DNA of 55,496 nt from an uncultured Clostridia bacterium (GTDB lineage Bacteria; Bacillota; Clostridia; Christensenellales; Borkfalkiaceae): positions 1 through 55,496 of the forward strand of contig CALWCH010000009.1 in NCBI GenBank assembly GCA_944376335.1, written 5' to 3'. Position numbers and translations under genes: made by a program. The notes under the pieces were generated by a model. That model saw only the letters and a list, made by a program, of their open reading frames with translations, made no database searches and was not told where the DNA came from. Shown piece by piece: positions 1-55,496 of this stretch (positions within the stretch are counted from its first letter, which is position 1; each line of letters opens with the position of its first letter).

Positions 1-43
1 CGCCCCGAACACGCAATTTTCACGCTGAAATGTCCAAAAGCAC

Positions 44-72
44 TTGACGAAACGCCCGAATACGGGTAAAAT
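44..72 (+). promoter_or_regulatory. Sigma-A promoter of the cyclophilin-like lipoprotein gene
   Basis: TTGACG at 44-49, a 17-base spacer and TAAAAT at 67-72. The leader contains a perfect 8-bp hairpin (CACGGTGC/GCACCGTG, 87-106) just upstream of the AGGAGG at 109-114; this could be structural or could modulate ribosome access. Confidence 0.65.
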
Positions 73-121
73 GTTGGTAATTACCGCACGGTGCAGCCGC
101 ACCGTGACAGGAGGTCATTTC

Positions 122-1003
122 GTGAAAAAGTTTCACCGCATGTTAGCCGTTGCCTCCGCCGCCGTCATCACGGCGACGGGTGTTGCCATGTTCACCGCGT
201 GCGACAGCGCAGAGCCCGAGATCGTCATCACCTACTCCTTCCTGGGCGAGAAATACGAAGTCGAATACACGCTCTCCCGCAAGGGCGCACCGCAGACGGT
301 GCAGCACTTCATCGAGCTTGCCGACGCCGACTACTACGACGGCACCTGCATCCATCACTATGTGGACGACGCCTTCCTCTACGGCGGCGCCTATGAGTGG
401 GATGAGGCGAGCGGCACCATCGTCGAAAAGGATTACTACGCGGCCGTCAAGGACCTCGACCTCACCCAGTCCGTCTACACCCTCGGCGAAAACGGCGAGC
501 CCGGCCAGCCCCTCTACACCGTGCGCGGCGAGTTCGAGGCCAACGGTGTCGAGGGCAACAGCAAGACGCTCTCGCACACGCAGGGCGCGCTCGCCATGTA
601 CTATACGAGCAAGGGCAGCAGCTCGGTGCGCGTCGGCACCATGCGCTCTGACGAGGGCGGCTATCAGGAGGGCGACTACTACGAGTACAACAGCGCCACC
701 TCCATGTTCTACACCTTCACGGGCTCGGGCACGCGTACCGATCTCGACGACTCCTACACCGTATTCGGCATGACGAGCGACTTTACGCAGATGCAGGAGC
801 TCCTCGACGCCATCAGTGAGTACATCGACACGCTCTCGGGCGCCGATGCCTTCGTCGAAACGGGCAAGTACTTCCTCAACCAATACGACCCGTACGACGC
901 CGTCACGGGCACCACGACCTTCTCGGGCGAGAACATTTCGGATGAGTACGACGTCCCCGTCGAACCCATCATCATCGAGTCCGTCGAAGTCATCAAGTAC
1001 TGA
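122..1003 (+). CDS. Cyclophilin-like lipoprotein (peptidyl-prolyl isomerase family)
   Basis: About 293 residues. I start it at GTG 122, because AGGAGG lies at 109-114 with 7-base spacing and the residues after it form a lipoprotein signal: K-K, a hydrophobic run, and lipobox FTAC with Cys27. After the lipid anchor, residues about 56-88 read APQTVQHFIELADADYYDG...FLYGG, the cyclophilin pattern (APKTVENF..L...YYDG..FHR....QGG). Cyclophilins isomerise Xaa-Pro bonds; this one would sit outside the membrane. The usual catalytic arginine of FHR appears replaced (IHHYV), so activity is doubtful and it may only keep the fold. It is monocistronic, between its own promoter and terminator. Confidence 0.7.
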   Translation: MKKFHRMLAVASAAVITATGVAMFTACDSAEPEIVITYSFLGEKYEVEYTLSRKGAPQTVQHFIELADADYYDGTCIHHYVDDAFLYGGAYEWDEASGTIVEKDYYAAVKDLDLTQSVYTLGENGEPGQPLYTVRGEFEANGVEGNSKTLSHTQGALAMYYTSKGSSSVRVGTMRSDEGGYQEGDYYEYNSATSMFYTFTGSGTRTDLDDSYTVFGMTSDFTQMQELLDAISEYIDTLSGADAFVETGKYFLNQYDPYDAVTGTTTFSGENISDEYDVPVEPIIIESVEVIKY

Positions 1004-1015
1004 TATCAACATGCA

Positions 1016-1040
1016 AGCCCCGCTCAGGCGGGGCTTTTTT
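1016..1040 (+). terminator. Intrinsic terminator after the lipoprotein gene
   Basis: The stem AGCCCCG/CGGGGCT with loop CTCAGG is followed directly by six T. Confidence 0.85.
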
Positions 1041-1062
1041 ACGCTCCTTCGGGGGCGCTCTT

Positions 1063-1935
1063 TTATTGCGCGACGATGTTCACCACCCGCCTCCCGTCCG
1101 TCTCCACCGTAAAATACCGCACGTCATAGATGCGCTCGCGGCGGGGATAGACGAGCCCCACCCTGTTCTCTTCATCGGTGAGCACGACGGAGACGAACTC
1201 CCCCAAATACTCCCTCAGCGCATCCCCGTCGAGTTCGGGCGCGAGGAAGGGGGAGGGGTCCAGCCCCAGGAGCACGCTCTCAAAGAGGGCGAGGGCAAAC
1301 GTCTGCGGCACGGGCGGCAGGGCAGTCTTTAAGCTGCACGCGGCAAGCTCGCCCCGCTCCCATTCGCAGAGCGCAGCGTGCCCGCGGCTGTCATGAAAGG
1401 GCACTTCGGCAATGAGCCGCGCCCCCGTCTCCACAACGTGCCCCTCCGATGAGATGAGCACCTCTCCCGCGCGCGAGATGAGGCAGAACCGCGTTTCGGT
1501 ATAGAGCAAAAACCCGTCGTCCTGCGGGGCGGCACGGCAGCCTTCGAGCGCGTCGTCGAGGGGCACAAGCACAAACCCCGCCTCCGTCTGTAAGTCTAAA
1601 AAGAGCCTCCCCTGCCTTAAGAGGGTGAGCCGCGCCCCGTTCACCGTCTCCTGCCACAAAATTTTCAGGCTCTGATCGGAGCGCATAAACCCGCTCACAG
1701 AGAGGGCGAAGCGCTCCCCGCCCAAACGGTACAAGGCCACCTCGGGCGGGGGCGAGAGAAAGAAGTCCTCGTCAATGCGAAAGCTCACGGGCAGATACCC
1801 CCCGAAGGGGGTGAGCGTACAGGAGAGCCCATCGGGCTCGAGCTCCAGCGAGCGCTCAAACGTGTCCACCATCCCCACCACCACGCCGCCCAGCGTAAGG
1901 ATGCACTTTCTCTCCGCCAAAAAATACACCTGCAT
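1063..1935 (-). CDS. Protein of unknown function
   Basis: About 290 residues, not recognised. I prefer the ATG at 1935 (MQVYFLAERK): a TTGACA-like -35 lies upstream on the minus strand (about 1970) with a weak -10, and the residues before it do not look like coding sequence. There is no signal peptide or membrane span. The composition suggests a beta-rich soluble fold with repeating short strands (for example LFLDLQTEAGFVLVPL and FLLYTETRFCLISRAGEVL), possibly a small propeller or sandwich. It converges on the lipoprotein gene and is divergent from the SANT-like regulator, so the pair may share a regulatory region. No function is proposed. Confidence 0.65.
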   Translation of the reverse strand: MQVYFLAERKCILTLGGVVVGMVDTFERSLELEPDGLSCTLTPFGGYLPVSFRIDEDFFLSPPPEVALYRLGGERFALSVSGFMRSDQSLKILWQETVNGARLTLLRQGRLFLDLQTEAGFVLVPLDDALEGCRAAPQDDGFLLYTETRFCLISRAGEVLISSEGHVVETGARLIAEVPFHDSRGHAALCEWERGELAACSLKTALPPVPQTFALALFESVLLGLDPSPFLAPELDGDALREYLGEFVSVVLTDEENRVGLVYPRRERIYDVRYFTVETDGRRVVNIVAQ

Positions 1936-2033
1936 ACCGCTATTAGATGTATAAACGCACAAAATTATGTCAATACGAAGAACAGCCCCTGCATGAAACA
2001 AGCGAATGACGCAGGGCAAATATGGAGGCAGGC

Positions 2034-2606
2034 ATGAACAAGATCAACGGCTACACGGAAGAAGAGGCGGCGGGGCTCATCGAGTATATCTATTCGGGAA
2101 AATGCGCGGGCAAAACGCTCTCGTACCTCTTCGAAACGTACGGAAGGGCGCACAGCCGCGCCAAGGGCAGCGTAAGAAACTACTACTACGCCCTCTTAAA
2201 GCGGCAGAACGACGAGCGCGTGCAGAAAATGCTCGAGGGCAAGGACCTCGCTGCGGCAAAGGTGATGCCCTTCACGGAGGAGGAGACGGACGAGATGCTG
2301 AAAAGCATCTTCCGCGAGCGCGCCAAGGGCTGCTCCGTGCGCCGCGCCATCTTCCTTGCGGCGGAGGGCGACGAAAAGAAAATGCTCCGCATGCAGAACA
2401 AGTACCGCAACCTCTTAAAGAAGCAGCCCGAGCGGCTGGAAAAGGCCGCGCGCGAGGCGGGCATGCCCCCGCAGAGCGAATTTCTGCAAAAACGGCTGGA
2501 GCAGGAGATCGACGCCCTCTACGAGCGCATCGCAGAGAGCCTGCGCCGCGAAAACGAGCTGCTCCGCGAAGAATTGGAAAAATTACGAAGCGAACGCGGC
2601 GAATAA
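2034..2606 (+). CDS. Tandem Myb/SANT-like regulator, RsfA-like
   Basis: 190 residues from ATG 2034; GGAGG at 2024-2028 decides this start over the ATG at 2022. Two similar blocks are visible: residues about 5-55 (YTEEEAAGLIEYIYSG ... VRNYYYALL) and about 80-130 (FTEEETDEMLKSIF ... QNKYRNLL). Each has the spacing of a Myb/SANT helix-turn-helix. The C-terminus, from about residue 135, is a charged coiled coil (ELLREELEKLRSE). Tandem SANT-like proteins with coiled-coil tails occur in spore-formers, where RsfA is a prespore regulator; a sporulation role here is inference only. The tiny membrane protein gene follows 64 bases downstream. Confidence 0.55.
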   Translation: MNKINGYTEEEAAGLIEYIYSGKCAGKTLSYLFETYGRAHSRAKGSVRNYYYALLKRQNDERVQKMLEGKDLAAAKVMPFTEEETDEMLKSIFRERAKGCSVRRAIFLAAEGDEKKMLRMQNKYRNLLKKQPERLEKAAREAGMPPQSEFLQKRLEQEIDALYERIAESLRRENELLREELEKLRSERGE

Positions 2607-2670
2607 CACGCCTCGACCCTTCACAAGCTGAAAAAGGCGGAAACTTCCGCCATAAGGAGAAAAAGTACAC

Positions 2671-2841
2671 ATGGAAAAGATGTTTTGTCTGGGGCTCGCG
2701 ATGGGCGCGCTCGGCGGCGCACTCATCGTCGCCAACAGCTGCAAGATGCGCTCGCTCGTCAAAAAGAGCCAGGAGGACTTTTTAGACAAAGTCAACGAAA
2801 TCGTCGACGATCGCTTGGAAGATATGGAAAAGAAAAAATAA
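2671..2841 (+). CDS. Small single-span membrane protein (56 residues)
   Basis: An AAGGAGA ribosome site lies about 11 bases before ATG 2671. Residues 4-22 form a Gly/Ala-rich hydrophobic segment (LGLAMGALGGALIVANSC), and a charged helix rich in D, E and K follows (FLDKVNEIVDDRLEDME). This layout is typical of YtxH-like small membrane proteins with a cytoplasmic helical tail. It probably shares a transcript with the SANT-like gene. Function unknown. Confidence 0.6.
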   Translation: MEKMFCLGLAMGALGGALIVANSCKMRSLVKKSQEDFLDKVNEIVDDRLEDMEKKK

Positions 2842-2883
2842 TTCACGCAAATCTTTCCGCTCTGGCGAAAATATTTGCGTGAA
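2842..2883 (+). repeat. 11-bp perfect hairpin between a gene and repeat module copy 1
   Basis: TTCACGCAAAT at 2842-2852 pairs perfectly with ATTTGCGTGAA at 2873-2883. There is no T-run, so it is not an obvious terminator. It abuts the plus-strand promoter of module copy 1. Copy 2 has an analogous 12-bp hairpin (19819-19848) at the same relative place, so a hairpin here seems to be part of the module. Confidence 0.6.
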
Positions 2884-2888
2884 CACGG

Positions 2889-2917
2889 TTGACAAACCAG
2901 CCATTTGGTGATAAACT
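2889..2917 (+). promoter_or_regulatory. Promoter of the antisense-like RNA, module copy 1
   Basis: TTGACA at 2889-2894, a 17-base spacer, and TAAACT at 2912-2917. The sequence around it is shared with copy 2 at 19860-19888. Confidence 0.7.
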
Positions 2918-2923
2918 AAAGGA

Positions 2924-3015
2924 GCAACAGAGGGATACCGTTCAGCGGTTAGCCTCGGCCGTTATTTAAAATAACCGTCACCTCGAGCTACCAACTAAAG
3001 GGCGGTTATTTTTTT
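2924..3015 (+). ncRNA. Predicted small RNA converging on the 34-residue ORF, copy 1
   Basis: The predicted transcript is about 92 nt and has no open frame. It starts about 7 nt after the -10 box. The 5' part folds as GAGG-ACCG-loop-CGGT-CCTC (2930-2956). It ends in a hairpin (2969-2979 with 3001-3011) followed by seven T. That terminator overlaps the 3' end of the minus-strand peptide gene and also works as a terminator on that strand. The pattern suggests an antisense regulator; this is inference. Confidence 0.55.
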
Positions 3016-3110
3016 ATGCGAATGATGATCATTGTCTTAGTGACTGTGACCGAAGAGAGAAGGCCTTTCTTCTTCAAAATGCGAAGAAGAAGGATCAGCT
3101 CCTTTTTCAT
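3006..3110 (-). CDS. 34-residue Lys/Ile-rich peptide, toxin-like, copy 1
   Basis: ATG at 3110 on the minus strand lies just behind a near-perfect AAGGAGGTGAT ribosome site. The peptide begins MKKELILLLRILKKKG and ends TMIIIRIKK; it is strongly basic and amphipathic, with no clean membrane span. The stop codon lies inside the stem of the shared terminator. The frame differs from copy 2 by one synonymous base. Unlike copy 2, I see no TTGACA/TATAAT promoter upstream: the sequence that would hold it has been replaced by a dispersed repeat starting near 3187, so this copy may be silent. The family is unknown to me. Confidence 0.5.
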   Translation of the reverse strand: MKKELILLLRILKKKGLLSSVTVTKTMIIIRIKK

Positions 3111-3186
3111 TAGCATCACCTCCTTGTCGGGAAATTTTCATTCCCCCCTTATCAAGGAGGCGAACCGCCTACGGCACCTCTGATGA

Positions 3187-3322
3187 TTTCTTTCGCGAAA
3201 ATCTTTTACTTCGTAAAATCTTTCCGCGAGGGGTGAACCATCAACAGCTCTTTACCCCGTCGCCCGCGCACCCTATTGTTCTCAAAGACAATAAGCCCGA
3301 AGTGTCGGGCAAATTGGGTCCT
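3187..3322 (+). repeat. Dispersed structured repeat, copy a
   Basis: This unit of about 130 bp recurs at 19291-19420 (+) and 20487-20625 (-). It starts with hairpin CGCGAAAATCTTTTA ... TAAAATCTTTCCGCG, then AGGGGTGA, a variable middle, then AATAAGCCCGAAGTGTCGGGC with hairpin CCCGA/TCGGG, then CAAATTGGG. Sequence downstream to about 3385 (AAGCGTGGTTTTGCTTG...) matches the inverted partial copy at 19508-19590. No credible protein is encoded. Confidence 0.7.
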
Positions 3323-3418
3323 GCTGCGCAAAAGCGTGGTTTTGCTTGCAGAATTATTTCAGGGAACGCCCGTTCGGGAGCGCGCCAAAGCGCGGTTTTT
3401 CAGGCTTTCAAAAAAGGC

Positions 3419-3447
3419 TTGCGTTTGCGGGAAAAATATGCTACAAT
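3419..3447 (+). promoter_or_regulatory. Promoter of ruvX, leaderless arrangement
   Basis: TTGCGT at 3419-3424, 17 bases, TACAAT at 3442-3447, then only CAAGGC before ATG 3454. Transcription would begin at or next to the start codon. Confidence 0.65.
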
Positions 3448-3453
3448 CAAGGC

Positions 3454-4242
3454 ATGACCCAAAGGATCGTCGCATTGGATATCGGGGATAAGCGCATCGG
3501 CGTTGCGTACAGCGACCCGTTCGGCGAATACGCCGTGCCCGGGGATACCTACTTCCGCACGGGCGACTTTGCCCGCGATATTCAGGCCATCAAGGAGCTA
3601 ATTGAGCGCGAGTTCGCCTCCGAAGTCGTCTGCGGGCTGCCTCTCAACGCCGACGGCACCGAGAGCGTCCAGACGAGAAAGACGCAGAGGTTTATCGCCG
3701 CCCTCCGCGAGGCGCTTACTATCCCCGTTTTCGAGGAAGACGAGCGCTATACGACGCGGGAAGCGCGGCGCGACCTTGTTGCAACGGGCGTCAGTACCAA
3801 AAAGGACAAGGGCAAGAAGCACATCGATTCGCTCGCGGCGGCGTACATCCTCGAAGGGTACCTTGCAAAACGCAAAAAGGAGAAAAAAAGCATGAGTCTC
3901 AAGGAAGAGAACAACGAGTACGAGGACGGCGAGAACATCGTCGAGCTCATCGACGAGGACGGCAACACGCTGCGCTATGAGCACGTCGGCACCATCGAAT
4001 ACAAGGGCGAGTGGTACTGCTTCTTCACGCCCATTCTCAACGTCGAAGAGGCCGATGAGGCCGACGAGGACGAGGGCGAGGAAGTCGCCGTGTTCCGTCT
4101 CGTGGGCGATGAGGACGACGAGCACCTCGAGATCGTCGAAGACGACGCGCTCCTCGACGAAGTGTTCGCCGAATTCTGCAACCAGTACGAGGACAGCGAG
4201 GACGCCGACGAAGCGGCGATGCTCGAGCCGGACGAGGAATAA
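3454..4242 (+). CDS. ruvX: RuvX (YqgF) Holliday-junction-resolvase-like nuclease fused to a DUF1292 domain
   Basis: 262 residues. Residues 1-146 are a complete YqgF/RuvX RNase H-like fold: D9 in ALDIGDKRIGVA, VCGLPLNADGTE, the EDERYTTREA block and a late Asp in HIDSLAAAYILEGYL. Known roles are 16S rRNA processing or Holliday junction resolution. The frame then runs without a stop into an acidic DUF1292 (YrzB-like) domain (VELIDEDGNTLRYEHVGTIEYKGEWYCFF). In most Firmicutes these are two adjacent genes. An internal ATG at 3892, preceded by AAAAAGGAGA, lies exactly at the domain boundary, so free DUF1292 protein may also be made. The Fur-family gene follows one base after the stop. Confidence 0.85.
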   Translation: MTQRIVALDIGDKRIGVAYSDPFGEYAVPGDTYFRTGDFARDIQAIKELIEREFASEVVCGLPLNADGTESVQTRKTQRFIAALREALTIPVFEEDERYTTREARRDLVATGVSTKKDKGKKHIDSLAAAYILEGYLAKRKKEKKSMSLKEENNEYEDGENIVELIDEDGNTLRYEHVGTIEYKGEWYCFFTPILNVEEADEADEDEGEEVAVFRLVGDEDDEHLEIVEDDALLDEVFAEFCNQYEDSEDADEAAMLEPDEE

Positions 4243-4243
4243 C

Positions 4244-4636
4244 ATGGTCGCACGCCGCCGCGAGGGGAGCATGCCGCAGGAGCGCCGCACCGCGCAGAAG
4301 GAGGCCGTCTTTTCGGCCGTCCATGCGCTCGACCACCCTTCGGCAGCCGAGGTCTACGAATATCTCAAGGGCAGAGGATCCGCGGTCAGCCGCGGGACGG
4401 TCTTCCGCGTCCTCTCGTCCTTTTCCGAGAACGGCAAACTCAAAAAGCTCCACCTTTTGGGCGACGAGGCGCACTACGACTTCAACACTTCCCCGCATGC
4501 GCACGCGCACTGCCGCGTCTGCGGAAGGGTGTGGGATATCTCCGCCGCCCTCTCTCCCGCCCTCCCCGAGGGCTTCTCTCCCGAAGAGAGCGAGCTGGAA
4601 ATTTCCGGCGTCTGCGCCGCCTGCCGCAAGGGGTAA
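4244..4636 (+). CDS. Fur-family metalloregulator (Fur/PerR/Zur type)
   Basis: 130 residues. The N-terminal winged helix is clear (QKEAVFSAVHALDHPSAAEV, SRGTVFRVLSSF). The C-terminal dimerisation half has the HAHAHCRVCG metal ligands, and the paired structural zinc cysteines CRVC and CAAC. Fur proteins repress iron, zinc or peroxide genes; the subtype cannot be read here. ATG 4244 follows the ruvX stop by one base; ATG 4271 with GAGGGG before it is an alternative start. Co-transcription with ruvX is likely. Confidence 0.85.
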   Translation: MVARRREGSMPQERRTAQKEAVFSAVHALDHPSAAEVYEYLKGRGSAVSRGTVFRVLSSFSENGKLKKLHLLGDEAHYDFNTSPHAHAHCRVCGRVWDISAALSPALPEGFSPEESELEISGVCAACRKG

Positions 4637-4679
4637 CGCGAGAAAATCAAGCAATTTTACAAAATCTTCCGAAAAATGC

Positions 4680-4708
4680 TTGCCATTTTCCTCTCTTTCT
4701 GTTATGAT
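4680..4708 (+). promoter_or_regulatory. Promoter of the leuA T-box transcript
   Basis: TTGCCA at 4680-4685, a 17-base spacer, TATGAT at 4703-4708. Confidence 0.65.
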
Positions 4709-4714
4709 AGGACT

Positions 4715-4972
4715 TAGATAACGCGAAGAAGCGGAGCAGTAACCTCTTTTTCTTTCTTTCAGAGAGCCGCCGTTGGGTGCGAGGCGGCAGAAGGGGAGGG
4801 GCGAACTCACCGCCGAGCGGTCCGCCCGAACAGGCAGTAAGGCGGAACGGCTTCCCCCGTTATAGGGAGAGGATATGGTTGTATCCCGTAAGCGGCGGGT
4901 ATTTTCCCGCAATAAGAGTGGTACCGCGCGAATTCCGCGTCTCTTGCACAAGAGGCGCGGCTTATTTTTTAT
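4715..4972 (+). promoter_or_regulatory. T-box riboswitch, leucine-type
   Basis: The leader has the standard T-box landmarks: GAAGCGGAGCAGTAACC near the 5' end, AGAGAGCCGCCG in stem I, and the T-box AATAAGAGTGGTACCGCG at 4911-4928. A terminator follows (CCGCGTCTCTT/AAGAGGCGCGG plus T-run, 4935-4970). The candidate specifier is CTC (Leu) at 4806-4808 in GGCGAACTCACCGCC, which agrees with leuA downstream. Uncharged tRNA-Leu would stabilise the antiterminator and switch on leucine synthesis. Confidence 0.92.
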
Positions 4973-4987
4973 GTAGAGGAGGGACTC

Positions 4988-6652
4988 ATGCAAAACAGCA
5001 AATATCAGAAGCAGTTTATTTTGCCGCCCGAGCGCTGCATGGACTGGGCGGAGAAGGACATGGTAAAACGCGCACCCGTCTGGTGCAGCGTCGATCTTCG
5101 CGACGGCAACCAGGCACTCATCGAACCGATGAGCCTCGAGACCAAGCTCGAGTTCTTCAAATTGCTCCTTCGCGTCGGCTTCAAGGAGATCGAGGTGGGC
5201 TTCCCCGCGGCGAGCGAGACGGAGTACGCCTTCCTGCGCGCCCTCATCGAGCAAAACCTCATCCCCGACGACGTCACCATCCAGGTTTTAACGCAGGCGC
5301 GCGAGCACATCATCCGCCGCACCTTCGAGGCCGTCAAGGGCGCCAAAAACGTCATCGTCCACGTCTACAATTCGACCTCCGTCGCCCAGCGCGAACAGGT
5401 CTTCAAGAAGTCCAAGGAAGAAGTCAAACAAATCGCCGTCGATGGCGCAAAACTACTGAAGGAGCTCACCGAGCAGGCGGGGGAGCAGTACCGCTTCGAA
5501 TATTCCCCCGAGAGCTTCACGGGCACCGAGCCCGACTATGCGCTCGAAGTCGTCAACGCCGTTTTGGACGTCTGGCAGCCCACGGCAGACAGGAAGGCGA
5601 TCATCAACCTTCCCTCCACGGTGGAGAACGCCATGCCGCACGTGTATGCACAGCAGATCGAATACATGCACAAGCACATGAAGTACCGCGAGAACGTCGT
5701 CCTCTCGCTCCACCCCCACAACGACCGCGGCACGGGCGTTGCCACGGCGGAGTTCGGCCTTCTCGCCGGTGCCGACCGCGTCGAGGGCACCTTATTTGGC
5801 AACGGGGAGCGCACGGGCAATTGCGACGTCGTCACCCTCGCCATGAACATGTACTCGCAGGGCGTCGACCCCGGGCTCAACTTTTCCGACATGCCCGACA
5901 TCGCCGATGCCTACGAGCAGTTCACCCGCCTCAAAGTCTCTCCCCGTCAGCCGTATGCGGGCGAGCTCGTCTTTGCTGCCTTCTCGGGCTCCCATCAGGA
6001 CGCCATCGCCAAGGGCATGCACTGGCGCGCCGAGCACGGCGGCGGCGTTTGGAATGTTCCCTACCTTCCCATCGACCCGCAGGACGTCGGCCGCATCTAC
6101 GATTCCGACGTCATCCGCATCAATTCCCAGTCGGGCAAGGGGGGCGTGGGGTACGTCCTCGAGCAGTGCTACGACATCAAGCTCCCCTCCAAGATGCGCG
6201 AATCGATGAGCGCCCTTGCAAAGCACGTCTCGGATACGCAGCACAAGGAGCTCAAGCCGCAGGAACTCTTCAAGCTCTTCTGCGATAAGTTCTTGAGCGC
6301 CCGCTCCCGCTTCGACCTCGGCGAGGTGCACTACAAGCAGGAGCACGGCATCACCGCCTTCGTGGAAATTAAAGACGGCAACGACTCCGTCACCGTCACC
6401 GCAACGGGCAACGGCCGCCTCGACGCCGTCTCCAACGCTCTCAAGCAGTACTTCGGCGTTGACTATAACCTCACGGGCTACGAACAGCACGCGCTCGCCT
6501 CGGGCTCGTTTGCGCAGGCCATTTCCTATATCGCCGTCGAAAAGGACGGCAAGCTCTATTGGGGCGCAGGGGAGAACAGCGACATCATCCGCTCCTCCGT
6601 CTATGCCCTCATCTCCGCCCTCAACAACTATTTCGAGAGCCGCGGCAACTGA
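4988..6652 (+). CDS. leuA: 2-isopropylmalate synthase
   Basis: 554 residues, the length of the long (type 2, yeast-like) LeuA group. It catalyses acetyl-CoA plus 2-ketoisovalerate to 2-isopropylmalate, the first committed leucine step. Visible motifs are SVDLRDGNQAL (metal and substrate site, about residue 35), EVGFPAASETE, LHPHNDRGTG with the metal-binding histidines, GERTGNCDVV, and a C-terminal LeuA regulatory domain from about residue 440 that normally confers leucine feedback inhibition. The ribosome site GAGGAGGG precedes ATG 4988. It stands alone behind the T-box; leuBCD are not in the window. Confidence 0.95.
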   Translation: MQNSKYQKQFILPPERCMDWAEKDMVKRAPVWCSVDLRDGNQALIEPMSLETKLEFFKLLLRVGFKEIEVGFPAASETEYAFLRALIEQNLIPDDVTIQVLTQAREHIIRRTFEAVKGAKNVIVHVYNSTSVAQREQVFKKSKEEVKQIAVDGAKLLKELTEQAGEQYRFEYSPESFTGTEPDYALEVVNAVLDVWQPTADRKAIINLPSTVENAMPHVYAQQIEYMHKHMKYRENVVLSLHPHNDRGTGVATAEFGLLAGADRVEGTLFGNGERTGNCDVVTLAMNMYSQGVDPGLNFSDMPDIADAYEQFTRLKVSPRQPYAGELVFAAFSGSHQDAIAKGMHWRAEHGGGVWNVPYLPIDPQDVGRIYDSDVIRINSQSGKGGVGYVLEQCYDIKLPSKMRESMSALAKHVSDTQHKELKPQELFKLFCDKFLSARSRFDLGEVHYKQEHGITAFVEIKDGNDSVTVTATGNGRLDAVSNALKQYFGVDYNLTGYEQHALASGSFAQAISYIAVEKDGKLYWGAGENSDIIRSSVYALISALNNYFESRGN

Positions 6653-6664
6653 CCTTTCAAGCAA

Positions 6665-6698
6665 CGGCGCCGCTTTCCCCCGCGGCGCCGCAAATTTT
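6665..6698 (+). terminator. Terminator after leuA
   Basis: CGGCGCCGC/GCGGCGCCG hairpin followed by AAATTTT. The T-run is short, so efficiency is uncertain. Confidence 0.6.
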
Positions 6699-6722
6699 AT
6701 CAAAAAACTTTTCCTCAACCCC

Positions 6723-6756
6723 TTGACAAGGTACCATCTGTATGATACAATACAGA
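6723..6756 (+). promoter_or_regulatory. Promoter with overlapping palindromic operator for the GntR-ABC operon
   Basis: TTGACA at 6723-6728, a 17-base spacer, TACAAT at 6746-6751. A palindrome TCTGTAT-6-ATACAGA (6737-6743 and 6750-6756) covers the -10 box. YtrA-type GntR regulators usually repress their own operon, so this is the likely autoregulatory operator. Confidence 0.7.
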
Positions 6757-6787
6757 CAAAGGTACAGATAAAACAGAGAATGTGCAC

Positions 6788-7135
6788 ATGGAAATTATTC
6801 TGACCGGAAGAAAAAGCATCTACGAAGAGATCAAAGAGACCGTCGAGCGCTACATCGCCCTCGGGGTCATCAAGGAGGGAGACCGCCTTCCCAGCGTCCG
6901 CACGCTGGCGCTAAAACTCGGCATCAACCCCAACACCGTCGCACGGGCGTACTATGCCCTCGAGGACGAGGGAATTTTGCGCTCCATTCCCAAAAAGGGC
7001 GTGTTCGCCTGCGGGGCGAAAAAGCACGACCCTGCGCGGGAGGAGCTCAAGGCCAAGCTCGTTCTCTGCCGCGACGCGGGGCTCACAAAAGAGGATGCCC
7101 TCGCCCTCGTCGAGGAAGTCTTTCAAGAAAACTAA
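6788..7135 (+). CDS. GntR-family regulator, YtrA subfamily
   Basis: 115 residues. It has an N-terminal winged helix (IYEEIKETVERYI, GDRLPSVRTLALKLGINPNTVARAYYALEDEGIL) and only a short C-terminal helix pair, as in the YtrA group. Such proteins bind DNA as dimers and control an adjacent ABC transporter. ATG 6788 is preferred over GTG 6782; neither has a strong ribosome site. It is followed 12 bases later by the ATPase gene. Confidence 0.9.
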   Translation: MEIILTGRKSIYEEIKETVERYIALGVIKEGDRLPSVRTLALKLGINPNTVARAYYALEDEGILRSIPKKGVFACGAKKHDPAREELKAKLVLCRDAGLTKEDALALVEEVFQEN

Positions 7136-7147
7136 TTCGGAGTCATT

Positions 7148-8017
7148 ATGATCGAGATCAAGGGGATCAGTAAAAGTTACGGGGAAAAGAGCGTCTTAAA
7201 CAACATTTCCTTCACCGTGGGCGATGGGGCGGTATTCGGCCTCGTCGGCATCAACGGTGCGGGCAAAACCACCCTCCTTCGCCTGATGGCGGACGTCCTC
7301 CGCCCCGACGCGGGGGAAATTTTATACGACGGCGAGAACATCTTGGGCAACGCCCAAAAGCGCAAGGAGCTCTTCTTTCTGCCCGACGAGCCCTACTACA
7401 CGGCGGGCACCACGGTGGAGGGCCTCAAGGAGCTCTACAAGAGCTTCTACGCCTTCGACGAAAAGCTCTTCGAAAACTTCCGCGAAGTGTTCTCCCTCGC
7501 GCTGAAAACGCCCCTTCGCAACTTCTCCAAGGGCATGAAGCGGCAGGCCTTCGCGGCGCTCGCGCTCGCAACGCGCCCGAAGTACCTACTTTTAGACGAA
7601 GCCTTCGACGGGCTGGACCCGCTCGCCCGCCTCGAACTCAAGCGCGGCATCATCGCCCTCGAGGAAACTTCCGTGCTCATCTCCAGCCACTCTTTGCGGG
7701 AGCTTGAAGACATCTGCTCGGGCTTTGCGCTTTTAGACAGCGGCACCGTCGCCGACGCGGGCGACATTTCGGAGACGCTCGGCAAGGTCCACAAATTTCA
7801 GGCGGCGTTCGAGTTCCCGCTCGCGCGCGAGGCGTTCCCCTTCGAGTGCCTCACCTTCGAGCAGGAGGGCCGCGTCGTGCGCTTTGTCACACGGGGAGAC
7901 AGAGACAGGATCATCGCCGCGCTCTCGGCATTAAAGCCGCTCTTTGTCGAGGAGATCAAGGTGGACTTTGAAGAACTCTTCTTATGCGAAGTCAAGAGCA
8001 GGGGGTATCTCAAATGA
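7148..8017 (+). CDS. ABC transporter ATP-binding subunit (YtrB-like)
   Basis: 289 residues. Walker A GINGAGKTT (about residue 36), a signature variant NFSKGMKRQ, Walker B YLLLDEAFDGLDP and a switch histidine in ISSHSLRE are all visible. About 80 residues of C-terminal extension follow the nucleotide-binding domain, as in other export ATPases of this type. Its stop overlaps the permease start (ATGA), so the two are translationally coupled. Substrate unknown; YtrA-linked transporters often answer cell-envelope stress. Confidence 0.9.
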   Translation: MIEIKGISKSYGEKSVLNNISFTVGDGAVFGLVGINGAGKTTLLRLMADVLRPDAGEILYDGENILGNAQKRKELFFLPDEPYYTAGTTVEGLKELYKSFYAFDEKLFENFREVFSLALKTPLRNFSKGMKRQAFAALALATRPKYLLLDEAFDGLDPLARLELKRGIIALEETSVLISSHSLRELEDICSGFALLDSGTVADAGDISETLGKVHKFQAAFEFPLAREAFPFECLTFEQEGRVVRFVTRGDRDRIIAALSALKPLFVEEIKVDFEELFLCEVKSRGYLK

Positions 8018-9129
8018 AAAGTGCCATCCGTTACGAACTCAAGCGCATTTTGCTGCCCCTCGTCGTCTTTTTGGCGTGCGCCGCCGTCATCGCGGTCGCC
8101 TACTGCGCCATCGCCATGCTCGAGCAAAGGTCCGGAGCGCCCTCCAATTCCACGCTGGGCGTTCACTGCGCCATTCTGTGCATTTTGGCGACGGTCGCGC
8201 CCGTCCTGCAATTTTCCTACCGCATGAAGCAGCGCACCGTCGATCTTTGGTACTCGCTCCCCATCACGCGGAAGCAGCTCACCCTCGTGCGCATTTTGGG
8301 CGGCCTCGTTTTAACGCTCGCGCCCTTCGCACTCGGCTATTGGCTGGGCGTCGCCGTCGTCGCCATCCGCGGCGCACACTTCGATCACTTTTGGTATCTC
8401 CCCGCCTTCTTTGCCCTGCTCCTTGCGGGCACGGCGCTCTTCCTCGTCAACGCCTTCTTCTTCACGCGCGGCAATTCTGTGTTCGACGGCATCTTCTTCA
8501 TGCTCTTATGGTGCTGCATTTTGCCCGTCGTGTTCACGAGCCTCAACCTCAACCTCGCCTATGATAATTACTATCTCTACAACTTCGGCGACAACCGCAT
8601 CAATTTCGATACCATCGGAACCTTCCTCTTCAGCTACAGCCCCGCCGTTCTGCTCACCAACGTCTTTTCCGACTTCGTCTTAAAGGAGTCCTTCGACAGC
8701 CTCCCCTTCTACTTCCTCACCTCGGGCGGCGAGCTGGAAGGGGAGATCATCCTCATCGCCGCGCTCATCCTTCCCGTCATCGAGGGCGTGCTCGCCTACT
8801 TCGGCCTCACGCGCTTTGCGGAGAGAGATAAGGCGGAGAACGCCTCGCAGGTCTCCTCCTCGTGGTGGGGGTATAAAACGCTCATCCCCGCCTATGCGCT
8901 GCTCGTCACGGGGATCGTGACCACCACTACCGTGATCAACGCCTTCGAGTTCGACTTCATCTTCTTCTTTTACCTCGCGCTCATCGCGGTGGGGGCGTTC
9001 GTCCTTTACTTCGTCTACCGCCATTCCTTCCGTCTCAAGAAGTCAGATATCCTCTCCGTCGTCATCTCCATGCTCGGCGGCATCGCGTATGCCTATATGC
9101 TCTACGGCATCTATCGGCTGATTTGGTAA
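8014..9129 (+). CDS. ABC transporter permease, ABC-2 type
   Basis: 371 residues from ATG 8014, which overlaps the ATPase stop. Hydrophobic spans are visible near residues 15-40, 50-70, 95-120, 130-150, 170-185, 240-270, 295-320, 325-345 and 350-370. The N-terminus MKSAIRYELKRIL is the usual cytoplasmic entry of ABC-2 permeases. It would form the membrane channel for the ATPase encoded just upstream, under the GntR operator. Confidence 0.85.
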   Translation: MKSAIRYELKRILLPLVVFLACAAVIAVAYCAIAMLEQRSGAPSNSTLGVHCAILCILATVAPVLQFSYRMKQRTVDLWYSLPITRKQLTLVRILGGLVLTLAPFALGYWLGVAVVAIRGAHFDHFWYLPAFFALLLAGTALFLVNAFFFTRGNSVFDGIFFMLLWCCILPVVFTSLNLNLAYDNYYLYNFGDNRINFDTIGTFLFSYSPAVLLTNVFSDFVLKESFDSLPFYFLTSGGELEGEIILIAALILPVIEGVLAYFGLTRFAERDKAENASQVSSSWWGYKTLIPAYALLVTGIVTTTTVINAFEFDFIFFFYLALIAVGAFVLYFVYRHSFRLKKSDILSVVISMLGGIAYAYMLYGIYRLIW

Positions 9130-9146
9130 ATTGCGAATAGTTTGGT

Positions 9147-9187
9147 GCGCCGCCGCGGCAAGTTTGCCGCGGCGGCGCTCTATTTTT
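9147..9187 (+). terminator. Terminator after the ABC operon
   Basis: A perfect 14-bp stem (GCGCCGCCGCGGCA/TGCCGCGGCGGCGC) with a 4-base loop and then CTCTATTTTT. Confidence 0.85.
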
Positions 9188-9242
9188 ACAACATCTTGTA
9201 CTATGAACGGGGCAATTTTCACCCGTTTTCCATGTTCATGAC

Positions 9243-9272
9243 TTGACGCGCCTGCAAAAAATGTGCTATCAT
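9243..9272 (+). promoter_or_regulatory. Promoter of the citrate synthase gene
   Basis: TTGACG at 9243-9248, an 18-base spacer, TATCAT at 9267-9272; the leader is about 60 nt. Confidence 0.55.
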
Positions 9273-9337
9273 GGGAAAAAATACCCTGTTCGGCGGCGGC
9301 GTTTTGCCGCCTCGTGCGAACAAAAAAGGAGGCTTCT

Positions 9338-10699
9338 ATGGCTTTGAACGCAGAATACATCCAAAAGAAGGTGGAAGAACTCACCGAAAAGTGCGCTACC
9401 TCTTCCCGCATCGACCCCGAACTCTACACCAAATACGACGTCAAGAAGGGCCTTCGCGACCTCAACGGCAGGGGCGTTCTGGCGGGCCTCACCGAAATTT
9501 CCGAAGTCAACTCGACGAAGGAAGTGGACGGCAAGACGGTCCCCGCCGACGGCGAGCTCTACTACCGCGGCTACAATGTGAAGGACCTCGTGCGCGGCTC
9601 CTTCCGCGAGGGGCGCTTCGGCTTCGAGGAAGCGGCGTACCTCCTCATCATGGGCGAACTTCCCACCGAGCAGGAGTTCAACGACTTTTGCGACCTTTTA
9701 GCCGAATTCCACACGCTCCCCAAGAACTTCGTCCGCGACGTCATCATGAAGACCCCTTCGGAGGACATGATGAACACCCTCATGCGGTGCGTTCTCTCCC
9801 TCTTCCCGTACGACCCCAACCCCAACGACACGTCGCTTCCCAACGTCATGCGCCAGTGCCTGCAGCTTTTGGCGGAATTCCCCATCTTCTCCGTCTACAG
9901 CTACGCGGCGTCCAGCTTCTATAACAACAACGATTCCCTCGTCATCCACCGCCCCCGCGCCGACTACTCCACGGCGGAGAATATTCTCCACATGCTCCGT
10001 CAGGACATGAACTTTAGCCGCCTCGAGGCAAAGGTCCTCGATATGGCGCTCGTCCTTCACGCCGAGCACGGCGGCGGCAACAACTCGTCGTTCACGATGC
10101 ACGTCGTCACGTCCTCGGGCACGGACACCTACTCCGCCATGGCGGCGGCGCTCGCATCCCTCAAGGGCCCCCGTCACGGCGGCGCGAACATCCGCGTCGA
10201 CCAGATGTTCGACGACATGAAGAAGAACATCGACACTTCGAGCGACGCGGCCGTCGCGCAGTATCTTGAAGACCTTCTCGACGGCAAGGCATTCGACGGC
10301 GCAGGGCTCATCTACGGCATGGGGCACGCCGTCTACAGCATCTCCGACCCCCGCGCCCGTATCTTCAAGGGCTTTGTCGAGCAGCTCGCAAGCGAGAAGG
10401 GGCTGGAAAAAGAGTACGCCCTCTACGCAAAGGTGGAGGAACTCGCCCCCGAGATCATCGCAAAGCGCCGCAGAATTTACAAGGGCGTCTCGGCGAACGT
10501 CGACTTCTACAGCGGCTTTGCCTATCGGATGCTCGGGCTTCCCACCGAACTCTTCACGCCCATCTTCGCGATCGCGCGCGTCGCAGGCTGGAGCGCCCAC
10601 CGCATGGAAGAGCTCGTCAGCGCGGGCAAGATCATCCGCCCCGCCTACAAGTCCGTCGCGCCCCGCAGGGAGTACGTTCCCATGAAGGACAGAAAATAA
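9338..10699 (+). CDS. gltA: Citrate synthase
   Basis: 453 residues from ATG 9338, behind AAAGGAGG. Catalytic blocks are present: HAEHGGGNNSSF (first His), GPRHGGAN, YGMGHAVYSISDPRA (second His) and SANVDFYSGF (catalytic Asp). It condenses oxaloacetate and acetyl-CoA to citrate. The long N-terminal segment (about residues 1-90) is characteristic of Clostridial/Bacteroidetes-type citrate synthases. It is monocistronic; no other TCA-cycle gene is near, so it probably serves glutamate synthesis (inference). Confidence 0.93.
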   Translation: MALNAEYIQKKVEELTEKCATSSRIDPELYTKYDVKKGLRDLNGRGVLAGLTEISEVNSTKEVDGKTVPADGELYYRGYNVKDLVRGSFREGRFGFEEAAYLLIMGELPTEQEFNDFCDLLAEFHTLPKNFVRDVIMKTPSEDMMNTLMRCVLSLFPYDPNPNDTSLPNVMRQCLQLLAEFPIFSVYSYAASSFYNNNDSLVIHRPRADYSTAENILHMLRQDMNFSRLEAKVLDMALVLHAEHGGGNNSSFTMHVVTSSGTDTYSAMAAALASLKGPRHGGANIRVDQMFDDMKKNIDTSSDAAVAQYLEDLLDGKAFDGAGLIYGMGHAVYSISDPRARIFKGFVEQLASEKGLEKEYALYAKVEELAPEIIAKRRRIYKGVSANVDFYSGFAYRMLGLPTELFTPIFAIARVAGWSAHRMEELVSAGKIIRPAYKSVAPRREYVPMKDRK

Positions 10700-10704
10700 G
10701 GAGA

Positions 10705-10728
10705 GGCGGCGGCCCAAAGGCCGCCGCC
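10705..10728 (+). terminator. GC-rich hairpin after citrate synthase
   Basis: A perfect 10-bp stem (GGCGGCGGCC/GGCCGCCGCC) with loop CAAA and no T-run. It stands immediately before an even longer palindrome. Confidence 0.5.
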
Positions 10729-10731
10729 CCC

Positions 10732-10782
10732 AATTGCAAGCGCCCCGCTTAAGGCATAGCCTTAAGCGGGGCGCTTGCAATT
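10732..10782. terminator. 24-bp perfect palindrome between convergent genes
   Basis: The arms 10732-10755 and 10759-10782 are perfectly complementary around the 3-base loop ATA. The right arm overlaps the stop codon of the minus-strand acetyltransferase. Most likely it is a bidirectional terminator or 3'-end stabiliser for both genes. Confidence 0.75.
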
Positions 10783-11266
10783 ACAATAAAACCTTCTCAA
10801 AGGCAATGCGCTCGGTGCCGTCGTCCACAACAACGGTGCCGCACGCCGCAAACCCCAATTTTTCCAAGGCTCCCCGCATGGGCGCATTGTCCTCATGCGT
10901 ATCGATGCGGAGATCGCCCGCCCTTGCAAAGCAATAGTCCATCACCTTTCGCAAAAAGCCGCGCCCGCCGTTCGATGCCACGCGGTGCACGACGCCGTAC
11001 TCTCGGTTCTCCGTCAGCCATCTGCCGTCGATGTGCCGATACGCCGGCTCTTCGCCCACAAAAAAGACAAACGCGCCCAAAAGCTCGCCCGCATCCCACA
11101 TCAGGTACATCCGCTCTTTTCGGATATCTTCTAAAAGCAGTTCCCGCGGGGGATAGCTATCCTTCCACTGCGTCGGGTTGCCGCTCTCCTTCATCTTTTC
11201 GCGCGCCCGCGCATACAAATTTTCAAGGAGACTTAAATCGCGCTCCTTCGCCAACACAACTTGCAT
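10781..11266 (-). CDS. GNAT-family N-acetyltransferase
   Basis: 161 residues. I start at ATG 11266, because the promoter TTGACT-17-TACAAT ends six bases upstream, which excludes the longer frame. GNAT features are the N-terminal helix block (LENLYARAREKMKESGNPTQW), the beta strand pair ELLGAFVFFVGEEPAY, VHRVASNGGRGFLRKVMDYC around the acetyl-CoA loop, LRIDTHEDNAPMRGALEKLGF, and a final beta strand. Substrate unknown. Confidence 0.85.
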   Translation of the reverse strand: MQVVLAKERDLSLLENLYARAREKMKESGNPTQWKDSYPPRELLLEDIRKERMYLMWDAGELLGAFVFFVGEEPAYRHIDGRWLTENREYGVVHRVASNGGRGFLRKVMDYCFARAGDLRIDTHEDNAPMRGALEKLGFAACGTVVVDDGTERIAFEKVLL

Positions 11267-11272
11267 ACGCCC

Positions 11273-11301
11273 ATTGTATAAAACCAAAGCGCAAAAGTCA
11301 A
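11273..11301 (-). promoter_or_regulatory. Promoter of the acetyltransferase gene, leaderless arrangement
   Basis: On the minus strand TTGACT (11301-11296), 17 bases, TACAAT (11278-11273), then GGGCGT and the ATG. Confidence 0.7.
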
Positions 11302-11303
11302 GC

Positions 11304-11663
11304 TCACGGCCGCACCGAGCGCGGCTCAAACCCCAAACTGATCAAAATCGCCCTGTCGACTCTGCTCATTGTTGCGGGCGGCAGCTCCCCGATGCGCGAC
11401 ATCAGCCGCTTTTTATCGATCGTCCTGATCTGTTCAAGCAAAATGACGGAGTCCTTCTGCAGGCCGAACGCATGCGGGAGCTCAATGTGCGTGGGGAGCT
11501 TTGCCTTGTGGATGCGGCTCGTCACGGCGGCGGCGATGATGGTGGGGGAGTACTTGTTGCCCGTATCGTTCTGCACCACGAGCACCGGCCGCACGCCCCC
11601 CTGTTCGCTCCCCACCACGGGCGAGAGGTCGGCATAGTAAAGTTCACCGCGTTTCACGTTCAT
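11304..11663 (-). CDS. mazF: MazF/NdoA-type mRNA interferase
   Basis: 119 residues, full length for the PemK/MazF fold. Diagnostic blocks are [48 protein letters not shown] (catalytic T/S region) and [20 protein letters not shown]. These enzymes cut single-stranded RNA at short motifs. In Bacillus the antitoxin gene (ndoAI) lies just upstream; here I find no MazE-like frame with a start, so its antitoxin is missing or elsewhere. The ribosome site AGAGGG precedes the start. Confidence 0.9.
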
Positions 11664-11800
11664 AATATCCCTCTTTTGCGTCGGATCTCCGTTACTTCAT
11701 AGTATGTACGAGGAAGCACTTTCTGTCCGCCGCTTACCTCATGGTTGACACACCGCGCCCCGTTTATACCCGCCTTTCGCAAATTTCCCCCGTCCGAGGC

Positions 11801-11829
11801 GTGACAGAACGCGCTCCCCATGCTATAAT
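11801..11829 (+). promoter_or_regulatory. Promoter of the cation diffusion facilitator, leaderless arrangement
   Basis: GTGACA at 11801-11806, 17 bases, TATAAT at 11824-11829, then AATGGC and ATG 11836. Confidence 0.7.
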
Positions 11830-11835
11830 AATGGC

Positions 11836-12960
11836 ATGGACCTCTCAGAAAAAACCGCCGCCCGCGCCAAAAAGGGCACGTTTGCCTCCATTGTCGGCAT
11901 GGCACTCAACCTTCTTCTTGCAGCCGCCAAGATCGCCGTGGGGCTCATCTTCTCGCTCGTCTCCGTACTTGCAGACGGCATCAACAACTTGAGCGACTGC
12001 GGCTCGAGCGCCGTCTCGCTCGTCTCCTTCCGCATCGCCGCCAAGCCGGCAGATAAGGAGCACCCCTTCGGCCACCAGCGCGCGGAGTACGTCGCCTCCA
12101 TGATCATCGGCTGCATCATCTTGGCGCTCGCCGTCGAGCTTCTCCGCGAGTCTATCGACACCGTCCTTTCGGGCGTTCCCGCCGAGGCCTCCCCCGTCGT
12201 CTTTGCGGTCCTGGGTGCCGCCGTTGCCGTCAAGGCGGGCATGTACTTCTTCTACCGCGCCGCTTCCCGCGCGATGGGGGGCAGCGACCCGCTTTTAAGC
12301 GCCGCCAAGGACAGCGCGTGCGACTGCTTTGCAACGCTCGCCGCCATTTTGGGCACCCTCATCTCGATGTACGGCGATATCCCCTCTGCCGACGGCTGGG
12401 CGGGCATCCTCGTCGCCCTCTTCATCATGTGGCAGGGCGTCGGCGTCCTCAAAGAGGCGGGCTCCAAACTTCTCGGTCAAGCCCCCGACCGCACGCAAAT
12501 CGACGACCTCCGCGCCTGCATCTTAAAGGGCGAAGGCGTCTTGGGCGTCCATGACGTGCGCCTCTTCAGCTATGGGCCCCAACACCTCTTTGCGACCGCC
12601 CACGTCGAACGCGACGCAAGCGAACCCGCCCTGCTCTCCCACGCCGCGCTCGACCATCTGGAGCGGGAAGTGCGCGAAGAGCTCGGCATCGATCTCACAA
12701 GCCACCTCGACCCTGTCGATCTCAACGACGAGGAAGCCCAGGCACTCGAGCACGAAGTGCGCGAAAAGGCGCAGGGCCTCTACGAGGGGCTCGATCTCCA
12801 CGACTTTCGCCTCGTCCGCGGGGCGAAGAAGACGCTCGTCTTCGAGGCGGCCGTTCCCTTCGACTGCAAGGCAAAGGAGAAGGACATTTCCGCCCGCCTC
12901 ACCAAACTTGTCAAGGGCTTGGGCGACTTCGAGTGCTCCGTCTGGGTGGAGCGCGAATGA
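11836..12960 (+). CDS. Cation diffusion facilitator (CDF) transporter
   Basis: 374 residues. It has six predicted spans in residues about 10-200. Metal-site signatures of the family are visible: LADGINNLSDCGSSAVSLVSF in span 2, a conserved DKEHPFGHQRAEY loop, and DSACDCFATLAAILGTLIS in span 5. The C-terminal cytoplasmic domain (from about 205) contains the usual histidine-bearing strands (GVHDVRLFSYGPQHLFATAHVERD) and is extended to about 170 residues. It exports divalent metals (Zn, Fe or Mn) by proton antiport. Confidence 0.9.
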   Translation: MDLSEKTAARAKKGTFASIVGMALNLLLAAAKIAVGLIFSLVSVLADGINNLSDCGSSAVSLVSFRIAAKPADKEHPFGHQRAEYVASMIIGCIILALAVELLRESIDTVLSGVPAEASPVVFAVLGAAVAVKAGMYFFYRAASRAMGGSDPLLSAAKDSACDCFATLAAILGTLISMYGDIPSADGWAGILVALFIMWQGVGVLKEAGSKLLGQAPDRTQIDDLRACILKGEGVLGVHDVRLFSYGPQHLFATAHVERDASEPALLSHAALDHLEREVREELGIDLTSHLDPVDLNDEEAQALEHEVREKAQGLYEGLDLHDFRLVRGAKKTLVFEAAVPFDCKAKEKDISARLTKLVKGLGDFECSVWVERE

Positions 12961-12987
12961 GCGCCCCCGATGCGCCCTTATCGATGT

Positions 12988-13024
12988 AAAATGCGCGCCC
13001 TCTCTCTTTTGCGGCGCGTTTTGT
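12988..13024 (+). terminator. Probable terminator after the CDF gene
   Basis: An imperfect stem AAAA..CGCGCC/GGCGCGTTTT with the right side running into TTTTGTTTG. Confidence 0.5.
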
Positions 13025-13053
13025 TTGTCTTTTTGAAAAATAAATGGTATAAT
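13025..13053 (+). promoter_or_regulatory. Promoter of the plsX-rnc-smc-ftsY operon
   Basis: TTGTCT at 13025-13030, 17 bases, TATAAT at 13048-13053. The leader is about 45 nt. Confidence 0.65.
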
Positions 13054-13105
13054 AACGATAATAATCTGGAAGTATTTTCCCTGCAGCAGGGAATGGGAGA
13101 ACAAT

Positions 13106-14128
13106 ATGGTAAAAGTCATCGTAGACGCGATGGGCGGCGACAACGCCCCCGCGGAGATCGTAAAAGGCGCACTTCTCGCCCTTCAGGAACGCAGCAACTT
13201 CTCTATCCTCTTCACGGGCGACGAGGCAAAGATCAAACAAGAACTTGCTAAAACCCCGCACGACGGCTCCCGCGTGGCGATCCGCCATTGCTCGGAGGAG
13301 ATCACCAATGACGACGTGCCCACGCACGCGATAAGAGCAAAGCGCGACTCCTCGCTCGTCGTCGGCATGAACATCTTAAAGGAGGACCCCGAGGCGGCGG
13401 CGTTCGTCTCGGCGGGCTCCACGGGCGCGGTCCTAACGGGCGGCATCATGCTCATCGGGCGCATCAAGGGGGTACTCCGCCCCGCGCTCTGCCCGGGCAT
13501 CCCCAATGTGAGAGGGGGAAGGACGCTCCTCTGCGACTGCGGCGCCAATGCCGAGTGCAAGCCGCAGTATTTGGAGCAGTTCGCCATCATGGCGTCCGCC
13601 TACGGCAAGGCCGCCTTCCATATGGAGGACCCCCGCGTCGGGCTGCTTACCAACGGCACCGAGGAACACAAGGGCGACCCCCTCCATCAGCAGGCGCATG
13701 AGCTCTTGAAGAACAACCCCAACATCAACTTTGCGGGCAACATCGAGGGGCGCGACATCATGTTCGGCGATGTGGACGTCGCCGTTGCCGACGGCTTCTC
13801 TGGCAACATCGCCCTAAAATCGATGGAGGGCTGCGGCAAAACGGTCTCGTATATCTTAAAGAAGGAATTTAAGAAAAATCTCGGCTCCAAGCTTGCCTAC
13901 CTCTGTGCAAGAAAGCAGATCTCGGGCCTTGCCAACATGCTCGACTACGCAAAGCTGGGCGGCTCCGTCTTCTTGGGGCTCAAAAAGGTCGTCGTCAAGA
14001 GCCACGGCTCGTCGAAAGCCAACAGCATCTGCCCGTCCGTCATTCAGGCGCTGGATGCCTACAACAACCACCTCGTCGAGACCATCGAGGGCATGCTCAA
14101 ACTCTCCCCCGAGGAACCCAATGCGTAA
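13106..14128 (+). CDS. plsX: Phosphate acyltransferase PlsX
   Basis: 340 residues. Family landmarks are IVDAMGGDNAP at the N-terminus, VSAGSTGAVLTGG, GIPNVRGGRTLLCDCGANAECKP, GLLTNGTEEHKGD and GDVDVAVADGFSGNIALKSMEG. It converts acyl-ACP to acyl-phosphate at the membrane surface, feeding PlsY in phospholipid synthesis. In many Firmicutes fab genes and acpP lie between plsX and rnc; here rnc starts inside the plsX stop region (8-base overlap), so acpP is elsewhere. Confidence 0.95.
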   Translation: MVKVIVDAMGGDNAPAEIVKGALLALQERSNFSILFTGDEAKIKQELAKTPHDGSRVAIRHCSEEITNDDVPTHAIRAKRDSSLVVGMNILKEDPEAAAFVSAGSTGAVLTGGIMLIGRIKGVLRPALCPGIPNVRGGRTLLCDCGANAECKPQYLEQFAIMASAYGKAAFHMEDPRVGLLTNGTEEHKGDPLHQQAHELLKNNPNINFAGNIEGRDIMFGDVDVAVADGFSGNIALKSMEGCGKTVSYILKKEFKKNLGSKLAYLCARKQISGLANMLDYAKLGGSVFLGLKKVVVKSHGSSKANSICPSVIQALDAYNNHLVETIEGMLKLSPEEPNA

Positions 14129-14780
14129 CGGCGAGGACTTTCAAGAGGGCGATCTCGAAGAAATCGGCCGCATCCTCGGCTACACCTTCCAAAATCAGGA
14201 GCTCTTAAAGGCGTGCTTCACGCATCGCTCCTATTCCAACATCTTCCCGTGTAAGGACAACGAGCGCCTCGAATTTTTGGGCGACGCCGTTATAGAGCTC
14301 GCCGTCACCGAGCACCTCTTCCGCTCGTCCGAAGCGCGCGAGGGCACGCTCACCGTCCTCCGCCAGCGCCTCGTCTCACAGTCCGCGTTGGAGGCAGCCA
14401 GCGAGCGCCTCTCTCTCATGCGCTATCTTCGCCATTCGGGCGGGGAGAGCAACCTTCGCGGCAAAACGAGCTCCAACCTCTTCGAAGCGGTCGTCGGCGG
14501 CATCTATCTCGACGGCGGCATGGAAGAGGTGTGCGCCTTCCTTCGCCGCAATCTCTCCTTCGCCGTTCAGCCAAACTACAAGACGCTCCTGCAGGAATAT
14601 GTGCAGGAGCGCACCAAGTCCCGCCCCGACTATCAAACGAAGGAAGAGGGGGAGGGGTATGTAAGCACCGTCTCCGCCCTCGGGCAAAGCGCCACGGGCC
14701 GCGGCGAGAGCAAGAAGGCGGCAGAAACTTCGGCAGCCGAGCGGCTCTATCAAATTCTCATTGCGAGGAACAGCCCTTGA
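14121..14780 (+). CDS. rnc: Ribonuclease III
   Basis: 219 residues from ATG 14121, overlapping plsX. The catalytic signature NERLEFLGDAVIELAV (about residue 45) and the second acidic cluster NLFEAVVGGIYLDGG are intact. A C-terminal double-stranded RNA binding domain follows (YKTLLQEYVQER ... GRGESKKAAETSAAERLY). It cuts rRNA precursors and sense/antisense duplexes. It is coupled to smc through a TTGA overlap. Confidence 0.95.
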   Translation: MRNGEDFQEGDLEEIGRILGYTFQNQELLKACFTHRSYSNIFPCKDNERLEFLGDAVIELAVTEHLFRSSEAREGTLTVLRQRLVSQSALEAASERLSLMRYLRHSGGESNLRGKTSSNLFEAVVGGIYLDGGMEEVCAFLRRNLSFAVQPNYKTLLQEYVQERTKSRPDYQTKEEGEGYVSTVSALGQSATGRGESKKAAETSAAERLYQILIARNSP

Positions 14781-17700
14781 ACTTTAAGGAAATACAGCTC
14801 GTCGGCTTCAAGTCGTTTGCCGACAGAACTTCCATCAAATTCGACGACGGCGTCACCTGCATCGTCGGGCCCAACGGCTGCGGCAAGAGCAACGTCGCAG
14901 ACGCCGTCCGCTGGGTGCTGGGCGAGCAGTCGGCAAAGTCCCTGCGCGGCTCCAGCATGCAGGACGTCATCTTCAACGGCACCGAAACGCGCCGCGCCCT
15001 CTCCTATTGCGAAGTCACGCTCGTATTCGACAACGCGTCAAGAATGTTCGATATCGACTACGAGGAAGTCGCCATGACGCGCCGACTGTACCGCTCGGGC
15101 GAGAGCGAGTACCTTCTCAACAAACAGCCCTGCCGCCTCAAAGACATCGTCGCCCTTCTGCACGGCGTCGGCATCGGCAAGGAGGGCTATTCCATCATCG
15201 GGCAGGGCAAAGTGGAGCAGATCATGAACGCCAAGCCCGAGGATCGCCGCGCCATCTTCGAAGAGGCGACGGGCGTCATGAAATTCAAATCGCAGAAGGG
15301 GGAGATCGAGCGCAAGCTCGAAAACGCCAAGGACAACCTCACCGTGTTCGTTCAGCGCATGGACGAGGCGGAAAAGCAGCTCCGCCCCCTCGAAAAGCAG
15401 GCGGAAACGGCCAAGAAGTACCGCGCCTATTCCGAACAGCTCAAGTACGAGGAAGTCAACACCTACCTTCTCCGCTGCGACAACTTCGCCTACGAGACGG
15501 GCAAGCACCGCGACCGCATCAAAAAGGCGGAAAAGCGCCTTCAAGAAATTCGCACCGAAACGGACGCGCTCGATGAAGCGGAGGCCCGCGCCCGCGAGGA
15601 GATCGCCCGCGCCGACGAAGAAATAAGGAGCCTCAACGAGCGCCTCCGCGCCTTCGAAGTCAGCCTCGAGCACAAGAGCGGAGAAGCCAAGCTCATCGGC
15701 GAGCGCATCGCCTCCGTCCGCCGCCGCCGCGAGCAGGCGCGGATAGACGAAGAGGCGTCCCAAGGCCGCATCTTAGAGATCGCCCGCCTTCTCGACGCAG
15801 GCAAAAAGAAGACGAAGGAGGGCACGCAGCGCGCCAAGCAGCTCGAGGGCGAAGTCAACGCCCTCTTCAAGCAGGTGCAGGAGGCGGAGGCACGCCTCAC
15901 CGCATACGAAAGAATTTCCGACGAAAAGCGCGCCAGCGAGCTCTCGTCCGTCGAGGGCCTTGCCGACGTGCGTGCAAGCGCGGGCAGCCTCTCCGCCCAA
16001 AAGACGGCGGCAAGCGAACGCATCGAGGAAGTCCGCCTCGCCCTCGAGCGCGCCGAAGCACGAAAGCGGGAGTTTTCCGACCAGCTCGCCGCCTGCCAAA
16101 GGGAGCGGGCACAGGTCGAACAATTCTTTGCAGAGCAGGAAGCGCGCGAGGAAGAGCTCACCGAGAATTTGCACGAACTCGCCCGCTCGGGGCAGAAGCT
16201 CTCGCAGGAGTACATCGACTGCAACACGTCGATTGCAAACTACACCAACAACCTCGAATTTTACCGCAACCTCAAGAACCGGTTCGACGGCTACCGCGAT
16301 TCCGTCCGCAATCTCCAATTAAAGGCACAGAAGGATGAAGAACTCGGCAAGCGTATCAAGGGCGCCATTGCCGACATCGTCTCTACCGAGCAGAAGTACG
16401 AAGTCGCCATCGAGACGGCATTCGGCGGGGCGATGCAGAACCTCGTCACCGCCACCGCGGACGACGCGCGCTACCTCATCGAATACTTAAAACGCACGGG
16501 CGGGGGCGTCGTCACCTTCCTGCCCGTCGCCGCCATCCGTCCTCGCCCCAACAGCGGCGACATCCGCCGTGCCCTCCGCGAAGAGGGAGCCTTGGGCCTT
16601 GCCGACGAGCTCGTCAAGTACAACCCCTACTACGGCAACGTCATCGGGAATCTTCTCGGCAACACCCTCGTGTGCGACACCATCGCAAGCGCCACCGCGA
16701 TCGCCAAGCGCTACCCCCGCGCCTTCCGCATCGTCACCTTGGACGGCGACATCATTGCAACCAGCGGCGCCATGACGGGCGGCTCCAAGCGCAAGGAGAG
16801 CGGCAACCTTCTCGCGGGCGAACGCCGCATCAAGGAGTGTGAGGACGCCATCGCCCGCAAGCGCTTAACGGCCGAAAAGCTCAAAGCGGCGGCCGATGCC
16901 TGCGAACAGGAACGCGCGAAGGCCGAGGCCGAGATGGCAGCCTTCCGCAACGAAGTACAGAAGGAGACGGCAAACCGCGCCGCCCTCACGCAGAAGGAGC
17001 TCGCCCTTTCCGACCTCCTTTCGGATGCCGACCGCGACATCAAGGAATACACCGTTCTTCTTACACAGCTCGAACAGAAGGTGCAGGGGCTCGAGAGCGA
17101 AGCGCTTTCCGCCGCCGAGAGCGAGGACGTCTTAAACCGCATCCGCTCGGAGGCCGCCGCCGAAGCCGCTGCCCGCCAGCAGGAAGCGAGCAAACTTCGG
17201 GAAGAGCGCGACCGCCTCAACGAGAAGATCGCCGCCCTCCGCGTGGAGAGCGCCGCCATCGTCTCCGCCCGCGCCGCCGAGGAAGAGAACGCAAAGCGCC
17301 TCGAAGAGGAAAAGGAGACGCTTCTCTCTCGCATCACCGTCGACCGCGAAGAGGCCGCCCGCACGCAGGAGGAGCTCGCCGCCTTAAAGGAGCAGGCCGA
17401 GAAAGTCGCCCTCTCCGACGAGGACCGCGCCGCCGTCAGCGCCGTCAGAAGCGACATCGACCGCGCCGAAGCGCAAAAGCGAAAGACCGCCCAGGAGCAG
17501 GAGGCCCGCTCTTCCCGCAAGCGCGCCCTTCTCGAAGAGCAGCAGCAGGAGGACGACAAGCGGCATAGAAGCGAACTTGAGATCGGCAAGGCAGAGGCCG
17601 CGCTCGAGAACATGAAACAGCGCATCGACGAGGCTTACGGCCTCTCCTACGAGAGCGCGCAGGACCTCCGCGACGAAAAGTACGACGTCTCGCAGTCCTA

Positions 17701-18376
17701 CAACAATATCAATTCGCTAAAGCGCAAAATTTCCGCGCTCGGCCCCGTCAACATGAACGCCGAGGAAGACTACGAACTGCTCTTCGGCCGCTATTCCGAG
17801 ATGCAGACGCAGAAAGAGGACCTCGAAAAGGGCATCTTTGACCTCACCACCGTCCTGAATGACCTTCGCGACGCCATGCAGAAGCAGTTCGACGACGGCT
17901 TCAACGAAATAAACGCCAACTTCACCGTCATCTTCAAGGAGCTGTTCGGCGGCGGCAAGGCGGAGATGCAGCTCGACTATACCGACTGCGACGACCCCTT
18001 AAACGCCGGCATCGAGATCGTCGCCTGCCCCCCGGGCAAAAAGCTCACAAAAATTTCCCTTCTTTCGGGCGGCGAGCGCGCCTTCACCGCCATCGCCATC
18101 CTCTTCGCCATCTTAAAATCCCGCCCCATGCCCTTCTGCATTTTGGACGAGATCGAGGCGGCGCTCGACGAAGCCAACGTCGACCGCTTTGCAAAGTACC
18201 TGCAGAAGTTCTCCAAGGAGACGCAGTTCATCGTCATCACCCACCGTAAGCCCACCATGAACAGGGCAGATACCCTCTTCGGCGTCACGATGGAGGAAAA
18301 GGGCGTCAGCAAGATCGTCTCCGTCAAGCTCTCCGAAGTGGAAGAGCGTTTGGGCGGCGACACCGTCATCGCATAA
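14777..18376 (+). CDS. smc: Chromosome segregation protein SMC
   Basis: 1199 residues from TTG 14777, which overlaps the rnc stop; GAGGAA lies just upstream and the first residues (NFKEIQLVGFKSFAD) match the family start. Walker A GPNGCGKSN lies near residue 35. Two long coiled coils (about 165-500 and 680-1030) flank the hinge (about 510-670, TAFGGAMQNLVTATADDARYLIEYL). The C-terminal head has LSGGERAFTAIAILFAILKS and FCILDEIEAALDE. With ScpA/B it forms condensin; the Scp genes are outside the window. Confidence 0.97.
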   Translation: MNFKEIQLVGFKSFADRTSIKFDDGVTCIVGPNGCGKSNVADAVRWVLGEQSAKSLRGSSMQDVIFNGTETRRALSYCEVTLVFDNASRMFDIDYEEVAMTRRLYRSGESEYLLNKQPCRLKDIVALLHGVGIGKEGYSIIGQGKVEQIMNAKPEDRRAIFEEATGVMKFKSQKGEIERKLENAKDNLTVFVQRMDEAEKQLRPLEKQAETAKKYRAYSEQLKYEEVNTYLLRCDNFAYETGKHRDRIKKAEKRLQEIRTETDALDEAEARAREEIARADEEIRSLNERLRAFEVSLEHKSGEAKLIGERIASVRRRREQARIDEEASQGRILEIARLLDAGKKKTKEGTQRAKQLEGEVNALFKQVQEAEARLTAYERISDEKRASELSSVEGLADVRASAGSLSAQKTAASERIEEVRLALERAEARKREFSDQLAACQRERAQVEQFFAEQEAREEELTENLHELARSGQKLSQEYIDCNTSIANYTNNLEFYRNLKNRFDGYRDSVRNLQLKAQKDEELGKRIKGAIADIVSTEQKYEVAIETAFGGAMQNLVTATADDARYLIEYLKRTGGGVVTFLPVAAIRPRPNSGDIRRALREEGALGLADELVKYNPYYGNVIGNLLGNTLVCDTIASATAIAKRYPRAFRIVTLDGDIIATSGAMTGGSKRKESGNLLAGERRIKECEDAIARKRLTAEKLKAAADACEQERAKAEAEMAAFRNEVQKETANRAALTQKELALSDLLSDADRDIKEYTVLLTQLEQKVQGLESEALSAAESEDVLNRIRSEAAAEAAARQQEASKLREERDRLNEKIAALRVESAAIVSARAAEEENAKRLEEEKETLLSRITVDREEAARTQEELAALKEQAEKVALSDEDRAAVSAVRSDIDRAEAQKRKTAQEQEARSSRKRALLEEQQQEDDKRHRSELEIGKAEAALENMKQRIDEAYGLSYESAQDLRDEKYDVSQSYNNINSLKRKISALGPVNMNAEEDYELLFGRYSEMQTQKEDLEKGIFDLTTVLNDLRDAMQKQFDDGFNEINANFTVIFKELFGGGKAEMQLDYTDCDDPLNAGIEIVACPPGKKLTKISLLSGGERAFTAIAILFAILKSRPMPFCILDEIEAALDEANVDRFAKYLQKFSKETQFIVITHRKPTMNRADTLFGVTMEEKGVSKIVSVKLSEVEERLGGDTVIA

Positions 18377-18388
18377 AAAGGAGCCAAA

Positions 18389-19285
18389 ATGAGTCTATTC
18401 GGAAAAATCAAGGACGCACTCAAAAAGACCAAGGAGAGCGTCTCGCACAAGATGCGCCTTCTCTTTGCCAAGAACAAGCTGGGCGACGAATTTTACGACG
18501 AGCTCGAGGAGATCCTCATCTCCGCCGACGTCTCCGTCCGCACCGCCGAAGAGATCATCGACGAAGTCAAGGAAGAGGCCATCGGCAATAAGCTCAAGGA
18601 CGAGCAGTTCGTCACCGACCTTTTAAAGGACATCCTCGAGGAAAAGTTAGAGGAAGCCCCCGTGCCCGAACTCAAGTACCCCGTCGTCATCATGTTCGTC
18701 GGCGTCAACGGCGTCGGCAAGACGACGACGATCGGCAAAGTCGCCAATTACTTCGTCAAAGAGAAGAAGTCCGTCACCGTCGCGGCGGCGGATACCTTCC
18801 GCGCGGCGGCGGGCGAGCAGCTCTCCGTCTGGGCGGAGCGCGCAAACGTTCGCATCGTCAAGCACGAAGAGGGGAGCGACCCCTCGGCGGTCATCTTCGA
18901 TGCCGTCTCATCGGCAAAGGCGCGCAAGACGGACGTCGTCCTCGTCGACACCGCAGGCCGCCTCCACGTCAAGGAGAACCTCATGAAGGAGCTGCAGAAG
19001 ATGGATAGAGTCGTCTCCCGCGAGTGGCCCGAAGCGCAGTTTTTAAAGTTTTTGGTGCTGGACGCGACGACGGGGCAGAACGCCGTCTCCCAGGCGCGCG
19101 TCTTCGACGAGGCGGTGGAGCTCGACGGCATCGTCCTCACCAAGTTAGACGGCACCGCCAAGGGCGGCTTCGTGTTCTCTCTTTGCAGCGAGCTCCAGAT
19201 CCCCGTCGTCTTCACGGGCGTCGGCGAAAAGCTCGACGACCTCGTCCCCTTCGACGCGGAGCAGTTTGTGGAGGGATTTGTGTAA
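18389..19285 (+). CDS. ftsY: Signal recognition particle receptor FtsY
   Basis: 298 residues, the short form: an N-domain four-helix bundle and a G domain without the acidic A domain of E. coli. GTPase motifs are GVNGVGKTTTIGK (about 105), DTFRAAAGEQL, DTAGRLH, TKLDGTAKGG and the closing GVGEKLDDLVPFD. It docks SRP-ribosome complexes at the membrane. It follows smc by 12 bases. Its SRP partner ffh is only 1.8 kb downstream but on a separate promoter because of the repeat island. Confidence 0.96.
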   Translation: MSLFGKIKDALKKTKESVSHKMRLLFAKNKLGDEFYDELEEILISADVSVRTAEEIIDEVKEEAIGNKLKDEQFVTDLLKDILEEKLEEAPVPELKYPVVIMFVGVNGVGKTTTIGKVANYFVKEKKSVTVAAADTFRAAAGEQLSVWAERANVRIVKHEEGSDPSAVIFDAVSSAKARKTDVVLVDTAGRLHVKENLMKELQKMDRVVSREWPEAQFLKFLVLDATTGQNAVSQARVFDEAVELDGIVLTKLDGTAKGGFVFSLCSELQIPVVFTGVGEKLDDLVPFDAEQFVEGFV

Positions 19286-19290
19286 TAGTT

Positions 19291-19420
19291 CACGAATTTC
19301 TTTTGCTGCGCAAAATAAGTTCCGTGAGGGGTGAGCTTTATGCATCCAAATAACAATTCGCCCGCGAACTTTTCTGTCATTCTAAGAACAATAAGCCCGA
19401 AGTATCGGGCAAATTGGGGC
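19291..19420 (+). repeat. Dispersed structured repeat, copy b
   Basis: It shares the plan of copy a: hairpin TTCACGAATTTCTTTTG-CTG-CGCAAAATAAGTTCCGTGA, then GGGGTGAGC, then AACAATAAGCCCGAAGTATCGGGC and CAAATTGGG. The first stem sequence differs from copy a but still pairs. Confidence 0.7.
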
Positions 19421-19462
19421 GCGCAGCGCAGGGCAACCCTGCTCGCGCAATTAAAGTTAAAA

Positions 19463-19501
19463 CGTCCGTTTGATAGACGGACGTTCTTGTTTTAATTTTT
19501 C
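19463..19501. terminator. Terminator-like hairpin in the repeat island
   Basis: AACGTCCGT/ACGGACGTT with a 7-base loop, outer TTAAAAC/GTTTTAA pairing and a T-rich tail. It probably ends the smc-ftsY transcript. Confidence 0.6.
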
Positions 19502-19507
19502 AGCTCG

Positions 19508-19590
19508 TCAACCGAGTGGCGCTTCCTGAAATAATGCCGCGAGCAAAACCACGCTTTTGCGGAGCGGCACCCAATTTGCCTTATGCTTAA
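19508..19590 (-). repeat. Dispersed structured repeat, partial copy d (inverted)
   Basis: The reverse complement contains GCCTTAAGCATAAGGC in place of GCCCGAAGTATCGGGC, followed by CAAATTGGGT and AAGCGTGGTTTTGCTCG as in copy a. Both stem halves have changed together, so pairing is kept. Confidence 0.65.
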
Positions 19591-19650
19591 GGCTTCTGCA
19601 GAAAGGTAAGATGGCGCGCATTCTAATTGTTGCTATCCGCGCGCCATCAG

Positions 19651-19720
19651 GTCGAGCAAGGGCGTTCTTAAAACAGCACGGTGTGCTGTTTTCCCCTTGC
19701 GAGATGAGCGAGCGCATTTT
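19651..19720 (+). repeat. Left arm of a 70-bp inverted repeat flanking module copy 2
   Basis: It matches the reverse complement of 20295-20365 (GAGCAAGGGCGTTCTTAAAA, CCCCTTGCGAGATGAGCGAG). Inside it is the hairpin AAAACAGCAC-GGT-GTGCTGTTTT. Confidence 0.65.
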
Positions 19721-19859
19721 CCCGCGCGAGCGGTGCCCGAAAACGGCGTTTCCCTTGCGCCGTTTGAGACGAGCAACGGCCAAGCGCAGCGCGCCCGTGG
19801 GTTTTCCTCCAATCACGACTTTTTTCCGCGTCAGTTCGCGGAAAAAAGTGTGAACATGG

Positions 19860-19888
19860 TTGACAAATCAAGCATTTGGTGATAAACT
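19860..19888 (+). promoter_or_regulatory. Promoter of the antisense-like RNA, module copy 2
   Basis: TTGACA at 19860-19865, 17 bases, TAAACT at 19883-19888. It is preceded by a perfect 12-bp hairpin (CTTTTTTCCGCG/CGCGGAAAAAAG, 19819-19848). Confidence 0.75.
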
Positions 19889-19894
19889 AAAAGG

Positions 19895-19987
19895 GCAACA
19901 GAGGGATACCGCAAAGCGGTCAGCCTTAGTTTAAGTTAAAAAATAACCGCCACGTCAAGCTACCAACTTTAGGGCGGTTATTTTTTT
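19895..19987 (+). ncRNA. Predicted small RNA converging on the 34-residue ORF, copy 2
   Basis: Its 5' hairpin is GAGG-ACCG-CAAAG-CGGT-CCTT (19901-19927). Compared with copy 1 the loop has changed completely but the stem is kept. It terminates at the perfect 11-bp stem AAATAACCGCC/GGCGGTTATTT (19941-19951 with 19973-19983) plus a T-run. An A-run on the other side makes the same stem a terminator for the minus-strand transcript. The terminator loops of the two RNAs are complementary by construction. Confidence 0.6.
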
Positions 19988-20082
19988 ATGCGAATGATGA
20001 TCATTGTCTTGGTGACTGTGACCGAAGAGAGAAGGCCTTTCTTCTTCAAAATGCGAAGAAGAAGGATCAGCTCCTTTTTCAT
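19978..20082 (-). CDS. 34-residue Lys/Ile-rich peptide, toxin-like, copy 2
   Basis: This copy is complete. The promoter TTGACG-17-TATAAT lies at 20196-20168 on the minus strand, the 5' leader is about 80 nt with hairpins, AAGGAGGTGAT precedes ATG 20082, and the stop TAA (19978-19980) is buried in the terminator stem. The peptide (MKKELILLLRILKKKG ... TMIIIRIKK) has 9 Lys and 2 Arg out of 34 residues and alternates basic and aliphatic residues. Size, basic tail, strong ribosome site and a converging RNA all resemble type I toxin loci such as Fst/par, but the sequence is not one I recognise, and toxicity is inference. Confidence 0.6.
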   Translation of the reverse strand: MKKELILLLRILKKKGLLSSVTVTKTMIIIRIKK

Positions 20083-20167
20083 TAGCATCACCTCCTTGTC
20101 GGGAAATTTTCATTCCCCCCTTATCAAGGAGGCTAACCGCCTGCGACACCTCTGTTGCTTGATACGC

Positions 20168-20196
20168 ATTATATCATGATTTGAGCAATGCGTCAA
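20168..20196 (-). promoter_or_regulatory. Promoter of the 34-residue peptide mRNA, copy 2
   Basis: On the minus strand TTGACG (20196-20191), 17 bases, TATAAT (20173-20168). It is one of the best promoters in the window; copy 1 lacks the equivalent. Confidence 0.8.
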
Positions 20197-20294
20197 ATCA
20201 TTTCGCAAAAAAATGTGTAAACTTTGTCGCGGAAAGATTTGGTCTCAAACGGCGTAAGGAGAACGCCGTTTTCGGTCACCGCTCGCGCTTTGCG

Positions 20295-20365
20295 AATGCG
20301 CTCGCTCATCTCGCAAGGGGAAAACAGCACACCGTGCTGTTTTAAGAACACCCTTGCTCGTCCTT
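20295..20365 (-). repeat. Right arm of the inverted repeat flanking module copy 2
   Basis: Reverse complement of 19651-19720, with the AACAGCAC/GTGCTGTT hairpin retained. Confidence 0.65.
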
Positions 20366-20408
20366 TGCAAAAAGATTTTCGCGAATTTCTTTCCGCGTCA
20401 GTTCGCGG

Positions 20409-20430
20409 AAAAAAGAGTGCACTCTTTTTT
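20409..20430. repeat. 22-base perfect palindrome
   Basis: AAAAAAGAGTG/CACTCTTTTTT without a loop; read on either strand it resembles a short terminator or a binding site. It sits just after a second occurrence of TTCCGCGTCAGTTCGCGGAA. Confidence 0.5.
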
Positions 20431-20486
20431 GGGGTGGGCGGGCGGGAATTATAAATTATGCTTCGAGGAGGGTTCCCCTCCGCTGA

Positions 20487-20625
20487 AGGACCCAATTTGC
20501 CCGATATTTCGGGCTTAGTGTTTTTGAGAACAAAAACGTGCGTGGGCGATAAGGCTGTGATATGAATTGACCCCACCCCTCGCGGAAAGATTTTTTCGGA
20601 ACGAAAAAAGATTTTCGCGAAACCC
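20487..20625 (-). repeat. Dispersed structured repeat, copy c (inverted)
   Basis: The reverse complement reads TTTCGCGAAAATC...CTTTCCGCGAGGGGTG, a variable middle with CGCCCACGCAC, then TTCTCAAAAACACTAAGC, CCGAAATATCGGGC and CAAATTGGGTCC, parallel to copy a. Confidence 0.7.
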
Positions 20626-20644
20626 TTCTGTCAAGTAAAAACAC

Positions 20645-20673
20645 TTGACAGCTGCATTTCCATCTGCTATAAT
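20645..20673 (+). promoter_or_regulatory. Consensus promoter of ylxM-ffh-rpsP-khpA
   Basis: TTGACA at 20645-20650, 17 bases, TATAAT at 20668-20673. Confidence 0.85.
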
Positions 20674-20696
20674 TGCAAAGTCAGGAGGGGCGCAAT

Positions 20697-21032
20697 ATGG
20701 ATCTCACCATTTCCCGTCTCATCGACGTCTACGGCTCCCTTCTCACCGAACACAAGCGGGAAGTCGCCAAACTTTACTACCACTTCGACCTCTCCCTCCA
20801 AGAGATCGCCGAGGAGAAGGGCTGTTCGCGTCAGAGCATCTCCGATACGCTCTCTTCGGTGCGCGAAAAGCTTCTTTACTTCGAATCGTCGCTGCATCTT
20901 CTCGAACTTCTCAACGAGCGCGCAAGGGAGCGCGAGGCGCTTCTGGAATTCTCCAAGGCACTCCCCGGGGAGCAGCGCGCCGCTCTTCTACACATCCTCG
21001 GCGAGCCGTCCGAGGCTCAAGCCGGACAATAA
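20697..21032 (+). CDS. ylxM: YlxM-like SRP-associated helix-turn-helix protein
   Basis: 111 residues from ATG 20697 with AGGAGGGG upstream. It begins ISRLIDVYGSLLTEHKREVAKLYY, followed by a sigma-70 region 4-like helix-turn-helix (LSLQEIAEEKGCSRQSISDTLSSVREKLLYFE), the UPF0122/YlxM pattern. YlxM sits upstream of ffh in most Firmicutes and stimulates the SRP GTPase cycle in streptococci. The C-terminus is helical and charged. The ffh start is 10 bases downstream. Confidence 0.92.
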   Translation: MDLTISRLIDVYGSLLTEHKREVAKLYYHFDLSLQEIAEEKGCSRQSISDTLSSVREKLLYFESSLHLLELLNERAREREALLEFSKALPGEQRAALLHILGEPSEAQAGQ

Positions 21033-21042
21033 GGAGGCAAAG

Positions 21043-22362
21043 ATGGCACTCTTCGGCACGCTCTCCGAGCGGCTCAATCACATCTTTTCCAAACTCACCA
21101 AGCGCGGGAAGCTCACCGAGCTCGAGATCCGCTCCGCGATGCGCGAAGTGCGCGTCGCCCTCTTAGAGGCAGACGTCAACCTCTCGGTCGCCAAGCAGTT
21201 CATTGCAAGCGTCTCGGAAAAAGCGGTGGGGCAGGAGGTCCTTTCCTCCCTCAACCCCGCCCAGCAGGTCATCAAGATCGTCAACGAGGAGCTCATCGCC
21301 CTGATGGGCCCCGCCAACGCAAAGCTCGAAGTCGCCCCCAAGCCCCCGACCGTCATCATGATGTGCGGACTTCAGGGCGCGGGCAAGACGACGCTGTGCG
21401 GCAAACTCGCCCTTCAGCTCAAAAAACAGGGCAAGCGCCCCCTTCTCGTCGCGTGCGACATCTACCGCCCCGCCGCCATCAAACAGCTGCAGGTAGTGGG
21501 GGAGAAGGCAGACACCGAAGTCTTCGAAAAGGGCACGCAGGCGCCCCCCAAGACCGCAAAACAGGCCGTCGAATACGCCCTCAAGATGGGGTACGACACC
21601 GTCGTTTTGGACACGGCGGGCCGATTGCACCTCGACGACGCCCTCATGAAGGAGCTCGAGGAGATCGAGCGTACCGTCACCGTCACCGAAGTTCTTCTCA
21701 CCGTCGACGCCATGACGGGTCAGGACGCCGTCAACGTCGCAAAGACCTTCAACGAGCGCGTCGGCATCACGGGCGTCATCTTGACGAAGCTGGACGGCGA
21801 CACCCGCGGCGGCGCGTGCCTCTCCATCAAGGCGGTCACGGGCAAGCCCATCAAGTTCATCGGCGTGGGCGAAAAGCTCACCGACCTCGAACCCTTCTAT
21901 CCCGACCGCATGGCGTCCCGCATCCTCGGCATGGGCGACGTTCTCTCGCTCATCGAGAAGGCGCAGGAGGCCGTCACCGAACAGCAGATGAAGGACATGG
22001 AGCGCAAGATGCGCGAAAGTTCCTTCACCCTCACCGACTATTTGGCGCAGTTCGAGACGCTCAAGAAGATGGGCGGCGCGGGCGCGCTCATGAACATGCT
22101 CCCGGGCGCGGGCAAGCTCAAGCTCAGCGAAGCGGACGTCGACGAGAAGCGCCTCGAGCGCACCAAGGCCATCATCCTTTCCATGACGCCCAAGGAGCGC
22201 GACAACCCGCAGATCATCAACTCGCCGAGAAAGCGTAGGATCGCCCTCGGCTCGGGCACGAGCGTGCAGGAAGTCAACCAGCTTCTCAAGCAGTTCGACC
22301 AGGCAAAACAGCTCATGAAGCAGCTAAAGGGCGGCAAAGGCAAACTTCGCTTTCCCTTTTAA
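21043..22362 (+). CDS. ffh: Signal recognition particle protein Ffh (SRP54)
   Basis: 439 residues. The N domain comprises about residues 1-95. The G domain has GLQGAGKTT (about 108), DIYRPAAIKQL, DTAGRLHLDD, TKLDGDTRGGACLS and GVGEKLTDLEPFYP. The methionine-rich M domain follows from about 320 (MKDMERKMR, LNMLPGAGK-type loop, NSPRKRRIALGSGTSVQEVNQLLKQF) and binds SRP RNA and signal peptides. It is in an operon with ylxM and rpsP. Confidence 0.97.
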   Translation: MALFGTLSERLNHIFSKLTKRGKLTELEIRSAMREVRVALLEADVNLSVAKQFIASVSEKAVGQEVLSSLNPAQQVIKIVNEELIALMGPANAKLEVAPKPPTVIMMCGLQGAGKTTLCGKLALQLKKQGKRPLLVACDIYRPAAIKQLQVVGEKADTEVFEKGTQAPPKTAKQAVEYALKMGYDTVVLDTAGRLHLDDALMKELEEIERTVTVTEVLLTVDAMTGQDAVNVAKTFNERVGITGVILTKLDGDTRGGACLSIKAVTGKPIKFIGVGEKLTDLEPFYPDRMASRILGMGDVLSLIEKAQEAVTEQQMKDMERKMRESSFTLTDYLAQFETLKKMGGAGALMNMLPGAGKLKLSEADVDEKRLERTKAIILSMTPKERDNPQIINSPRKRRIALGSGTSVQEVNQLLKQFDQAKQLMKQLKGGKGKLRFPF

Positions 22363-22400
22363 ACTGTTAAAATCACGAAAAATTTCGGAGGTCAAATACC

Positions 22401-22691
22401 ATGGTCAAAATGAGATTGGTCAGAATGGGCGACAAGAAGTCTCCCGTCTACCGTATCGTCGTCGTGGACGCGCGCAAGGCTGCCACGGGTGAGTATCTGG
22501 ATAAGGTCGGCTTCTACGATCCCAGATCCAACCCCGTCACGCTCACCGTCGATGTCGAGAAGGCGAAGGATTGGCTCTCGAAGGGCGTTCAGCCCACCGA
22601 GACGGTCAAGTCCCTGCTCGTCGCATCGGGCGCAATGGAAAAGAGCACCAAGCTCTCCCCGTCCAAGACTAAGACGAAGAAAAAGAAGTAA
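22401..22691 (+). CDS. rpsP: 30S ribosomal protein S16
   Basis: 96 residues. VKMRLVRMGDKKSPVYRIVVVDARKAATG is the canonical S16 N-terminus; the tail is Lys-rich. It lies between ffh and khpA, the usual Firmicutes order. GGAGGTC is its ribosome site. Confidence 0.97.
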   Translation: MVKMRLVRMGDKKSPVYRIVVVDARKAATGEYLDKVGFYDPRSNPVTLTVDVEKAKDWLSKGVQPTETVKSLLVASGAMEKSTKLSPSKTKTKKKK

Positions 22692-22730
22692 TCGGCTAAA
22701 AGAAGCGGCCTCACGGCCAAAGGAGGCACT

Positions 22731-22967
22731 ATGCTGGAACTTATCAAGTATATCGTCGAACAGTTTGCAGAGGACAAAGAGGCCATCTCCTACGACGTCG
22801 AAGAGACGGACGACGCCATCACCGTCACCGTGCTCCTTGCCGAGTCGGACATGGGCAAGGTCATCGGCAAACAGGGCAAGATCGCCAAGGCGCTGCGCAC
22901 GCTCGTCCGCGCGGCGACGCCCAAGGGCAGCAAGAAGTACAATGTAGAGATCAAGGAGCGCGCATAA
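22731..22967 (+). CDS. khpA: KH-domain RNA-binding protein KhpA
   Basis: 78 residues. A single KH fold with the GKVIGKQGKIAKALRTLVRA loop (GxxG motif GKQG). KhpA pairs with KhpB/Jag and binds RNA, affecting cell elongation in streptococci. It is the last gene of the operon, before a strong terminator. Confidence 0.93.
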   Translation: MLELIKYIVEQFAEDKEAISYDVEETDDAITVTVLLAESDMGKVIGKQGKIAKALRTLVRAATPKGSKKYNVEIKERA

Positions 22968-22983
22968 CACCCCGCTCCGGACG

Positions 22984-23012
22984 CCCCGCGGCCAACTCGC
23001 CGCGGGGTCTTC
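22984..23012 (+). terminator. Terminator of the ffh-rpsP-khpA operon
   Basis: CCCCGCGGC/GCCGCGGGG stem (22984-22992 with 22999-23007), then TCTTCTCTT. From here to the promoter at 23178 I see nothing recognisable, only AT-rich sequence. Confidence 0.75.
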
Positions 23013-23177
23013 TCTTGCCCTCATTGTGGAATTCTCGCGGGCGAAAATTTTCAAAATATCTCAATCTGATTTCAAAACGCGCCGCTTTTGTGCAGAATGA
23101 TGAGTTTATCGCAATAAAACGTTCGCAAAATATACAAAAAAATGACGGGCGGTGTGGAATTTTTTTCGGGTAAGTAG

Positions 23178-23206
23178 TTGCAAATGCCGCCTTTGTGTGG
23201 TATAAT
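23178..23206 (+). promoter_or_regulatory. Promoter of the EPAE-repeat surface protein
   Basis: TTGCAA at 23178-23183, 17 bases, TATAAT at 23201-23206; the leader is about 128 nt. Confidence 0.7.
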
Positions 23207-23340
23207 TTTAACCAAATAAGAGTCGGCAGGCACCTGCCTGTCTGCTCCGTTTCTTGATTCGTGCGGACGATCGGGCGGCTGCCCAGGGGAGGCGGACGGC
23301 CGTCCGAGAGCATCCTCGCAAAACGAACAAAGGAGGGACT

Positions 23341-25482
23341 ATGTCAGAAGAAGAAAGAAAACCCGGGGAGATCCCCCAACCGGTTCCCGAAGAAGAACAC
23401 ATCGATGACCCCGCTTCCGTGACCGAAGTGCCCGAAGAAGCAGCGGAAGTGCCCGCAGAGGCACCCGTAGAAGAACCTGCAGAAGAACCTGCAGAAGAAC
23501 CTGCAGAAGAACCTGCAGAAGAACCTGCAGAAGAACTTGCAGAAGAGCCTGCAGAAGAGCCCGCAGTGCAGCAAGAGGCGCCCAAGCCGGCACCCGCACC
23601 CGCGGCAGAGGCAGACATCGAAGAGGACCCGCCCGAAGAGGACGACAAAAAGAGAAAGATGGTCATCGGCGTCAGCATCGTCGCTGCCATCGTCGCCATC
23701 TTCATCATCGTGCTGCTCTGCGTCATCGGCTCCTGCTCGCACCGCCATACGATGAGCTACGTCGATGAAGTCGCCTCCACCTGCGAAACGGCAGGCGTCG
23801 CCGCGCACTGGAACTGCTCCGAGTGCGGCAAAAACTATGCCGACGAAGCGGGCGCCGAAGAGCTCACCGACCTTGCCCTTCCCCTCGCCGCGCACACGCT
23901 CACGCATACCGATGAGGTCGCGTCCACCTGCGAAACGGCGGGCACCGACGAGTATTGGCACTGCACCGTCTGCGGGAAGAACTTCGCCGACGAGGCTTGC
24001 ACCGAGGAAGTCATGAGCCTTTCCGATCTCACCCTTCCCCTCGCCGCGCACACGCTCACGCACACCAACGAGGTCGCCTCCACCTGCGAAACGGCAGGCA
24101 CCGCCGAATATTGGCACTGCACCGTCTGCGAGAAGGACTTCGCCGACGAGGCATGCACCGAAGAACTCCACGACCTCTCCCTTCCCCTCGCCGCGCACAC
24201 CTTTGCCGAGGACGAATACGTCGCTCCCACCTGCGAAGCGACCGGTCTCTCCGCAGGCACGCACTGCTCCGTCTGCAACGAAGTCTTTGCCGCGCAGGAG
24301 ACCATCCCCGCGCTCGGCCATGCCCTTCCCGAAGAGGGCTTTACGATCACGGAGGTGCCCACCTGCACCGTGGGCGGCAGCGGAACGTATGAGTGCGCGC
24401 GCTGTCACGAGGTCATTCCAACGCCCGTCGAGCCGCTCGGCCATGCCGAAACGCAGCTTCAGGGGAAGGAACCCACCTGTGAGGATGAGGGCTACTACGG
24501 CGAGGTCATCTGCACCCGCTGCGGCGAGACGGTGAGGGACCGCATCGTGCGCCCCGCGCTCAACCACGACTATGTCCTTTCGGAGAACAACTGCGATCCC
24601 ACCTGCATCCAGGCAGGTCTTGAGGGGCAGATGATCTGCACGCGCTGCAATAAGATCGACCCCGACCATCCCGGCACCGTCATCCCCGCACTCGGCCACG
24701 AAAAGCCCGCGGACGACAGCCTGATCGAACGGGTAGAGCCCACCTGCACGACGGACGGCTCCGAGACCTACGTCTGCACCCGCTGCGACGTTACCCACAC
24801 GGATATCCTTACGCTGCTCGGCCACGACCCCGTCCCGGAGGGCAACGACGAGGCGACCTGCACCGCCGCCGGGCTCGAGGGCAGAACGGTCTGCACCCGC
24901 TGCCAGGAAGTGCAGAACGAGGGCACCGTCATCGCGCCCCTCGGCCACACCGTCTCCAACAACGTATGCGCCGTCTGCAATACGCCTGCAAGCACGGGCT
25001 TTACCTTCGCGCTCAACAGCGATCGTCAGAGCTACATGCTCGTCAATATCGGCACCTGCACGGACACCGATATCATCATCCCCGATACCTACACCGATGA
25101 ATTGAACGGCCTCGGCGCCCTGCCCGTCACGAGCATCGCCAACATGGCGTTCTTCGGCGCAAGCAGCGTCGTCTCCATCAGCATCCCTTATTCCGTCACG
25201 AGTGTCGGCACCATGGCATTCATGAACTGCACGAGCCTTGCAAACGTCAAGTTCGGCGCAGCCGTCACCTCCATCGGTTCGGGAGCATTCATGGGCTGTG
25301 AAAACCTCACGTCCGTCCGCTTTGCAGGCGACGCGGAGGGCTGGAGCGTCTCCAACGTCGTCGGTGCGGCAGGCACCCCCGTCGACAGCGCACAGCTTTC
25401 CGACCCCGCACAGGCAGCCGTCCTCTTCAAGGAGACCTACCTGCAGTACGACTGGACGAAGAGCCCCGCCACCGTCGGCTGA
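23341..25482 (+). CDS. Membrane-anchored protein with EPAE tandem repeat, Cys-pair repeats and a BspA-type LRR
   Basis: 713 residues from ATG 23341 (AAGGAGGG upstream). The order is: an acidic Pro/Glu/Ala segment (1-100) with about eight EPAE units; a KKRK stop-transfer edge; one membrane span (about 104-128, VIGVSIVAAIVAIFIIVLLCVIGSC); then roughly a dozen repeats built on TCETAGTxxYWHCTVCGKNF or TCTxxGLEGxxVCTRC, each with paired cysteines (about 130-560); then a short BspA-like leucine-rich repeat (ITSIGSGAFMGCENLTSVRF type, about 590-670). Without a signal peptide, the acidic part should face the cytoplasm and the cysteine repeats the outside. Such Cys-pair/LRR_5 proteins are common on gut Clostridia; ligand unknown. 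Confidence 0.8.
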   Translation: MSEEERKPGEIPQPVPEEEHIDDPASVTEVPEEAAEVPAEAPVEEPAEEPAEEPAEEPAEEPAEELAEEPAEEPAVQQEAPKPAPAPAAEADIEEDPPEEDDKKRKMVIGVSIVAAIVAIFIIVLLCVIGSCSHRHTMSYVDEVASTCETAGVAAHWNCSECGKNYADEAGAEELTDLALPLAAHTLTHTDEVASTCETAGTDEYWHCTVCGKNFADEACTEEVMSLSDLTLPLAAHTLTHTNEVASTCETAGTAEYWHCTVCEKDFADEACTEELHDLSLPLAAHTFAEDEYVAPTCEATGLSAGTHCSVCNEVFAAQETIPALGHALPEEGFTITEVPTCTVGGSGTYECARCHEVIPTPVEPLGHAETQLQGKEPTCEDEGYYGEVICTRCGETVRDRIVRPALNHDYVLSENNCDPTCIQAGLEGQMICTRCNKIDPDHPGTVIPALGHEKPADDSLIERVEPTCTTDGSETYVCTRCDVTHTDILTLLGHDPVPEGNDEATCTAAGLEGRTVCTRCQEVQNEGTVIAPLGHTVSNNVCAVCNTPASTGFTFALNSDRQSYMLVNIGTCTDTDIIIPDTYTDELNGLGALPVTSIANMAFFGASSVVSISIPYSVTSVGTMAFMNCTSLANVKFGAAVTSIGSGAFMGCENLTSVRFAGDAEGWSVSNVVGAAGTPVDSAQLSDPAQAAVLFKETYLQYDWTKSPATVG
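23473..23566 (+). repeat. 12-bp coding minisatellite (EPAE units)
   Basis: About eight head-to-tail copies of GAACCTGCAGAA, the first five identical and the last ones drifting (GAACTTGCAGAA, GAGCCTGCAGAA, GAGCCCGCAG). Near-identity at the DNA level suggests recent slippage; changes are multiples of 12 and keep the frame. Confidence 0.85.
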
Positions 25483-25502
25483 GCGTCTTCCCAAAACCCA
25501 CA

Positions 25503-25533
25503 AAAGGGCGGAGTTGTCTCCGTCCTTTTTTCG
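25503..25533 (+). terminator. Terminator after the surface-protein gene
   Basis: AAAGGGCGGAG-TTGT-CTCCGTCCTTT with a T-run. Confidence 0.85.
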
Positions 25534-25542
25534 TGCAGGAAA

Positions 25543-25579
25543 GCGCCCGCGGGGCGGCAAACTGCCGCCCCGCGGGCGC
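25543..25579. repeat. 17-bp perfect GC hairpin between convergent genes
   Basis: Arms 25543-25559 and 25563-25579 with loop AAC. It stands between the plus-strand terminator and the pgi terminator, so it may insulate the two transcripts. Confidence 0.7.
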
Positions 25580-25585
25580 AAAATA

Positions 25586-25617
25586 GAAGGTGCGCGGCCG
25601 AATGGCCGCGCGCCTTC
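25586..25617 (-). terminator. Terminator hairpin of pgi
   Basis: A 14-bp stem with one G-T pair (GAAGG..GGCC/GGCC..CCTTC); on the minus strand it is followed by TATTTTG. Confidence 0.65.
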
Positions 25618-25634
25618 CGCAATTCTAACTGAAA

Positions 25635-27062
25635 TCAGACGATATATGCGGGATCGCTCGCCGCATTGTCGAGCTCCTTCTTCTGCTCTGCATAGCCGGG
25701 CTTGCCAAGGAGCGCAAACGTCGCCTTCTTGCCCGCCTCCACGCCGGGCTGGTTGAAGGTGTTGATGTTGAACATCGCGCCCGCATAGGCGGTCTGCAGC
25801 TCGAAGAGGAACAAAAGCTGTCCGAGCGTAAACTCATTGACTTCGGGCAGGGTGATGGTGTAGTTGAGCCTTCCCGACTTGGTCAGGGCATACGCCGTCG
25901 CCTTGTTCTCCGCCTGAATGAGCTCTTCCATCGTGTGCCCGCCGAGGAAGCCCACGTCGGGGATATCCTCACAGCCGTGGGGGATGGGGTACTTCTCCTT
26001 GTAGCTCCCTACGGAGAGGAAGGTCACCACCTTGTCATACGGCCCTTCGGTGTAGAGCTGTACCTGCGAGTGCTGGTCGGTAACGCCGAGTGCCTTCACG
26101 GGCGTCTGGCCGACGTTGCAGGGGGTGCCGTCCAAAGTCACGTTCTTGCCGAGCGACTCCGCCCACAGCTGCGCATACCAGTCGGAAACGGTGCGCAGGT
26201 TGTCGGAATAGGGCATGAGCACGCCGATGTTCTTGCCGTCGTTCATCGCAATGTACTGCAGCGTCGCGCACAGGAGCGCGGGATTCTTCTTGAGGTCAGC
26301 GCTCTTGCACAGCTTGTCCATATATGCCGCGCCCTTCAAGAGCAGCTTGATGTCGATGCCTAAGACCGCCGCAGGCAAGAGGCCCACGGGGGAGAGTTCG
26401 GAAAATCTCCCGCCCACGCCGTCGGGCAGCACATAGCTCTTCACGCCGCCGAGCTTATTCGAGATCTTCACAAGATTGCCCTTCGCGGCGTCCGTCGTAA
26501 AGACGACGTGGTCCTTCACATTCTCGCCCGCCTTTTCCAAAAGGTCTGCAATGATGAGGTACTGCGTCATCGTCTCGCTCGTCGCGCCCGACTTGGAGAT
26601 GACGTTGAAGCACGTCTTTTTGATGTCGATAACATCGAGAAGCTCCTTCATGCGGACGGGGTCCACGTTGTCCTCCACAAAGAACTTGGGCCCCTTGCGC
26701 CTGGACTTGGGCAAATCGTTGTAGTGCAGGTGGCAGAGCGCGTTGAACGCCATAATGGGCCCGAGCGCCGAACCGCCGATGCCGAGCACCACGAAGTTGT
26801 CAAAATTGCGCCGTATCTTCTTGGCCTCTTCCAAAATATCGGCAACGATCTCATCCTGGTTATAGGGGAGCTCCGTCCAGCCCATAAACAGCTCATCCTT
26901 GCCCCTGTTCTCTGCAACATAGGCGTGTGCCGCCTTGGCGAGCTTCTTCGTCGCATCCAGCGTCTTCTGCGAGATGCCCTTGTCGCCGAGGTACTTGTCC
27001 GTCATGTTGGTGTAGTCCACGCGCACGCGGAGCGCCTTGCGCAGTTCGTCCGTCAATCTCAT
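25635..27062 (-). CDS. pgi: Glucose-6-phosphate isomerase
   Basis: 475 residues. Key blocks are VVLGIGGSALGPIMAF, VISKSGATSETMTQYL, PDGVGGRFSELSPVGLLPAA, a TDQHSQVQLYTEGP stretch with the catalytic His, and the C-terminal Lys region. It interconverts glucose-6-P and fructose-6-P in glycolysis. It has its own promoter and a GAGGAAA ribosome site, and is transcribed toward the surface-protein gene. Confidence 0.95.
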   Translation of the reverse strand: MRLTDELRKALRVRVDYTNMTDKYLGDKGISQKTLDATKKLAKAAHAYVAENRGKDELFMGWTELPYNQDEIVADILEEAKKIRRNFDNFVVLGIGGSALGPIMAFNALCHLHYNDLPKSRRKGPKFFVEDNVDPVRMKELLDVIDIKKTCFNVISKSGATSETMTQYLIIADLLEKAGENVKDHVVFTTDAAKGNLVKISNKLGGVKSYVLPDGVGGRFSELSPVGLLPAAVLGIDIKLLLKGAAYMDKLCKSADLKKNPALLCATLQYIAMNDGKNIGVLMPYSDNLRTVSDWYAQLWAESLGKNVTLDGTPCNVGQTPVKALGVTDQHSQVQLYTEGPYDKVVTFLSVGSYKEKYPIPHGCEDIPDVGFLGGHTMEELIQAENKATAYALTKSGRLNYTITLPEVNEFTLGQLLFLFELQTAYAGAMFNINTFNQPGVEAGKKATFALLGKPGYAEQKKELDNAASDPAYIV

Positions 27063-27101
27063 ATAATTTCCTCCGTTTTCGGCATATCAGCCAACACTCA
27101 T

Positions 27102-27130
27102 ATTGTAGAACATTCTCGCCGCAATGTCAA
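27102..27130 (-). promoter_or_regulatory. Promoter of pgi
   Basis: On the minus strand TTGACA (27130-27125), 17 bases, TACAAT (27107-27102). Confidence 0.75.
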
Positions 27131-27185
27131 TAGCCAGCCCCAAAAAAGAGGCGCGAAAAGCAAACTTTTTTAAAAATTCCCCCCT

Positions 27186-28703
27186 TCAGGCGGCAGTTTG
27201 ATGCCTCTTCCGCCGAGCGGGCAGCACGCGCCCCAAGAGCGCCTTGAAGTCACAGAGCTTCAAGAGCGAAAAGAGCCCCGCCTCGATGCCCGCCGCAAAC
27301 AGCAAGGTCACGATGAGCGCGGGCACAAAGCTCAAGTGCAAAAAGGCAAGCCTTCGTACAAAATAGCCCGCCCCCGCCGCCATGCCCGCCGCAAGCAGCA
27401 CCTTCATGGCATACCGTTTGGAGCGCAGCCGCCCTGTCTTTTTGCGCAGCACAAACAGCGAGAGGGCGGCAGAGAGCGCATACTCCGCGCCCATGCCTAT
27501 AAGCAGCGCCCCGCCCGAGAGCGTTCCCGTAAGAAAGATCACCGAAAGCAGCATCGCCCCCGCCCCCGCCGCAAAGATCAAGAGCGTCGCCCGCTCGCAG
27601 TGCAGCGAATTGAGTAAGCTTCCCGAAATGAGGGTGAGGCTCATCGGAAGGAGAAGGAGGGATCCGAAGGCGATCATCTCCCCGCTCTTGGGGCTGTCAA
27701 AGAGCAAAATGCCGATATCCCGCCCGCACACGGCATAGAGGGGCAAGAGCGCCCCCGAAACGAGCAGCGCGGCATTTAAGGCCTTCTCCGTGAGGGCGGC
27801 AAGCTTTTCCTTCTCCCCCCGCGCGGCGGCCTCCGAAAAGGCGGGAACGAGTACGAGCGCCAGCGAACTCAAAAAGGCAGAGGGGATGTGCATCACGGGC
27901 ATCACCATGCCCGTCACGATGCCGTACTCCGCCATCGCCTCCGAGGAAGTCGCCCCCGCCGCCGTCAGGGCAAGCGGAAAGAGGAAGGAGACGGCCGTTC
28001 CCGCCAGCGTGGAGAGCGCCCGCACGAGGGTCACGGGCAGCGCCGCCCGCACGAGGGGTCGTATTTCCCCCTTGGGCGAGCCGAGCCTTCCCCCGCGCGC
28101 AAGAAAGCACCCCAGCGCCGCCCCGAAGGAGACGAGGTGCGAGAGCATCGCCGCCCCCGCCGCCAAATTTTCTTTGGGGAGCGATAGGGGAAAGAGCACG
28201 AGCATGAGAACGCCAAAGGAGATCATCGCGATCTCTTCCGCAAGCTCCAAAAAGGAGTAGGCAAAAAAGCGCTTCTCCCCCCAGAATCCGCCCCGTAAGA
28301 CGGCGTAGAGGGCGGTAAAGGGCAGGCACAGAAGAAGGATATAAAAGAGCCCCTCTGCGCCGCCGTCCGAAAACAGCGGCCCCACAAGCGGCCGCAGGGC
28401 AAACAGGGCGAGCGTAAAAAAGAGGGATACGCCCAGCGAGAGCAGCATGGCAGCCGACTGCGCCCTGCGGGCGGCGCGCATATTCCCCCGCGCGCGGTGA
28501 GAGGCGAGCGTCCGCGAGAGCGTCACGGGCAGCCCGCTTAAAGAGAGCGTCGCAAACACAGAAAAGACGGCAAGCGCCATCTGATACCGCCCGAGCCCCG
28601 CAGAGCCCAGCACGCGCGAGAGAAGGATGCGGTATAAAAAACCGAGGCAGTGCTCGGCGGCGGAGAGGGCGGTCATCAGCGAGGCGGTGCGCAGCGTTTC
28701 CAT
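27186..28703 (-). CDS. MATE-like lipid/polysaccharide flippase (MurJ/SpoVB superfamily)
   Basis: 505 residues from ATG 28703, chosen because TACAAT lies seven bases upstream and the first helix then starts properly (METLRTASLMTALSAAEHCLGFLYRILLSRVLGSAGLG). Twelve to fourteen hydrophobic segments run the full length. The N-terminal pattern (FLYRILLSRVLGSAGLGRYQMA) is that of polysaccharide-export/SpoVB-type flippases, which move lipid-linked precursors across the membrane. Whether it serves vegetative wall, spore cortex or another glycan is not visible. Confidence 0.85.
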   Translation of the reverse strand: METLRTASLMTALSAAEHCLGFLYRILLSRVLGSAGLGRYQMALAVFSVFATLSLSGLPVTLSRTLASHRARGNMRAARRAQSAAMLLSLGVSLFFTLALFALRPLVGPLFSDGGAEGLFYILLLCLPFTALYAVLRGGFWGEKRFFAYSFLELAEEIAMISFGVLMLVLFPLSLPKENLAAGAAMLSHLVSFGAALGCFLARGGRLGSPKGEIRPLVRAALPVTLVRALSTLAGTAVSFLFPLALTAAGATSSEAMAEYGIVTGMVMPVMHIPSAFLSSLALVLVPAFSEAAARGEKEKLAALTEKALNAALLVSGALLPLYAVCGRDIGILLFDSPKSGEMIAFGSLLLLPMSLTLISGSLLNSLHCERATLLIFAAGAGAMLLSVIFLTGTLSGGALLIGMGAEYALSAALSLFVLRKKTGRLRSKRYAMKVLLAAGMAAGAGYFVRRLAFLHLSFVPALIVTLLFAAGIEAGLFSLLKLCDFKALLGRVLPARRKRHQTAA

Positions 28704-28776
28704 ACCCTCTATTGTATTCGGCATGTCCTTTTTGTTATGTGTGCGCTTTTGCGCCCGCAGCGCATAAAATAGGGGT

Positions 28777-29064
28777 ATGGAATATGTGCTCACCCTTCAC
28801 CGCCCCCGTCTCTACCGCGTCAAGCGGCACGATACCCTCGAGGGCATCGCCCGCACCTTCTCGCTCCCGCCCCGCGTCCTCGCCGCCAAAAACCATTTAA
28901 CGCACGAGCCCGAAGAGGGGCGCGTCCTCGTTCTTCCCGATGGGGGCGATCTCTACTTCGTCCGCGGCGGCGAAACAAAGACGCTGCTTTCGGGCAGCGA
29001 GCAAAATTTCGAAGAGAAAAACTGCACAAAACTTCTGTACCCGACGCAGCAAGTCCTGCTCTGA
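28777..29064 (+). CDS. Small LysM-domain protein
   Basis: 95 residues. YRVKRHDTLEGIARTFSLPPRVLAAKN...VLVLP is a complete LysM fold (about residues 13-53). There is no signal peptide, so despite the peptidoglycan-binding fold it may act inside the cell or be loaded on spores. The C-terminal 40 residues are unrecognised. It is divergent from the flippase gene. TAAAAT lies six bases before the ATG (leaderless-type). Confidence 0.75.
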   Translation: MEYVLTLHRPRLYRVKRHDTLEGIARTFSLPPRVLAAKNHLTHEPEEGRVLVLPDGGDLYFVRGGETKTLLSGSEQNFEEKNCTKLLYPTQQVLL

Positions 29065-29086
29065 ACGCGCCAAAAATCCCCCAAAA

Positions 29087-29150
29087 ACGGGCAAAATGTG
29101 CCCTTTTCCGCCGTCATACCGCCCTCCCAAAGGGCTCCCGCTCGCTTTTT
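29087..29150 (+). terminator. Two terminator-like hairpins after the LysM gene
   Basis: GGGC-AAAATGT-GCCC followed by TTTT (29091-29109), and GCCCTCCCAAAGGGC followed further on by CTTTTTT. Confidence 0.55.
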
Positions 29151-29197
29151 TGGGCAATCTATACACTCTCATAGGCAAACTTTGTTATGATTGCCTA

Positions 29198-29226
29198 TTG
29201 CAAAATCGGGCATTTTCGTGTAAAAT
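29198..29226 (+). promoter_or_regulatory. Promoter of the MsmK/UgpC-type ATPase gene
   Basis: TTGCAA at 29198-29203, 17 bases, TAAAAT at 29221-29226. Confidence 0.7.
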
Positions 29227-29254
29227 ATCCTCAAAACATGATTTGGAGGAAACT

Positions 29255-30604
<1,350 letters not shown>

Positions 30605-30622
30605 GTCTTCATTGCTTTTACC

Positions 30623-30656
30623 AAAGAAACGCTCGCACGTTCGGGCGTTTCTTTTT
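30623..30656 (+). terminator. Terminator after the MsmK-type ATPase
   Basis: AAAGAAACGCTCG pairs with CGGGCGTTTCTTTTT. Confidence 0.85.
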
Positions 30657-30718
30657 GCCCTTTTTCGGGGGAGCGCGCCCGCCCCGCCGCCGCATTTTCG
30701 CCTTCTCGCGCAAACAAT

Positions 30719-30747
30719 TTGACAAACCGCGCAAAAACCGCTATACT
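30719..30747 (+). promoter_or_regulatory. Promoter of the metal-permease operon
   Basis: TTGACA at 30719-30724, 17 bases, TATACT at 30742-30747. Confidence 0.8.
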
Positions 30748-30791
30748 TTTCCCCGTTACGGGCGAACTTTTCGCCCTTTCAAGGAGGCCGC

Positions 30792-31730
30792 ATGGCAGAC
30801 GTCATTTTAGACGCGCTTTTCGATACCTTAAAGCTCTTTCCCTTCCTGTTCGTCCTATATGTGCTCATCGAACTTTTGGAGCACCGCACGCGGGTGGGGT
30901 CGCCCTCGCGCGCCCTTTCGGGGAAGACCGCGCCCCTCATCGGCGCTGCAACGGGCCTTGTGCCCCTGTGCGGCTTTTCGGTCATGGCCGCAAAGCTCTT
31001 CGAGCGCGGCATCGTCACCCTCGGCACGCTGCTCTCGGTCTTTATTGCCACCAACGACGAGGCACTCCTCGTCCTCGCTCTCTCTTCTCTTCCCTGGCAG
31101 CCAAAGCTCCTCTCCATCGCCCTTCTCTGCGCCTTCAAACTCGTCTTGGCCGTCGGAGCGGGGTATCTCACCGATTTTTTCCTCCGCAAGAGAGCGCAGC
31201 CCCTCGCCCCTCTCCCCGAGGCGCACGAGCACGAACACGAGCATCACCACGAACACCACGACCACGATCACGAACACGACCATGAAGAGGGGGAATTTCA
31301 CGTCTGCGAGCACAAGCACAAGGGCGCACTCACGCTCTATCTCTTCTCGCCCCTGCTGCACGCGCTTGAGGTCGCGGCGGCGGTGCTCCTTGTCAACTTT
31401 ATCTTCGGCGCCCTCTTTCATCTCATCGGGGAAGAGAAGGTCGTCGGCTTTTTAACGGGCGCGGGCTATTGGTTCCAGCCCCTCGTCTCCGTCCTCATCG
31501 GCGTCGTGCCCAACTGCGCGTCGAGCGTCGTCCTCGCGGAGACGTTCGCAATGGGCGGGCTCACCTTCTCCGCCTGCCTTGCGGGGCTTGTCGTAAACAC
31601 TGGCCTCGGCGTCCTCGTCCTCTTCAAACGCGCCAATATGCGAAAGTGCGCCCTCGCGATTCTCGGCGTCCTCGCCCTTCTGGGGCTCGTCGTCGGATAC
31701 GCAGGCAACGCCATCGAGCTCTTACTCTAA
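30792..31730 (+). CDS. Putative heavy-metal permease, ArsP_2/DUF2899 type
   Basis: 312 residues and about nine or ten membrane spans in two halves. A central cytoplasmic loop (about residues 140-175) is extremely His-rich (HEHEHEHHHEHHDHDHEHD), a typical metal buffer. Conserved small motifs GLVPLCGFS and GVVPNCASSVVLAE occur at equivalent positions in the halves, each with a Pro-Cys pair, as in the putative 10-TM metal exporter family. Zn, Mn or another soft metal is plausible, but specificity is inference. hisC follows 10 bases later. Confidence 0.75.
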   Translation: MADVILDALFDTLKLFPFLFVLYVLIELLEHRTRVGSPSRALSGKTAPLIGAATGLVPLCGFSVMAAKLFERGIVTLGTLLSVFIATNDEALLVLALSSLPWQPKLLSIALLCAFKLVLAVGAGYLTDFFLRKRAQPLAPLPEAHEHEHEHHHEHHDHDHEHDHEEGEFHVCEHKHKGALTLYLFSPLLHALEVAAAVLLVNFIFGALFHLIGEEKVVGFLTGAGYWFQPLVSVLIGVVPNCASSVVLAETFAMGGLTFSACLAGLVVNTGLGVLVLFKRANMRKCALAILGVLALLGLVVGYAGNAIELLL

Positions 31731-31740
31731 GGAGAAACCC

Positions 31741-32808
31741 ATGCAATATCTCAGCCGCCGCTCTTTAAACATCGCCCCCTACACGGCGGGCGAACAGCCC
31801 AAGGAAAGAACGTACATCAAGCTCAACACCAACGAGAACCCATACCCGCCCTCGCCGCGCGTTCAGGAAGTTCTGCGCGCCTTTGATGCGGGCACTCTCC
31901 GCCTCTATCCCCGCCCCGATGCGGACGGCCTTCGTGAGGCAATCGCCCGTGCAGAGGGCGTAAAGCCTCAAAACGTCTTTTGCGGCAACGGCTCGGACGA
32001 AGTCCTCGCCCTCTCCTTCCCCGCCTTCTTCGACGAAGGGGGTCTCCCCGCATGCTTTGCAAACCTCACCTACAGCTTCTACGAGGTCTTCGCGTCCTTC
32101 TTCGGCGTCAACACGCACATCGTGCCCCTTTTAGAGGACTTCTCCTTCGATCTCTCGGCCATGCTCGCCGCCGACTGCAAGGGGTACTATCTCTGCAACC
32201 CCAACGCCCCCACGGGCATCGCCCTGCCGAGGGAGACGGTGGAAGCCTTCGTCTCCAAGGCAAGGGAAAAGGGTCGCATCGTCATTGCGGACGAGGCGTA
32301 CATGGACTTCTTCGGCGAATCTGCCGTGCCCCTCACAAAAAGTTACGATAACCTTCTCGTCGTCAAAACGTTCTCCAAGAGCTATTCGCTCGCGGGCATC
32401 CGCTGCGGCTATGCGGTGGGGGATACGGGCCTCATCTCCGCCCTCTTCCGCATGAAGGACTGTTTCAATTCCTACCCCGTCGACGCCGTCTGCCAAGCCG
32501 TCTGCGCCGCCGCCGTAGAGGATAAAGACTACCGCGAGAAGACGTGCACCCTCGTCAAAACAGAGCGCGAACGGGTGAGAAGCGAACTTCTCTCCCTCGG
32601 CTTCACGGTGCCGAAAAGCGGCGCCAACTTCCTCTTCGCGGGAAGGGTAATTTTAAGCGGCGAAGAACTCTATTCTGCCCTAAAGCGGGAGGGCGTCCTC
32701 GTCCGCTTCTGGAACAAACCCATTCTCAAAGATTTTCTCCGCATCACCGTCGGCACGCCCTCGGAAAACGATGCGCTCCTTGAAAAATTAAAAGAAATTC
32801 TCCGTTAA
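31741..32808 (+). CDS. hisC: Histidinol-phosphate aminotransferase (class I/II aminotransferase)
   Basis: 355 residues. KLNTNENPYPPSP at the N-terminus and GNGSDEVLAL, NPNAPTGIAL, DEAYMDFF, and TFSKSYSLAGIRCGY with the PLP lysine identify HisC. It transfers the amino group from Glu to imidazole-acetol phosphate in histidine synthesis; related enzymes act on aromatic amino acids. No other his gene is near, so paralogous function is possible. Confidence 0.88.
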   Translation: MQYLSRRSLNIAPYTAGEQPKERTYIKLNTNENPYPPSPRVQEVLRAFDAGTLRLYPRPDADGLREAIARAEGVKPQNVFCGNGSDEVLALSFPAFFDEGGLPACFANLTYSFYEVFASFFGVNTHIVPLLEDFSFDLSAMLAADCKGYYLCNPNAPTGIALPRETVEAFVSKAREKGRIVIADEAYMDFFGESAVPLTKSYDNLLVVKTFSKSYSLAGIRCGYAVGDTGLISALFRMKDCFNSYPVDAVCQAVCAAAVEDKDYREKTCTLVKTERERVRSELLSLGFTVPKSGANFLFAGRVILSGEELYSALKREGVLVRFWNKPILKDFLRITVGTPSENDALLEKLKEILR

Positions 32809-32853
32809 ACGTCGGAATACTCTCGAACGTCGGTCGGAAAAAAGGAAACGCCC

Positions 32854-33861
32854 ATGCAGCAAGTACTTTCGTCCGTACCAAAGAGAACCCCGCCCCTCGG
32901 CGCGGCACAAGTCACCTTTCAAAGTGCAAAACAGCACATTGCGGCGCATTTTCACCTGTATGCGAGCAAACTTGCACTCGTGAGCGACAAAACGCACTTC
33001 TCCCTCTTTGCGGGCTTTGCCCTTTCCCCGCGGGCCATCTCCCTCGTCCTGGAGGGAGACGCACTCCCGCTCTTCTCCCTGCCCGAGGGGGTATGCTGCA
33101 TCCTCGCCGCAGGGGGCAGGGAGACGCTGCTCGCCGCCCGCTGCTTTGCCGAACTTCGCCGCATCCCCTGCGCGGTCTATCCTACGGACGCGCTCCTTTC
33201 AGGAGCTGCGGAACAAACGGCATTTGTTCCCTTCGGGGAAGAACTCGCCGCCCGTCCTCTCGCCCCCGCCGACATCTGTCTGGACGAATCTCTTCTCTCC
33301 CTCGGGGAAGGCTGGGCGGCATTGCAGCTTGCCCGCCTCTCACATTTCGAGAGCCGCGCCCTCTCTGCGTTCGGCATGGGGGAGGTGCGCCCCGAGACGG
33401 AACTTCCCGAGCGCACTTTTCGCCCCGTCTTTTCCGCGCTCTGTGCACTTCCCGAGGAAGTCAAAGCGGGCGAAGGCTTTGTCCTTGCCTCGCTCCTGCA
33501 AAAGGACGGCGTCCCTTCCCCCAACGCGCTCGCATACTTTCAGCTCCTTTCGCTGTATGCGGCATTCTTTCTCAAGGGCAAGCCGAGAAAGGCGTACATC
33601 CCCGACTACGCCTTAAGGCTGCAGCGGGCAGGAAGTCCGCTCACGTCTTACGTTCCCACGCCCGAGGAATACGCCGCCCGCGCCCTCACGCTCGAACGCA
33701 TCCGCGGCCCCTTCGCCTCGGAGGCACAGCGCCTTTTGGGTGAACTTCAACCCCGCCCCGCGCCCGCAAGCGGGGGCACTTCCCGCTTAAAATACCTGCC
33801 CGAATACGCCCCCTGCGGCCTTTCCGCCGTCCTTCGCGACTTCGGGCTCATGGAATGGTGA
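32854..33861 (+). CDS. Degenerate dehydrogenase-like protein (Fe-ADH/dehydroquinate-synthase fold?), function unknown
   Basis: 335 residues. The segment ILAAGGRETLLAARCFAELRRIPCAVYPTDALLSGAA resembles the GGGxxxDxAK...IPxxxxPT core of iron-dependent alcohol dehydrogenases and glycerol-1-phosphate dehydrogenase, and PADICLDESLLSL...ALQLARLSHFESRAL resembles the helix after it. The Asp and His metal ligands of that superfamily are not evident, so it is probably catalytically altered. It lies 45 bases after hisC and 3 bases before the phosphatase gene, consistent with an operon. The assignment is tentative. Confidence 0.4.
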   Translation: MQQVLSSVPKRTPPLGAAQVTFQSAKQHIAAHFHLYASKLALVSDKTHFSLFAGFALSPRAISLVLEGDALPLFSLPEGVCCILAAGGRETLLAARCFAELRRIPCAVYPTDALLSGAAEQTAFVPFGEELAARPLAPADICLDESLLSLGEGWAALQLARLSHFESRALSAFGMGEVRPETELPERTFRPVFSALCALPEEVKAGEGFVLASLLQKDGVPSPNALAYFQLLSLYAAFFLKGKPRKAYIPDYALRLQRAGSPLTSYVPTPEEYAARALTLERIRGPFASEAQRLLGELQPRPAPASGGTSRLKYLPEYAPCGLSAVLRDFGLMEW

Positions 33862-33864
33862 ACT

Positions 33865-34644
33865 ATGACCAAAGAGCAGCTCTTAACTCAAACGGACGCC
33901 TTCTTGTTCGACCTCGACGGCACGGTATATCTCGACGAAACGCCCATCGGGAACGTCAAAAAGACGCTCTCCCGCCTTCGCCAAATGGGGAAACGCATCG
34001 TCTTTCTCACCAACAATTCTTCAAAGACGCAGGAAGAGTACATAGAAAAGCTCACCCGCATCGGCATCTTGGGGGAGAACGATCTCATCTACACCTCTTC
34101 GATGGCGGCGGCGGAGTACGTCCGCGCCCATTATGCGGGCAAGCGCGTCTATCTTCTCGCAACGGACGCGGTCAAAGCGGAATTTGCCCGCACCACACCC
34201 CTCGTCGAAGAGACCCCCGACCTCGTCATCCTCGCCTACGATACATCGCTCGACTTTGCAAAGATGAAGAAGTTCAACGAATTTTTGGCAGGGGGAGCCG
34301 AGTACATCGCCACCCACCCCGACGCCGTCTGCCCCACAAAGACCGTGCCCATGCCCGACGTCGGCTCCTTCATCGAACTGTTTGCAATGAGTTCTGGCCG
34401 CCGCCCGAGCCTCATCATCGGAAAACCCGAAAAAACGATGGGGGAGAGCCTTGCAAAGCGCCTCAATATCCCCTGTTCCCGCATGACGATGGCGGGCGAC
34501 CGCCTCCACACGGATATCCGCTTCGGCAACAACTGCGGCATGCACACCGTGCTCGTCTTAAGCGGCGAGACGACGAGAGAGACCATGCAAAACTACCCCG
34601 ATCTCCCCACCCTCGTCCTTGACGACGTCAACGCCCTTCTTTAA
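33865..34644 (+). CDS. HAD-IIA sugar/glycerol phosphate phosphatase, NagD/AraL type
   Basis: 259 residues. Motif I FLFDLDGTVYLDE, motif II FLTNNSSKTQEEY, an IIA cap (about 95-180), then IGKPEKTM and motif IV AGDRLHTDIRFGNNCGM. Family members dephosphorylate small phosphates as housecleaning. It is coupled with the preceding dehydrogenase-like gene; a phosphatase beside a G1P-dehydrogenase-like protein hints at glycerophosphate chemistry, but this is inference. Confidence 0.9.
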   Translation: MTKEQLLTQTDAFLFDLDGTVYLDETPIGNVKKTLSRLRQMGKRIVFLTNNSSKTQEEYIEKLTRIGILGENDLIYTSSMAAAEYVRAHYAGKRVYLLATDAVKAEFARTTPLVEETPDLVILAYDTSLDFAKMKKFNEFLAGGAEYIATHPDAVCPTKTVPMPDVGSFIELFAMSSGRRPSLIIGKPEKTMGESLAKRLNIPCSRMTMAGDRLHTDIRFGNNCGMHTVLVLSGETTRETMQNYPDLPTLVLDDVNALL

Positions 34645-34646
34645 GC

Positions 34647-34672
34647 GTTTCATGCCCCCGTCCGCGGGGTAT
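34647..34672 (+). promoter_or_regulatory. Candidate SigB-type promoter of the partner-switching sigma operon
   Basis: GTTTCA at 34647-34652, 14 bases, GGGTAT at 34667-34672 fits the SigB consensus (GTTT..-12/15-GGGTAT). An overlapping sigma-A reading (TATAAA with the same hexamer as -35) is much weaker. It implies the sigma factor drives its own operon. It begins three bases after the phosphatase stop. Confidence 0.5.
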
Positions 34673-34721
34673 AAAATAAGAAACCCTAAAAGGGCAGCCC
34701 TTCTTTTCAACGGAGGAACTT

Positions 34722-35027
34722 ATGAAAGAAGTCAACGTTATATCGCTCACGCCCGATACAGAGATCGAACTTTCGGGCACCATCGACGCGGGCAATGCCG
34801 AAGAATTCGGCGCCGAAGTGCTCGCCGCCTACGACAAGAGCAAATCCGATCTCGTCTTTTTGTGCGGCAAGCTCGAATTTATCGACTCCACCACCCTCGG
34901 CACCTTTGTCAAGATTTTGAAGCACGTCAAAACGGACGGCCGCAAGATGATACTCAAGGGCCTCAACGCCCACATCAAAAAGCTCTTTGTTATCTGCGCG
35001 CTCGATACCATCATGGAGATACAGTGA
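34722..35027 (+). CDS. STAS-domain anti-sigma factor antagonist (RsbV/SpoIIAA-like)
   Basis: 101 residues. The STAS fold is clear, with ELSGTIDAGNAEEFGAEV and the phospho-site segment LEFIDSTTLGTFVKILK (a Ser/Thr at the position phosphorylated in RsbV/SpoIIAA). Unphosphorylated antagonist would bind the kinase anti-sigma factor and free sigma. The stop overlaps the next start (TGATG). Confidence 0.88.
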   Translation: MKEVNVISLTPDTEIELSGTIDAGNAEEFGAEVLAAYDKSKSDLVFLCGKLEFIDSTTLGTFVKILKHVKTDGRKMILKGLNAHIKKLFVICALDTIMEIQ

Positions 35028-35392
35028 TGAACGCCCTCATCGACTTAAAAATTCCCCTCGAAAGCGGCCTTTTAACGACGGTGCGTTTACTCACCGGCGG
35101 CGTCTGTTCCCTCGTCGGCCTCGGGCTTGAAGAGAGCGAGGACTGCAAAGTCTGCGTCACCGAAAGCCTTCTCCTTCTCAAGCACGGCGGCTATACCTCG
35201 GCGCGCCTTCTCTTCACGCGCGAAGGGGGCATCCGCGTCAGCATTTCGGGCGAGGAAGGCGGCGGCGAACCCGTCTCTTCCATGGAAGAAGAAATTTCCG
35301 TCGCCCTTTTAGAGGCCCTCGTCGAGGACCTCACGATGGACAAAACCGCCTCGGGCGCCTCCCGCATTTGCTTCGGGTTTATGATCGACTGA
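35027..35392 (+). CDS. Degenerate HATPase-like protein of the sigma operon
   Basis: 121 residues, of unclear family. Position, size and the segment CVTESLLLLKHGGYTSARLLF align with the N-box of RsbW/SpoIIAB-type kinases (xxxEALxNAxxHG), but the essential Asn is absent (ESLLLLKHG), and no G-box (GxGL) is visible. It may therefore be a non-catalytic paralogue that binds the STAS protein or sigma. Overlaps with both neighbours (TGATG on each side) show tight coupling. Confidence 0.5.
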   Translation: MNALIDLKIPLESGLLTTVRLLTGGVCSLVGLGLEESEDCKVCVTESLLLLKHGGYTSARLLFTREGGIRVSISGEEGGGEPVSSMEEEISVALLEALVEDLTMDKTASGASRICFGFMID

Positions 35393-36117
35393 TGGACGAG
35401 AAGGAACTCTTTGAACAATATCATAAGACGCACGACGTCGCCCTCCGCAACCAAATTGCCGAGAAGTACCTCTTCATCGCCTCAATGATCGCCAAAAAGT
35501 TTGTCGGCCGCGGCGTGGAGTACGACGACCTATTCCAAGTCGCCTCGCTTGCCCTTCTAAAGGGCATCGACCGCTTCGACGAGACCAAGGGCCTCAAATT
35601 CTCCACCTTCATCACCCCCACCATCACGGGGGAGATCAAGAACTACTTCCGCGACCGCTCCCGCCTCATCCACCTGCCCCGCCGCATCGCGGAGCTTCGC
35701 GTCAGCGTCAAAAAGGCCGAGGAAGAGCTCTCCCTTGCAACCGGCAAGCACCCCACCGCCAAGGAGATCGCTCAAAAGCTCGGCGTTCCCGAAGAGGACG
35801 TCCTAAGCTGCATGGAAGCTGGCAGCGTCGTCTCTTTGGATAAGCCCGTCGACGACGAGGACGGCGCAAGCTTTTACGACGTTTTGCCTTCGGACGAGGA
35901 CGACTTCGAGCGCATCATGGAAAACGACGCCGTCCGCCGCGCCCTCTCCCAGCTCAACGACACGGAAAAGAAGCTCATAAGCTGTCGCTTCGGGCAGGAG
36001 CTTTCCCAGGCAGAGACGGCGCGCAGGATGAACGTCTCGCAGATGTACGTCTCGCGCATGGAGCGCAAAATTTTGCAGAAACTCAAAGAGGACTTAAAGC
36101 AGGGTCTTTTGGAATGA
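35392..36117 (+). CDS. Group 3 sigma factor, SigB/SigF family
   Basis: 241 residues. Region 2 (IAEKYLFIASMIAKKFVGRGVEYDDLFQVASLALLKGIDRFDETKGLKFSTF), the family hallmark TPTITGEIKNYFRDRSRLIHLPRRI, region 3 (TGKHPTAKEIAQKLGVPEEDV) and a region 4 helix-turn-helix (LSQAETARRMNVSQMYVSRMERKIL). There is no region 1, as in SigB, SigF and SigG. The linker FRDRSRLIHLPRRI is most like SigB. Flanking STAS and HATPase genes mean post-translational control by partner switching. Confidence 0.92.
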   Translation: MDEKELFEQYHKTHDVALRNQIAEKYLFIASMIAKKFVGRGVEYDDLFQVASLALLKGIDRFDETKGLKFSTFITPTITGEIKNYFRDRSRLIHLPRRIAELRVSVKKAEEELSLATGKHPTAKEIAQKLGVPEEDVLSCMEAGSVVSLDKPVDDEDGASFYDVLPSDEDDFERIMENDAVRRALSQLNDTEKKLISCRFGQELSQAETARRMNVSQMYVSRMERKILQKLKEDLKQGLLE

Positions 36118-36479
36118 TGTACTTCGAGATCGGCGACCATGCACAGCTCACGCACGCCCTAAAGCTGCTTTGCATGCGCCTCACAGCGGAAAACGTGCCC
36201 GAGGGCACCGTGTTCGACAGCAAGCTCGTCGTCAACGAGCTCGTCGTCAACGTGCTGCGCCACGGCGGCGGCAGGGCGTTTTTGCGCGTGCGCCTTTCGG
36301 AGGGCGAGCTGCTCGTCTCCGTGCGCGGCGAAAACGACTTTCGCCCTCCCGAAAACAGCCGCTGTTCCCCCGTGTGCGAGGAATGCGGCCGCGGGCTCTT
36401 CCTCGTCGACGCCATCTCTTCCCGCCGCGAGTATTCCAAGGAGGACGGCATCACCGTCACCCTCAAAGTGCAAAAATAA
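36114..36479 (+). CDS. Anti-sigma factor serine kinase (RsbW/SpoIIAB-like HATPase)
   Basis: 121 residues. N-box KLVVNELVVNVLRHGG and G-box CGRGLFLVDAISSRREY are intact, with a strand ITVTLKVQ at the end, so this is the functional-looking kinase of the module. It starts inside the sigma stop (ATGA). Canonical operons place the kinase before sigma; here it comes after, and a degenerate relative takes the usual position. It would hold sigma inactive and phosphorylate the STAS protein. Confidence 0.85.
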   Translation: MMYFEIGDHAQLTHALKLLCMRLTAENVPEGTVFDSKLVVNELVVNVLRHGGGRAFLRVRLSEGELLVSVRGENDFRPPENSRCSPVCEECGRGLFLVDAISSRREYSKEDGITVTLKVQK

Positions 36480-36511
36480 CCCCCCGAGCCTACGCCCGAG
36501 GGGAATTTTTT
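36480..36511 (+). terminator. Terminator of the sigma operon
   Basis: An imperfect CCCCCCGAGC/GCCCGAGGGG hairpin followed by AATTTTTTATT. The T-run overlaps the stop of the convergent membrane-protein gene. Confidence 0.55.
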
Positions 36512-37490
36512 ATTGCTTGGGATTTTTCTTTATGGCCCGCACCGCAATGAGCCCCGCCGAGAGCACCAGCCCCGTCATCGCCGCCCCGCCAAGGAGCATG
36601 GGGGAGAGGGGAGCTGCCGTCAAAAGACCCAAATTCCCCTCCGCGGCATACACCGCCGCCGCAGCCCCCGCCGCCGAGAGCAGGAGAAGAAACCTTACAA
36701 GCTCCCACGCAAAGCCTTTCCCCGCGCCCAGCCGCAGTACGGCAAACATCATGTTGAGGGCGGAAACTCCGAGCAGCACAACAAGCACCATGTCCGTCGC
36801 CTCCCACCCGCGCGCGGGCAGGGAGAGCGCACCTGTAAGCTCTGCCTTCAAAGGGGAGCCCGGCAGGCACACCGCCGCAAACGCCGCAAGCGCAAGGAGC
36901 AAAAACGCACTCCCCCAAAGCCCCTTAAAGCCCTTCTTCGCCGCAATGCCAACGGTCCGCAGCACGGCAGCCGCCGCAAAGGGGAAAAGGGCGTCGGGGG
37001 CAATCGCCCGCTCAAAGCTCTCTCCCCCCAAAAAGACGAGCCCCGCAAATGCGCCGAAGCTGAGCATTTCAAACGTCAAAGTAAACGCCGAGAGCGCCCT
37101 TGCCGTCCGCCCCGCCGCAAAGGCGACCACCGACGAGGCGAGCCCAAGCGCCGCCGTTCCGACCATCAGCAGCAATAATATCTGCAGCGCCCCCGCATAC
37201 AGACTGTTCGCGGCGGGCAGGCTGCCGCGCAGTACCTCCACCGCCATGCCGAAGAGGGAATTTCCCATCATGGTATCCCTTCCCGCCACGGCGAGCGAGG
37301 CGGCGGAAGAGGGGAGCAGCATCCCCGCAAACAGCCCGAACACCGAAGAGAGCGCCCCCGCGCCCGTCAGAGCGGCAAATAAGAGCGGCCTCGTCCTTGA
37401 TTTTTCCCGCGCCCTGCGCTCGATCAAGACCTCCGTCTCCCGTCTCCCGTTAACGGGCATCACCGCCCCTTGCACGATGGCTGTCTGCAT
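36510..37490 (-). CDS. Polytopic membrane protein of unknown function
   Basis: 326 residues from ATG 37490 (AGGAGGGG ribosome site). About nine hydrophobic segments (near residues 38-65, 95-125, 130-150, 158-175, 190-205, 215-240, 255-275, 285-302 and 305-322), rich in Ala, Leu and Gly. The N-terminal 35 residues are polar with basic clusters (RRETEVLIERRAREKSRTR) and likely cytoplasmic. No family recognised. It converges on the sigma operon. Confidence 0.65.
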   Translation of the reverse strand: MQTAIVQGAVMPVNGRRETEVLIERRAREKSRTRPLLFAALTGAGALSSVFGLFAGMLLPSSAASLAVAGRDTMMGNSLFGMAVEVLRGSLPAANSLYAGALQILLLLMVGTAALGLASSVVAFAAGRTARALSAFTLTFEMLSFGAFAGLVFLGGESFERAIAPDALFPFAAAAVLRTVGIAAKKGFKGLWGSAFLLLALAAFAAVCLPGSPLKAELTGALSLPARGWEATDMVLVVLLGVSALNMMFAVLRLGAGKGFAWELVRFLLLLSAAGAAAAVYAAEGNLGLLTAAPLSPMLLGGAAMTGLVLSAGLIAVRAIKKNPKQ

Positions 37491-37646
37491 AAAATTCCCC
37501 TCCTGAAAAAGTTTTTCCCCATCATAGCACGGGGAAGGGGGAAGGGCGCAGGGAGAGTGCGTCGCTTTTTGGCGGCATTTGGCGGGAAGCAAAGCGGGGG
37601 CGGCAGAGCCCTGCATGGTATTTTGGTGCCGTTCTCGTGAAAAGCC

Positions 37647-37675
37647 TTGAAATTTTCCGCGCGATTTGCTATACT
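37647..37675 (+). promoter_or_regulatory. Promoter of the PucR-type regulator gene
   Basis: TTGAAA at 37647-37652, 17 bases, TATACT at 37670-37675. The leader holds a small hairpin GGCGGG-TACATG-CCCGCC (37694-37711). Confidence 0.7.
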
Positions 37676-37727
37676 TGTCCTACATGATAAAAAGGCGGGT
37701 ACATGCCCGCCCATAAGGGGAGAATAT

Positions 37728-38690
37728 ATGACACATCAGACGAGGGCGGAACTTTCCCGCCTTTTAAAGGACGTTTTGGAAAAGACGGGCACCGAAGTGC
37801 GCCTCACCCCGCGCGGGGGCGAGGAGACGAAGTTCACGCTCACCTATTGCGGCGAGGGCGTGGAGGCATATATCGGCGGCACGGGCGCGGAGGCAGAGCA
37901 GACGGCAAAGCTTGTAAACTACCTCGTGCAGAATGCGGACGCGCACGAAGTGCTGCCCGACAAGGCGGAGTACCTCAAAAATATTCTTCTCGGCGAGGGC
38001 TCGGGCTGGTACATCTACCGCTTTCTCACCAAGTTCAACCTCTCGGACGGCGCGTGCTTTGCCGTCGAGCTGCTCATTCCCAAGCGCATCGGCGAGGCGC
38101 TTTCCCACATCGAGAGCTGCCTTTCCGCGCCTTCGGACATGGCAGTCCAAATGGACGATACCCACCTCGTCGTCGTCAAGTTCATGGAGGCGGAGGAGAC
38201 CCCGCTCGAATTCGGGCACTTCTTGAGCCAGTCCCTCTACGAGGAGCTCGGCATCAAGGCGAGCATCGGCATCGGCTGCGAGATGAAGAGCTTTTTAGAG
38301 ATCGCCTCTTCCTACCGTCAGGCATCCACGGCAGTCAGGGTCAGCACCCTCTTCCGCTCCGACTTCAAAGTGCACACCTACCGGGAGTACCTTCTCGTCA
38401 AGATGCTCGAGGACTTGCCCAAGGACAGGCTCAAGGAATACATGGAGCAGTTCTATGTGGAGAGCGCCGAGGAAGTCTTTGAAGATGCCGACATGATGGA
38501 GACCGCCGAGCGTTTCCTTGAAAACAGCCTCAACATCTCCGAGACCTCGCGAGACCTCTTCATGCACCGCAACACGCTCATGTACCGCCTCGATAAGATC
38601 GAGCGCATCACCGGGCTCAACATCCGCAAGTTCTCCGACGCGGTCACCTTCCGCGTCATCACCATTCTCTATAAATTGCTCAATCCCTAA
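37728..38690 (+). CDS. PucR/CdaR-type transcriptional regulator
   Basis: 320 residues. The C-terminal helix-turn-helix (AERFLENSLNISETSRDLFMHRNTLMYRLDKIERITGLNIRKFSDAVTFRV, about 265-318) is the PucR/HTH_30 type, whose RNTLxYRLxKIE signature is exact. Residues about 100-230 look like the degenerate GGDEF-like middle domain of CdaR proteins (SLYEELGIKASIGIGCEM ... SYRQASTAVRV). The N-terminal sensor part is not recognised. It sits directly before the S41 protease, which may be its target. Confidence 0.85.
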   Translation: MTHQTRAELSRLLKDVLEKTGTEVRLTPRGGEETKFTLTYCGEGVEAYIGGTGAEAEQTAKLVNYLVQNADAHEVLPDKAEYLKNILLGEGSGWYIYRFLTKFNLSDGACFAVELLIPKRIGEALSHIESCLSAPSDMAVQMDDTHLVVVKFMEAEETPLEFGHFLSQSLYEELGIKASIGIGCEMKSFLEIASSYRQASTAVRVSTLFRSDFKVHTYREYLLVKMLEDLPKDRLKEYMEQFYVESAEEVFEDADMMETAERFLENSLNISETSRDLFMHRNTLMYRLDKIERITGLNIRKFSDAVTFRVITILYKLLNP

Positions 38691-38706
38691 ACTTTCAGGA
38701 GGCAAT

Positions 38707-40170
38707 ATGGACCCCGAATTCAACAACAGACCCGATCCCGAAGAAAAGGACGAATTTTTCGACCCCGTTCCCGAGGAACGCCCCGAGGAAAAGGAGAGCC
38801 TTCCCTCTCCCCGCCCCACCAAACAGCAGAAGCTCACGCGCAGCGTCCTCTCCGTCTTTTTGGCGCTCCTTTTGCTCGCCGCGGGCTTTCTCATCGGCTG
38901 GTATGTCCGCTACTATTCGATCGACGAGGACTTACGCTCCTTCTTGTGGGCGCTCGACATCACCGAACGCTACTACTATCCCGAGGGCTTCTCGCGCGAA
39001 CAGGTTTTGCAGGACGCGGGCGAGGGGGCAACGGGCGCAGCGCTTTTGGAGGCGCTCAACAACAATCTCGACCCCTATTCGACGTACTATTCCCCCTCGG
39101 AATACGAGGCGTACGTCAGCGCGGGCGCGGGGCAGAACTACGACTTCGGCATCTCCTTCCTCGTCGGCGACACCTCGGGCACCATCGCGCTCGTCTCCTA
39201 CAATTCCCCCGCCTTTTTGGCGGGCATCAAAAAGGGGATGCGCATCTTTGCCTACGGTCCCAACGATGCCGACCTCACGCCCTTTACGACGTACGAAAAA
39301 TTCTCTCAGGATATCTCTTCCTACGGCCTCACCGTCTATTTGCAGGCGGGGTACGATGAGGAAGAGTGCGAGGGCCAAATGCCCTACGAGGTGACGGCGG
39401 GCGTCTATCAGCGCACCTACTGCGTGTATGCCGACAGCGAGACCGCCTACTACTTCCTGGGCGACGACGGCCTTACCATGAGCGAGTGTGCGGACGAGGC
39501 CATTGCTTCGCTCGACAGCGATACCTGCTACATCCGCATCGACGAGTTCGGCGGGAACTGCGCAAACGAATTTGAAGCCTGCCTCGAAGTCATGAAAGAG
39601 CGGGGGCGCGAGGACGTCATCCTCGATCTCCGCACCAACGGCGGCGGGTATTTAGACGACTTGCAGCAAATTTCCTCCCACCTCATGCGGGATGCTTCGG
39701 GCTCCCGCCCCGTCGTGCAGATCGCCCGCTACAAGGGCGGCAGAGAGGAATATTACTACGCCTACGGGAATGACTTTTCCGAGTACTTCACTTCGGAGAG
39801 CGACTTCTACGTCCTCGCCGACGAAAACACGGCGTCCGCGTCCGAGTGCCTCATCGGCGTACTCATCGACTACGGCACTCTCCCCTACGACCACATCTAT
39901 TTAAGAGAAGCCGAGGACGGTTCTTGCTCCACCTACGGCAAGGGCATCATGCAGACGAGCTTTGTCGCGGCAAACGGCGCAGCGATGAAGCTCACCGTCG
40001 CGGGCATCTTTTGGCCGGTGAGCGATACGACCATCCACGGCGTGGGCGTCACGCCCGAGGACGGCGCCGTTGCCGTCTCCGCGCCCCTCATCTGGGGGGA
40101 ACAGGACGTCATGCTCGAGGCGTTGATCGAGGATATCGCGGGCGACTCTATCCCCTCTGCTGCAGTTTAA
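38707..40170 (+). CDS. S41-family C-terminal processing protease, membrane-anchored
   Basis: 487 residues. An acidic cytoplasmic N-terminus (1-45), one span (about 46-68, VLSVFLALLLLAAGFLIGWYV), a PDZ-like middle (FGISFLVGDTSGTIALVSYNSPAFLAGIKKGMRIF) and the tail-specific protease core. Core motifs are DLRTNGGGYLDDLQQISSHL, ENTASASECLIGVL (catalytic Ser) and TYGKGIMQTSF (catalytic Lys). These enzymes trim secreted or signalling proteins, including spore ones in SpoIVB/CtpB pathways. The PDZ domain carries a long Glu-rich insertion. It follows the PucR-type gene by 16 bases. Confidence 0.9.
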   Translation: MDPEFNNRPDPEEKDEFFDPVPEERPEEKESLPSPRPTKQQKLTRSVLSVFLALLLLAAGFLIGWYVRYYSIDEDLRSFLWALDITERYYYPEGFSREQVLQDAGEGATGAALLEALNNNLDPYSTYYSPSEYEAYVSAGAGQNYDFGISFLVGDTSGTIALVSYNSPAFLAGIKKGMRIFAYGPNDADLTPFTTYEKFSQDISSYGLTVYLQAGYDEEECEGQMPYEVTAGVYQRTYCVYADSETAYYFLGDDGLTMSECADEAIASLDSDTCYIRIDEFGGNCANEFEACLEVMKERGREDVILDLRTNGGGYLDDLQQISSHLMRDASGSRPVVQIARYKGGREEYYYAYGNDFSEYFTSESDFYVLADENTASASECLIGVLIDYGTLPYDHIYLREAEDGSCSTYGKGIMQTSFVAANGAAMKLTVAGIFWPVSDTTIHGVGVTPEDGAVAVSAPLIWGEQDVMLEALIEDIAGDSIPSAAV

Positions 40171-40444
40171 GGAACGCGGAGAGCACCTTCGGGTCGATGG
40201 TGAGCGCCTCGGCGTATTCTGACACACTGTCAGCACTTTTTTGGGGGCTTTCTCCCTCATTTCGGGTAAAAATCTCTTGGGGCGGCGCATCTGCGCCGTC
40301 CTTTTTGCCGTCCGAAAACAGCAGGGCGAGCATATCCTTGTTCTCGCGGAAGAAGGCGAGCGCCGAGGAAAGCGTATGTCTTATCCCCTCATCCTCGGCA
40401 GCTGCAAATAGTAAAATGAGCAAAAATGCGTCCTTTTGGTCCAT
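40148..40444 (-). CDS. Small protein of unknown function, overlapping the protease 3' end
   Basis: 98 residues. The start MDQKDAFLLILLFAAAEDEG and end ALTIDPKVLSAFLKLQQRG look like helical protein, with an acidic, polar middle. It overlaps the protease tail by 23 bases on the opposite strand. It is divergent from the 107-residue gene at 40510; both start with polar residues and lack signal peptides. No family recognised. Confidence 0.5.
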   Translation of the reverse strand: MDQKDAFLLILLFAAAEDEGIRHTLSSALAFFRENKDMLALLFSDGKKDGADAPPQEIFTRNEGESPQKSADSVSEYAEALTIDPKVLSAFLKLQQRG

Positions 40445-40474
40445 ATTGCAGTCTATGCGGGCAATTTTGTGCGG

Positions 40475-40504
40475 GTGACGCCGGCAGAACCCCCTGCATA
40501 CAAT
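40475..40504 (+). promoter_or_regulatory. Promoter of the 107-residue protein, leaderless-like
   Basis: GTGACG at 40475-40480, 18 bases, TACAAT at 40499-40504, then GTCGT and ATG 40510. Confidence 0.5.
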
Positions 40505-40509
40505 GTCGT

Positions 40510-40833
40510 ATGAACGACTTTCAAAGCTTCTTAAAGGGCAAAAATAAGCAAGATACTGAAAATTTTGCCCAAAAACCGTCCGAAAACGTCAATTTCACTA
40601 CAAAATTACCCCCCGAATTGGAAAAAGAGGTCAAAGATGCCGCCTCCGCCCTCGAAAACAAGGGCGAAGACGCCATCTTACGCGAAATTTACGCCCGCGC
40701 CGAAAAATCAAAGAGGGCGGGCACACTCAAAAATTCTGAAATCGATGCAGTCGTCGCGCAAATTTCGCCCATGCTCGACGAAAAACAGAGGAAGAAACTT
40801 GCAAGAGTCGCCGCCCGCCTAAAGCGCATATAA
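40510..40833 (+). CDS. Small helical protein of unknown function
   Basis: 107 residues from ATG 40510, with no ribosome site but a -10 box five bases upstream. The body (LEKEVKDAASALENKGEDAILREIYARAEKSK) and tail (MLDEKQRKKLARVAARLKRI) are charged helices; no domain recognised. It is divergent from the 98-residue gene and convergent with the cysteine desulfurase gene. Confidence 0.55.
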   Translation: MNDFQSFLKGKNKQDTENFAQKPSENVNFTTKLPPELEKEVKDAASALENKGEDAILREIYARAEKSKRAGTLKNSEIDAVVAQISPMLDEKQRKKLARVAARLKRI

Positions 40834-40893
40834 GGGCGGCTTTCAACCAAAAAACCGCCGTATTTTGCCCAAATTCAGGCAAAAACACATGCT

Positions 40894-42018
40894 TTAAGCG
40901 TATTTCGCGATCTCCGAAAGGGCATTCAGCAGCGCCTTTGCCTCCTTTTTTCCCTGCTCGGGCGAAAAGGACGCGCGTACCAACCCGTCGGGAAAACTCC
41001 CCAAAGCCTTGTGCGCAAGCGGCGCACAGTGCAGCCCGCCCCGCACGCAGATGCGGAATTTCTCCGAAAGTTCGCCCGCAAGCTCTTCGGAAGCGATATT
41101 TTCGTGCGAAAACGCGCAAATTCCCACCGGATTCGGCTCAAAATACGCCTTATAGCCCTTGAGCCCCGCAATGCCCTTCAACACGCAGGAAGTGGTCTTT
41201 ACAAGCTTTTTCGCCCATTCTTCGCGCTTATTCTGCACGATGAGCGCCCCCTCGAGGAGCGAACAGATGGCAGGGTAGGCGAGCGTGCCGCTCTCGAGCC
41301 GGTCGGGATAGAAGCTCGGCATTTGGAGCGAGCGGCTCTCGCTGCCCGTCCCGCCGTAAAGGAGCGGGGAAAGCTGCATGCGCTCGGAAAATAGCAGCGC
41401 GCCCGACCCTTGGATGCTGCCCATCCCCTTATGCCCCGCGATGGCGAGCGCATCCAGCCCCAGTTCCTTCATGGAAAGGGGGATGTGCCCCGCGCCCTGC
41501 GCCCCGTCGGCAACAAAAAGGACGTTTCCGGGCAGAAGCGCGCGAATTTTTTTCAGGTCGGGCACCTCGCCCGTCACATTGGAGGCGGACGTCACCACCG
41601 CCATGCGCGTATTTTGCTTCACGAGCGATAAGACGCTCTCGGGCAGCAGTTTACCCTCGGTGAGCGGTGCGACGTCGTAGGAGATGACGCCGCTTTCCCT
41701 TAAAAATTCGAGCGGGCGCAGCACGGAGTTGTGCTCGAGGCAGGTGGTGACGACGTGGTCTCCCCGCTTTAAGCCGCCCAAAATCGCCAAATTGAGGGCC
41801 TCCGTGCAGTTTTTGGTAAAGATGACGCGCTCGTACCCGAAGCCGTCGAAGAGGGCATTTAACAGCCTTCTCGCCGCAAAGACGCGTTCGGCGGCGGCGA
41901 GCGAGAGGGTATGCCCGCTCCGCCCGGGGTTGGCACAGCAGCGCAGCGCGGCGAGCACGGCGCTCATCACGGCAGGGGCCTTGCTCCCGCCCGTGGCGGC
42001 ATGGTCTAAATAGATCAA
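40894..42018 (-). CDS. Cysteine desulfurase (class V aminotransferase, SufS/CsdA-like)
   Basis: 374 residues from TTG 42018, where AGGAGGTGAAAC is the deciding ribosome site. MIYLDHAAT is the family start. PLP-lysine block AIAGHKGMGSIQGSGALLF, FTKNCTEALNLAI, TTCLEHNSVLRPLEFL, VADGAQGAGHIPLSM, and a late catalytic-type Cys in RGGLHCAPLAHKALG. It frees sulfur (or selenium) from cysteine. The divergent neighbour encodes a DUF3343 carrier-like protein, the usual partner of this subgroup. Confidence 0.9.
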   Translation of the reverse strand: MIYLDHAATGGSKAPAVMSAVLAALRCCANPGRSGHTLSLAAAERVFAARRLLNALFDGFGYERVIFTKNCTEALNLAILGGLKRGDHVVTTCLEHNSVLRPLEFLRESGVISYDVAPLTEGKLLPESVLSLVKQNTRMAVVTSASNVTGEVPDLKKIRALLPGNVLFVADGAQGAGHIPLSMKELGLDALAIAGHKGMGSIQGSGALLFSERMQLSPLLYGGTGSESRSLQMPSFYPDRLESGTLAYPAICSLLEGALIVQNKREEWAKKLVKTTSCVLKGIAGLKGYKAYFEPNPVGICAFSHENIASEELAGELSEKFRICVRGGLHCAPLAHKALGSFPDGLVRASFSPEQGKKEAKALLNALSEIAKYA

Positions 42019-42083
42019 GTTTCACCTCCTGTTGTCGCCCGAAAGGGGCGTAAGACTATTTTACGAACGCAAGGGGACAGTAT

Positions 42084-42326
42084 ATGACAATTCTGGCAGT
42101 TTTTCGCTCCCGTTCGGAGACGCTCGCCTTCGTTTCCGCGCTCCGCGGTTTGGGCGCCGTTGTGCAGGCGGTGAATACCCCCAAGGAGGCGGGCGTGGGG
42201 TGCGGCATCTCCGCACGCTTCGAGGATGCGTTTTTCCCGCGCGCGCAAAGGGCTCTGAAGGCGGGGCGGTATGCCTCGTTTGCGGGCTTTCTGCGCCGCA
42301 GCGGGCGGAATTTCGAGTATCTTTAA
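42084..42326 (+). CDS. DUF3343 putative Se/S carrier protein
   Basis: 80 residues. The pattern NTPKEAGVGCGISARFED matches the DUF3343 core (PTPxxxxxGCGxxxRF), whose Cys is thought to carry sulfur or selenium. It is divergent from the cysteine desulfurase, which supports the pairing. The ribosome site is AAGGGGA. Confidence 0.8.
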   Translation: MTILAVFRSRSETLAFVSALRGLGAVVQAVNTPKEAGVGCGISARFEDAFFPRAQRALKAGRYASFAGFLRRSGRNFEYL

Positions 42327-42330
42327 GCGC

Positions 42331-42359
42331 TTGCCTTTTTCGGGCTTGCTTGCTATAAT
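42331..42359 (+). promoter_or_regulatory. Promoter of nth, leaderless arrangement
   Basis: TTGCCT at 42331-42336, 17 bases, TATAAT at 42354-42359, then GGGGGC and ATG 42366. Confidence 0.75.
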
Positions 42360-42365
42360 GGGGGC

Positions 42366-43025
42366 ATGGACACGAAAGAGGAAATTTTAAGCGAGCTTGC
42401 CCGCCTCTACCCGAACGCCAAGCCCGCATTGCACTTTAACAGCCCGTATGAGCTGCTCGTTGCCGTCGTGCTCTCGGCGCAGTGCACGGACGAGCGCGTG
42501 AACAAAGTGACGGAAGTGCTGTTTAAAGAGCACAATACGCCCGAGAAGATGCTCGCGCTCTCGCAGGAAGCGCTGGAAAAGTACATCTTCTCCTGCGGGT
42601 TCTATCACAACAAGGCAAAGCACATTTTAACGGCTTCCAAAGATATTTTGGAGCGCTTCGGGGGCGAAGTGCCGAAAACGCGCGAAGAGCTCGAGACGCT
42701 CGCGGGCGTGGGCAGAAAGACCGCCAATGTGGTGTATGCCGTCGCGTTCGGCGGCAATGCCATCGCCGTGGATACGCACGTCTTTCGCGTTGCCAACCGG
42801 CTGGGGCTTGCCATCGGCAAGACGCCCTTCGAAGTCGAAAAGGGCCTCATGGCCGCCATTCCCGAGGAACAGTGGGGCACGGCGCATCACTGGCTGATTT
42901 GGCACGGGCGAAGGGTGTGCCACTCGCAGCGGCCCGACTGCCCCGCGTGCACGCTCCAAACGGTTTGCCCGCACTATCAGAGGACAAAGGGCGAACATTC
43001 GCCCGAACGCAGTCAAGACGCATAA
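42366..43025 (+). CDS. nth: Endonuclease III (DNA glycosylase/AP lyase)
   Basis: 219 residues. Helix-hairpin-helix LAGVGRKTANVVYAVAFGG with the catalytic Lys, then VDTHVFRVANRLGL with the catalytic Asp, and the [4Fe-4S] cluster CHSQRPDCPACTLQTVC (spacing 6-2-5). It removes oxidised pyrimidines. The last 20 residues are a hydrophilic tail. Confidence 0.96.
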   Translation: MDTKEEILSELARLYPNAKPALHFNSPYELLVAVVLSAQCTDERVNKVTEVLFKEHNTPEKMLALSQEALEKYIFSCGFYHNKAKHILTASKDILERFGGEVPKTREELETLAGVGRKTANVVYAVAFGGNAIAVDTHVFRVANRLGLAIGKTPFEVEKGLMAAIPEEQWGTAHHWLIWHGRRVCHSQRPDCPACTLQTVCPHYQRTKGEHSPERSQDA

Positions 43026-43031
43026 AATTCG

Positions 43032-43064
43032 CCCTCCCGCACAAGCTCTCTGCGGGAGGGTTTT
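43032..43064 (+). terminator. Terminator of nth, overlapping the next ribosome site
   Basis: A perfect 10-bp stem CCCTCCCGCA/TGCGGGAGGG (43032-43041 with 43051-43060), then TTTT. The right arm GGGAGGG lies five bases before ATG 43066 and would be its ribosome site. Confidence 0.85.
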
Positions 43065-43065
43065 G

Positions 43066-43257
43066 ATGTTGTTGGAGGGAGAGGAACGCTCGGCGCTCCT
43101 GAAGGCAGCGGCGTGTGAGGCGGCGGCAGCGCGGCGGGCGGCATATTTTGAGGGAACGCTCACGGACGGCGCGCTCGCGGAGAGCATGGCGCAGCTTGCA
43201 AAGGAGCATACGGAGCGGCATGCGGCGCTGGTTGCCATGTTGGAGGGGAAGGCATGA
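43066..43257 (+). CDS. Small Ala-rich helical protein, possibly spore-coat related
   Basis: 63 residues, a helical hairpin rich in Ala, Glu and Arg (EERSALLKAAACEAAAARRAAYF, LAESMAQLAKEHTERHAALVAML). The layout is like one half of a CotF/ferritin-like coat domain. It overlaps the next gene (ATGA). A CATAAAATT at 43021-43029 resembles a SigE/SigK -10 region, but no convincing -35 is seen. Function inferred weakly. Confidence 0.5.
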   Translation: MLLEGEERSALLKAAACEAAAARRAAYFEGTLTDGALAESMAQLAKEHTERHAALVAMLEGKA

Positions 43258-43490
43258 AAATTTCCGAGCAGGATGCCGTTTTTGATGTGCTCTTGGCGGA
43301 GAGAGCGGTGCTCTTCGGCTATTTATATGCCCTGACGGCGGCAGGGAGCCGTGCCCTTCGCGGGGAGCTTTTAAGGCTCTTTCAAGGGGCGCTCGAAGGG
43401 TATGCCCGCCTTCGGGAGCGGAGAGAGGACGACGGTCTTGCCGAGGCAAAGAAGGCGAAAAAGGCGCTTGAAAAATTGCTTGAAGGGTAA
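43254..43490 (+). CDS. CotF-like spore coat protein
   Basis: 78 residues. MKISEQDAVFDVLLAERAVLFGYLYALTAAG ... LRGELLRLFQGALEGYARL follows the coat F pattern (DxxxxDxLxxxKxxxxxYxxxxxExxxxxLRxxxxxxxxxxxxxH), although the usual C-terminal tail is short and Lys-rich. With the preceding gene it forms a two-gene unit after nth. It supports a spore-forming ancestry (inference). Confidence 0.6.
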   Translation: MKISEQDAVFDVLLAERAVLFGYLYALTAAGSRALRGELLRLFQGALEGYARLRERREDDGLAEAKKAKKALEKLLEG

Positions 43491-43535
43491 CATTCTTTGT
43501 CTGTTCGAGGGCTCTTTTTGTAAAAAATTGAGGTC

Positions 43536-43564
43536 TTGACAAACGCCGCTGCGTGCGCTATAAT
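43536..43564 (+). promoter_or_regulatory. Perfect consensus promoter of the 48-residue protein
   Basis: TTGACA at 43536-43541, exactly 17 bases, TATAAT at 43559-43564: no mismatch to the sigma-A consensus. Confidence 0.85.
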
Positions 43565-43603
43565 GAGAAAAAGGGCGAAATTTGCCCGAAAGGGGGCGGC
43601 TTT

Positions 43604-43750
43604 ATGTGCGAGAAAGAACAGGAAGGCCGCGTCGATGTGGACGCGGAGGAGCGCCGCGAGGCGTTCAAACGGCGGGAGCGGGAGGCCATCGCCGAGATGG
43701 CGGGGGAGACTTCTCCCGAACCCGAAGAAAACAAAAAGGCGGAGGAATAA
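43604..43750 (+). CDS. Small acidic hydrophilic protein (48 residues)
   Basis: AAAGGGGGCGGC precedes ATG 43604. The sequence is almost entirely charged (VDAEERREAFKRREREAIAEM, Glu-rich tail) with one Cys, predicted to be a single helix. A perfect promoter and its own terminator argue that it is real and abundant. Function unknown. Confidence 0.6.
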   Translation: MCEKEQEGRVDVDAEERREAFKRREREAIAEMAGETSPEPEENKKAEE

Positions 43751-43764
43751 ACCCTCCGCTTTTT
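43738..43764 (+). terminator. Terminator overlapping the stop of the 48-residue gene
   Basis: GCGGAGG-AATAAAC-CCTCCGC followed by TTTTT; the stop codon is in the loop. Confidence 0.8.
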
Positions 43765-43779
43765 GCACACAATGGGGGC

Positions 43780-43884
43780 ATGGAAGAGAAATCGAGAGAG
43801 ACAAAGTACGCCCATAACCCCAACTTCTGCATGATCCGCCCCGAAGAGGAAGACGAAAGCGTCGTTTCGACGGGGAGCTCGTAA
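43780..43884 (+). CDS. Possible 34-residue protein
   Basis: ATG 43780 has the leaderless-type context CACAAT-GGGGGC-ATG seen before nth, but no good -35. The composition is hydrophilic (RETKYAHNPNFCMIRPEEED) and unlike random translation of GC-rich DNA. It ends just before a bidirectional terminator. Low certainty. Confidence 0.35.
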   Translation: MEEKSRETKYAHNPNFCMIRPEEEDESVVSTGSS

Positions 43885-43900
43885 ATCGCAAGAAAAAAGC

Positions 43901-43937
43901 AAAAAACGCCGCTCCAAACGGAGCGGCGAAATTTTTA
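43901..43937. terminator. Bidirectional terminator between the small ORFs and ychF
   Basis: CGCCGCTCC-AAAC-GGAGCGGCG (43907-43928), with an A-run on the left and a T-run on the right, so it works for both strands. Confidence 0.85.
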
Positions 43938-43941
43938 TACC

Positions 43942-45039
43942 TTACACGTTGAAGCGGAAGAGGACGACGTCGCCGTCCTTCATCACATAGTCCTTGCCCT
44001 CCGAGCGCACTTTGCCCTTCTCGCGCGCGCCCGCGAGCCCGCCGCACTCTAAAAGCGTCTCCCATTCGACGACCTCGGCGCGGATGAAGCCCTTCTCGAA
44101 GTCGGAGTGAATTTTGCCCGCAGCCTGGGGCGCTTTCGTGCCCTTTACGATCGTCCAGGCGCGCGTCTCCTTCTCGCCCGCGGTGAGGTAGGAGATGAGT
44201 CCGAGAAGGGAATAGGAGGCTTTAATGAGCTTGTCGAGTCCGCTCTCTGTAAGGCCGAAATCTGCAAGGAACATCTCCCTGTCCGCCTCGTCCATTTCGG
44301 AGAGCTCTTCCTCCGTCTTGGCGCAGACGACGATGGTCTCCGCATGGTGCTTTGCGGCGTACTCCTTGACTTTTGCGACGTAGGGGTTGCTTTCCTCCTG
44401 CCCCATGCTGCTCTCGGCGATGTTCGCGCAGTAGATGACGGGCTTACTTGAAAGAAGGAATAAATTCGCCATCATGGGCTCTTCGTCCTCGGTGAGGGGG
44501 TAGGACGAGGCGGGGTTTTCCTCTTCGAGGTGCTTTTGTAATTTTTCAAGGAAGGCAAATTCGGCGGCAGCGCCCTTGTCCGAGCCGCCTCGGGCGGCGT
44601 TGCGGATGCGGTCCATGCGCTTCTGCACGGCCTCGATGTCGGCTAAAATGAGCTCTAAGTTGATGGTCTCGATGTCGCGGACGGGGTCGACGGTGCTCTC
44701 GACGTGGGTGATGTTCTCGTCCTCGAAGCATCTCACGACGTGCACGATGGCGTCCACCTCGCGGATGTGGGAGAGGAACTTGTTGCCGAGACCCTCGCCG
44801 CGGCTGGCGCCCTTCACAAGGCCCGCGATGTCGACAAATTCGATGACGGCGGGCGTGACTTTCTTGCTCGAATAGAGGGCGGCTAACTTGTCGAGCCGCT
44901 CATCGGGCACGGCGACGACGCCCACGTTGGGTTCAATGGTGCAGAACGGGTAGTTGGCCATCTCGGCGCCCGCGTGCGTAATGGCGTTGAAGAGGGTAGA
45001 TTTCCCCACGTTGGGGAGCCCCACGACACCTAATTTCAT
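43942..45039 (-). CDS. ychF: Redox-regulated ATPase/GTPase YchF (OLA1)
   Basis: 365 residues. G1 GLPNVGKSTLFNAITHAGAEMANYPFCTIEPN, G3 DIAGLVKGASRGEGLGNKFL, G4-like NIAE; a coiled-coil insertion (about 130-190); then a C-terminal TGS domain (GTKAPQAAGKIHSDFEKGFIRAEVV...GDVVLFRFNV). It binds ribosomes and prefers ATP. It stands alone, divergent from argS. Confidence 0.95.
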   Translation of the reverse strand: MKLGVVGLPNVGKSTLFNAITHAGAEMANYPFCTIEPNVGVVAVPDERLDKLAALYSSKKVTPAVIEFVDIAGLVKGASRGEGLGNKFLSHIREVDAIVHVVRCFEDENITHVESTVDPVRDIETINLELILADIEAVQKRMDRIRNAARGGSDKGAAAEFAFLEKLQKHLEEENPASSYPLTEDEEPMMANLFLLSSKPVIYCANIAESSMGQEESNPYVAKVKEYAAKHHAETIVVCAKTEEELSEMDEADREMFLADFGLTESGLDKLIKASYSLLGLISYLTAGEKETRAWTIVKGTKAPQAAGKIHSDFEKGFIRAEVVEWETLLECGGLAGAREKGKVRSEGKDYVMKDGDVVLFRFNV

Positions 45040-45129
45040 AGCGTATCTCCTGAAAAAACAGCCTTTAAAAGCCTGAATGTATTCTCAAGTATTATACTTG
45101 AATGCGCCCGAAATGGCAAGTCTTTTCGC

Positions 45130-45158
45130 TTGCCGAATGCGCCGAAATGTGCTAAAAT
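45130..45158 (+). promoter_or_regulatory. Promoter of argS
   Basis: TTGCCG at 45130-45135, 17 bases, TAAAAT at 45153-45158; the leader is about 31 nt. Confidence 0.6.
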
Positions 45159-45195
45159 AACGGCGAAACCCATTGACATAACATGTGAGGACAGT

Positions 45196-46881
45196 ATGGA
45201 CTACAAGCGCTATATCGCACAGCATATCAAGGCGGAAGGGGTAAGTGAGGACGAGCTTTGCGGGCTCGTCACCGTTCCCCCCGATGCGTCGATGGGGGAC
45301 TATGCGCTCCCCTGCTTCAAACTTGCCAAGGTTTTAAGAAAGAGCCCCGCGCTGATTGCCGAGGCCATTGCAAAGGACTATCCTTTGGACGGCGTCGTCT
45401 CGGAGGCGAAGGCGCTCAATGGCTACGTCAACTTCCGCATTGCGCGCGGCGGGCTTGCAAAAGACGTTCTCACCCGCATTTTAAGCGAGGGCGAACGTTA
45501 CGGCGCTTCCACGATGGGCGAGGGCAAGACCATTTGCATCGACTATTCCTCCGTCAATATCGCCAAGCCCTTCCACATCGGGCACCTCTCGACGACGGTC
45601 ATCGGCGGGGCGCTCTACCGCATCTTCAAGTTCCTCGGATACAACACCGTGGGCATCAACCACCTCGGCGACTACGGCACGCAGTTCGGCAAGCTGATTG
45701 CCGCCTACAAGCGCTGGGGCAATAAGGAGGAGGCGGAGAAGGGCGGTATTCACGCCATCAATGACTTATATGTGCGCTTCAACGAGGAGGCGGACGAGGG
45801 GATGGAGGCCGAGGCGCGGGAGTACTTCCGCCTCATCGAGAGCGGCGACAGGGAGGCCAACGAGCTGTTTGACTGGTTCAAATCGCTGACGCTCTCCTAT
45901 GTGAAGGGCATCTACGAAAAGCTGCACATCACCTTTGATTCGTATGCGGGCGAGCGGTTTTATACCGACAAGATGGCGCCCGTCGTCGAAGAGCTCAAAG
46001 AGAAGGGGCTCTTGAAGGAGAGCAACGGGGCTCAGATCGTCGACCTGGAGCCCTATGGCATGCCGCCCTGCCTCATTCTCCGCTCGGACGGCGCTTCCCT
46101 CTATGCGACGAGAGACCTCGCTGCCGCCATCTACCGCAAGAAGACGTATGACTTTGACAAGTGCCTCTATGTCGTCGCCTATCAGCAGAATTTGCACTTC
46201 AAGCAGGTGTTCAAAGTGCTGGAGCTCATGGGAAAAGACTGGGCGAAGGATCTCGTGCACGTTGCCTACGGCATGGTCTCCCTCGAAGACGGCGCGATGT
46301 CCACCCGCAAGGGCAAGGTGGTGTGGCTCGAGGACGTTATAAACCGCTGTGTGGAGAAGGCGTATTCCGTCATCGACGAGAAGAACCCGACGCTTGAAAA
46401 TAAGAAAGAGATCGCCGAGAAGGTGGGCGTCGGCGCCGTCATCTTCTCCGCGCTTTACAATAACAAAATTAAGGATATCGTCTTTTCCTACGACAAGGCG
46501 CTCAACTTCGACGGCGAGACGAGCGTCTATGTGCAGTACACCTGCGCGCGGGCTTCCTCCGTGCTTGCAAAGGCGGCGGAGGGGGGGTATGAAGCGGCCA
46601 TTCCCGAAACGTACACCCCCTGCGACCAGGAGTTTGAGCTTGTGAAGGCGCTTGCCGACTTCCCCGAGACGGTGAAGGCGGCGGCAGAGCGCTATGAGCC
46701 CAGCTTTGTCGCCCGCTGGTGTGTGGACACGGCGCAGAAGTTCAACAAGTTCTACTTCGACTGCAAAATTTTGCAGGACGAGGAGACGCGCGCCTTCCGC
46801 CTCGCGCTCACCAAGGCGACGCTTTCGGCGCTTTCCAACGGGCTTGCCCTGCTCGGCATCGGCGTGCCCGAAAAGATGTAA
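45196..46881 (+). CDS. argS: Arginyl-tRNA synthetase
   Basis: 561 residues from ATG 45196 (GAGGACAGT upstream). An N-terminal Add1 domain, the HIGH-equivalent NIAKPFHIGHLSTTVIGG, a KMSKS-equivalent GAMSTRKGKVVWLEDV, and the C-terminal DALR anticodon-binding domain (QYTCARASSVLAKA...). It charges tRNA-Arg. The phosphatase gene gph follows nine bases after the stop. Confidence 0.96.
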   Translation: MDYKRYIAQHIKAEGVSEDELCGLVTVPPDASMGDYALPCFKLAKVLRKSPALIAEAIAKDYPLDGVVSEAKALNGYVNFRIARGGLAKDVLTRILSEGERYGASTMGEGKTICIDYSSVNIAKPFHIGHLSTTVIGGALYRIFKFLGYNTVGINHLGDYGTQFGKLIAAYKRWGNKEEAEKGGIHAINDLYVRFNEEADEGMEAEAREYFRLIESGDREANELFDWFKSLTLSYVKGIYEKLHITFDSYAGERFYTDKMAPVVEELKEKGLLKESNGAQIVDLEPYGMPPCLILRSDGASLYATRDLAAAIYRKKTYDFDKCLYVVAYQQNLHFKQVFKVLELMGKDWAKDLVHVAYGMVSLEDGAMSTRKGKVVWLEDVINRCVEKAYSVIDEKNPTLENKKEIAEKVGVGAVIFSALYNNKIKDIVFSYDKALNFDGETSVYVQYTCARASSVLAKAAEGGYEAAIPETYTPCDQEFELVKALADFPETVKAAAERYEPSFVARWCVDTAQKFNKFYFDCKILQDEETRAFRLALTKATLSALSNGLALLGIGVPEKM

Positions 46882-46890
46882 AGGAGACCT

Positions 46891-47547
46891 ATGATCAAGG
46901 CAGTTTTACTCGATTTGGACGGCACCCTTTTGGATACCCTCGGGGATATTCAATACTATACAAACGAGGCGCTTGCGGCCTTCTCCTATCCGCCCATCAC
47001 CTTGGAAGAGACCGCCCGCTATGTGGGCGACGGGGCGTGGGACCTCATCGAGCGCGCCTGCCCCAAGGGGGCGAAGGACTTGGAGGCGTGCTTCGAGTAC
47101 TTCCGTGAGCACTTTGCGCACAGCACGCAGGAGCGCACCAAACTTTACGACGGGGAGCTGGAATGTTTGCAGGCATTGAAGGAAAGGGGAGTGAAGCTCG
47201 GCGTTGTCACCAACAAGCCGCAGGATGCGACGGAGGGGTGTATCCGAAAGTTCTTCCCCGAAGGGCTCTTCGACTTTGTGGGGGGCGACAGCGGCAACTT
47301 CCCCAAGAAGCCCGACCCGACGCTTGCGCGGTATGCGGCGCTTTCCCTTCGCGTTGCGCCCGAGGAATGTGCCTTTGTGGGCGACGGCGAAACGGATGCG
47401 CATGTGGCGCTGAATGCGGGCATGTTCGGCATCTCCGTTTTATGGGGTTACCGCACGCGGGAGCAGCTCGAAGGGGCGGGGGCGACGCGGTTCGTGTCCT
47501 CTTACCCTGAACTTTTGCGCTTGCTCACGAATGAGGCTACAAGATAG
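46891..47547 (+). CDS. gph: HAD-family phosphatase, phosphoglycolate phosphatase type
   Basis: 218 residues. Motif I LLDLDGTLLDTLGDI, a helical cap (about 20-85), motif II VVTNKPQD, and motif IV CAFVGDGETDAHVALNAGM. The residues fit Gph/PGP-like enzymes, though related HADs dephosphorylate other small metabolites. The start follows AAAGGAGACCT and it shares the argS transcript. Confidence 0.88.
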   Translation: MIKAVLLDLDGTLLDTLGDIQYYTNEALAAFSYPPITLEETARYVGDGAWDLIERACPKGAKDLEACFEYFREHFAHSTQERTKLYDGELECLQALKERGVKLGVVTNKPQDATEGCIRKFFPEGLFDFVGGDSGNFPKKPDPTLARYAALSLRVAPEECAFVGDGETDAHVALNAGMFGISVLWGYRTREQLEGAGATRFVSSYPELLRLLTNEATR

Positions 47548-47557
47548 TGAAATCTTA

Positions 47558-47586
47558 TTGATATTTAGTCTCATTTATGCTATAAT
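47558..47586 (+). promoter_or_regulatory. Promoter of the rubrerythrin gene
   Basis: TTGATA at 47558-47563, 17 bases, TATAAT at 47581-47586. No clear PerR palindrome is seen. Confidence 0.75.
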
Positions 47587-47618
47587 ACAGGAAATCTATA
47601 TAAGGAGATATTTGATCT

Positions 47619-48146
47619 ATGAAGAGATGTGCAGTGTGCGGCGAGATCGTCGCGGATGATGTGGAAGTCTGCCCCGTCTGTAAGGCAACCAAGTTTGTTC
47701 CCATTGAGGAGAACGCGGGCTTTGCGTGCGAGCATCACGTCGGCGACGGTGTGGTTGAGGACAAGGAAGTGATGGACGGGCTGCGCGCCAACTTCGAGGG
47801 CGAGTGCACCGAGGTCGGCATGTACCTTGCAATGGCGCGCGTCGCAGAGCGCGAGGGCTATCCCGAGATCGCAGAGGCGTACAAGCGCTATGCCTATGAG
47901 GAAGCAGAGCACGCAAGCAAGTTTGCAGAGCTTTTGGGCGAGGTCGTCACCGACTCCACCGAGAAGAATTTGGAGCTCCGCGTTGCCGCCGAGACGGGCG
48001 CGTGCGCGGGCAAGCTCGCCATTGCAAAGCGCGCGAAGGAGCTTGGCTACGACGCCATCCACGATACCGTGCACGAGATGGCAAAGGACGAGGCGCGCCA
48101 CGGTGCGGGCTTCAAGGGGCTTCTGAAGAGATACTTCGGCAAGTAA
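47619..48146 (+). CDS. Rubrerythrin with N-terminal rubredoxin domain (reverse type)
   Basis: 175 residues. Rubredoxin-type cysteines CAVCG (about 4-8) and CPVC (about 18-21) precede the four-helix di-iron domain with [44 protein letters not shown], and [14 protein letters not shown] carrying the Glu and His ligands. The swapped order marks a reverse rubrerythrin, which reduces peroxide and oxygen in anaerobes. It is a single gene with a strong promoter, so probably abundant. Confidence 0.93.
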
Positions 48147-48184
48147 CTTTATCGCGGGAATGCTCCCGCCGCATGTGCCAAGGA

Positions 48185-48251
48185 GGCCGGGCGTTTGCCC
48201 GGTCTCTTTTTATAAAGCAAGCGCCGCCGCGGCTCAAAGCCGCGGCGGCGC
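48185..48251 (+). terminator. Terminator after rubrerythrin, followed by a 13-bp perfect hairpin
   Basis: GGCCGGGC-GTTT-GCCCGGTC and CTTTTT (to 48210), then GCGCCGCCGCGGC-TCAAA-GCCGCGGCGGCGC (48221-48251). Confidence 0.85.
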
Positions 48252-48259
48252 CCTTACAA

Positions 48260-48480
48260 AGAATGGAGAAGGAGGAAGAGCGGGAGTTGACGCTCTCCCC
48301 TTGGATGGGGGTTTCCCCGAGACGGCGCCGCGCGGGGGTGGGAAGTCCCCGCAGAGCAGTTCCCCCGAAAAGGCGGGCATACGCCCCTTCAGACGTCTTT
48401 CGGAAACCGAAAGGGGCTGTCATATGCCTGCGGCAAAGGGGAGCGGCGTTCCGTCTGCCTTCATCTTACAAAAAACGGGG
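48260..48480. other. GC-rich structured non-coding stretch
   Basis: There is no credible gene. Several local hairpins occur in series: GAGC...GCTC (about 48278-48295), GCGGGG/CCCCGC (48332-48352), GGCG/CGCC (48372-48385), and a long CCCCTT...AAGGGG arm with inner TTTCGG-AAA-CCGAAA (48384-48416). This may be a structured RNA or a dispersed element. I see no known riboswitch signature. Confidence 0.4.
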
Positions 48481-48532
48481 GAAGATGGCAACCTACTCGT
48501 TGAAATGTTTTCTCTATTGTCCGCTCCCGCGC

Positions 48533-48561
48533 GAGTAGAGTGCAGTTTTCACGCTCTACTC
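48533..48561 (+). promoter_or_regulatory. Inverted-repeat operator upstream of the XRE regulator
   Basis: GAGTAGAG (48533-48540) and CTCTACTC (48554-48561) are a perfect 8-bp inverted repeat; a further GGTAGAG half-site follows just before the -35. This suggests autoregulation by the XRE protein. Confidence 0.55.
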
Positions 48562-48572
48562 ACGGTAGAGAG

Positions 48573-48601
48573 TTGACTTTTGCACATTTTTTTGCTAAAA
48601 T
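48573..48601 (+). promoter_or_regulatory. Promoter of the XRE regulator, leaderless arrangement
   Basis: TTGACT at 48573-48578, 17 bases, TAAAAT at 48596-48601, then CAAGGC and ATG 48608. Confidence 0.75.
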
Positions 48602-48607
48602 CAAGGC

Positions 48608-49222
48608 ATGCAGGAAGATCAGGACCGCCTTGCCGAGGTCATCGGCAAAAATATCATGCGCTTAAGAAAGCTCGCGGGGCTCACGCAGTCCGAACTTGCC
48701 CAAAAGCTCAACTATTCGGATAAGTCCGTCTCCAAGTGGGAGCAGGGCAACGGCATCCCCGATGTGCGCATCCTCATGCAGCTTGCGGAGCTGTTCGGCG
48801 TGACGCTCGACGAGCTCGTGCACGAGCCGCAGGGCACCGTCATCATGCCCAAGCGTTACCGTCTGAAGCAGCGCATCATCACCCTTCTGTGCGCCGTCGG
48901 GCTGTGCTGGCTGACGGCCGTCGTCCTCTATGTGTTTATGGGCATCTTCGGCAAGGGGGAGCTTTCTCACACCTGGCTCGTCTTTATCTACGCCGTCGCG
49001 GCGAGTGCCATCGTCGTCCTGGTCTTTGCCTGCGTGTGGAAGTGGAAGGTGGTGCGCATCGTCTCGCTCTCCGTCCTCATCTGGACGGTGCTCGGCACCA
49101 TCTTTTTGACGGCGTATGTGTTCGGGCAGAACATCTGGCTCATCTTCCTCATCGGGATACCCCTGCAAATTCTCGCGCTCTTCTTCTTTGTCTGGCGCAA
49201 GGGCGCGCGCTTTAAGGAATAA
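48608..49222 (+). CDS. XRE-family regulator with membrane domain
   Basis: 204 residues. An HTH_3 domain at the N-terminus (IGKNIMRLRKLAGLTQSELAQKLNYSDKSVSKWEQGNGIPDVRILMQLAELFGVTLDEL, residues 12-70), then four predicted spans (about 88-112, 120-145, 150-172, 176-196). Such membrane-tethered regulators are common in Clostridia and usually control the adjacent operon. It is followed 3 bases later by a membrane protein gene. Confidence 0.88.
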   Translation: MQEDQDRLAEVIGKNIMRLRKLAGLTQSELAQKLNYSDKSVSKWEQGNGIPDVRILMQLAELFGVTLDELVHEPQGTVIMPKRYRLKQRIITLLCAVGLCWLTAVVLYVFMGIFGKGELSHTWLVFIYAVAASAIVVLVFACVWKWKVVRIVSLSVLIWTVLGTIFLTAYVFGQNIWLIFLIGIPLQILALFFFVWRKGARFKE

Positions 49223-49225
49223 ACT

Positions 49226-50287
49226 ATGCACGATCTGTTAAAGGAAGCCGAACGCTTGCAAAAAAAGCGCAAGGCGCTGAATATTTGCGCATGGACGGCG
49301 GCGACGCTCGCCCTTCTTTTGGTGGTGGGCGCCATCGTCTGCCTCGTCATGCTCGGCCTCGGCAACGAGAACACCTATCTTTTGGGCTTTCTCGCCCTCG
49401 GCTGCATGCTGGGCGGGGCCGCGCTCGGCGGCGTGGGGTTTGCGCTCTTCCGCGCTGCCGTGAAGGCGGAGGGCGCGGCGCGCGACTTTTCGGAGCGTGC
49501 AGACGGCGAGGAGAGCTTCACCGTGGGTGAGGGCACGCTCGCAAGCTTTACGGAGGACGCCCTTTTGATCAAGGGAAAGGACCGCGAAAAGCGGGAAAAG
49601 CGCATCCGCGTGCCGTATAAGGACATGCGGTTTTTCTCCGTCGTCGTGCGGCACTCCCCGAAGGATAAGGGCGAGTGGCGGGTGCTGTTTGAGATCCCCG
49701 CGCATTATCTCAGCCGAAAGCCGCAAAAGGGGGAGCCGCCCGCGCTCATCGAGACGGAGGGAAAGGAGCGCCTCGCTGCTGCCATCAAGGCGCACGGGCT
49801 GGAACTTCTGGGCGAGACGCCCTCGGGCAAAATGCCGCATACCCCTAAGCGGGTGCAGAAATATGTGATGCCCGATGCGGAGAAGCGGAAAAAGGCGATG
49901 CCGCTCATCATCTTGGGCGTGGTCATGCTCGTGGCGGGCATTCCCGTCGCCATTCTTTGGGAGCGCACCATCGGCATCGTGCTGAGCTGTTTCGGGCTGT
50001 ATCTTGTTGTCCACGGGTGCATCAACTTCTTTCGGGCACATACCGACCTCATCCTCTTCGAAGAGGGCATCTGGGACAAGAAGGCGACGGCGCCCGAGAG
50101 CAGCTATTTAAAGTGGGAGGAAATTTCGGCGGTGTCCTTCTTCGAGGGGCGGGCGGCGACGGACAAGACGCCCGAGGAAAAGCCTGCGCTCATCCTCTCC
50201 TGCGCCTACGGCGACCACGGCTTTACGCCCGTGAAGGAGGCGTATGACTATCTGGCGGCGCATCGCCCCGAACTTTGTAAAAAATGA
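49226..50287 (+). CDS. Membrane protein of unknown function, paired with the XRE regulator
   Basis: 353 residues. Two N-terminal spans (about 20-45 and 50-75), a soluble beta-rich part (85-200) resembling a bPH/PH-like fold by alternating strands (FTVGEGTLASFTEDALLIKGK, IRVPYKDMRFFSVVV), two more spans (about 225-245 and 250-270), and a second PH-like stretch (LILFEEGIWDKKA...YLKWEEISAVSFFEG). The duplicated span-plus-PH organisation is visible by eye. Function not known; it may be the target or sensor partner of the XRE protein. Confidence 0.65.
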   Translation: MHDLLKEAERLQKKRKALNICAWTAATLALLLVVGAIVCLVMLGLGNENTYLLGFLALGCMLGGAALGGVGFALFRAAVKAEGAARDFSERADGEESFTVGEGTLASFTEDALLIKGKDREKREKRIRVPYKDMRFFSVVVRHSPKDKGEWRVLFEIPAHYLSRKPQKGEPPALIETEGKERLAAAIKAHGLELLGETPSGKMPHTPKRVQKYVMPDAEKRKKAMPLIILGVVMLVAGIPVAILWERTIGIVLSCFGLYLVVHGCINFFRAHTDLILFEEGIWDKKATAPESSYLKWEEISAVSFFEGRAATDKTPEEKPALILSCAYGDHGFTPVKEAYDYLAAHRPELCKK

Positions 50288-50352
50288 GACGGTATCTGTG
50301 ATGGGCGGGCATGCGGCCCGCCCTTTTGCGTGCACTTTTGCAGATTTTGCGG

Positions 50353-50380
50353 TTGACAAGCATAAAAAACATGGTATAAT
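50353..50380 (+). promoter_or_regulatory. Promoter of mcsA-mcsB-clpC
   Basis: TTGACA at 50353-50358, 16 bases, TATAAT at 50375-50380. I find neither a CtsR heptad repeat nor a CIRCE element around it. Confidence 0.8.
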
Positions 50381-50419
50381 GATAACAATAGGGCGAGTTT
50401 GCGCCCGATGAGGCTGACG

Positions 50420-50848
50420 ATGCAATGTTCAAAGTGCGGCAGGCCCGCATTCAAATATAAGATAAGGACAGGGGGAGAGGAGCGCGAAGTGGTGCTCTGC
50501 CCCGACTGTTACCGTGCGCTCTATGCCCGTGCGGGGGGAAGGCGGTGCCCCGCGTGCGGCATGACGTTCGAGGACTACAAGCGGACGGGGCTCTTGGGGT
50601 GCGCCAAGTGCTACCGCTATTTCCGCCGCGAGCTGGTGCCTGCCCTCAAGGAGCTGCAGGGCGGCACGCAGCATACGGGCAAGACCCCGGGGAAGGACGC
50701 GGGGGAAAACTATGAACTTTTATTGGAGCGGGCAAGGCTTCGCAGCCGCCTCGAAGAGGCGGTGCGGCGGGGCGACGACGTGGAAGTCGAGCGCCTCGGC
50801 GGTCAGATCCGCGAACTCAGTGCCGCCATACGGGGGGTGCGCGCATGA
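50420..50848 (+). CDS. mcsA: McsA, zinc-binding activator of McsB
   Basis: 142 residues from ATG 50420, where TGAGG precedes at 6 bases; the start matches the family (first CxxC at once). Zinc pairs are CSKC, CPDC, CPAC and CAKC, then a C-terminal UVR domain (YELLLERARLRSRLEEAVRRGDDVEVERLGGQIREL). McsA activates the arginine kinase McsB. It overlaps mcsB (ATGA). ctsR, which normally opens this operon, is absent. Confidence 0.92.
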   Translation: MQCSKCGRPAFKYKIRTGGEEREVVLCPDCYRALYARAGGRRCPACGMTFEDYKRTGLLGCAKCYRYFRRELVPALKELQGGTQHTGKTPGKDAGENYELLLERARLRSRLEEAVRRGDDVEVERLGGQIRELSAAIRGVRA

Positions 50849-51939
50849 CGCCCTTACAGGAGCGCGCCGCGCGGGCGCAGAAGGACATCTCTTACGGCAG
50901 GGCGGCGGGGGGCGACGTTGCAGTCTCCACGAGGATACGGCTTGCGCGAAACTTCGAGGACTATCCCTTCCCCAACCGCCTTTCGGACATTTCGCTGGCG
51001 CAGGAGATCGTGCAGCTCGTCACCGATGAGCTGTGCGGGGTGGAGGACTTCACGCTCCGCCGCATGAATAACCTCTCCAAGGAGGAGGCGGCGTCTCTTC
51101 GCGACAGCAACCTCATCAGCCAGGACCTCATCAAGAACCGCGCCATCTCGGCGGTGCTCATCTCGAGCGACGAGAGCATCTCCGTGATGATCAACGAAGA
51201 GGATCACATCCGCGAGCAGTACTTTTTGAAGGGGTTCGATCTCGAGGCCGCCTATGAGCGCCTTGCGGGCATCGACGATATCATCGCCTCCGCCATTCCC
51301 TTCGCCTACGATCAGCAGTTCGGCTATCTCACGGCGTGCCCCACCAACCTCGGCACGGGCTTAAGGGCGTCCGTGATGCTCTTTCTTCCCGCCATGGCGC
51401 GAAGCGGGCTCATGCGGGCGTGCGCGGACGAGCTTGCGCGCGAGGGGCTCACGGTGCGCGGGGCGTACGGCGAGGGCAGCGGGGCGGAGGGGGCGCTCTA
51501 TCAAATCAGCAACGAGCGGACGCTGGGGCGCTCCGAGGAAGAGATCTTAAATGCCGTGGACAGCGCCGTGTGCCGCGTCATCGAGCGGGAACACCGCGAG
51601 CGGCGGCGCATCTTAAGGGAGGACCGCATCGGCATTGCCGACGTCGTCCTGCGCTCCTTCGGCATCCTCACCAACTGCGTGCGGCTTCCCATGCGGGAGT
51701 TCATGCGCTGCATGCAGAACGTCAAGTTCGGCGTCGTGTTGGGGCTCTTGGAGGGGAACATCGAGGAGCTCGACGGGCTCATCGTTGATATGCGCCCCTC
51801 CAACATCGACCAGATCAACGGGAGCCCGCTCGATGAGGACGGGTACGATACCTTCCGCGCCGCCTATGTGGGCGACGTGCTCAGGCGCATGGGGCTCGTG
51901 ACCGAAGAGGCGCGCGCCCGTCTCTGGAACGAGGAATAA
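50845..51939 (+). CDS. mcsB: McsB protein arginine kinase
   Basis: 364 residues. The phosphagen-kinase fold shows VSTRIRLARNFEDYPFP, the nucleotide-site CPTNLGTGLRASVMLFLP with its reactive Cys, and GLYQISNERTLGRSE-type loops (GALYQISNERTLG). McsB phosphorylates arginines of misfolded proteins, marking them for ClpCP. It lies between mcsA and clpC as in Bacillus. Confidence 0.96.
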   Translation: MTPLQERAARAQKDISYGRAAGGDVAVSTRIRLARNFEDYPFPNRLSDISLAQEIVQLVTDELCGVEDFTLRRMNNLSKEEAASLRDSNLISQDLIKNRAISAVLISSDESISVMINEEDHIREQYFLKGFDLEAAYERLAGIDDIIASAIPFAYDQQFGYLTACPTNLGTGLRASVMLFLPAMARSGLMRACADELAREGLTVRGAYGEGSGAEGALYQISNERTLGRSEEEILNAVDSAVCRVIEREHRERRRILREDRIGIADVVLRSFGILTNCVRLPMREFMRCMQNVKFGVVLGLLEGNIEELDGLIVDMRPSNIDQINGSPLDEDGYDTFRAAYVGDVLRRMGLVTEEARARLWNEE

Positions 51940-51982
51940 CGCCCGCCGTGCGGGCAAAGAGAACTTTTCAACGGGGGACTCT

Positions 51983-54493
51983 ATGGAAAAGCGCTATACC
52001 GAACATCTCGAACATGCCATCGAGTATGCGAACGACATCGCGAATGCCTACGATACGGGCTACATCGGCACAGAGCACATCCTCTTCGGGCTCATCTGCG
52101 AGGAGGGGAGCGCCGCGGGCAGGCTCTTGAAGGAGATGGGCGTCGACCGCAACAAATATAAGGAAGAGTTCCGCAAGAGCATCGACCGCAGCTCTTCGGC
52201 GCGCGGCTATACGCCCCGCACCAAGAAGCTGTTTGAGACGGCTGCCGAGGTCGCCCTGCACGGGCCCGTCAAGACCATTCCGGGCACAGAGCATATGCTC
52301 TATGCCGTGCTCTCTCTGAACAACTGCCTTGCCGTGCTCATTCTGAAGCGGCTGCACATCGACCTTTATAACCTTGCCCTGTGCACCGAGCGGCTCGTCT
52401 TTGCGCCGGGCGGAGAGGAACAGGAGAAGGCGCAGGAGCAGGCGGAGAACTTCCGCCGCATGTTAAGGAGCGAGGAAAAGTTCCCCGAACCCCATATCGG
52501 CGAGGAGAAGGAGGAGGGGGAGCCGCGCAAGATCTCCCTTGCGCCCATTCTGGCTTCCTACGGCGAGGACCTCACCGAAAAGGCACGTCTCGGCAAGCTC
52601 GACCCCGTCATCGGAAGGAGGGAGGAGATCGAGAAGGTCATCCAGATCCTCTCCCGCCGTACGAAGAACAACCCCGTGCTCATCGGCGAGCCGGGCGTGG
52701 GGAAGAGCGCCGTCGTCGAAGGGCTCGCGCAGGCCATCGTGCAGGGCGAAGTGCCCGAAATTCTGCGCGGGAAGATGGTGTATTCCCTCAACGTCACCTC
52801 GCTCGTCGCGGGGGCGAAATACAGGGGCGACTTTGAAGAGCGCTTAAAGAAGGTCATCGACCTCGTCATGCGGGACAGGAACATCATCCTCTTCATCGAC
52901 GAGATACACATGATCGTGGGGGCGGGGTCGTCTATGGAAAACAATATGGACGCCTCCAACATCTTAAAGCCCAAGCTCGCGCGCGGGGAGCTGCAGACCG
53001 TGGGCGCGACGACGTTTGAAGAGTACCGGAAATTCATCGAAAAGGACCCCGCCTTGGAGCGGCGGTTTACGCCCGTCATCGTCGACCAGCCCTCGGTGGA
53101 GGACGCCATTACCATTTTGAACGGCCTGCGCGACAGGTATGAGGCGCACCACGACGTCGTCATCACCGACGAGGCAATCGAGGCGGCGGTCAAACTTTCC
53201 GACCGCTACATCACCGACCGCTGCCTGCCCGACAAGGCCATCGACCTCATCGATGAGGCTGCCTCGCGCGAGCGGCTGCGCTCCTACAACGGGCCCAAGG
53301 AGCTGCACGAGCTCGAGGAAGAGCTCGAGCGCACCCGCATGGAGGGGGAGAAGGCGGTCAAGTGGAAGAACTATGCCCGTGCCGCCGAGCTCACTGACAA
53401 GGCGGAAAAACTCACGCGGGAGCTGGGCGAAAAGAAGCAGGCGTGGCTGGAACGGCGCAATGCGACGCATCTCTCCATCGGCAGGGACGAAGTTGCGGAG
53501 ATCGTGAGCAGCTGGACGGGCGTGCCCCTCGTGCGGCTGACCGAGGAGGAGAGCGAGCGGCTCATGCACCTTGAAGACGACCTGCATAAGCGCATCGTGG
53601 GGCAGGACGAGGCGGTGAGTGCCGTCGCGCGCGCCATCCGCCGTGCCCGCGCGGGGCTCAATTCCCCCGACAAGCCCATCGGCTCCTTCATCTTCGTCGG
53701 CCCGACGGGCGTGGGCAAGACCGACCTTACGAAGGCGCTCGCGGAGAGCCTCTTCGGCGACGAGCGGCTGATGGTGCGCCTGGATATGTCGGAATTTATG
53801 GATAAGACGTCCGTCACCAAGCTCATCGGCGCGCCGCCCGGGTATGTGGGCTATGAGGACGGCGAGGGAGCGCTCACCGAGCGCATCCGCCGCAAGCCGT
53901 ATTCCGTCGTGCTCTTCGATGAGATCGAGAAGGCGCACCCCGATATCTTTAATATCCTTCTGCAAATTCTCGACGACGGCCGCCTGACCGACAACAAGGG
54001 ACGCGTCGTGTCCTTCAAGAATACCGTCATCATTTTGACGTCCAACGTGGGCGCGCACGAGGTGAAGGAGGTGCCTTCGCTCGGCTTCGGCACGGACGAG
54101 GCGGGGCAGAATGAGTACGAGCGTATGAAGGACAACATCGACGCGGCGCTCAAGAAGCAGTTCCGCCCCGAGTTCTTGAACCGCCTCGACGACATCATCA
54201 TCTTCCACAAGCTCTCCAAGGAGGACGCCTCCCGCATCTGCGAGAAAATTCTTTCCTCCGTGCAGGCGCGGCTCAAGGAGAAGGGCATCATCGTCAAGGT
54301 GAGCTCGCGGGCAAGGAGCCGCCTCGTCGAGGAGGGCTACAGCGAGGAATTCGGCGCGCGGCCCTTAAAGCGGGTGGTGCGCAAGCTCGTCGAGGACCGC
54401 CTCTCCGAAGAAATTTTGGCGGGCACCGTGAAGGCGGGGGGCACCGTCATCGTCGACGAGGAGGACGGCAAACTCACCTTTGAATTGGAATAA
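51983..54493 (+). CDS. clpC: ATP-dependent unfoldase ClpC
   Basis: 836 residues. Two N-terminal Clp_N repeats (about 1-145, including the pArg-binding region), AAA1 with GEPGVGKSAVVEG (about 235), a UVR-containing M-domain (about 410-480, ELEEELERTRMEGEKAVKWKNYARAAELTD), AAA2 with GPTGVGKTDLTKAL (about 573) and the C-terminal D2-small domain (FGARPLKRVVRKLVEDRLSEEIL). It unfolds arginine-phosphorylated clients for ClpP. It has a GGGGG ribosome site and is in the operon with mcsB. Confidence 0.97.
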   Translation: MEKRYTEHLEHAIEYANDIANAYDTGYIGTEHILFGLICEEGSAAGRLLKEMGVDRNKYKEEFRKSIDRSSSARGYTPRTKKLFETAAEVALHGPVKTIPGTEHMLYAVLSLNNCLAVLILKRLHIDLYNLALCTERLVFAPGGEEQEKAQEQAENFRRMLRSEEKFPEPHIGEEKEEGEPRKISLAPILASYGEDLTEKARLGKLDPVIGRREEIEKVIQILSRRTKNNPVLIGEPGVGKSAVVEGLAQAIVQGEVPEILRGKMVYSLNVTSLVAGAKYRGDFEERLKKVIDLVMRDRNIILFIDEIHMIVGAGSSMENNMDASNILKPKLARGELQTVGATTFEEYRKFIEKDPALERRFTPVIVDQPSVEDAITILNGLRDRYEAHHDVVITDEAIEAAVKLSDRYITDRCLPDKAIDLIDEAASRERLRSYNGPKELHELEEELERTRMEGEKAVKWKNYARAAELTDKAEKLTRELGEKKQAWLERRNATHLSIGRDEVAEIVSSWTGVPLVRLTEEESERLMHLEDDLHKRIVGQDEAVSAVARAIRRARAGLNSPDKPIGSFIFVGPTGVGKTDLTKALAESLFGDERLMVRLDMSEFMDKTSVTKLIGAPPGYVGYEDGEGALTERIRRKPYSVVLFDEIEKAHPDIFNILLQILDDGRLTDNKGRVVSFKNTVIILTSNVGAHEVKEVPSLGFGTDEAGQNEYERMKDNIDAALKKQFRPEFLNRLDDIIIFHKLSKEDASRICEKILSSVQARLKEKGIIVKVSSRARSRLVEEGYSEEFGARPLKRVVRKLVEDRLSEEILAGTVKAGGTVIVDEEDGKLTFELE

Positions 54494-54521
54494 ATGATAA
54501 AAGAGATACAAAGAGAACGAT

Positions 54522-55046
54522 ATGGAACAGACATTGAAATGCATCCCCTATCACGGCGCACCCCGCAAGGGTGCGCTGAAAGCACTTTACCGCACCGCCT
54601 TCCCGAGGGCGGAGCGCGCGCCCCTTCTTCACCTCATCCGCCTTGCAAAGAAGGGGGAGTGCGCCTTTTCGGGCTGGTACGAGGGGGAGACGTTTGTGGG
54701 GCTCACCGTCGCCATCCAAAGAGCGGACTTTACCTATCTGTTCTTTCTCGCCGTCTCGGGAGAAGTGCGCTCGAAAGGCTACGGCGGGCGCATTCTGGAA
54801 GAAGTGAAGGAGCAGTATAAGGCAAAGCCCGTCGTCCTCGACATGGAGGAGAGGAGCGCGCAGGCTTCTAACGCCGAGCAGCGGGAGAGACGGTATCGCT
54901 TTTATGAAAAGCACGGCTTTGTGCCCGCGGGCTATACCTATACTTATAACGGCGTGACGTATGAGGTGCTCGTGTGGGGCGGGGAAGTGACGAAGGAGCG
55001 CTACTATGCCTTCTTAAAGGAGCGCATCCCGCGGTTTTATAACTGA
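54522..55046 (+). CDS. GNAT-family acetyltransferase
   Basis: 174 residues. LKALYRTAFPRAERAPLLHLIRLAKKGECAFSGWYEGETFVGLTVAI, a beta strand TYLFFLAVSGEVRSKGYGGRILEEVKE (the acetyl-CoA loop RSKGYGGR) and YRFYEKHGFVPAGYTYTYNGVTYEVLVWGG are typical of this family. It starts 28 bases after clpC and is the final gene before the ribosomal operon. Substrate unknown. Confidence 0.9.
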   Translation: MEQTLKCIPYHGAPRKGALKALYRTAFPRAERAPLLHLIRLAKKGECAFSGWYEGETFVGLTVAIQRADFTYLFFLAVSGEVRSKGYGGRILEEVKEQYKAKPVVLDMEERSAQASNAEQRERRYRFYEKHGFVPAGYTYTYNGVTYEVLVWGGEVTKERYYAFLKERIPRFYN

Positions 55047-55112
55047 GCGCAAAAAAGAAGGTATTTTTTTGCGAAAAGCGGCAAAAATCATAAAAAACAT
55101 GCGTTAAAACCG

Positions 55113-55141
55113 TTGACAGAAGCTTGACATTATGGTAGAAT
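55113..55141 (+). promoter_or_regulatory. Upstream promoter of the rpsJ leader
   Basis: TTGACA at 55113-55118, 17 bases, TAGAAT at 55136-55141. A second TTGACA-17-TATAAA lies at 55336-55364 just before the gene. Confidence 0.75.
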
Positions 55142-55147
55142 GTTCAA

Positions 55148-55306
55148 GCTGTGTCATTGCGGCGTATAGGGTTGAGACGGGAAGTTACTGAAAAAGCGAG
55201 GTTGAAAGCCCCTCGGCAGATAATTTCCGTTGACAAATGTAGGGGCTCGACTCCTGCGACTAACCGAGGCTTTTTTCTCAAAGCACTCCAAAAAAGTGTT
55301 TTTTTG
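55148..55306 (+). promoter_or_regulatory. Structured leader upstream of rpsJ, possible attenuator
   Basis: Competing stems are visible. CGAGG (55197-55201) can pair with CCTCG (55211-55215), which can instead pair as CCTCGG with CCGAGG (55264-55269) followed by CTTTTTT. AGCCCCT (55207-55213) can pair with AGGGGCT (55241-55247), excluding the terminator. A second weak hairpin CACT/AGTG precedes seven T (to 55305). This looks like an antiterminator/terminator switch. It is not a known leader that I recognise. Confidence 0.5.
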
Positions 55307-55335
55307 ATGGAAAGACCTCGATACGCACGGATACG

Positions 55336-55364
55336 TTGACACAAAAATCCATAGTTAGTATAAA
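55336..55364 (+). promoter_or_regulatory. Proximal promoter of rpsJ
   Basis: TTGACA at 55336-55341, 17 bases, TATAAA at 55359-55364. The AAGGAG ribosome site (55365-55370) would lie at or before the start of transcription. Confidence 0.6.
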
Positions 55365-55377
55365 AAGGAGTTAGAAA

Positions 55378-55496
55378 ATGGCAAGTCAGAAGATCAGGAT
55401 CAAGCTGTCGGCATACGACCACGAACTCGTCGATCAGGCGGCGCAGCGCATCGTAGAGACGATGCAGAAGGGCGGAGCAAAGATCTCCGGTCCCAT
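55378..55496 (+). CDS. rpsJ: 30S ribosomal protein S10 (partial, cut by window end)
   Basis: Only the first 39 residues are present. [36 protein letters not shown] is the S10 N-terminus. It normally opens the large S10-spc ribosomal operon, so further ribosomal genes are expected beyond the window. AAGGAG precedes ATG 55378. The 3' end is missing. Confidence 0.95.

What the first reader, a model, noticed from the sequence alone, without database searches (positions are those of the whole stretch)
19860..20196. Candidate type I toxin-antitoxin-like module with convergent transcripts sharing a terminator
Seen: the minus-strand TATAAT promoter, AAGGAGGTGAT site and a 34-residue basic peptide whose stop lies inside a terminator stem. 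A plus-strand TTGACA promoter makes a small RNA of about 92 nt ending at that same stem, and the loops of the two RNAs are complementary. Known: Fst/par-type loci have exactly this convergent layout with a bidirectional terminator. Inference: the plus RNA is an antisense antitoxin. I do not recognise the peptide, so this could be an undescribed family.
Basis: partly seen in the sequence, partly recalled or inferred. Interest (0 to 1): 0.85.

Follow-up and report, generated by a model that had tools for sequence, protein, structure and literature searches.

The report
Antisense-RNA-guarded peptide gene in gut Clostridia
This stretch of a gut bacterium's chromosome looks like a tiny poison-and-antidote switch, in which a 34-residue peptide is kept silent by its own folded message and by a small RNA made from the opposite strand; the layout recurs in many Clostridia with quite different peptides, but it has not been shown that this peptide is poisonous.

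Summary
The locus is one of seven copies in its own genome. All seven encode a 34-residue peptide (four variants; four copies identical). Relatives occur in 30 of 301 genomes of its family at E<=1e-5, its own included. The peptide frame is under purifying selection. The opposite-strand RNA has a near-consensus promoter in 47 of 49 loci (43 by pattern, 4 by eye). The mRNA leader hides its ribosome site in 46 of 46 leaders folded, with matching base changes. A covariance model of the antisense RNA matches 56 of 291 genomes of the class; most of the loci inspected carry other, more hydrophobic peptides, and some only the RNA. The peptides tested matched nothing in Pfam, NCBIfam, PHROGs or PADLOC, and the RNA nothing in Rfam. 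It works like par/Fst but is not Fst: PxxxG is absent in 39 of 39 peptides. It is best called an undescribed type I toxin-antitoxin-like family with an unusual peptide that has no membrane span. Transcription, repression and toxicity remain untested.

The parts
19978..20082 (-). ORF of the 34-residue peptide (presumed toxin), stop TAA inside the terminator stem
   Evidence: homologues; pN/pS 0.34
20168..20196 (-). promoter of the peptide mRNA, TTGACG-17-TATAAT
   Evidence: promoter-like (>=9 of 12) in 44 of 47 loci
20083..20161 (-). 5' leader of the peptide mRNA (start assumed); arm 20125-20133 pairs with arm 20090-20098 and buries the Shine-Dalgarno site
20087..20097 (-). Shine-Dalgarno region AAGGAGGTGAT
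20128..20140 (-). leader segment GCGGTTAGCCTCC (cis anti-RBS strand)
19938..19986 (.). shared bidirectional terminator, 14-bp stem, 21-base loop
   Evidence: loop specificity
19860..19888 (+). promoter of the antisense RNA, TTGACA-17-TAAACT
   Evidence: promoter in 47 of 49 related loci
19895..19986 (+). antisense RNA (presumed antitoxin); model R1 match 19895-19989, 87.8 bits (the model was built partly from it)
19916..19927 (+). antisense-RNA segment GCGGTCAGCCTT, close to the leader's anti-RBS strand, able to pair with the ribosome site in trans
2887..3188 (-). second copy of the module in the window: peptide ORF 3006-3110 (-) with identical peptide, antisense RNA 2924-3017 (+) intact, peptide promoter lost

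Best explanation
A chromosomal type I toxin-antitoxin-like module. The minus-strand promoter makes an mRNA of about 220 nt whose 5' leader folds so that GCCTCCTTG pairs with CAAGGAGGT and hides the ribosome site (shown as a recurrent, covarying fold; when and how it opens is inferred). The plus-strand promoter makes a 92-97 nt RNA that ends on the same hairpin. The two terminator loops are fully complementary and differ between most paralogues, so each antisense RNA should recognise its own message by loop-loop contact (complementarity and divergence shown; contact inferred). The 5' part of the antisense RNA resembles the leader's own anti-RBS strand and probably also closes the ribosome site in trans (supported by covariation in this subfamily, otherwise weak). 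If the antisense RNA runs short, the peptide is made and most likely halts growth, by action at the membrane face or on an internal target (inferred, untested).
For: Seven copies in the genome; a 34-codon frame in 7 of 7; relatives in the family; pN/pS 0.34, pN<pS in 104 of 107 pairs; antisense promoter in 43 of 49 loci by pattern plus 4 by eye; peptide promoter in 44 of 47; SD paired in 46 of 46 leaders, mean 0.86 against 0.55 with the upstream part shuffled, above control in 47 of 47; SD base 4 A faces U in 16 of 17 and G faces C in 24 of 27; loops: cognate -42.5, non-cognate -15.2 kcal/mol over 7 own copies; SD type agrees with the antisense segment, 25:3 against 5:13; same RNA frame with hydrophobic peptides elsewhere in the class; antisense-only loci with promoter 12 of 94, no clear peptide-only locus among 49, two of which cannot be judged.
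Against: No expression or toxicity data. The peptide is not a classical membrane-spanning toxin: 0 of 39 peptides of its type have even 12 uncharged residues in a row, against 30 of 33 peptides on the same frame outside the family. Outside the terminator, own antisense-message pairs are no better than foreign ones over whole molecules (-28.25 against -28.24) and hardly better for the ribosome-site segment (-11.9 against -11.3). That segment beats shuffled sites clearly only in this subfamily (-11.8 against -8.0), little in class-level loci (-8.1 against -7.2) and Hol_Tox loci (-9.3 against -7.9), and class-level RNAs show no preference for sites of their own class. The SD covariation is not corrected for relatedness. 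The loop is no more variable between own copies than the linker (62% and 65% identity), so its divergence may be mere drift. The predicted fold keeps the terminator closed, so a 5'-3' pairing of GGCGGTTA with TAACCGCC is not predicted.
Confidence: 0.8

Rival explanations
1. A small regulatory or structural protein, not a toxin, whose synthesis is held down by a leader fold and an antisense RNA; multi-copy for dosage or diversity.
For: The peptide has no membrane span and reads like helix plus strand; the SFRVTKDKIY core of one subgroup (11 peptides chosen for it) suggests a specific partner; a type I layout does not prove toxicity.
Against: The same RNA frame carries short hydrophobic peptides elsewhere in the class; a different peptide type in one genome of the same genus (G029); patchy presence (5 of 61 genus genomes at E<1e-9, own included); antisense RNA survives loss of the ORF.
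Confidence: 0.13
2. A short mobile repeat (MITE-like) with inverted ends whose promoters and ORF are by-products.
For: The two ends are similar in inverted orientation (both RNAs begin GCAACAGAGG...GCGGTYAGCC); seven dispersed copies; no module in the stretches fetched around ylxM in 13 genus relatives; dispersed repeats flank the window copy.
Against: Purifying selection on the frame, matching leader changes; 25 of 33 matches of the flanking repeat lie more than 1 kb from any copy of the module. Target-site duplications were not looked for.
Confidence: 0.04
3. A two-RNA regulatory element in which the peptide is irrelevant.
For: Antisense RNA persists in loci where the ORF is gone; structure is well conserved; the ratio pN/pS is also fairly low in one reverse frame (0.46).
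Against: The frame has the lowest pN/pS of all six (0.34; others 0.46-1.97); an ORF ending at the terminator recurs with dissimilar sequences.
Confidence: 0.03

Closest known systems
par/Fst (Fst-Ldr) type I toxin-antitoxin loci of Bacillota
   Same: Convergent promoters, shared bidirectional terminator with complementary loops, 5' stem-loop hiding the Shine-Dalgarno site, peptide of 33-34 residues, related loci in one cell whose RNAs need not cross-protect (layout as in PMC7472228, passages seen).
   Different: The peptides lack PxxxG(C) (0 of 39) and a long hydrophobic span; the two RNAs start with similar sequence, so the repeats lie inverted at the ends, with only an imperfect direct-repeat equivalent (ribosome site against antisense segment).
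Hol_Tox, Pfam PF16935 (putative holin-like toxin)
   Same: Clostridial PF16935 loci show the same convergent plan by reading (13 loci with a frame printed): a GGTTGCCAC-like leader strand in many, stop codon in or beside a two-way hairpin, a promoter-like opposite strand; R1 matches at that place at E<=0.01 in 5 of 17 loci searched.
   Different: Hol_Tox peptides are hydrophobic; the window peptide variants have no Hol_Tox match; R1 scores at Hol_Tox loci are low (at most 32.9 bits).
Clostridioides difficile type I modules (CD2517.1-RCd8 and others)
   Same: Convergent, overlapping toxin and antisense genes with small peptides in Clostridia (PMC6563280, passages seen).
   Different: Toxins of 34-59 residues with a transmembrane domain and charged C-terminus, most in prophage regions (same passages); sequences not compared here.
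Other peptides on the same RNA frame found here (e.g. MDLEYIITFMILVIIIIISIKK, L110)
   Same: Matched by the same antisense-RNA model (R1), leader strand like GGCGGTTAGCC in many, SD paired in 32 of 32 leaders (loci chosen by a hydropathy cut), stop at the terminator.
   Different: Mostly 20-40 residues and more hydrophobic (mean best 17-residue hydropathy 2.56 over 33 unselected peptides against 1.62 over 39); the ten tried have no family above its cut-off in Pfam or NCBIfam.

Membership tests
Type I toxin-antitoxin system | Small peptide gene under selection | tested here: met
   pN/pS 0.34, 104 of 107 pairs pN<pS
Type I toxin-antitoxin system | Antisense RNA gene complementary to the toxin mRNA | tested here: met
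   Opposite-strand promoter in 47 of 49 loci; the RNA overlaps the shared terminator; transcription itself not tested
Type I toxin-antitoxin system | Peptide is toxic and antisense RNA prevents it | not testable with these tools
   needs expression experiments
Type I toxin-antitoxin system | Antitoxin can outlive the toxin but not the reverse (an expectation, not a strict definition) | tested here: met
   12 of 94 antisense-only loci with promoter, labels by pattern; no clear peptide-only locus among 49, two not evaluable
Type I toxin-antitoxin system | Hydrophobic toxin with a membrane span (usual, not universal) | tested here: not met
   0 of 39 with 12 or more uncharged residues in a row
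Fst/Ldr (par) family | Toxin with hydrophobic span and PxxxG(C) motif | tested here: not met
   0 of 39 peptides with the motif; none with 15 uncharged residues in a row
Fst/Ldr (par) family | Convergent promoters and bidirectional terminator | tested here: met
Fst/Ldr (par) family | 5' stem-loop sequestering the Shine-Dalgarno site | tested here: met
Fst/Ldr (par) family | Direct repeats giving a second antitoxin-mRNA pairing at the ribosome site | tested here: inconclusive
   Covariation 25:3 against 5:13; energy clearly above shuffles in this subfamily only
Fst/Ldr (par) family | YUNR U-turn in the toxin terminator loop | tested here: inconclusive
   UUGG in the window loop by reading; copies 4 and 7 show no obvious one (loops); PMC7472228 says it is not universal
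Hol_Tox PF16935 | Match to the profile | tested here: not met
   no Pfam match for three peptide variants; no PF16935 match in G000
Known RNA family (Rfam 15) | Match above gathering score | tested here: not met
   window and locus; the locus and eight others: (only a neighbouring tRNA passes)

The most novel reading that the evidence does not exclude
A class-wide, undescribed type I 'RNA chassis' (leader, antisense RNA, two-way terminator) that keeps its RNA parts while exchanging the peptide: short membrane-spanning peptides in most Clostridia loci inspected, and in this family soluble-looking helix-plus-strand peptides (the SFRVTKDKIY type and the dissimilar EYIAVKIAKK type, relatives of the latter also in the same genus). 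To my knowledge (recalled, not searched for as such) these would be the first type I toxins of this build, acting on an internal target and not by spanning the membrane.
Probability: 0.35. Interest if true: 0.8.

Novelty: new variant of a known kind. Interest (0 to 1): 0.62.

Why it matters
If right, many gut Clostridia carry several copies of an unannotated toxin-antitoxin family that the protein and RNA libraries searched here miss. The RNA model made here gives a way to find such loci by the antidote, not by the fast-changing peptide, and the natural exchange of peptides on one RNA frame makes the question 'what must a type I toxin look like?' directly testable. It also suggests that annotated 'putative holin-like toxin' genes of Clostridia are toxins of antisense-RNA modules.

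Tried and rejected
Phage or plasmid origin: no relative in viral contigs (33 and 57 stretches matched a pattern, none confirmed), and no tblastn match for one variant in phages or plasmids. The neighbours of the six other copies look like ordinary chromosomal genes by reading the frames (no profile search run). Set aside: G533 of the order search (a stop inside, E 4e-4), and weak genomes counted only in the 'E<=0.1' tallies (25 of the 55 with best E above 1e-5; 4 of the 9).

RNAduplex over whole molecules outside the terminator gave no cognate preference (cognate mean -28.25, non-cognate -28.24, cognate better in 18 of 42). A consensus fold of the antisense RNA finds only the terminator stem (9 pairs, 3 with double changes); a 5' hairpin is seen in the fold of the window RNA but not in the consensus. 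A shared upstream reading frame in the leader was considered by eye and dropped because its frame is not kept. Structure prediction never started, so 'helix plus strand' rests on reading the sequence and simple moments. The FtsY-YlxM spacing script is usable for L177 and L178 only, since its motif also catches Ffh. In one search the hydrophobic set ('A', 30 peptides) was picked with a hydropathy cut, so its mean of 2.67 and 21 of 30 are not a fair comparison; one search repeats it without the cut. The 'C' set wrongly took in three MEYLV... peptides and others; a corrected set of 8 is. The labels are by pattern: several 'partial' loci look intact by eye, and at least L171 and L132 among the 'intact' are mis-picked frames. 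Of 122 matches, 95 were passed to (repeats of one place and terminator-only or other-strand matches left out by hand); 94 were distinct. Searches found little or nothing because their patterns were too strict.

Full report
What is there. The finding reads correctly. On the minus strand, TTGACG-17-TATAAT (20196..20168) is followed by a leader, AAGGAGGTGAT, and an ATG at 20080-20082 that opens a 34-codon frame; on the plus strand, TTGACA-17-TAAACT (19860..19888) points towards it. Both run into one hairpin with a perfect 14-bp stem, 19938-19951/19973-19986; the peptide's TAA lies in that stem. The whole window has one Rfam match at gathering score, a T-box at 4717-4947, and none at this locus; the best sub-threshold match at the locus has E 0.47 and 24.5 bits against a gathering score of 54.

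Copies at home. The 345-bp unit has seven copies there, on C6, C8, C9 (two, both in this window), C10, C12 and C18, at 72-100% identity. All seven have a 34-codon frame: four encode the identical peptide, one MKKEHILILLALKEMGIISSITVTKTMVIIRIKK, two MDLFILYLLQLLVEEG(F/I)VISFRVTKDKIYLIIKK. The window's second copy (2887-3188) keeps the frame and the antisense RNA but has lost the peptide promoter. In the stretches fetched around ylxM in 13 genus relatives (1.8-3.3 kb; L180 and L183 are cut short) the antisense model finds nothing at E<=0.1 (7 loci from outside the genus, also found, were not passed on).

Relatives. A profile of these peptides matches 5 of 61 genus genomes at E<1e-9 (9 of 61 at E<=0.1), 30 of 301 family genomes at E<=1e-5 (55 at E<=0.1), own genome included in each, and 7 of 297 order genomes at E<=1e-3, of which only one outside the family (G465, two loci) is convincing. 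Named relatives include Candidatus Gallimonas merdae and gallistercoris. One hit has the same contig number, position and strand in Ca. Gallimonas merdae (L066) and in G015, a genus-mate of the window's genome, so the window very probably belongs to that genus, class Clostridia. No relative was found in viral contigs, phages or plasmids.

The peptide is a gene product. Over 38 frames of 34 codons, codons 2-28 (leaving out the terminator), 107 pairs differ by 2-30%; pS averages 0.44 and pN 0.15, pN<pS in 104 of 107. The ratio is 0.34 in this frame, 0.79 and 1.51 in the other forward frames, and 0.86, 0.46 and 1.97 on the other strand. In 28 peptides aligned, M1, L9 and I32 are invariant, and S20, V23, T24, K25, K33, K34 nearly so. 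There is no match in Pfam or NCBIfam (three variants each), PHROGs or PADLOC (two variants each), and only one chance-level match in the PDB (E 0.022, a designed cage by its name).

The opposite-strand RNA looks like a gene too. Among 49 distinct loci found by the peptide, a TTGAC-type promoter 16-18 bases from a TAnnnT-like box stands at the right place in 43 by pattern and in 4 more by eye (L011, L031, L050, L052). The other two were not scored: L044 is cut by a contig end with the frame running on, and L076 looks decayed on both sides. The RNA body begins GCAACAGAGG or ACAACAAGGG in most, then ACCG...GCGGTYAGCC or similar, then the terminator. The peptide promoter reaches 9 of 12 consensus positions in 44 of 47.

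The message hides its ribosome site. In single-sequence folds the Shine-Dalgarno bases are paired with probability above 0.5 in 46 of 46 leaders and above 0.8 in 39 (47 leaders were extracted, one had no site by that call's pattern). The mean is 0.86 against 0.55 when the upstream part is shuffled, higher in 47 of 47. Over 44 distinct leaders, where base 4 of the site is A it faces U in 16 of 17; where it is G it faces C in 24 and U in 3 of 27. These partners are taken from minimum-energy folds, so the count leans towards pairing, but the arm changes with the site within one genome: compare copies 1 and 3, whose peptides are identical.

How the antisense RNA could find its target. The terminator loops are complementary by construction; what is informative is that they differ between paralogues (62% mean identity, against 89% for the antisense 5' domain; the linker, at 65%, is as variable, so this may be drift). 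Own loop pairs give -42.5 kcal/mol on average, foreign ones -15.2 (strongest -34.7), over 7 copies; in G034, -44.3 and -15.4 over 4. So copies 1, 2 and 5 may cross-react while the others should not. Outside the terminator there is no cognate preference over whole molecules. One segment stands out: GCGGTYAGCC(C/T) of the antisense RNA resembles the leader strand that closes the ribosome site, so it can close that site in trans. Loci with GGGGG sites have CCC there in 25 of 28, loci with GGAGG sites in 5 of 18 (Fisher p 3e-5, not corrected for relatedness; 6 of 7 own copies agree), yet the duplex is only slightly better for own pairs (-11.9) than foreign ones (-11.3). Its energy beats shuffled sites in this subfamily (-11.8 against -8.0; 46 loci) but little in class-level loci (-8.1 against -7.2; 27 loci) or Hol_Tox loci (-9.3 against -7.9; 6 of 12 loci had a usable segment), and class-level RNAs pair as well with this subfamily's sites as with their own. 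I take trans closure as likely here and unproven elsewhere.

The frame is class-wide, the peptide is not. Model R1 (42 antisense RNAs, 91 positions) matches 34 of 151 family genomes at E<=0.01, 56 of 291 class genomes and 38 of 180 genera at E<=1e-3, and 12 of 249 phylum genomes, own genome included. Of the 29 loci fetched (L108-L136), the main match is labelled intact in 22 and partial in 6 (directly or through the same place in L156-L176), and one repeats another. They carry other peptides: hydrophobic ones such as MDLEYIITFMILVIIIIISIKK, and a five-fold tandem array of MEYVYIIIFMIVFITLIESIKK-type units in G751. In the window's own genus, G029 has 8 model matches yet no match to the peptide profile; 4 of its 7 loci fetched encode MNGFDLFLLIALLSEALEHFDIEYIAIKRTKK or relatives, a third type, and 3 have lost the peptide gene. 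The 39 peptides of the window's type have a best 17-residue hydropathy of 1.62 on average and never 12 uncharged residues in a row; 33 peptides from loci outside the family, taken without any hydropathy cut, average 2.56, and 30 have 12 or more (20 have 15 or more). A few hydrophobic ones occur inside the family as well (L089, L091, L093).

Decay runs one way. Of 94 distinct antisense loci classified by pattern (partly the same loci as above), 63 have leader and frame, 15 one of the two, 15 neither, 1 is at a contig edge; an antisense promoter is recognised in 85. Twelve of the 15 'neither' loci keep that promoter, 5 of them in the window's family, several with a stump of the peptide's last codons (L137, L140, L151, L166); one (L162) still has a frame but no leader. 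No peptide-found locus is clearly without the antisense RNA (0 of 49, two not evaluable). This is the order of loss expected if the peptide harms a cell that lacks the RNA.

Comparison with known systems. The layout is that of par/Fst: convergent promoters, two-way terminator, loop contact, a stem-loop over the Shine-Dalgarno site (PMC7472228, passages seen). Membership in Fst/Ldr fails on the peptide (PxxxG(C) in 0 of 39). Pfam Hol_Tox matches 20 of 148 class genomes at E<=0.01, 12 over its cut-off; its loci show the same convergent plan by reading and weak R1 matches at the right place in 5 of 17 (E<=0.01). The review of type I modules in Clostridia (PMC6563280, passages) describes peptides with a transmembrane domain, most in prophage regions; of the C. 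difficile paper (PMC7699646) I saw passages. Searches of the held literature (listings and starts of abstracts; passages of PMC10903887) showed no description of this family; long lists were cut, and the library lacks most subscription journals, so 'undescribed' is limited to that.

Verdict. A genuine, conserved, chromosomal type I toxin-antitoxin-like family, not in the libraries searched, with an unusual peptide. The RNA architecture and selection are shown by comparison; transcription, repression and toxicity are inferred.

Noticed in passing
window 2887-3188: A second copy of the module with identical peptide and intact antisense RNA but a lost peptide promoter: a half-dead copy.
   Followed up: yes
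window 19649-19770 and 20242-20364: The locus sits between two inverted copies of a dispersed repeat of about 120 bp; a 241-base query from the right flank has 33 matches in the genome, 25 of them more than 1 kb from any copy of the module.
   Followed up: partly
L137, L138, L140, L151, L155, L166: Antisense RNAs with promoter left alone, in several cases beside a stump of the last codons of a peptide gene.
   Followed up: partly
L139, L141-L143, L145, L152-L154: A third peptide type on the same RNA frame, 32-38 residues, helix-like start followed by (D/H/N/G)IEY(I/L)..K, in the same family and (L139-L143) the same genus as the window.
   Followed up: partly
L156 1-2201 (G751 C1:2361900-2364100): Tandem array of five modules with short hydrophobic peptides, about 336-405 bp apart.
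   Followed up: no
leaders of many loci, e.g. L029, L033, L041: The apical loop of the leader hairpin often reads like UGAUGAG, preceded by a G run, like a small start site; the frame is not kept between loci (by eye).
   Followed up: no
L209-L217, L219, L224, L229, L230: Clostridial Hol_Tox (PF16935) genes appear to sit in the same convergent layout with a promoter-like opposite strand (by reading); this suggests they are type I toxins.
   Followed up: partly
window 23254-25482: Long ORF with a repeated CETAGxxxYWHCTVCGKxFADEACTEE-like cysteine module followed by leucine-rich-repeat-like sequence (by reading).
   Followed up: no
window 4717-4947: T-box leader, 145.9 bits.
   Followed up: no
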